Positions 1 to 24,936 of a DNA stretch of 24,936 bases are shown here, piece after piece. Origin of the DNA: a virus; the IMG/VR virus record IMGVR_UViG_3300005921_000014, positions 1 through 24,936 of that record. The stretch is one strand, 5' to 3'. The position numbers and the translations under genes were made by a program. Position 1 is the first letter of the stretch, and every line of letters starts with the position of its first letter. The notes under the pieces are model-generated. The model worked only from the letters and a program-made list of their open reading frames with translations. It did no database searches and had not been told where the DNA came from.

Positions 1-2646
1 CTCGATTCCGACGACGGCGATATCGACTACGACAAAGCCACGAAAATTGAGACCGACGACGGCGGCGTCATCGTCTACATCGGTCCCAGGCGCATCCCGA
101 AAGAAGATACTGAGTTCGACGATAACCTCGCCGAAGCTCTCCCCGACACTCAGCTCAACGCGCTCGCCGACGAGCTGATCCGGCTCATCGAACAGGACAA
201 CGAATCCCGCCGCGAGTGGCTCGACACGCGCGCTCGCGGCATGGAGCTGATGGGCCTGCGCATCGAGGCGATGAGGTCGAACGGCTCCGACGGCAGCGCG
301 CCGCTTGAGGGCCAGTCGCAGATCCGGGCGACGCTACTGGCGGAAGCGGTAATCAGATTCGGTGCCAACGCCTTCGCCGAGCTGTGCCCCAGCGATGGGC
401 CAGCCAAGGTCTCCGAAGATACATCTGGCTCGACTGAAGATCTCGACACGCTGTCCAGTGCGCTGGAGCACGATCTCAATCACTACCTGACCGTCACCGA
501 TAAGGTTTGGGTTCCCGACACGGACCAGATGCTCCTCCGAGTGGGTCTCGATGGTTGTGTCTTCAAGAAAATTTATCATGACCCCATCCTGAGACGGCCG
601 GTCAGTCGAGCGGTGTTCGGCGATGATCTGATCGTCAACAATTCGTCGACCTCGATCTATGACGCGGGCAGGATAACGCATCGCGTGTTCATGCGCCCCA
701 GCATGATTCGCCGCATGCAGCTCGTCGGAGCCTATCGCGACATCAAGCTCAGCGATCCTGGGTACATCGAGAAGGGGCCGATCGAGCTTCAGGGCGAGCA
801 AATTTCAGGCATCCGCAAGTTCGACAGCTGGGAACAAGACGATCGCGATCACGAGATCCTCGAATGCTACTGCGAGCTGGACCTAGAGGGGTTCGAGCAC
901 GAGACCGACGGCGAGGCCGACGGGTTGGCGGTTCCCTACAAGGTGGCGATCCACAAGGAGACAAGAACAGTCCTCGAACTCAGAAGGAATTGGACCGAAG
1001 AAGACGAGATGTGTCTGCCAAAGACGTTCTTCGTCCAGTTTCCATTCATCCGTGGGTTCGGATTTTATGCTATTGGCCTCAGCCATCTACTTGGCAATAT
1101 TACAAACGGCATCACGGCTGCTTGGCGAGAGATCGTCGATGCTGGCATGTTTGCAAATTTTCCAGGCCTTCTAGTTGCGAAGGGCGCGGCTAGACAGAAT
1201 AACAACATATTCAGGATTCCGCCAGGGGGTTCGGCCGAAGTCGAGACCGGAGGTTTGCCCATCCAACAAGTTGCGATGGGCATGCCGTACAAATCACCAG
1301 ACGCGGTCTGGACGAGCTTCGTTCAGCAGCTCAATCAGGAGGGCAAGAGCCTCGGCGGCACGGCCGAGATCATGGTGGGCGAGGGCCGCCAGGACGCGCC
1401 CGTCGGCACGACGCTCGCCCTCATCGAGCAAGCGATCAAACCGCTCATGGCGACGCACAAGAGACTGTGCGCGGCCCAGTCCGACGAGCTTCAGCTCCTA
1501 TGCGAGCGCTTCAAGGAAGATCCCGAGAGCTTTTGGCGCTCGAACAAGCGCATGGCTTGGGATTGGGACTCGCAAGTCTTTCTCCTGGCGCTCCAGCGAA
1601 GCGAAATTGTCACGCGCGCGGACCCAAATACGGCCTCGCATCTCCAGAGAATGTTGCGCAACGCGGCCCTCTATCAGATGGCGAAAGACGAACCGGGCGC
1701 CTTCAACGTCACGACGATCCGCCGCATGTGCATTCGCGGCATCGGCTTCTCGAATCCGGACCAGTTCCTCAATCCGATGCCGCAGGGTCCGCCGCCGGAC
1801 CCGAAAGCCCAGGCTGCGATGTTGACGGGCCAAGCGGCGATGCTCGATGCGAACACGAGAGCCGGTCAGCTCCAGCTCGACATGCGCGACAAGCCGCTCG
1901 ACGACCAGCAGCATCAGGTCGACGCCCAGGTGAAGATGGCGACGGCGCATATGGGGCTGCAAAAGCAGCAGCTGGCGACCAAGACGGCGGGCTTCCAGGC
2001 CCAGAACGAGGCCCGCAAGCCGCAAATGGAGCGCGAGAAGCACGGTTTCGAGGGCCAGCAAGCCCAGCTCGACCGCATGCACGATACGGCGACGCAAATG
2101 CGCGACCAAGCGCACGAAATGAACCTCGAAAGGGGCGGCTGGGCGCACGAAGATGCGCGGGAGATGCGCTCGCAGCAGCATGAGCAGCAGATGGGCGCGC
2201 GCGATCAGATGCACGAGCGGGTCATGGGCGCGCAGCAGCATCAATTCGAGGCTGTGCAGGGCGCACAGGACCGGCAAATGGACGCCGCGAACGCTCAGCA
2301 GGACCGCGCGCACGAAGATCAGATGGGGCAGCGCGAACAGGCGATCGAATCGCAGCGCGAAGAGCGCGGCCGACAGCATGAAGACCAGATGACGGAGCGC
2401 ACGCAGCAGCACGAGCGCGTCATGGGCCAGCAACAGGCCCGTGCGAAGATCCAAGAGGTGAAGGCGCGGCCTCAACCGCAGCGATCGGCCAGCTCGGGCT
2501 CAGATCGGCAGAAGCGGGCGAGCGGCGGCTCGGTCCAGCATCAGGTCGAGACGCCCTACGGCACGGCGCGGCGGGCGCCGGACGGTGAATTTTACGTCCA
2601 GCATCCTCACACCGGGCAATATTTCAGGATTCGGAGGCGCGCATGA
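1..2646 (+). CDS. Portal protein (P22-type), 5' partial
   Basis: The reading frame is open from base 1, so the start lies upstream; the ATG at 241 is internal because the upstream residues (an acidic stretch, then LADELIRLIEQDNESRREW) read as part of the same protein. At least 881 residues are present. Portal proteins form the dodecameric ring at the capsid vertex through which DNA is packaged and ejected. The P22-like portal features seen are the opening helix, the early SQIRATLLAEAVIRFGA segment, and a middle part with FVQFPFIRGFGFYAIGLSHL and GGTAEIMVGEGRQDAPVGTT. Residues about 601-820 form a long Gln/His/Met-rich helical region with recurring HEDQM/HERVMG units, where P22-type portals have a barrel. 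The protein ends in a basic tail (GEFYVQHPHTGQYFRIRRR). The stop overlaps the next ATG (ATGA). Longer than P22 portal (about 725 residues) because of this tail. The family call is confident. Confidence 0.9.
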   Translation, partial: LDSDDGDIDYDKATKIETDDGGVIVYIGPRRIPKEDTEFDDNLAEALPDTQLNALADELIRLIEQDNESRREWLDTRARGMELMGLRIEAMRSNGSDGSAPLEGQSQIRATLLAEAVIRFGANAFAELCPSDGPAKVSEDTSGSTEDLDTLSSALEHDLNHYLTVTDKVWVPDTDQMLLRVGLDGCVFKKIYHDPILRRPVSRAVFGDDLIVNNSSTSIYDAGRITHRVFMRPSMIRRMQLVGAYRDIKLSDPGYIEKGPIELQGEQISGIRKFDSWEQDDRDHEILECYCELDLEGFEHETDGEADGLAVPYKVAIHKETRTVLELRRNWTEEDEMCLPKTFFVQFPFIRGFGFYAIGLSHLLGNITNGITAAWREIVDAGMFANFPGLLVAKGAARQNNNIFRIPPGGSAEVETGGLPIQQVAMGMPYKSPDAVWTSFVQQLNQEGKSLGGTAEIMVGEGRQDAPVGTTLALIEQAIKPLMATHKRLCAAQSDELQLLCERFKEDPESFWRSNKRMAWDWDSQVFLLALQRSEIVTRADPNTASHLQRMLRNAALYQMAKDEPGAFNVTTIRRMCIRGIGFSNPDQFLNPMPQGPPPDPKAQAAMLTGQAAMLDANTRAGQLQLDMRDKPLDDQQHQVDAQVKMATAHMGLQKQQLATKTAGFQAQNEARKPQMEREKHGFEGQQAQLDRMHDTATQMRDQAHEMNLERGGWAHEDAREMRSQQHEQQMGARDQMHERVMGAQQHQFEAVQGAQDRQMDAANAQQDRAHEDQMGQREQAIESQREERGRQHEDQMTERTQQHERVMGQQQARAKIQEVKARPQPQRSASSGSDRQKRASGGSVQHQVETPYGTARRAPDGEFYVQHPHTGQYFRIRRRA

Positions 2647-2921
2647 GCCAAGCACTCAATCCCCAAGAAGCCGCCACGCTTTTCTACTCCGGGGAGCCGA
2701 TGGCGTTCGTCGCCGTGCCCACCGAGAGCTTCGTCTGCGGCCAATACCAAGGCCAGCGCGCCCTGGTCATGCCGCTCCCGTTCGATGACGCGGTCGCGTA
2801 CTTCACCGAGCATCCCGTCATGCTCTACGACCCCGACGCGCCGACGATGACGGCAACAATCACGGCTGGAACCCCCTACCCCCAGCTTGATAGGAGAGGA
2901 AACCATGGTCGAACTCGTTAA
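2643..2921 (+). CDS. Small hypothetical phage protein
   Basis: A 92-residue protein whose ATG overlaps the portal stop by four bases, so it is probably translated by coupling. I do not recognise a domain. It is mildly acidic and mixed alpha/beta in appearance (NPQEAATLFYSGEPMAFVAV, then PFDDAVAYFTEHPVMLYDPD), with no signal peptide or membrane segment. The last residues (DRRGNHGRTR) run 17 bases into the next gene. The position between portal and Ig-like protein suggests a minor virion or assembly protein, but that is only inference from location. Base composition and codon use match the neighbouring genes. Confidence 0.75.
   Translation: MSQALNPQEAATLFYSGEPMAFVAVPTESFVCGQYQGQRALVMPLPFDDAVAYFTEHPVMLYDPDAPTMTATITAGTPYPQLDRRGNHGRTR
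2893..2900 (+). promoter_or_regulatory. Ribosome binding site deciding the 2905 start
   Basis: GGAGAGGA lies 4 bases before ATG 2905. It favours this ATG over the in-frame TTG at 2887, which would add only MIGEET and place the Shine-Dalgarno sequence inside the coding region. Confidence 0.7.
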
Positions 2922-3342
2922 TGGACAATCTGTCGATCTGAGCGTCGCCTACACCGATTCTCAGGGCGCGCCCGCCCCGGCTCCGGGGCCGGTCAACTGG
3001 ACCTCGTCCGACACCTCGATCGTGACCGTCTCGTCTGGGGACGAGGACGAGTCGGCGACCGCGACCTCGGTCGCGGAAGGCACCGCGACCATCACCGCCG
3101 AGTCGAACGGGATCACTTGCGGCATCGACATGATCGTTGGCGCAGGCGATGCCGTGGCGACTGAAGGGGAAATCACGGCGGGCGAGCCCTACGACACGAC
3201 GGGATCGCCGGATCAGGGCCTGCCGATCGGCGGCTTGGGCGGTCGTCTGCCCGGTCAACAGCCGCAGCGCCCGCCAGCTCAGCAGGCTCCCGCGCAGCGG
3301 CAGGGCCAGCCGGTTGTTAGGACGACGACTGTCAGGCGGTAA
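2905..3342 (+). CDS. Ig-like (Big2-type) virion protein
   Basis: A 145-residue protein. Residues about 1-80 look like one bacterial Ig-like group 2 (Big2) beta-sandwich: NGQSVDLSVAYTD, then VNWTSSDTSIVTVSSG and AEGTATITAES, the usual 'W-S-S-D-x-S-I-A-T-V ... G-x-A-T-I-T-A' signature. Residues 81-145 are a flexible Pro/Gln/Gly tail ending in a basic stretch, and include PDQGLPIGG (102-110). Ig-like domains on phage virions are thought to give weak binding to host surface sugars or environmental polymers. The ATG at 2905 was chosen for its ribosome site. The stop overlaps the next gene's ATG (TAATG). The domain call is fairly confident; the virion location is inferred from neighbours. Confidence 0.75.
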   Translation: MVELVNGQSVDLSVAYTDSQGAPAPAPGPVNWTSSDTSIVTVSSGDEDESATATSVAEGTATITAESNGITCGIDMIVGAGDAVATEGEITAGEPYDTTGSPDQGLPIGGLGGRLPGQQPQRPPAQQAPAQRQGQPVVRTTTVRR

Positions 3343-6113
3343 TGGTTGACGATCTCGGCGAGTACGACGTCCAGCCCGTCGAAGGAAATCCCTTCGGCGC
3401 GATGGCGTCGTCGCCGAACGACTATGACGTTGCGCCGGTCGATCACGATCCTTTCGCGGGCGCTGGCGAAAACCCGGCGCCAGACCAGTTCGAGCTAGCG
3501 TCTCGGCAGCCCGAGGCGCCAGCCGCGCGCAATATGCCTTACCCAGGCCAGTTCGATCCGAGCAGTGTTTATGCGAAACCGCCGCTCGATCCCCGCGACC
3601 GCGATCTCCTCATCAAGACTGTCTACGGCGAAGCGAGTGACCAGCCGACACTGGGTCAAGCGGGGGTCGCGCACGCCATCCTGAATCGGGTCCGCGCTGG
3701 CGGCTACGGCCAGGGGATCGAGGGCGTCGTCCACGCGGGCGTCCCGAACCCTCGCGATGCTGCGCGTGGCTTTCACGAGTTCTCGCCTTGGAACCCTCCG
3801 GGAGTGCCTGAAAGCAACCCCACAGCGCAGAACCTTTCCCCCGATTCCAGAGACCCGCGTCTGGCCAAGGCCTACCGCGACATCGGCACTGTCGTCGATG
3901 ATGTCTATGCGGATCGCATCCCCGATCCGACGCACGGCGCCACGCACTACTACGGCTACATGCCGCATCCGCCGCCATGGGCTCCGGCGCTCGCCAAGCA
4001 GAACCGGGTCAAGATCGGCGGCCAGACCTTCGTCGGCGGCGCGGAAGGCCCCGGCCGATCGATGCAGACGGCCACCGGCTACGCGGGCGGCGCCCCAGTG
4101 CAGCTGAATGCGGATCTGAGGCGTCGCCTCGCGCTGCTGACCCGGCCTCGATCTGGATTCGCCGACGGCGGGCCGCCGGACCCGAACGATCCCAACAATG
4201 CTGCGTTCGCCCAGATCGAGGGGCAAGCGCGCGCGGTCGACGCCAATGATCCTACGGCGCCCGCTCCAGCTCCGGCCCCCGCTCCGACAACTTGGTACGG
4301 GAGGTGGGGCCAGACGCTTGGGGATGAACTCAGCTCTGTAGGGCCAGCGGTCAGCGCGGCGACGGAAGGCCTCGGGAAGTTCGGCGCCAGCGTCGCCGCC
4401 AACCCGGTGGGTTATGGCCCGCTGAGCTTCCGCACCATGAGCCCGGAGAGCGAGGCGCTCCTCGGCCGCGATTTCACCGGGATGCTCGATTCGCCGATGC
4501 TCGGCGAGGTGGCTGGCATGCCTCGGGCGCCGGAGGCTGTTGCGCCGCGCGTCGGGGCGACGGGCTCGGATGTCTCGGCTGGCGCGTCCGCGTCTCGCGC
4601 GCAGATCATGGACATCAACGGCGTCAAACGTCACATCGATCCTGAGTTCCCCGAGAGCCGCGTCGGAACCGCAGTCCCGTGGAAGGAGGACGCAAACGCT
4701 CCGATCGATGCCGAACAGGCCGCTCATGCAAACAACGACGCGCATGTCGGCATGGAGTTGGCGGATCAAGTGCCGAGCTATGGCAAATCCGTCGCCAATA
4801 TGGTCCGCAACGGCAGGATTCCCTACGTCAAGGTGGCGCCTGGGGCGAGCGACGCGGCGGTGCAAGAAGCTCTAATCGAGCACATGAAGAACAATCTCCT
4901 CGGCCTCTACAACCGAGTGAGCGGCGCCGTGCGCAGCGGCTCGAAACTCTGGTACGAGGGCGCGAATAGCCGATCGCAAGGCATCGCTCAGACCCACGAT
5001 ATCCCGCACGAGAACGCGGCTGGCGTTGTCGCGGCGATGTCGCCGCAGAAAGACTGGGACCAGAACGTCGCGCTCGCGGACTGGGTGGCTCATACCGCTG
5101 GCACGACCGCTGACGACGCCACGATGAGCCCGCAGATGACCGACTGGGTCAATAAATACGCTCTCCGCAAGGATTCGGAGCGCGTCGTGACCGACCCGAC
5201 AACGGGCAAGGAGACGCGGTTCAACGCGAGAACCGGCGAGCAGATGGCGCCCAATTCAGTCAGCCGGGAGGACGTTCAAAGGCAACTTGCCGAGGTCAAT
5301 GGAGTGCCATGGGGTCAGATGGACCCGGACCAGAAGGCTTTCTACACGCGCGCCTATTACGAGGCGCACGGGCCGCCCGATCATCTGATCGCGACCGATG
5401 ACCAGACCGGCGAAGCCTCGCACTGGATCGATGACAAGCTCGACCGCAAGTACGGCTATTACATCAACAATCCGGACGGGACCCACAACGGCGTGCTCGC
5501 GCGTTACGGGGATGAGTTCCCCAACAAAAAGGGCCAGCCGATCCCAGTCTCGTGGGGCTCGACCGGCGAAGTCTCGAACGCCATCAAGGCGTTTGGCGCG
5601 AACAGCATGAGCGACATTTCAGAGGCGCTCGGCGGCGGCCACAAGGTGCGCTCGTTCTTCAACAACATCATCGCGCCATGGTCGCAGAAGGGCGATGTCA
5701 CCAGTGACACGCACGCCGTGGCGGCGGCCCTCTTACGCCCGCTGGGCGCGGGCTCGCCGGAGGCCGCGTCTGGTATGGGCGCCGCTAGTCCGGGCAATGC
5801 CGAAACGGGGCTCAATGGATTTTATCCGCACGTCGCCGAGGCTTATCGCAGGGCGGCTGCGGAGGCGGGGGTTCTGCCGCGCGAGCTGCAATCCATTACG
5901 TGGGAGGCGCTTCGCGGCCTTTGGTCAGCGAGAGAGAAGAGCGCCAAGTCGAACGTGAGGACGGGCTTTGTCTCTCAAACCGACGCGACCAACGGCATCT
6001 GGCAGCGTTACGCCAACAACCAGATGACGATGCAACAGGCTCACGACGCGATCCTCGGCCCGCAGGGCGAGAGGATCAGAGCGCCGCGATGGTTCTCGAC
6101 CTTTCAGCCCTGA
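3342..6113 (+). CDS. Large virion protein with N-terminal SleB-like cell wall hydrolase domain
   Basis: A 923-residue protein. Residues 1-60 hold two copies of an acidic motif (YDVQPVEGNPFGA and YDVAPVDHDPFAG). Residues about 85-235 match the SleB/Hydrolase_2 cell-wall hydrolase pattern: TVYGEAS with candidate catalytic E97, then QAGVAHAILNRV, HEFSPW and HYYGY. A Pro/Ala linker (about 270-310) follows, with a GFADGGPPDPND motif. The C-terminal half (about 500-900) contains NNLLGLYNRV and AAGVVAAMSPQKDWDQNV (559-576), which I recall from large virion or internal proteins of many podoviruses and which has no settled function. Inference: a virion hydrolase that helps the genome cross peptidoglycan at infection. 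It follows the Ig-like gene with a 1-base overlap. Its end overlaps the tail of a minus-strand gene by 10 bases. The hydrolase domain is likely; the role of the C-terminal part is uncertain. Confidence 0.8.
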   Translation: MVDDLGEYDVQPVEGNPFGAMASSPNDYDVAPVDHDPFAGAGENPAPDQFELASRQPEAPAARNMPYPGQFDPSSVYAKPPLDPRDRDLLIKTVYGEASDQPTLGQAGVAHAILNRVRAGGYGQGIEGVVHAGVPNPRDAARGFHEFSPWNPPGVPESNPTAQNLSPDSRDPRLAKAYRDIGTVVDDVYADRIPDPTHGATHYYGYMPHPPPWAPALAKQNRVKIGGQTFVGGAEGPGRSMQTATGYAGGAPVQLNADLRRRLALLTRPRSGFADGGPPDPNDPNNAAFAQIEGQARAVDANDPTAPAPAPAPAPTTWYGRWGQTLGDELSSVGPAVSAATEGLGKFGASVAANPVGYGPLSFRTMSPESEALLGRDFTGMLDSPMLGEVAGMPRAPEAVAPRVGATGSDVSAGASASRAQIMDINGVKRHIDPEFPESRVGTAVPWKEDANAPIDAEQAAHANNDAHVGMELADQVPSYGKSVANMVRNGRIPYVKVAPGASDAAVQEALIEHMKNNLLGLYNRVSGAVRSGSKLWYEGANSRSQGIAQTHDIPHENAAGVVAAMSPQKDWDQNVALADWVAHTAGTTADDATMSPQMTDWVNKYALRKDSERVVTDPTTGKETRFNARTGEQMAPNSVSREDVQRQLAEVNGVPWGQMDPDQKAFYTRAYYEAHGPPDHLIATDDQTGEASHWIDDKLDRKYGYYINNPDGTHNGVLARYGDEFPNKKGQPIPVSWGSTGEVSNAIKAFGANSMSDISEALGGGHKVRSFFNNIIAPWSQKGDVTSDTHAVAAALLRPLGAGSPEAASGMGAASPGNAETGLNGFYPHVAEAYRRAAAEAGVLPRELQSITWEALRGLWSAREKSAKSNVRTGFVSQTDATNGIWQRYANNQMTMQQAHDAILGPQGERIRAPRWFSTFQP

Positions 6114-6313
6114 CCTCGCTTGCGGAAGGGCGGCGGCATCATGTCCTCGACCTCCGGCGGCACTTGATCCGGAACGTCATCGAACACGTAATTGCGTCGT
6201 AGCCACCTCTCGCGCGTGAGCGGCTCGCCGCTCTTAAGCATGCCACGGACGTGTGGGCTCGTTCTCGCCCATTGCTGCCAGTTCGGATGATTTCTCGGGG
6301 GTAGCTGTGCCAT
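6104..6313 (-). CDS. Small minus-strand protein, unknown function
   Basis: A 69-residue protein encoded against the direction of all other accepted genes. The open frame continues upstream to 6763, but that part lies opposite the 6423-7400 gene and looks like a shadow. ATG 6313 is preferred because GGAG lies 8 bases upstream, it fills the only sizeable gap in the plus strand, and a promoter-like pair sits just above it. The protein is polar with three Trp (NWQQWARTSPHVRGMLKSG, then PLTRERWLRRNYVFDD) and a Pro-rich end (VEDMMPPPFRKRG). The 'PLTRERWL...N ... PxPFR' layout resembles small unnamed phage proteins I recall. Third codon positions are mostly G or C, as in real genes here. It ends tail-to-tail, overlapping the 923-residue gene by 10 bases. 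Function is unknown; a separately regulated accessory (moron-like) gene is one possibility. Confidence 0.62.
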   Translation of the reverse strand: MAQLPPRNHPNWQQWARTSPHVRGMLKSGEPLTRERWLRRNYVFDDVPDQVPPEVEDMMPPPFRKRGQG

Positions 6314-6326
6314 CGTCTCGACTCCG

Positions 6327-6343
6327 TTTGCACCAACTGCAAA
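6327..6343. promoter_or_regulatory. Inverted repeat, possible operator
   Basis: TTTGCA and TGCAAA form a perfect 6-base inverted repeat around CCAAC. It overlaps the downstream edge of the candidate minus-strand -10 box and the predicted transcription start, where a repressor would act. A third TTGCA half-site lies in the palindrome GCAATTGC at 6361-6368, over the candidate -35 box. No cognate regulator gene is visible in the window. Confidence 0.4.
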
Positions 6344-6370
6344 TGTAAGGGCTCTTTCGCGCAATTGCAA
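6342..6370 (-). promoter_or_regulatory. Candidate sigma70-type promoter for the minus-strand gene
   Basis: Read on the minus strand, TTGCAA (plus 6365-6370) is followed after 17 bases by TACATT (plus 6342-6347). Each hexamer matches 4 of 6 positions of the TTGACA/TATAAT consensus, and the spacing is ideal. Transcription would start near 6335, giving a leader of about 22 bases that includes the GGAG ribosome site. The region is visibly more AT-rich than its surroundings. A chance match cannot be excluded. Confidence 0.45.
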
Positions 6371-6422
6371 TCGGCGCCATAAATCCGCGCGTGAAAGGCT
6401 GGACCCCAGAGAGGGTTCCGCC

Positions 6423-7400
6423 ATGGGCGAACATTCACAGAAAGCCTTTACGGCCGACAAACTGAAAAAGTTTGAGGTCTCGGGCAAAAATGGCGGCGGT
6501 TCCTCAAGCGGGGATCGAGCCGCACGGGCGGATAATTTCGGGAAGACCGCCGCCCACCAGAGCGATTCGTCTACGTCGGCTTTTGCCGCTGGCGGAGCTG
6601 CGAAGGCGCCGTCGCTCGGCCGCGCCGGTCGCGCGAAGGGCGGGCGCATCAACCGTCCCGCCGTGGCCTCGGCGGACTTTGGGAAGTCGAAGACCGGCGG
6701 CAACGCCCCCGGCAAGATTCCGGACAACGAAGGCGGCAAGGCCCGCAATCTCTCCATGCTCACCGACGGCGGGCCTCGATCTTATGGCGATCGGCCGCTG
6801 ATCGTTGGGCATGGCGACGAAAACGCCCTGCGCGCCAGGGGCGGCAAGATCAAGCGCGCCAAGGGCGGCCGGATCGGGAGGCAGCTCGGCGGCGGATTGG
6901 GTGGTCCTCCACCGCAGACGCCTCCAGGCATGCTCGCGCCACCTCCGCAGGGCCAGATCCCTGGCCTACCGGGCCTGGGCCGCGCCAAAGGCGGCCGAAC
7001 CAATCTCGCGCGCGGCGGCAAGGCCAAGGGCGCCAAAGGGAAGACCGTCGTCAACGTGATCGTGGGCGGTAAGGATCACGATCAGCCGCCGCCGCCCACG
7101 CCGCCGATCATGCCGCACCCGATGGTGCCGCCGCCGCCGCCACCGCCGCCGCCGCAGGGGGGCATGCCGCCTGGGATGCCTCCAGGCATGCCGCCTGGGA
7201 TGCCCCCAGGCGCTGGCGCCGCGCCTCCTCCGCGACCGCCCATGCCGCCTCCTGGCGGGATGCCGCCTGGGATGCCTCCTCCGGGCATGGGCCGCGCGCA
7301 CGGCGGGCGAATCTCCGAGAAGTTCGGCGCGGGCTCCGGCCGAGGCCGCCTGGAGAAGACCAAACGCGAGAACAGCGGGAAGGTGATGTTGTCCGAATGA
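6423..7400 (+). CDS. Gly/Pro/Lys-rich repetitive phage protein
   Basis: A 325-residue low-complexity, basic protein. The N-terminal part (1-60) is polar and Ser/Gly-rich. The rest carries repeated short basic glycine motifs: GRAKGGRI-like units (GRAGRAKGGRI, RARGGKIKRAKGGRI, GRAKGGRTNLARGGK, GRAHGGRIS). In between are Pro/Gly tracts, including a run of prolines and tandem GMPPG units (nt 7161-7208). A short hydrophobic stretch (KTVVNVIVGG) interrupts the disorder. No enzyme domain is visible. The same basic 'A-x-G-G' motifs recur in the 13233 and 24220 genes, which suggests a shared virion-associated role such as binding DNA or another structural protein. The ATG at 6423 has a purine-rich site (AGAGAGGG) about 9 bases upstream. 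Its stop overlaps the next ATG. Function is unknown. Confidence 0.75.
   Translation: MGEHSQKAFTADKLKKFEVSGKNGGGSSSGDRAARADNFGKTAAHQSDSSTSAFAAGGAAKAPSLGRAGRAKGGRINRPAVASADFGKSKTGGNAPGKIPDNEGGKARNLSMLTDGGPRSYGDRPLIVGHGDENALRARGGKIKRAKGGRIGRQLGGGLGGPPPQTPPGMLAPPPQGQIPGLPGLGRAKGGRTNLARGGKAKGAKGKTVVNVIVGGKDHDQPPPPTPPIMPHPMVPPPPPPPPPQGGMPPGMPPGMPPGMPPGAGAAPPPRPPMPPPGGMPPGMPPPGMGRAHGGRISEKFGAGSGRGRLEKTKRENSGKVMLSE
7161..7208 (+). repeat. 24-bp tandem repeat (two copies) in the Gly/Pro-rich gene
   Basis: Two adjacent 24-base units, 7161-7184 and 7185-7208, differ at one base and encode GMPPGMPP. A diverged partial copy follows near 7258-7280. The pattern is typical of slippage-prone Pro/Gly coding repeats. 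Confidence 0.8.
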
Positions 7401-7696
7401 GCGCAGAACAGGTGCGGGGAGTTCCGATCGGGGCGACGGGTGAGGCTGCGGGCAGGACGTTGTCGACCGCGAATGTCGCCAGCGAGAGCGACGAGCGCAC
7501 CGTCAACAACGCTGTCCGTCACCAGTACCGCGTGCTCTCCGATCCGGAGAAGGCGGCGATGGTGCGCCTCAAGGATCTCGGCCTCGGGTTCCTCAAGGCG
7601 ATCGACGATTGCGTGCCGGTGGGCCGCGAGCGCTCGCTCGCCCGCACCAAGGTGGAGGAGGCGGTCATGTGGGCCGTCAAAGGCCTCACGCAATGA
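7397..7696 (+). CDS. Acb2/Tad1-like hairpin protein (probable cyclic-nucleotide sponge)
   Basis: A 99-residue protein. The first 40 residues are a polar, variable leader. Residues 42-97 form a predicted helical hairpin: HQYRVLSDPEKAAMVRLKDLG (42-62, giving helix one), a short turn at CVPVG (72-76), and RERSLARTKVEEAVMWA (77-93, helix two). The 'R-x-x-S-L-A-x-T-K-x-E-E-A-V-M-W-A' second helix is the hallmark I recall for the Acb2/Tad1 hairpin family. Characterised members assemble into oligomers that bind CBASS cyclic di-/trinucleotides or Thoeris gcADPR-type signals and so block these host defences. The assignment here is from motif recognition only; the ligand is not predictable. The ATG overlaps the stop of the preceding gene, and the stop overlaps the next ATG, so the gene is embedded in the virion operon and would be expressed with it. 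Confidence 0.75.
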   Translation: MSAEQVRGVPIGATGEAAGRTLSTANVASESDERTVNNAVRHQYRVLSDPEKAAMVRLKDLGLGFLKAIDDCVPVGRERSLARTKVEEAVMWAVKGLTQ

Positions 7697-7881
7697 TCGA
7701 GCGGAGCTGTCCGCGCTGCGGCAAACCAGTGAAGGGAACCGGCAGGACGGGAATGTGTCGGGCTTGCGCGTGCACCTTGTCGAACAAGCGCCGGGACTTC
7801 AATCCGTGGAAGCATCCGCACGCGTATCGCCATCGCACCCGGCGCAGCGCGCCCGTCACCTTGGCGGGGAGCGCCGAATGA
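7693..7881 (+). CDS. Small zinc-ribbon protein
   Basis: A 62-residue basic protein. C6-x2-C9 (CPRCGKP) and C22-x2-C25 (CRAC) with 12 residues between form a compact zinc-ribbon or zinc-knuckle, followed by an Arg/His-rich stretch (WKHPHAYRHRTRRS). The ATG at 7693 was chosen over an upstream in-frame start at 7609, because it overlaps the previous stop by four bases and the upstream residues are an out-of-frame reading of the Acb2-like gene. Such small zinc-ribbon proteins in phages may bind nucleic acid or a host protein; nothing in the sequence says which. It is the second gene of a coupled set of small genes. Confidence 0.68.
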   Translation: MIERSCPRCGKPVKGTGRTGMCRACACTLSNKRRDFNPWKHPHAYRHRTRRSAPVTLAGSAE

Positions 7882-8099
7882 CCGAGCTGGGCGACCGATT
7901 CCGCGAGTTCGCGGCGCTCTGCGACAGCCAGCCGAAATTCGTCGCGGCGGGCATCGTCGCGCGGCCGAACGAGACGGTCGTCGCGGTGTTCACCGAGACT
8001 GAAGATCGAGCCCCCGAGACGGTCGCGATCGGGCTCTATCACGGCGTCATGACGCCGACTGAGCACCTCGACTATTTCCGCGAAGCGGAGACCGCCTGA
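7878..8099 (+). CDS. Small hypothetical protein (73 aa)
   Basis: ATG at 7878 overlaps the preceding stop (ATGA), and its own stop overlaps the next ATG (TGATG). The protein has an opening amphipathic helix (ELGDRFREFAALCDSQP), then strand-like segments (KFVAAGIVARPNETVVAVF and ETVAIGLYHGV), and a closing helix (PTEHLDYFREAE). The alpha-beta-beta-alpha look suggests a small folded domain. I do not recognise the family. Tight coupling to the Acb2-like and zinc-ribbon genes makes a related accessory role possible, but this is only guilt by association. Confidence 0.68.
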   Translation: MTELGDRFREFAALCDSQPKFVAAGIVARPNETVVAVFTETEDRAPETVAIGLYHGVMTPTEHLDYFREAETA

Positions 8100-8323
8100 T
8101 GGACGCGATGTCGATCTTCGTCGCGAAGAAACTGACCGAGCGGATCGAGGCGAAGCAGAAGGAAATGCTGCGCCCGCTCATCAACGGCGCGGCGGCTGAC
8201 TTCCCCGACTACAAAAAGCGCGCCGGATATCTGGAGGCGCTTGGCCACGTCCTCGAATGGATCGAGCAAATCGACAACGAGGAAGACGATCAAGGAAGAG
8301 GACCCCTTGCCCGCGCATCATAG
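8099..8323 (+). CDS. Small helical hypothetical protein (74 aa)
   Basis: ATG at 8099 shares one base with the previous stop. The protein looks all-helical: a lysine/glutamate-rich first helix (FVAKKLTERIEAKQKEML), then DFPDYKKRAGYLEALGHVLEWIEQ. This pattern, with a D-Y-x-x-Y-x-x-L/G-x-L-E-A-L core, resembles short unnamed proteins found near capsid genes of podoviruses, possibly dimeric helical hairpins. Its last 17 bases overlap the start of the GroES-like gene, and its acidic tail contains that gene's Shine-Dalgarno sequence. Function is unknown. Confidence 0.68.
   Translation: MDAMSIFVAKKLTERIEAKQKEMLRPLINGAAADFPDYKKRAGYLEALGHVLEWIEQIDNEEDDQGRGPLARAS
8292..8302 (+). promoter_or_regulatory. 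Ribosome binding site deciding a TTG start
   Basis: The purine run AAGGAAGAGGA ends 4 bases before TTG 8307. It selects this start over an in-frame TTG at 8241 that has no such site and lies deep inside the previous gene. Confidence 0.6.
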
Positions 8324-8714
8324 GATCATAACCCTCCACATCGAGGACCCCCGCGATACCATCTGGAACGGCTGCGGCGATGATCTCGAAAAGGTCGATC
8401 CGTTCGCTCAGCAAGTGCTGATCGCGACCTACATCCGGCCCGCGACCCGCACCGCAGGCGGCCTGGAGATCGCCGAAGAGGCGGTCGACGAGGATCGCTA
8501 CCAGGGCAAGGTGGGGATGGTCCTGAAGAAGGGGCCGCGCGCCTTCGTCGATGACGGCATCGTCAAGTTTTACGGACAGGACGTCGAGCCAGGAGACTGG
8601 GTGGTCTATCGGGCGAGCGACGGCCTCAAGGGGATGATCGGCGACCGCGAGGTGCGCTTCATCAACGACGTCTCCATCAAGGGCAAAATCGATCACCCAG
8701 ATGCGTGGTTCTGA
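8307..8714 (+). CDS. GroES-like co-chaperonin protein
   Basis: A 135-residue protein from a TTG start. From about residue 30 it follows the GroES/Cpn10 plan: VDPFAQQVLIATYIRP, then a mobile-loop-like segment with AGGLEI (50-55; GroES has a GGIVL-type tripeptide that docks into GroEL), YQGKVGMVLKKGP, and VKFYGQDVEPGDWVVYRASDG, matching the 'G-x-V-x-x-V-G-x-G ... V-x-x-G-D-x-V-x-Y' framework. Phages can encode GroES substitutes (T4 gp31) that help host GroEL fold the capsid protein. Position just before scaffold and capsid genes fits this. The first 25 residues and the C-terminal KIDHPDAWF are additions to a plain GroES. It could instead be a GroES-fold structural protein. Its stop overlaps the next ATG. 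Confidence 0.75.
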   Translation: MPAHHRIITLHIEDPRDTIWNGCGDDLEKVDPFAQQVLIATYIRPATRTAGGLEIAEEAVDEDRYQGKVGMVLKKGPRAFVDDGIVKFYGQDVEPGDWVVYRASDGLKGMIGDREVRFINDVSIKGKIDHPDAWF

Positions 8715-9775
8715 TGGCCAGAGTAACGGAAGACCCCGAGCAGCAGACGCATTTCGGCGCGCTCATCGACGAACCTGACGAAAGCCTCCAGCCGGAGGAC
8801 CGATTAGAGCCAAAAACCGTCGTCGTCGGCGGCATTCCGGTCCGCAGCGGCGACAAGAAGCCAACGCCCAAGGCGGCCGACGTCGAGGTCGAGCTGCCGA
8901 TGCGCGCCTCGCCGGAGCCGGAGGCCGAGGACGAGGGCGTCCTTGAGCTGAAGCGCCAGCTCTCCAACCAGATGGCGATGACGAATCGGGCGGCCGAAGT
9001 CGCGCGAAACGAGCATCAGGCCCGCATCCAGGCCGAGCGCGGCCTCACGCAGTCGAATGTGCAGATGGTCGATGCCGCGATCGAGTCGGCGAAGCGCGAT
9101 TCCGAGCAGGCCAGAGCCTATTTCCAGGGCGCGCTCGATCGCGGCGACCACAGGGGCGCGTCTGAGGCCCAGGTTCTTCTCTCGGACGCCCGAGCGAACC
9201 TCCTGCGGCTGATGGAGATGCGCGAAGGCGTCGTCGCCGAGGCGCAGCAGCAGCCCCAACCGCCGCGCCAGCAACCGCAGCCGCGCCAGCAACCGCAGTA
9301 CGCGGACCCGGCGCAAGTGATGCAGGCGAACGTACATAGGCTTTCCGGTCACCTCGACCAAACGGGCTTCCCGAAGAGCGCCGAGTGGATCAGGAGCCAC
9401 CCCGAGGCGGTCAGGGATCAGGCCGGGATCGATGGGATCGACGGCGCGCACCGCATCGCCGTGAACAGGTTCAAACTCATCCCCGAAACGGACGCCTACT
9501 TCGACAAAATCGAGGAATTGCTTGGCGTGGGAGACGCACCGCAGATGACACAGACCCGCCAGGGCCAGCGCCAGCTGACCCAGAGCCGCATGGCCGCGCC
9601 AGCGCGCGCCGAAGCGCCGAGCCTGCGCACCGGCCGCCCTCGCGGCACGCCAGTCGCGCTCACCGCCCGCCAGCGTGAGCACGCCCGCGACGTGCTCGGC
9701 ATGAGCGACGAGGAATACGCGGCCGAACTGGTCGACGCGCAAGGGCGCGGCAAGATGTTGGGAGCCCGGTCATGA
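8714..9775 (+). CDS. Probable capsid scaffolding protein
   Basis: A 353-residue, highly charged protein. Residues 1-70 are acidic and disordered. Residues about 75-180 form a long predicted coiled coil (LELKRQLSNQMAMTNRAAEV, QARIQAERG, SAKRDSEQARAYF). Then come a Gln/Pro linker with two QQPQPRQQPQ-like units (about 178-196) and a C-terminal part (200-353) ending in TARQREHARDVLGMSDEEYA and a basic tail. Helical, charged proteins directly upstream of the capsid gene are usually scaffolds that direct procapsid assembly through a C-terminal coat-binding segment. No sequence signature proves this. ATG 8714 (overlap TGATG with the GroES-like gene) is preferred to the GTG at 8705, which would add only three residues inside the upstream gene. 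Confidence 0.65.
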   Translation: MARVTEDPEQQTHFGALIDEPDESLQPEDRLEPKTVVVGGIPVRSGDKKPTPKAADVEVELPMRASPEPEAEDEGVLELKRQLSNQMAMTNRAAEVARNEHQARIQAERGLTQSNVQMVDAAIESAKRDSEQARAYFQGALDRGDHRGASEAQVLLSDARANLLRLMEMREGVVAEAQQQPQPPRQQPQPRQQPQYADPAQVMQANVHRLSGHLDQTGFPKSAEWIRSHPEAVRDQAGIDGIDGAHRIAVNRFKLIPETDAYFDKIEELLGVGDAPQMTQTRQGQRQLTQSRMAAPARAEAPSLRTGRPRGTPVALTARQREHARDVLGMSDEEYAAELVDAQGRGKMLGARS

Positions 9776-10341
9776 CCGATTTCCAGGGCGAAGAGGGCTT
9801 CATGGGCGCACGCACTGCGCGCCCAGGCTATCGCGATCTCGACGCGGACGAGGCGCGTCCTGGCTACGTCGATCACATGGACCGTGCGCGGCGCAGGATT
9901 AGCGAGCTGCGCGCCCAGTACGGCGACATGGACGACGACAACGACAGCGACGTCTACCTCGACCGTTTCTATGCCGAATCACCCCCCGGCTGGACCTACG
10001 AGTGGAAGACCCACACGGTTTTTAACAAGACGTTCCCTCACTACACGACGCAGCTCCTGCGCAGCGGCTGGAGCCCGGTTCCGGCCAATCGGCACAGGGA
10101 GTTGCTCTATCCGGAATATACTGACGAGAGCATCATTATCGACGGCCTTATGTTGATGGAGAGACCGAAGGAGTTGACAGATCGCCGAAGATTGCGCGAG
10201 AAACTGAAGGCCACCGATCAAGTGCGCAATTCGGAAGCGAAACTTGTCGAGGCGCCCGCCGGTACGGCGCCCCGCGACGCTCATCGGAAAACGCAACCTC
10301 GGGTGGGGTCCACCGTCGGCCCCATAGGTGTTCCCGACTAG
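9772..10341 (+). CDS. Conserved phage protein of unknown function upstream of the capsid genes
   Basis: A 189-residue protein whose ATG overlaps the scaffold-like gene's stop by four bases. It has an Arg/Asp-rich helical start (DRARRRISELRAQYGDMDDD), then a recognisable core: PPGWTYEWKTHTVF (71-84), LRSGWSPVPANRH (96-108), and IDGLMLMERPKELT (123-136). I recall this 'GWTYEWK ... GW-x-PVPA-x-R-H ... DGL-x-LMERP' pattern from unnamed proteins next to the capsid genes of podoviruses. The C-terminal 50 residues are basic and low-complexity. A role in head assembly is inferred from position. It is followed by the 115-base structured leader. Confidence 0.75.
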   Translation: MTDFQGEEGFMGARTARPGYRDLDADEARPGYVDHMDRARRRISELRAQYGDMDDDNDSDVYLDRFYAESPPGWTYEWKTHTVFNKTFPHYTTQLLRSGWSPVPANRHRELLYPEYTDESIIIDGLMLMERPKELTDRRRLREKLKATDQVRNSEAKLVEAPAGTAPRDAHRKTQPRVGSTVGPIGVPD

Positions 10342-10456
10342 GGCGGTAGGTGAGAGTGCGGCGCTCGTGCTCTCGCTTTGAAGACTGAATGTCTCGTCCG
10401 GCGCTCGGTGAGACGAACCCTAAAACCCCGCTCTTGCGGAAGGGATCGTCATCACC
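10342..10456 (+). promoter_or_regulatory. Structured 5' leader before the decoration/capsid genes
   Basis: This 115-base non-coding stretch holds three potential hairpins. Hairpin one is 10352-10374, a 9-pair stem with two G-U pairs and loop GCGCT. Hairpin two is 10391-10414, stem GTCTC/GAGAC with an internal bulge, then CCG/CGG around the same GCGCT loop. Hairpin three is 10428-10439, CCGC-TCTT-GCGG. The first two share CGGCGCTCG around the loop. None has a U-run, so they are not intrinsic terminators. A purine-rich ribosome site (AAGGGA) lies about 11 bases before ATG 10457. I see no convincing promoter. Possible roles are mRNA stabilisation or processing. Confidence 0.45.
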
Positions 10457-11056
10457 ATGCCCAACCCCAACGCGCCTTTCGGCTTCGCTGACAGTCACCG
10501 CCTCGGCGCCGCCGTCAATTATCAGATGTCGCGGCGCTGGATCAGCGCCAGCAACCCCACCCCGATCTTCACCAACGATCCGATCGTCCAGCTGAGCACC
10601 GGCTACGTCGCCCAAGCTACGCCTGGAACGACGCAGATCGGCGGTATCTTCATTGGCTGCGAATACATGTCGATCAGCCAGAAGAAATGGATCGCCTCGC
10701 CCTGGTGGCCGGGTAGCGACGCCGTCGTCTCCGGCACCGGCTTCGACGTCCACGCGAAGATCATCGACGACCCCTTAACGGTCTTCAGGGTTCAGCCCAA
10801 CGGGCAGGCGACGCTCGCGATGATCGGCATGAACGCGCAATTTGCGATCGGCGCGGGCAATACGCAGACCGGCCGCTCCGGCGCGACGCTTGACGTCGTC
10901 ACCAACCCGCCCGCCGTCACGGCGACCTTCCCGTTCCGCATCGTCGACCTTGTTCGCGATCCGCCGGGAGCCCCCGGTGCGGACCCCACGACTCCGTATA
11001 ACTGGGTCTACGTCACCTTCAATAATCAGGATTACAAATCCTTGACGGGGATCTGA
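10457..11056 (+). CDS. Probable capsid decoration / head structural protein
   Basis: A 199-residue protein starting MPNPNAPFGFADSHRLG, the 'NPN-x-P-x-G' opening typical of small head proteins coded beside the major capsid gene. A beta-rich body follows: NDPIVQLSTGYV, IGGIFIGCEYM, then WPGSDAVVSGTGF and DDPLTVFRVQPNG, NAQFAIGAG, PFRIVDLVRDPP, ending in a V-Y-V-T-F-N strand. No membrane or signal segment is seen. By family resemblance and position it would bind the outside of the capsid or form part of the head lattice. It is separated by only 14 bases, carrying a strong ribosome site, from the major capsid gene. Confidence 0.7.
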   Translation: MPNPNAPFGFADSHRLGAAVNYQMSRRWISASNPTPIFTNDPIVQLSTGYVAQATPGTTQIGGIFIGCEYMSISQKKWIASPWWPGSDAVVSGTGFDVHAKIIDDPLTVFRVQPNGQATLAMIGMNAQFAIGAGNTQTGRSGATLDVVTNPPAVTATFPFRIVDLVRDPPGAPGADPTTPYNWVYVTFNNQDYKSLTGI

Positions 11057-11070
11057 GGAGGATCTGACCG

Positions 11071-11985
11071 ATGGCCGTCTCAGTCGCCCAGGCTTACGAC
11101 CTGCTGTTCCCCGGCCTCCGCAAGGTGGCCGGTCAGTATAAGGATCTCGATCGGATCTATCCCAAGATCTATAAGGTCGATAAGTCCTATATGTCCGTCG
11201 AGCGTACAGCATCGATGAGGTATTTGGGGCTTGCGGCTCTGAAGAATGAGGGCGGGCCGACTACGTTCGACAATCAAGCGGGCGAGCGTTACGTCTATAA
11301 TCAGTACCACAAAGAAATTGGGCTCGGTTATGCTTTCACCAGAAAGATGATCGACGATAATTTGTACAAGAGGCAATGGCAACCAAGTAACCTTGGACTA
11401 CAGAAATCTTTCAACCAGACCAAGGAAATCTATGGGGCCTACCCATTAAACATGGCGACGGTCTACGATCCTACCATTCTTGGGGATCAGCAGCCGCTCT
11501 GTTCTTTGAACCATCCGATCGATACTGGCGTCGTTGCGAACCGATTCCCGATCGATATGGATCTCAACGAGGCGTCGCTGCTCAACGCGCAGGCCTCGAT
11601 TCGCGGCTTGTTCCGAGACAACGCAGGCCTCCGCATGCAGGCCCGCGCCAGGAAGCTGGTCGTTCCGATCGCGCTCGAACCGATCGCCATCCGGCTGCTT
11701 CGCACCGTCTTGCGGCCTGGAACCAACGACAACGACGTCAACGCAATCCCCGAGACGTCAGGCGGCATCCCCGACGGGCATCTCGTCCACGACTACCTAA
11801 CATCGCCGACGGCTTGGTTTGTAATGACGGACCAAGAGGGCCTCCTATACTTGCAGCGCGTAAGCTTTGAACTCGATATGCAGGTGGATTTTACTAGCGA
11901 CAACTTGCTTGTCAAAGGTTACGAGAGGTACTCATTTGGGTACTTCGACTTTAGATCTATCTGGGGCTCGTTCCCGACGCAATAA
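11071..11985 (+). CDS. Major capsid protein (Mu gpT-like / HK97 fold)
   Basis: A 304-residue protein. Features agree with Mu gpT-like major head proteins: an N-terminal helix (LLFPGLRKVAGQYKDLDRIY), strands near GERYVYNQYHKEIGLGY followed by an F-T-R-K-M-I-D-D-N helix, and PLCSLNHP near 143-149. DLNEASLLNAQASI and GLRMQARARKLVVPI follow, then NDVNAIPETSGG and the end GYERYSFGYFDFRSIWGS. This subunit would build the icosahedral shell. The ATG has an excellent ribosome site (GAGGAGGA, 11056-11063). Codon use in the first third and last fifth is less GC-rich than in neighbours. Length is normal for the family. Confidence 0.85.
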   Translation: MAVSVAQAYDLLFPGLRKVAGQYKDLDRIYPKIYKVDKSYMSVERTASMRYLGLAALKNEGGPTTFDNQAGERYVYNQYHKEIGLGYAFTRKMIDDNLYKRQWQPSNLGLQKSFNQTKEIYGAYPLNMATVYDPTILGDQQPLCSLNHPIDTGVVANRFPIDMDLNEASLLNAQASIRGLFRDNAGLRMQARARKLVVPIALEPIAIRLLRTVLRPGTNDNDVNAIPETSGGIPDGHLVHDYLTSPTAWFVMTDQEGLLYLQRVSFELDMQVDFTSDNLLVKGYERYSFGYFDFRSIWGSFPTQ

Positions 11986-12000
11986 AGCTTAGGAACTACG

Positions 12001-13221
12001 ATGTCAGCCTCGGTTTCATCTGGACCGCTCGTCGCCCTCGGAGGCCTAACCGGCGCTCCCCCAGGGCAGCAGCCCGCCGAATATTCGCAGCAGATCGGCC
12101 CCAGCATGTTCTGGAGCGGATTCGGCATCCCTGTCATCGGCGGCAAGGCCAACAAGGACAACATCAACCCTGGCGCCATCCCGGCGATCTACGCGGGCTC
12201 GCCGATCCAGACCTTGAACTCTGTCCCGGTCCCTGGCGGCGCGACGCTGGCGAGCGGCACGGCCACGAACGGCGTTCCCTTGAACAACGCGGTCGCGTTC
12301 TCCGCTGGCATTGCGCCAGGGACGGGCGCGATCGTCAACGGCCAGCCGGTCAGCAACGCGATCGGCCTCGACATCGCGATCGACAAGGCGGCGTGCGCGG
12401 CGAACCAAAACATCATCAACCTCTTGGTCGCCTCGCGCCCGAACGTCTGGCGCTACTCCAAGGGCATGTGGCTCGCCCTCGCTGGAGCCGGAGCCGGAGG
12501 TTCGACACTGTTCGCCCAGATCCTGGCGATTAACACGGCGATTTGGCAGCTCACGCTCTCGCAGAACGCTGCGGTCACGCAGGCCTCCTGCGAGGTGGGG
12601 CTGACGAATCGGTACAGCCTCTATGACTTCGGCAACCCGGCGCCGACTGGCGTGGCCGCCTTTGCATCGAGCGGCATGGGCCGGTTCCTGATCCCCGAGT
12701 GCGCCACCGCGCGCGGCGTCGGCGTCACGGGCGTCGCGGCCTCGACCGGCGGCAACATGCTGATCCAGGGGCTCGACATCTTCAACCAGCTCACGAGCGA
12801 GGTCATCGCCGTCGGGGCTGGCGCGGTCACGACCTACGGCAAGAAGACCTACAAGGTTTTCCTCTCGGCGACGCCGCAGTTCAACAACGCCACCAACTAC
12901 ACGGTCGTCACCTCGGACTTGATCGGCCTGCCGCTCTCGGTCCTGCCGCCGCCCGCGCCGCAGCCGGTCTTGCTTTTCGGCGGCGTGGCCGAGGCGGGCG
13001 TCGTGACCCAGTACGCCGATCCGACCAACCCGGCGACGACGTCGAGCGGCGATCCGCGTGGCGCCCTCCAGCTGTCGGCGAAGGGACCTGTTGCTGGTGC
13101 GACTTTCACTGGTCCTGACGGGGCAAGTGTGGTTTCCGTCACTCAGACGATCTCAGCGATGGCGGCGTGCTTCGGGAACATGTTCAACCCCAGCCCGCTA
13201 TTCGGCGTGACACCCGTCTGA
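12001..13221 (+). CDS. Virion structural protein downstream of the capsid gene
   Basis: A 406-residue protein, Ala/Gly/Thr-rich and probably beta-structured. Residues about 60-150 are low-charge (VPVPGGATLASGTATNGVPL, GIAPGTGAIVNGQ, then IDKAACAANQNIINLL). Residues about 215-315 have a pattern I know from phage head-associated proteins: a 'GMGRFLIP' strand, GVGVTGVAAST, QGLDIFNQLTSEVIAV, GKKTYKVFLSATPQF, then YTVVTSDLIGLPL. The exact function is not established. The position between capsid and the next small gene suggests head decoration or a head-closure role. The start follows AGGA with 6-7 bases spacing. No transmembrane or signal segment is clear. Confidence 0.7.
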   Translation: MSASVSSGPLVALGGLTGAPPGQQPAEYSQQIGPSMFWSGFGIPVIGGKANKDNINPGAIPAIYAGSPIQTLNSVPVPGGATLASGTATNGVPLNNAVAFSAGIAPGTGAIVNGQPVSNAIGLDIAIDKAACAANQNIINLLVASRPNVWRYSKGMWLALAGAGAGGSTLFAQILAINTAIWQLTLSQNAAVTQASCEVGLTNRYSLYDFGNPAPTGVAAFASSGMGRFLIPECATARGVGVTGVAASTGGNMLIQGLDIFNQLTSEVIAVGAGAVTTYGKKTYKVFLSATPQFNNATNYTVVTSDLIGLPLSVLPPPAPQPVLLFGGVAEAGVVTQYADPTNPATTSSGDPRGALQLSAKGPVAGATFTGPDGASVVSVTQTISAMAACFGNMFNPSPLFGVTPV

Positions 13222-13227
13222 AGGAGG
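13221..13227 (+). promoter_or_regulatory. Ribosome binding site deciding the 13233 start
   Basis: A consensus AAGGAGG immediately follows the previous stop and lies 5 bases before ATG 13233. It rules out the longer in-frame start at 13167, which lies inside the preceding gene. Confidence 0.8.
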
Positions 13228-13232
13228 CTTCT

Positions 13233-13664
13233 ATGCGAGGCGAATCTGATCGGGAATGCAGGGCTAACGGCGGCAGCGCCCCCCAAGGGCCGACCGCTTT
13301 CAAACGACAGGGCCGCAAGAATATCGAGCGCGAAGCGCGCGGCTCTCACCCCAAGAACACGCCGGACGACGCGACTTCGCGCGGCGACGGACCGCTCTTC
13401 CGGGCTGACGGCGGCGCAGCGGTCGTCGATCGCAAGGATGGCGGTGGACTCATCGCGCGCCTGAAGGGCGGGCGTGTGAAGAAGGCTTTCGGCGGCACGA
13501 TCAGCGGCGGTGGTAAAGCGCCTTCGATGGGTCGAGCCGCTCGCGCCAAAGGTGGCATGGTCAAAGGCGATGTCAGCGTCGGCGCGGATCTTCATCCCAG
13601 AACCCATGCCGGTGGTCATGGCCCGAAAGGCCGGAAGATCAACTTGGGGGATAGGATTCCTTAA
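13233..13664 (+). CDS. Basic Gly-rich small phage protein
   Basis: A 143-residue basic, probably disordered protein. It starts with a polar part (RECRANGGSAPQGP, then KRQGRKNIEREAR). From about residue 60 it carries spaced Gly-Gly motifs with basic residues: FRADGGAAVV, KDGGGLIARLKGGRVKKAFGG, GRAARAKGGMVKG. These echo the GRAKGGRI units of the 6423 gene and the RAFGGPI of the 24220 gene. No domain is recognised. A strong ribosome site suggests good expression, and position at the end of the capsid cluster, just before a terminator, suggests a virion protein. A role in DNA or protein binding inside the head is possible but unproven. Confidence 0.72.
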   Translation: MRGESDRECRANGGSAPQGPTAFKRQGRKNIEREARGSHPKNTPDDATSRGDGPLFRADGGAAVVDRKDGGGLIARLKGGRVKKAFGGTISGGGKAPSMGRAARAKGGMVKGDVSVGADLHPRTHAGGHGPKGRKINLGDRIP

Positions 13665-13737
13665 TTCGGAGAGACGCCACAGGTCGATCTTGTCGAACCG
13701 GCAGCCCAGCCTTTCATCGGGGCGTCTGTATCCGCAT
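13665..13737 (+). other. Possible folded RNA segment before the terminator
   Basis: Between the 13233 gene and the terminator, AGACGCC (13672-13678) can pair with GGCGTCT (13721-13727). This would close a loop that contains a bulged hairpin, GGT-CGA against TCG-A-ACC, at 13682-13699. With the terminator hairpin this would give a three-part fold over about 90 bases. No known RNA family is recognised. Confidence 0.3.
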
Positions 13738-13764
13738 CGCCCGCCCAGTGCGGGCGTTTTTTTT
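13738..13764 (+). terminator. Intrinsic (rho-independent) terminator
   Basis: A perfect 7-pair GC stem, CGCCCGC (13738-13744) and GCGGGCG (13750-13756), with loop CCAGT, is followed by eight T (13757-13764). The T run leads directly into AGGAG (13765-13769), the ribosome site of the next gene. It is the strongest terminator I see in the window and separates the capsid gene cluster from the tail genes. Confidence 0.9.
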
Positions 13765-13775
13765 AGGAGTGCGAA

Positions 13776-14120
13776 ATGCGCCCGATCACAGTGACCGCTG
13801 GCCCAGCCGCTGGCCCGTCGAGCATGATCCGTCTCGACGAGTGGGCGGACGCGCCTGTCGGCGTTCAGGTCTCGGTCCTCTCCGGCGCGCCCAACTTCAC
13901 CGTCCAGCATTCCTTCGACGATCCAAACGATCTCATTAGCCCGGTGCCTGTCGGCTCGATGTTCTGGGACACGGGGCTCGTCCCGGCCGGAGCTGTCGGC
14001 GGAACGGCGGGCCTCACGTTCTCGATGGCGACGGCGCCGCTTTGGATGCGCCTCCTCTTCAACTCAGGCACAGGCCAAGCGAAGATGGTCATTACCCAGT
14101 ACAACGTCGTCGAGGGATGA
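13776..14120 (+). CDS. Small virion protein, tandem paralog A
   Basis: A 114-residue beta-rich protein: MRPITVTAGP, SMIRLDEWADAPVGVQVSVL, then DDPNDLISPVPVGSMFWD (48-65), and PLWMRLLFNSGTGQAKMVI. It resembles short 'MR-x-ITV ... DDP ... G-T-G-x-A-x-x-x-V-x-Q' proteins common in podovirus structural operons, thought to be virion components of unknown role. It aligns without gaps through at least its first 65 residues to the next gene, a clear duplication. The start is fixed by AGGAG 6 bases upstream, directly after the terminator's T-run, so its transcript needs read-through or an unseen promoter. Confidence 0.75.
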   Translation: MRPITVTAGPAAGPSSMIRLDEWADAPVGVQVSVLSGAPNFTVQHSFDDPNDLISPVPVGSMFWDTGLVPAGAVGGTAGLTFSMATAPLWMRLLFNSGTGQAKMVITQYNVVEG

Positions 14121-14121
14121 T

Positions 14122-14556
14122 GTGCGCGCGATCACCGCCATTGTGCTTCCGGGCTCGGCCAATCTTCAGGCGATGATCCGCATGGACAACTTCGCGACGG
14201 CGGTCCTCGGCGGCCAGATCGTCGCCTTGGGCGGCGCCTCGTACACACTCGCCCATTCGTGCGACGACCCAAACGATCTCGTGAGTCCGGTGCCGGTTAA
14301 CTCCATGTGGTGGGACAACTCGCTCCTGCCGTCCGAGCTACAGGGCATCGTGGGCGTGAGCGGCAGCTTTCAGATGATGGCCACGCCGCTATGGTTCAGG
14401 CTTCTCCTCGTCAACGGCCAAGGCTCGGTGCGTTTGACGCTGCTTCAGGTGGGTGAGCACAGCCACTCCAACATCACCTCGGGGCCGTTCGCGCCGCCTG
14501 ACGCGCCCGACCAGGGGCTGCCGTTCGGCGACAACTTTAGGGCGATGGCGAAATGA
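14122..14556 (+). CDS. Small virion protein, tandem paralog B
   Basis: A 144-residue protein from a GTG start with GAGGGA 4 bases upstream; nearby ATGs are out of frame. Residues 1-110 are homologous to the preceding gene: MRAIT, MIRMDNFA, DDPNDLVSPVPVNSMWWD at 48-65 in exactly the same register, and PLWFRLLLVNGQGSVRL. It has a 35-residue extra tail with HSHSNI and PDQGLPFGDNF (129-139); the six-residue PDQGLP also occurs in the tail of the Ig-like protein. The two paralogs may form a mixed oligomer on the virion. The stop overlaps the ATG of the adaptor gene. Confidence 0.75.
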   Translation: MRAITAIVLPGSANLQAMIRMDNFATAVLGGQIVALGGASYTLAHSCDDPNDLVSPVPVNSMWWDNSLLPSELQGIVGVSGSFQMMATPLWFRLLLVNGQGSVRLTLLQVGEHSHSNITSGPFAPPDAPDQGLPFGDNFRAMAK

Positions 14557-15263
14557 GCAACGGCCTCGTCACCCAGCCCAGCAATACGAGCGGGGCTTTC
14601 GGCTTCTTTCCCTCGACCGGAGAGGTGACGCTCAACGCGCTCTCGCGGATTCGGATTCGCGGGCCGATGGTCCTCGCCGAGCATCTGCATCAGGCCTGGA
14701 TGGAAGCGAACCTGATGCAAGTCGAATGGTCGAACCGGGGGCCGAATCTCTGGAAGGTCAGCGAACTGGTGTTCGACATCGATTCCAGCGCTGCGACCTA
14801 TGCCATCCCCTCGACCACGATCATGGTTCTCAACGTCACGATCGGCATAAACGACCCGCCGAACGAGCAAGAGCTGACCATCACGCCGATGACGCGGCAA
14901 GAATACACGATGCAGCCCAACAAGATGCAGCAGGGGCGACCGACGACATTCTGGTTCGACCGTCAGATCTCGCCATCGATCACGCTCTGGCCCTGGCCGA
15001 ATCAGGCCTATCACTGCCATGTCTGGAGCTTCGGCCAGCAGATGGACGCGGTCCAGCGCGGGGCGATGCAGATGGACGTTCCCTATCGCTGGCTCGACGC
15101 GGCGGCAGCCGGTCTCGCGGCGCGCCTCGCGGTGCACTACGCGCAGGATCTTGAAGTGACGCGCGCTGCGATGGCGAAGCAGGCCTACGATTACGCCGCG
15201 ACGCAGGACACGGAAGACGGCTCGATCTATCTTCTGCCGATGGTGCAGAGCTACTACGATTGA
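14553..15263 (+). CDS. Head-to-tail adaptor (P22 gp4 / T7 gp11-like)
   Basis: A 236-residue protein. An N-terminal helical part with ALSRIRIRGPMVLAEHLHQA, then MEANLMQVEWSNRGPNLWKV, is followed by a beta region: ATYAIPSTTIMVLNVTI, a T-F-W-F-D-R strand, and SITLWPWPNQAYHCHVW. It closes with helices (VPYRWLDAAAAGLAARLAVH). This helical-bundle/beta pattern, including 'I-x-L-x-P-x-P-x-Q-A-Y', is that of the adaptor ring which binds below the portal and continues the DNA channel in short-tailed phages. Coupled by ATGA to the gene before it. The assignment is by pattern, without alignment. Confidence 0.75.
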   Translation: MSNGLVTQPSNTSGAFGFFPSTGEVTLNALSRIRIRGPMVLAEHLHQAWMEANLMQVEWSNRGPNLWKVSELVFDIDSSAATYAIPSTTIMVLNVTIGINDPPNEQELTITPMTRQEYTMQPNKMQQGRPTTFWFDRQISPSITLWPWPNQAYHCHVWSFGQQMDAVQRGAMQMDVPYRWLDAAAAGLAARLAVHYAQDLEVTRAAMAKQAYDYAATQDTEDGSIYLLPMVQSYYD

Positions 15264-15272
15264 GGTACGCCG

Positions 15273-15656
15273 ATGGGCTATGCATCGCGATCCGGCCGCG
15301 CCGTCACCAACCCGCACGCACCGCGCGCGTTTGGCGTTTGTGACCGTTGCGGGCTGTGGTGGAATCTCCACAAGCTCGGCTATCAGTACGAGTGGCAGGG
15401 CACCAAGCTCATAAACACGCGCAAGCGCGTCTGCTTGCAGTGCAAGGACCGGCCGAATCCGCAGATGAAGGCGAGGCTGGCGCCGCCTGATCCGGTGCCC
15501 GTGTACGATCCGCGTCCCGAGAATTTCATCGCCTCGCGCTTCGACCCGACGCCGATCGCGGGCAACCCGCTCGCGCAGGAAGGACGGCCTCGGCCGCCCA
15601 TGTCGAATGCGATCTTGACCGATCCGCAACCGGGAGGGCCGATCACAATTGAATAA
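15273..15656 (+). CDS. Phage zinc-finger protein next to the adaptor
   Basis: A 127-residue protein with two CxxC pairs, C23/C26 (CDRCG) and C54/C57 (CLQC), 27 residues apart. Between them lies a conserved-looking stretch ([19 protein letters not shown]). Downstream comes [17 protein letters not shown] and a Pro-rich tail. I recall this 'C-D-R-C-G ... YQWAGTKL ... C-x-x-C ... PPDPVP-x-x-NPRPE' layout from unnamed proteins beside the adaptor of podoviruses. It probably binds one zinc and may be a minor head-tail protein. A GAGG ribosome site precedes the ATG. Function is not known. Confidence 0.75.
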
Positions 15657-18600
15657 GCCCTTCCAGCCGCCCATCACGCCCGATCCGACGCTGCCCTCGC
15701 CAGCGCCGCCTCCCCCTGTGCCGGGGCCTGCGGTCTTCGGACCGAGCCAAGCGCCGATTAACGAGACGCCGATCTCGATGCTGCCTCCGGCTGCCGTGCT
15801 GAGCGGCGCGGAGTGGGCGCCGCTGCTTCAGGGCGGGATCACGGTCAAGGCCCAGCTGACCGCGATGCTCAACTTCATCCAGTTGCCGACGCCGGTCTCC
15901 GTCGCTCTGGGCGGAACGGGGACGAGCTTCTTCCCGCTCTACGGCCTTCTCTTCGGTGGCCCGGAGCAGTTCGGCACGATCTATCCCGATCCGGGCGGCG
16001 CGGTTCTCGTCGGCGGCGCGCCTCCGCATTGGACGGGGACCGGCGACGTCGGGACCTTCCTTCAGGGCCAGGGCGCGGGCAACGATCCGATCTTTTCGCC
16101 GATCGCGGGCATTCCCGGTCCGTCTGGGGCGCAGGGACCGGCAGGGGCGCAGGGCCGCCCAGGCGTGCAAGGGCCGCAGGGTATCGCGGGGCCGACAGGC
16201 CTCCAGGGACCGGCGGGCAATACCGGACCGCCAGGACAGCTGACGGTCATCGTCGGCAGCTTCACGAACAACGCCCCCTCGGCGCTGCCGCCGAGCGGTT
16301 TGATCCCCCCGAACTGGGATAGCGCGGGGAATCCGCCCGCCCAGGTCCAGATGCAGAAGGGGCAGGGGCTGGTCGACACCGTCACTGCGGATGTCTGGGA
16401 GTTTGTCGGCACGGGCTACACGCCGGGAGGCTGGGTCAACCTCGGCGCCGTGCAGGGGCCACCTGGGGCGAACGGCCCGCAAGGCATGCAGGGCATTCAG
16501 GGGCCGGGTGGACCGACCGGCGCGGCAGGCCCGCAAGGACAGCAGGGCGCTCTCGGCGCGCAAGGTTTGACGGGTCCGCAAGGCCCTCAAGGCACGCAGG
16601 GGCCAGCTGGACCGGCAGGGCCGCAGGGAATCGACGGTCCGCAGGGCGAGCAAGGCCAGGACGGCCTGCAAGGCCCCGAGGGCGATCCTGGGCAGCCTGC
16701 TCAGTCCGTGCTCGTCGTCGGCAGCTTCACGGTGAACACGCCGGACATGCTGCCGCAGTCCGGCTTTCTCCCGATCAATTGGGATTCGGCCGGAGTCCCG
16801 CCGACAAACATCCAGATGCTCCTCGGGCAGGGGCTCATCGACACGAACACGAGCGCGATCTGGGCCTATGTCGGGACATCGATCTCTCTCACGGGCTGGG
16901 CCAATATCGGCAACGCCGTCGGCCCGCCCGGTCCGTCCGGCGCGCAGGGGATTGCGGGTCCGGCAGGCGATACCGGGCCGGAGGGGCCGACAGGGCCGCC
17001 CGGACCTCAGGGCTCGGCGGGTCCGACCGGGGGGACGGGGCCAGCTGGCCCGCAAGGCCCAGCAGGGCCAGCCGGAGCGACCGGGGGCCAGGGACCGCAG
17101 GGCGCCACCGGATTAACCGGCGCGACGGGGGCAGCCGGGCCGACGGGGCCTCAGGGGCCGATCGGATTGACCGGGCCGATCGGATTGACCGGACCGGCCG
17201 GACCGGAGGGGCCGCAAGGCGTTCAGGGGCCAACCGGACTGACCGGACCCACTGGGCCGCAGGGCGTGGCAGGCCCAACCGGACCGCAGGGGATTGCGGG
17301 TCCGGAGGGGCCGCAAGGCAACGACGGACAGACCGCGATTATCGTCGGCTCTTTCGGCGCGTCGAAGACGATCGCCGAGCTGCCCACCAACGGCATCATC
17401 CCCGCGAACTGGGACGCCCCTGGCGTGCCGCCCGCGCAGCTGACGATGGAACTCAGCCAAGCGCTCGTCTACACGCCCGACGAACATGTCGTGGTCTATG
17501 TCGGCACGAGCGTCGTGACGGCCGGATGGGTCGACATGGGGGCGACCGAGGGGCCGCCAGGACCGACAGGTGCGACCGGGCCGCAGGGCGTGGCAGGGCC
17601 AGCTGGCCCGAACGGCGCAACTGGACCGGCAGGGCCTCAAGGACCAATCGGCCCGACGGGCGTGGCAGGCCCGACCGGATCGCAGGGGCTACAGGGACCC
17701 GCTGGCCCGACCGGCTCGGCCGGACCCGCTGGCGGCACCGGCCCAGCCGGACCGCAAGGCCCCGCAGGACCGACAACCGTCTCCGCGAATGCGGGGAATT
17801 TCGCGACGCTCGGGACCGATAACCTCATCTTCGTCCCGACTCCGGTGACCTCGAACGCGGTCGCGCCGACGAATCCTCCTGCGAATCAGCTGTGGTTCGA
17901 TCTGACGGGCGGTCAGACGTACATCTGGGTGAACGACGGCAACTCAAGCCAATGGGTTGTGGCGAACAACGCCAGCGCCGCGATGCAGGGCTACCTCCCC
18001 CTCATAGGCGGCGCACTCAGCGGACCCCTGACCGGCACGGCGCTGACTCTCAGCGGCATGCTGACGGGCGTGAACGCCACGCTCACGGGCGCGCTCGCCG
18101 CCAGCGGCGGCGGCACGCTCGGCGGCACATGGACGACCAGCGGCGCTTGGACCTTCAGCAACAATGTGACCGTCAACGGCGCGATCACGACGGGCGCGTT
18201 GACGGCCAACAACGGCGTCACGATCGAGGGCACTCTCCCCAGCGGGCCATGGGCGACCTACGGCCAAGTGATCGATGGCGGCACGGACGGGGGATGGATT
18301 GCGCTGAACGCTGCGGCGACCGGCACTGCGACAAATGCCGGTTGCGGCATCATGAGTTATGTCGGCGGCCCCACCATGCCGCGCTGGCTTCTCATGCTCG
18401 GCAACGGCGCGGCCGAGACCGGCGCCGAGGCTGGCTCCGATTTCCAGATCAACGCTTACGACGATACGGGCGCCAATATGGGCGTTCCGTTCGCGATCGC
18501 CCGCGCGACTTTCGGCGCGACCTTCTCCGGCATGCTCAATGCCAACGGCGGCCTGACCATTCAAGGTCAGGTGACGCAAAGTCAGCCTTACGGTGGGCTT

Positions 18601-19128
18601 GGCCAAGCCAGCCCTGGCTTTACCTATTTCGTCGCTGCGGAAGGTAACGATTGCTTCCTAAGCTTTGTGATCCCCAACTATATCGGGACGAATTTCGGCG
18701 TAAGCATGAATAGTTATCTCTACTATGGCGGCTTCTCATTTGGCGCAAACGTCCTCTGGCAGATGTGGTCCTCGCGCGACTTCGCCAATCCGGCTTGCGA
18801 TTACCGGATCAAGGAGAACATCGCGCCGCTGCCCTCGACTTGGGCGCGGGTCAAGGCGCTGAAGCCGATCAGCTATCGCCAGAAGGAATATTCCCACGCC
18901 AGCGCGCCGAGGGGCACGAAACCGCTCCTTGAGGCCGATCCTAGAGAACGCTGGGGCTTTGTCGCTCACGAATTGCAAGAGACGCTCGGTGAGACTGCGG
19001 CTCATGTGAACAAGGATCATCCTGATCAGCTTCAGGCGCCGAACACGTTGGCGGTGATCGCGGCGCTAACCAAGGCGTTGCAAGAGGCGATGGCGCGCAT
19101 CGAAGCGCTGGAAGCGAAGGTCGCCTGA
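15649..19128 (+). CDS. Collagen-like tail fibre with C-terminal S74-type chaperone domain
   Basis: A 1159-residue protein from TTG 15649 (GGGAGGG 10 bases upstream). Residues 1-150 are a Pro-rich virion-attachment-like part. From residue 154 to about 709, four Gly-X-Y collagen-like tracts (nt about 16108-16240, 16456-16700, 16921-17332, 17551-17775) alternate with three copies of a roughly 72-residue module (VGSF ... NWDS/NWDA ... Y/FVGT ... GW). Residues 710-1045 are a beta-rich shaft and tip. The end has the Peptidase S74 intramolecular chaperone pattern: C1050-D-Y-R-I-K1055-[27 protein letters not shown], and a terminal helix ([20 protein letters not shown]). S74 domains trimerise the fibre and then cut themselves off. 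Here the usual nucleophile Ser is Cys. It overlaps the next ATG (TGATG). Confidence 0.85.
16108..17775 (+). repeat. Collagen-like Gly-X-Y coding repeats with three inserted modules
   Basis: Nine-base GGx-periodic coding repeats ([10 protein letters not shown]-type) fill four tracts. They alternate with three paralogous segments at about 16240-16455, 16704-16920 and 17336-17550, each about 216 bases. Their shared landmarks are VGSF near the start, NWDS or NWDA in the middle, a VGTS/VGTG strand, and GPPG at the exit. Confidence 0.85.
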
Positions 19129-20603
19129 TGGCTGCTCTCGATTGGCCAGCCTCGCCCACCGTCGGGCAACAGTATTCGGGAGGCGGCGTCTCGTGGACCT
19201 TCGATGGGGTCAAGTGGACGGCGTCTGGACTCTCTCCCGGTTTCCTGCCGCTGATCGGCGGCGCGCTCACGGGCGACCTCTCGATCAGCGGGCCGGACGC
19301 GAACACGCTCTCGCTCGCCGCTGCGGGCACCAACTGGCCCGGAGTCAGGTTCACCATCGCCTCTGGGAAGGGCGCGTGGATCGGCTCTTATGTCGGCGCA
19401 ACCGAGCGCTGGGAGATCGACCTCGGCAACGGCATCGCTGAATCGGGCTCCAACGCGGGCTCGAATTTCCAGATCGCGCGCTACTCCGACACGGGCGTCT
19501 TCATCGACGATCCGATCGTCATCAACCGGGCGAACGGCTCCGTCTATTTGTCCCAGTCTCTCGTCGCGCCGAACGTGGTGGGGGCGAACCGGCTCGACAA
19601 TGGCGACATGCGGATCGACCAGCGCAACGGGTCTGGAAGGAATGTTTCCGGCAGCGCTTGGGTTTGCGATCGGTGGTATTATTTCGGCACGGCGGCGGGG
19701 ATGATCCAGTGGACACAGATCGCCGCCACGGGAGCGCCTTTGAACGCTGGCTTCCCGTATTGCATGAATTTCAAATCGCTGTCGGCGCACACGATCGCCG
19801 CCGCTGATCAATATTTCCTTTATACGGCTATCGAAGCCGACAGAATGAGCGATTTTCGCTGGGGAACAGCGCAGGCGCAGCCGGTCACACTGAGTTTCTG
19901 GGCGGAGTCTAGCAAGACCGGCAGTTTCAGCGGCAGCCTTCAGAATTACGCCGGGACGAGATCGTATCCCTTTTCCTTTTCGTTGCCGACCGCAAACACT
20001 TGGACGCAGATCAGCATCACGATTCCCGGCGACACGGCGGGTACGTGGATATTAAGCGGCAATGCCGGGGCGCTCTTGCTCAATTTCGATCTTGGTTGCG
20101 GCTCGACCTACAAACATGCGGCTGGAGCATGGGCGGCCGGAAATTATTATGGCGTGACCGGCGGCCAAACGATCGTGAACACGAACAACGCCACCTACAA
20201 CATCACGGCGGTCAAGCTGGAGATAGGCTCCGTAGCAACGGCGTGGCAGCGCAAGACGCTGGCTGAGAGCCTGACCGATTGCCAGCGGTACTACGAGTCT
20301 TGCGGATCGCCGCAGGTCCCGATGGGCATAGGCTTTGTTACCGCGTTCACATACATTGGCGCAACTGTTGCCTACGCCGGAACTTTTATGCCCTTTGCGA
20401 CGACGAAACGCGCCGCGCCGAGCGTCACCATGCACTCGACGGCGACCGGCGCAGCAGGAGTGATCTCAGATTCAAATTCGAGCGTGGATGTGACTTGCAA
20501 CCTACAGGTCCTAGGCGCTGGGTTTATGTATTTCGCGAACGCTGCCAACCCCGCTGCCAACGTAAATTTTCAAGGCTATTGGGAGGCCAGCGCGGATATC
20601 TGA
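19128..20603 (+). CDS. Second tail fibre / receptor-binding protein
   Basis: A 491-residue protein. The start (SPTVGQQYSGGGVSWTFDG) is the short 'W-P-x-x-P-x-x-G-x-x-Y-x-x-x-G-x-x-W-x-F-D-G-x-x-W' motif common in fibre stalks. Then PLIGGALTGDLSIS and GNGIAESGSNAGSNFQIARY match segments of the preceding fibre, so the two share a module. Residues from about 154 begin NRLDNGDMRIDQRNG and continue as a beta-sandwich, carbohydrate-binding-like domain (CDRWYYFG, LSFWAESS, WTQISITIPGD) ending in ITAVKLEIGSVATAWQRKTL (359-378) and DCQRYYES, the usual close of this tail-fibre domain. The last 110 residues form the tip. It has no S74 domain. Likely role: binding host surface sugar. Confidence 0.8.
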   Translation: MAALDWPASPTVGQQYSGGGVSWTFDGVKWTASGLSPGFLPLIGGALTGDLSISGPDANTLSLAAAGTNWPGVRFTIASGKGAWIGSYVGATERWEIDLGNGIAESGSNAGSNFQIARYSDTGVFIDDPIVINRANGSVYLSQSLVAPNVVGANRLDNGDMRIDQRNGSGRNVSGSAWVCDRWYYFGTAAGMIQWTQIAATGAPLNAGFPYCMNFKSLSAHTIAAADQYFLYTAIEADRMSDFRWGTAQAQPVTLSFWAESSKTGSFSGSLQNYAGTRSYPFSFSLPTANTWTQISITIPGDTAGTWILSGNAGALLLNFDLGCGSTYKHAAGAWAAGNYYGVTGGQTIVNTNNATYNITAVKLEIGSVATAWQRKTLAESLTDCQRYYESCGSPQVPMGIGFVTAFTYIGATVAYAGTFMPFATTKRAAPSVTMHSTATGAAGVISDSNSSVDVTCNLQVLGAGFMYFANAANPAANVNFQGYWEASADI

Positions 20604-20604
20604 C

Positions 20605-20898
20605 ATGACCTACACGCTTTCGCCATTCCCGACGATGGTCATCCGCGACGCGGATCAGGCGCATATCCCGTTCGATCCAGCCAACATGGACTATCAGAAA
20701 TATCTCGCGTGGCTCGATGCGGGGAACACCCCCAACCCACCTCAGATCGCCGCGCCGCCTGAAGTCTCGCAGCCGATGCCCGTCACGATCGAACAGCTCG
20801 TGCCGCCGCCCGCCCCGGAGCCTCCAGCTCCGCCTCCCGCAGCTCCACCTCCGACTCCTCCTCCACCTCCCGTCAAAGGAGGCCTCACGGGGATATGA
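20605..20898 (+). CDS. Small Pro-rich protein following the fibres
   Basis: A 97-residue protein. The N-terminal 47 residues contain MVIRDADQAHIPFDPANMDY and YLAWLDAGNTPNPP. This 'I-R-x-A-D-x-x-x-I-P-F-D-P-A-N-x-D-Y-x-x-Y-L-A-W-L-x-x-G-N-T-P' pattern is common in short proteins coded directly after tail fibres, sometimes annotated as fibre-assembly related. The second half is almost all Pro/Ala/Glu and ends in VKGG. It may help fold or attach the fibres, but the function is not established. It starts 2 bases after the fibre stop and ends with an ATGA overlap into the next gene. Confidence 0.75.
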   Translation: MTYTLSPFPTMVIRDADQAHIPFDPANMDYQKYLAWLDAGNTPNPPQIAAPPEVSQPMPVTIEQLVPPPAPEPPAPPPAAPPPTPPPPPVKGGLTGI

Positions 20899-21695
20899 GC
20901 TACACCTACGCCAGCTTTCAGACCGCGCTCGCGTCGGAAATGGTCGTTCCGAACAACAACGTGAACGATCCGAATTTCGTTCTCATCCTGCCGACGATCA
21001 TCGATTACGCCGAGCAGCGCTGCTATCGCGAACTCGACTGCCTGCACGCCGAGACGCAGCAATGGTTTCCGATGGTTCCCTTCCAGCGCGCGCAGCAATT
21101 CCTGGCGAGCGAGGCCACCTTCTCGAACCCGGCTCCGGCGCAGCAGATCCTCATCGTCGAGCGCGTCTCGATCCAACCCGTCGGCGCGACGCCCCAGGTC
21201 GCTGGCGTGGCGCCCACGTCGGGAGGCGAGCCCGCCCTTCCGACCACGGTCGACTATCTCGACGCGATCTATAGCGGCCTGTTTCCGAATCCGGGTCCCT
21301 CCGGGCGGCCCGTCAATTTCGCCCCGCTCACCGACACAATCCTGGCCTTCGGCCCCACCCCGGACCAGGCCTACTCCTTCGTCATCCACGGCAAGTGCAG
21401 GCCGGTCCCGCTCTACAACGCGCCGCCGAAGGACGGGACGCAGACGACGTTCCTCACCTCGGTCTTGCCCGATTTGTTCCTAGCGGCCGCTATGGTTTCC
21501 GCGTCCGGCTATCGCCACAACTTCGGCGCTCAGTCCGACGATCCGCGCATGGCGGTGAGCTGGGAGGGCCAGTACAACGAGCTGCTGGGCTCGGCGAAAA
21601 ACGAAGAGACCCGGAAGCGCTTCCTCGGCTGGAACCAGATGTCGTCCTACAGCGCGAGCCAAGCGGCGCAACCGCAACCGGCCCCGGCGGGATGA
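20895..21695 (+). CDS. Second adaptor-like protein (SU10 adaptor type)
   Basis: A 266-residue protein. It opens with a helix pair (FQTALASEMVV and PTIIDYAEQRCYRELDCLH), the 'L-P-x-x-I-x-x-A-E-x-R-x-x-R-E-L' motif of adaptor proteins in SU10-like and related short-tailed phages. A central beta part follows (QQILIVERVSIQP, DTILAFGPTPDQAYSFVIHG), then closing helices (LPDLFLAAAMVSASGYRH, then EETRKRFLGW). It shares the 'beta-P-x-P-x-Q-A-Y-x' turn and the overall order with the 14553 gene. Lying directly before the nozzle gene, it probably joins portal or first adaptor to the nozzle. Confidence 0.75.
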   Translation: MSYTYASFQTALASEMVVPNNNVNDPNFVLILPTIIDYAEQRCYRELDCLHAETQQWFPMVPFQRAQQFLASEATFSNPAPAQQILIVERVSIQPVGATPQVAGVAPTSGGEPALPTTVDYLDAIYSGLFPNPGPSGRPVNFAPLTDTILAFGPTPDQAYSFVIHGKCRPVPLYNAPPKDGTQTTFLTSVLPDLFLAAAMVSASGYRHNFGAQSDDPRMAVSWEGQYNELLGSAKNEETRKRFLGWNQMSSYSASQAAQPQPAPAG

Positions 21696-21698
21696 TCG

Positions 21699-23924
21699 AT
21701 GCCCTTCAGCACCGTCAAGCTCATGCCCGGAGTCAAGGCGGTCCAGACGCCTACGCTCCTCCAGGCGAATGTCGTCGCCTCGAACATGATTCGCTGGAGA
21801 GGCGGCCTGCCGGAGAAGTACGGCGGGTGGATGAATTTTTTCAGCAACCTCGGGACGTCCGGCGGCCCTGGAAACGCGACGGTCGCCGGGATCTCGCGCG
21901 AGCTATGCGCCTGGGCTGATCTCAACATCGCCAACCATCTCGCGATTGCCGGGACGGCGGGGCTCAACGTCCTCACGCCGACGCCGAACGGCACGCCAGC
22001 GAATCAGAACGTCACGCCGACCTACGTCGTCAGCACCGATCCGGGCATGACGTTCACGACGACGGCGGGCTCGCCGATCGTCACGATTTACGACCCCTCG
22101 GCCCAGATCAACAACTACTCCTCGGTTCAGATCCAATGCCATGTCGCCGTCGGCGGCATCATCATCTTCGGCATGTTCCCCATCCTCACGATGCTGACGG
22201 CGGAACAGTACGAGATCATGCTGCCCTTCGACGCGGTCACCGACGACGCCACCGCTGGGCCGTGCGTCGCCTCGTTCGCCACGGTCGACAACAGCGAAGT
22301 GGTCACCGTCAATTTGCCCGACCATGGGCTGGTGGTGGGCTCAACCTTCGCCCTTCCGGTGCCGACGATCGTCGGCGCGGAGGGCGAGGTCACGCTTCAG
22401 GGCTTCTACAACGTCCAAGTCATCATCGACGCGAACAACTTCATCATCTTTGCGCAGACCTCCGTCCCAACGGCGGCCACCGTGTGGGAGGGCAATGCTG
22501 CCACGGGCGACAACGGCCTGCCTCAGATGATCTATTGGACGACGCAGGCGCCGCTTCTCCCGAACTCAGGCTGGGGCGTCGGCGGCTGGGGCGTCGGCGG
22601 CTGGGGCTCCGGCGCGCAGCCGGTGCCGATCGGAGGCTCCCCCTTCCCGCCGCCTCCTGGGACGATCGGGTTCGGCAACGTCTCGGGCGACGACTGGAGC
22701 CTCGCGAACTGGGGCTCGCAGCTGATCTCGAACGCGACCAATGGGCCGCTGTTCTACTGGGACCCGATCAGCGGCATTCAGAACTCAGGCGTGATCGCCA
22801 ACGGGCCGGACTACGCGACCGGCTTTTTCATCGGCATGCCTGAACAGCAAATCGTCGCCTATGGAGCAAGCACGGCGCAGATTCAGGACCCGATGCTCGT
22901 CGCTTGGTGCGACAACGCCGACTATACCGACTGGACCGCAAGTGTTTCCAATCAGGCTGGAACATACCGGCTGACGCGCGGAAGTAGAATTGTAGGTGGC
23001 ATCCAGGGGCCTCAACAGGCGATGCTTTGGACAGACGTTGGGCTCTGGGCCATGGCGTACATCGGATACCCTGACGTGTTCGGTTTCAACGAGATCGCGC
23101 AGGGCTGTGGACTTATCGGGAAGCACGCCATCGCGGTGTACGGGCCTCAGGTTTTCTGGATGTCGCGCGACGCCTTCTGGATGTACTCGAACGGCGTCGT
23201 GCAGCGGCTCGCCTGCGACGTCTGGGACGTCATCATCAAGAACCTGAACAGCACGAGGGACAGCAGCGGGAATTATATCTATTTCCCGCACATCCGAGGC
23301 GCGGCGAACAGCGGCTACGACGAGGTCACTTGGCACTTCCCCTCGCAGGCCTCGACCAACGGCGAAAACGACAGCTGGGTCAAATTCAATCCGGTCACGG
23401 GCGAGTGGGACTACAGCCTCTCGACCCCGCAGCAAGGCATGATTGGCAAGACGCCGATCAATGTGACGGCGTGGATCGACAACAACATTTTCGGCCACCC
23501 GCTCTCGTCGATGATCGCCCTCCCAAGCGCGACCAGCTCCATGATCATGACGCACGAGATGGGAATGGACGCCAACGGCTCCCCGATCAATTGGATGATC
23601 CAGACCGGGTTTTTCATGCTCAGCGACGGCGAGGACAAAGTCTTCGTCGACTTCCTGCTGCCCGACTTCCGCTGGCGGCGCTGGCAGGAGCCGCAGAGCG
23701 TCAGCGCCCAGGTCCAGATCACACTCTACACGGCCGAATATCCGGACGATCCTCAGGATCAGTGGGTGGCCTACGGCCCCTTTATTGTCACGAACGCCAC
23801 TGGAGGGATTGAGCCCCGAGCAAGAGGGAGGTATTTCTTCGCCGAGATTCAGGGCAACGACCTCGGATCTTTCGTTAGGTTGGGCGGTATAAAATTCCGG
23901 TTCGCTCCCGACGGGAGGAACTGA
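21699..23924 (+). CDS. Tail nozzle / packaged-DNA stabilisation protein (P22 gp10-like)
   Basis: A 741-residue protein. The opening LMPGVKAVQTPTLLQANVVA with NMIRWRGGLPEKYGGW (30-44) is the typical start of the large podovirus nozzle proteins ('G-I-x-x-x-x-x-P-x-L ... S-x-x-I-R-W-R-x-G-L-P-E-K-x-G-G-W'). A beta-propeller-like body follows. It includes a GWGVGGWGVGGWGSG tract (291-305), and segments WCDNADYTDWTAS, GNYIYFPHIRGA and a late W-V-K-F-N-P-V-T-G-E-W-D-Y. The nozzle ends the tail tube and gates DNA. Start ATG lies 3 bases after the previous stop. Parts of the gene near 22930-23100 and 23780-23910 use less GC-rich codons than average. Confidence 0.82.
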   Translation: MPFSTVKLMPGVKAVQTPTLLQANVVASNMIRWRGGLPEKYGGWMNFFSNLGTSGGPGNATVAGISRELCAWADLNIANHLAIAGTAGLNVLTPTPNGTPANQNVTPTYVVSTDPGMTFTTTAGSPIVTIYDPSAQINNYSSVQIQCHVAVGGIIIFGMFPILTMLTAEQYEIMLPFDAVTDDATAGPCVASFATVDNSEVVTVNLPDHGLVVGSTFALPVPTIVGAEGEVTLQGFYNVQVIIDANNFIIFAQTSVPTAATVWEGNAATGDNGLPQMIYWTTQAPLLPNSGWGVGGWGVGGWGSGAQPVPIGGSPFPPPPGTIGFGNVSGDDWSLANWGSQLISNATNGPLFYWDPISGIQNSGVIANGPDYATGFFIGMPEQQIVAYGASTAQIQDPMLVAWCDNADYTDWTASVSNQAGTYRLTRGSRIVGGIQGPQQAMLWTDVGLWAMAYIGYPDVFGFNEIAQGCGLIGKHAIAVYGPQVFWMSRDAFWMYSNGVVQRLACDVWDVIIKNLNSTRDSSGNYIYFPHIRGAANSGYDEVTWHFPSQASTNGENDSWVKFNPVTGEWDYSLSTPQQGMIGKTPINVTAWIDNNIFGHPLSSMIALPSATSSMIMTHEMGMDANGSPINWMIQTGFFMLSDGEDKVFVDFLLPDFRWRRWQEPQSVSAQVQITLYTAEYPDDPQDQWVAYGPFIVTNATGGIEPRARGRYFFAEIQGNDLGSFVRLGGIKFRFAPDGRN
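22569..22613 (+). repeat. 15-bp tandem repeat (three copies) in the nozzle gene
   Basis: GGCTGGGGCGTCGGC at 22569-22583 and 22584-22598 is repeated exactly, and a third copy at 22599-22613 has two changes. It encodes three G-W-G-x-G units. Confidence 0.9.
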
Positions 23925-23925
23925 G

Positions 23926-24219
23926 TTGGCGGGCCAGATCAGCGGCGGCGAATTGCAGACGTTGATCTCAACTCTGCAAAACGGAAACACGCAACTAGGC
24001 CACATCTACTCGTCGCTCGGCGGCGTCGCAGCGCTTAGCTCTCTCGCCTCGTCGCTCTCCGCAATCGCCTCGGCCGCCGTCGCCATGCAGATGAGCGAGG
24101 TTGTGGCGCAAGCTGGCCCTGGCTCAGCGGACCCGCTGCCGGACGCGCCCGAGGGCTACGTCACCATCAATATTCCTGGCGTCGGCGAGCGTCTCATCCC
24201 TTACTACCCGGTGAGCTAG
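23926..24219 (+). CDS. Small conserved virion-associated protein
   Basis: A 97-residue protein from TTG 23926, chosen because GGGAGGA (23913-23919) lies 6 bases upstream; no ATG in this frame is suitable. A Gln-rich polar helix (ELQTLISTLQNGNTQLGHI) is followed by an Ala/Ser/Leu-rich hydrophobic helix (VAALSSLASSLSAIASAAVA) that could be membrane-active or buried in an oligomer. A closing beta segment reads GYVTINIPGVGERLIPYYPVS. It lies directly after the nozzle gene, a position where small conserved proteins are usual in podoviruses. Function is unknown. Confidence 0.7.
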   Translation: MAGQISGGELQTLISTLQNGNTQLGHIYSSLGGVAALSSLASSLSAIASAAVAMQMSEVVAQAGPGSADPLPDAPEGYVTINIPGVGERLIPYYPVS

Positions 24220-24936
24220 ATGAACGGCTCCGGCTACAACCCGTCGTCGATTGCGATCAAGCGCATGCTCGGCGCGACGCGGCCGGTTCGCCCGCCGAGA
24301 ATGCCCACGCCGAACGCGAACCCGAAACTTGGCGGGTCTCTCAATCTCCGCTCGATGATGCGGCCAGGGCGCGCGTTCGGCGGCCCGATCTCCGACAGTC
24401 CCGAGAGCCCGTTCACGGGCGGCATCATGTCGCTCGGGGCAGGCCGCGCCGACGACGTCCCGATGCATGTCCCCGACGGGGCCTACGTCGTTCCAGCCTG
24501 GGGGGTCAGTCACCTGGGCGAGGGGAACACCATGAGCGGCATGGCTGTGCTCAAGGGCATGTTCGGCAGCCCGTGGGGCGCGCCGAAGCAGGGCGGGCCA
24601 TGGGGCGCGCCATCGCCGAAGCTTCCTGTCGGCAAGGGCGTCGGGATTCCGAAGCCGCCGCCGATGCACTTCCAGCCGCCCAACTTCTATCCGCAGGGCA
24701 TGTCGGCGCAGAACCCGGCGGACCCGAGACAGAAGCACGGCGGCGCGGCGCGTGGCGCTGGCCCTGCGGTCCCGATCAATGCGAGCGGCGGTGAGTTCGT
24801 CATCGATCCGGCCGAGGTCTCGCGGATCGGCGACGGCAACGTCGATAAGGGCCACCTCGTCCTCGACAAGTGGCTCGTCAGACTCAAGAAGGAAGCCGCG
24901 AATACGCTCGCGAAACTTCCGGGGCCAGCCAAATGA
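24220..24936 (+). CDS. Conserved virion-associated protein with an internal duplication
   Basis: A 238-residue protein complete within the window, starting directly after the preceding stop codon and ending at the last base. The N-terminal part is basic and Pro-rich with RPGRAFGGPIS near 46-56, a motif related to the basic Gly-Gly units in the 6423 and 13233 genes. Two copies of a roughly 24-residue motif occur: VPMHVPDGAYVVPAWGVSHL (80-99) with GEGN after it, and VPINASGGEFVIDPAEVSRI (184-203) with GDGN after it. A Pro/Gly linker lies between, and the basic helical end contains GHLVLDKWLVRLKKEA. I recall the same architecture from unnamed podovirus proteins near the tail genes, but no function. 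Confidence 0.75.
   Translation: MNGSGYNPSSIAIKRMLGATRPVRPPRMPTPNANPKLGGSLNLRSMMRPGRAFGGPISDSPESPFTGGIMSLGAGRADDVPMHVPDGAYVVPAWGVSHLGEGNTMSGMAVLKGMFGSPWGAPKQGGPWGAPSPKLPVGKGVGIPKPPPMHFQPPNFYPQGMSAQNPADPRQKHGGAARGAGPAVPINASGGEFVIDPAEVSRIGDGNVDKGHLVLDKWLVRLKKEAANTLAKLPGPAK

Follow-up and report, generated by a model that had tools for sequence, protein, structure and literature searches.

The window analysed here, the whole 24,936-base stretch of an IMG/VR virus record, carries a putative Acb2-like sponge gene (P0001, 99 aa, 7397-7696), and every gene retained in the annotation lies on the + strand. The initial annotation had placed this gene inside a virion operon, which is borne out by a portal protein gene upstream (241-2646; PHROG 1216 portal, E 1.3e-23) and a probable major head protein gene downstream (11071-11985), the latter recognised by weak matches to PHROG 4523 and 371 (E 2e-04 and 6e-04). 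The immediate upstream neighbour is a low-complexity Gly/Pro-rich ORF (6423-7400) that has no match in Pfam or PHROG, and the downstream neighbour is a 62-aa ORF with CxxC pairs (7693-7881), which appears zinc-ribbon-like although its Pfam zinc-ribbon matches all fall below the cut-off. A GroES-like (Cpn10) gene also lies within the virion operon (8241-8714) and is kept in the closest relatives (L005 to L011 and L021). Elsewhere in the window, a 923-aa ORF (3342-6113) with a cell-wall hydrolase domain (PF07486) and DUF7178 is likely a virion-borne lysin or internal protein, and a 1159-aa collagen-repeat protein (15649-19128) with a C-terminal endosialidase-chaperone (Peptidase_S74) domain is probably a tail fibre. 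No promoter-like site was found within 6000-9000, and the window gave no tRNA or Rfam matches.

The sponge reading frame opens with ATG at 7397, closes with TGA at 7694-7696 and, as had been claimed, overlaps both the upstream and the downstream ORF by ATGA. We preferred the ATG at 7397 as the start because its ATGA overlap recurs in L005, L006 and L010; an alternative TTG at 7460 was set aside. The gene call draws on matches to PF24729 and PHROG 1454 and on a dN/dS of 0.16-0.35 against six relatives in gap-free alignments, in which synonymous change predominates; a value of 0.86 against L019 was dropped, as unequal lengths had left its codons misaligned. A core HMM scored 126.7 bits on the sponge frame and 7.7 bits on the best of 100 codon-shuffled windows, yet the underlying alignment contained the sponge protein itself, which makes this control less telling than the Pfam match.

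That match answers the question of family membership, which had been proposed from the sequence by eye. An HMM search found the Acb2/Tad1 hairpin (PF24729) at residues 44-99 with an E-value of 5.5e-17 and 62.1 bits (profile positions 2-58 of 58), a score above the curated Pfam cut-off of 27 bits and nearly equal to those of T4 Vs.4 (71.4 bits) and PaP2 Acb2 (66.1 bits). PHROG 1454, a family of unknown function, also matches (E 1.2e-08). When a profile of 57 relatives was compared with all PDB sequences, the nine best matches were only Acb2 (8ixz, 8h2j, 9ptq), Vs.4 (7uq2) and Tad1 chains, with E-values of 0.0007 for PaP2 Acb2, 0.0014 for Acb2 homolog 43, 0.005 for T4 Vs.4 and 0.03 for several Tad1 chains, and unrelated proteins started only at E 0.2 and above. 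The sponge protein used as a single sequence gave one PDB match, 9ptq (E 0.026). NCBIfam and PADLOC returned no match to the sponge protein, and the NCBIfam absence is meaningless, since that collection also misses T4 Vs.4 and PaP2 Acb2. On these profile matches the predicted product is a member of the Acb2/Tad1 hairpin family, whose mechanism is already known and after whose domain UniProt names many such proteins. Descriptions of sponges have so far come chiefly from Pseudomonas, Escherichia and Bacillus phages.

AlphaFold models the sponge protein as a two-helix hairpin with a pLDDT of about 97-98, in which helix 1 spans residues 49-72 (7541-7612, with K59 at 7571-7573) and helix 2 spans residues 77-98 (7625-7690, with R77 at 7625-7627 and T84 at 7646-7648); the motif RERSLARTKVEEAVMWA occupies residues 77-93. 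The helical hairpin that the initial annotation had drawn at residues 42-97 is therefore predicted, but as two separate helices and not as a single block. The eight best Foldseek matches in the PDB are all Acb2/Vs.4 (probability 0.77-0.99), with weak E-values of 0.4-1, and VIA-align gives Z 7.5 for Vs.4 and 6.8-6.9 for Acb2, scores that several unrelated helical chains equal. The fold alone would not prove membership, since such unrelated chains reach Z about 7. Among viral structure models, the best named matches are nearly all Acb2/Tad1 hairpin proteins.

Tad1 (PDB 7uav, 8kbd) shares with the sponge protein a hairpin bearing the motif RE--A-T-VEEA-MW, but it also has an N-terminal beta-domain that the sponge protein is predicted to lack: no beta strands appear in its model or in that of the short form L007, which has a low-confidence helix at 12-15. 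Because the models show no strands, the Tad1 beta-domain is taken to be absent, and a gcADPR pocket is thus not expected. Of the Acb2/Tad1-type reading offered originally, it is the Acb2 side that the models favour and the Tad1 side that they do not, and inhibition of Thoeris by the sponge protein appears unlikely.

In order to compare ligand positions, we aligned the window protein and 54 of its relatives, 55 subfamily sequences in all, with both Acb2 types of solved structure. The relatives were gathered by peptide patterns taken from the window protein, NNAVRHQY and KVEEAVMW among them, with one pattern per locus sufficing, and as the patterns came from the sponge protein itself the conservation given here is somewhat overstated. 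K59 aligns with T4 K23 and with PaP2 K26, which we take to be a cyclic dinucleotide pocket residue, and R77 aligns with PaP2 R67, presumably a cyclic trinucleotide residue, where T4 has D61. Y44 aligns with PaP2 Y11 and T4 Y8, and T84 with T4 T68. The one departure is T98, which stands at the position of T4 F82; PaP2 Acb2 has Ala there, so a C-terminal Phe is not family-defining. Y44, K59 and R77 are invariant in the 55 sequences and T84 is found in 52 of them. T4 Acb2 no longer binds when it carries the substitution Y8A, and its F82 is stacked against the ligand (PMC12657218); T68M reduces binding (PMC12657230). The two T4 positions whose mutation affects binding, Y8 and T68, are thus found in the window protein as Y44 and T84, in keeping with the sponge function first suggested for it, and in the alignment the Acb2 ligand positions are kept with the exception of F82.

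Compared with Acb2 (PaP2 p26, PDB 8h2j; T4 Vs.4, PDB 7uq2), the sponge protein has the same Pfam domain at a similar score and the same hairpin, but its inter-helix loop is shorter than in the PaP2 and T4 proteins and it adds a conserved segment at residues 27-44 and a variable 26-residue leader. Eight related loci (L077, L078, L080, L084, L112, L114, L124 and L127) have 8-25 extra residues in the inter-helix loop, like PaP2 and T4 Acb2. Acb2 homolog 43 (PDB 9ptq), the best single-sequence PDB match, is reached through the motif GRE-S---TK-EEA; it is 76 aa long and nearer to the short forms of Mycobacterium phages.

The region before the hairpin had been described as a variable 40-residue leader, and this holds for its first part only. 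Residues 1-26 (7397-7474) form a variable, exchangeable leader that is absent or different in most of the 55 aligned sequences, most relatives beginning within about 5 residues of position 27, and it is predicted to be disordered (pLDDT about 42-45; residues 7-29 fall below 50 and residues 1-40 mostly below 60). An influence of this leader on oligomer state or ligand choice, as first suggested, is a conjecture. Residues 27-44, in contrast, are among the best conserved parts of the alignment. This segment, VASESDERTVNNAVRHQY (7475-7528), ends at Y44 and follows the pattern SD-R---NN--RH-Y, of which N37, N38, R41, H42 and Y44 are invariant in the 55 sequences. A second model, made for a short relative, gave residues 27-44 no confident structure.

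The position of the gene is shared by its nearest relatives and varies further out. Six relatives (L005 to L010) keep the gene order of the window as far as their contigs extend, and in L021 the location is unchanged apart from an inserted HNH-type gene; in L011 and L055 the gene stands immediately before the capsid genes. A terminase, portal or head gene is annotated within four genes of the hairpin gene in at least 31 of 89 loci, a count by clusters that is a lower bound, most neighbours being unannotated. Some relatives lie in early regions (L002 and L003, the latter near an exonuclease and recT). In Sinorhizobium phage Aussie, the homologue AUSSIE_37 (WPJ67960.1; 57% identity) also lies in the virion operon, between the head-to-tail adaptor and the stopper, and is annotated merely as a hypothetical protein. 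PaP2 p26 and T4 vs.4 are placed differently from the window gene in its virion operon, the former at the border of the early region and the latter within an early region. Organism names at 42 genome loci are mostly Alphaproteobacteria with a few others, and CD-NTase genes above cut-off are present in 6 of 23 genomes with relatives, which means no more than that hosts of this kind can carry such genes. On these data an Acb2-like sponge subfamily occurs chiefly in alphaproteobacterial phages and prophages; its genes often stand among those for head and packaging, and in some cases directly follow one for a portal protein fused to an Acb1 nuclease domain.

This fusion, in which an Acb1 domain (PF23474, E 3e-45 in L098) forms the C-terminal part of a Phage_portal_3 protein, is the commonest recognisable neighbour of the hairpin gene. 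It stands directly upstream at nine loci more distant from the window (L046, L078, L080, L081, L095, L103, L107, L110 and L114) and two genes upstream at L042 and L098, with L046/L103 and L042/L098 being near-duplicates. These neighbours retain both motifs of the Acb1 active-site tetrad, HxT/HxT (PMC9117128), intact in the form HxT or HxS. Of the 70 portal-Acb1 loci whose downstream sequence was long enough for the reverse test, 9 had a hairpin gene no more than 1.5 kb downstream, in most cases within some 200 bases; this rate is not corrected for background and was obtained with a query portal which itself had the neighbour. At these loci two anti-CBASS modules adjoin in a head operon. No Acb1 match was found in the window phage or in a 71-kb contig carrying an identical sponge gene, and the literature searched, largely without subscription papers, gave no description of either the portal-Acb1 pairing or the conserved 27-44 segment.

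Taken with the predicted fold, the family match and the retained ligand positions lead us to regard it as likely that the gene encodes an Acb2-type sponge for the cyclic oligonucleotides of CBASS, expressed together with the virion genes. Acb2 forms a hexamer in which three cyclic dinucleotides bind between protomers, while the ends of the central channel take up two cyclic trinucleotides (PMC12043709). By analogy, the sponge protein would oligomerise, probably as a hexamer, and would bind cyclic oligonucleotides made by CBASS, the cyclic dinucleotides sitting between protomers at Y44/K59/T84 and the cyclic trinucleotides at the R77 end, so that the sequestered signals would be unable to activate suicide effectors. 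Residues 27-44 probably complete the pocket or an oligomer interface, and residues 1-26 would be a dispensable disordered tail. Because the gene is translationally coupled within the portal-to-capsid operon, the sponge would be made together with the virion proteins.

This location raises a question of timing, namely whether anti-CBASS proteins are made late, alongside the capsid parts that may trigger the defence. Escape mutations of a phage lacking acb2 fall in the major capsid gene (PMC10419184), although the link between capsid and CBASS is not settled; if capsid parts do trigger CBASS, late production of a sponge would be sensible. A further-reaching proposal is that the SD-R---NN--RH-Y subfamily forms a separate kind of sponge that acts late: produced alongside portal and capsid, it would bind its signal at the moment when capsid components would trigger CBASS, and the extra segment would give it a ligand range beyond that of known Acb2; we consider this tentative, with perhaps a modest chance of being correct. 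Sinorhizobium phage Aussie offers a cultured system for the question of late timing.

The main ligand of a hairpin-family sponge could also be another signal, for example of type III CRISPR or of Thoeris type, with residues 27-44 setting the specificity. Within this subfamily the SD-R---NN--RH segment hardly varies, and neither PaP2 Acb2 nor T4 Vs.4 clearly has it; Tad1, with the same hairpin, accepts both gcADPR and cyclic oligonucleotides as ligands (PMC12043709). However, every Acb2 pocket position examined except F82 is kept, the Tad1 gcADPR domain is absent from both strand-free models, and the association with Acb1 indicates CBASS-type signals, all of which make a different main ligand improbable. 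Still less probable is a role in the virion or its assembly, in which a small protein would put the hairpin fold to another use and have no part in anti-defence. Such a role would suit a gene that lies amid portal and head genes, overlaps its neighbours by ATGA and has many relatives that also adjoin packaging or head genes, and the two-helix hairpin is a generic fold; it would not call for conserved ligand residues, though, and the variable operon position (before the capsid gene in L011 and L055), together with the early-region relatives, sits more easily with a cargo gene than with a structural component of fixed place. If the gene were a degenerate or inactive copy, retained through hitch-hiking alone, this could account for T98 in place of the stacking Phe of T4, the sponge function here being a prediction, but the low dN/dS against the six relatives and pocket residues that do not vary among phages of many different hosts leave this hardly credible.

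Apart from its function, the sponge gene has a composite structure. In L006 the leader is identical to that of the window at 78 of 78 nucleotides and the remainder at 178 of 222, whereas L007 has a different leader, with the remainder identical at 220 of 222 nucleotides and the downstream sequence at 2000 of 2000; the upstream sequence of L007 has its relatives in L012 and L025, two terminase-linked loci. In these nucleotide comparisons the leader and the body of the gene have separate histories, and the joints between them look like recombination joints, although the one in L007 may be an assembly chimera. Mosaic joints thus lie at the leader/hairpin boundary in L007 (1-384) and L006 (510-806), L007 combining a terminase-linked upstream module with the capsid module of the window. 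At two related loci, L062 (6004-6669) and L072 (4546-5196), the hairpin runs on without a stop for about 145 residues, which include hydrophobic stretches of membrane-like character and match nothing in Pfam; this frame is possibly a fusion of a sponge with a membrane protein, or possibly contains an internal start, a GTG lying near the joint.
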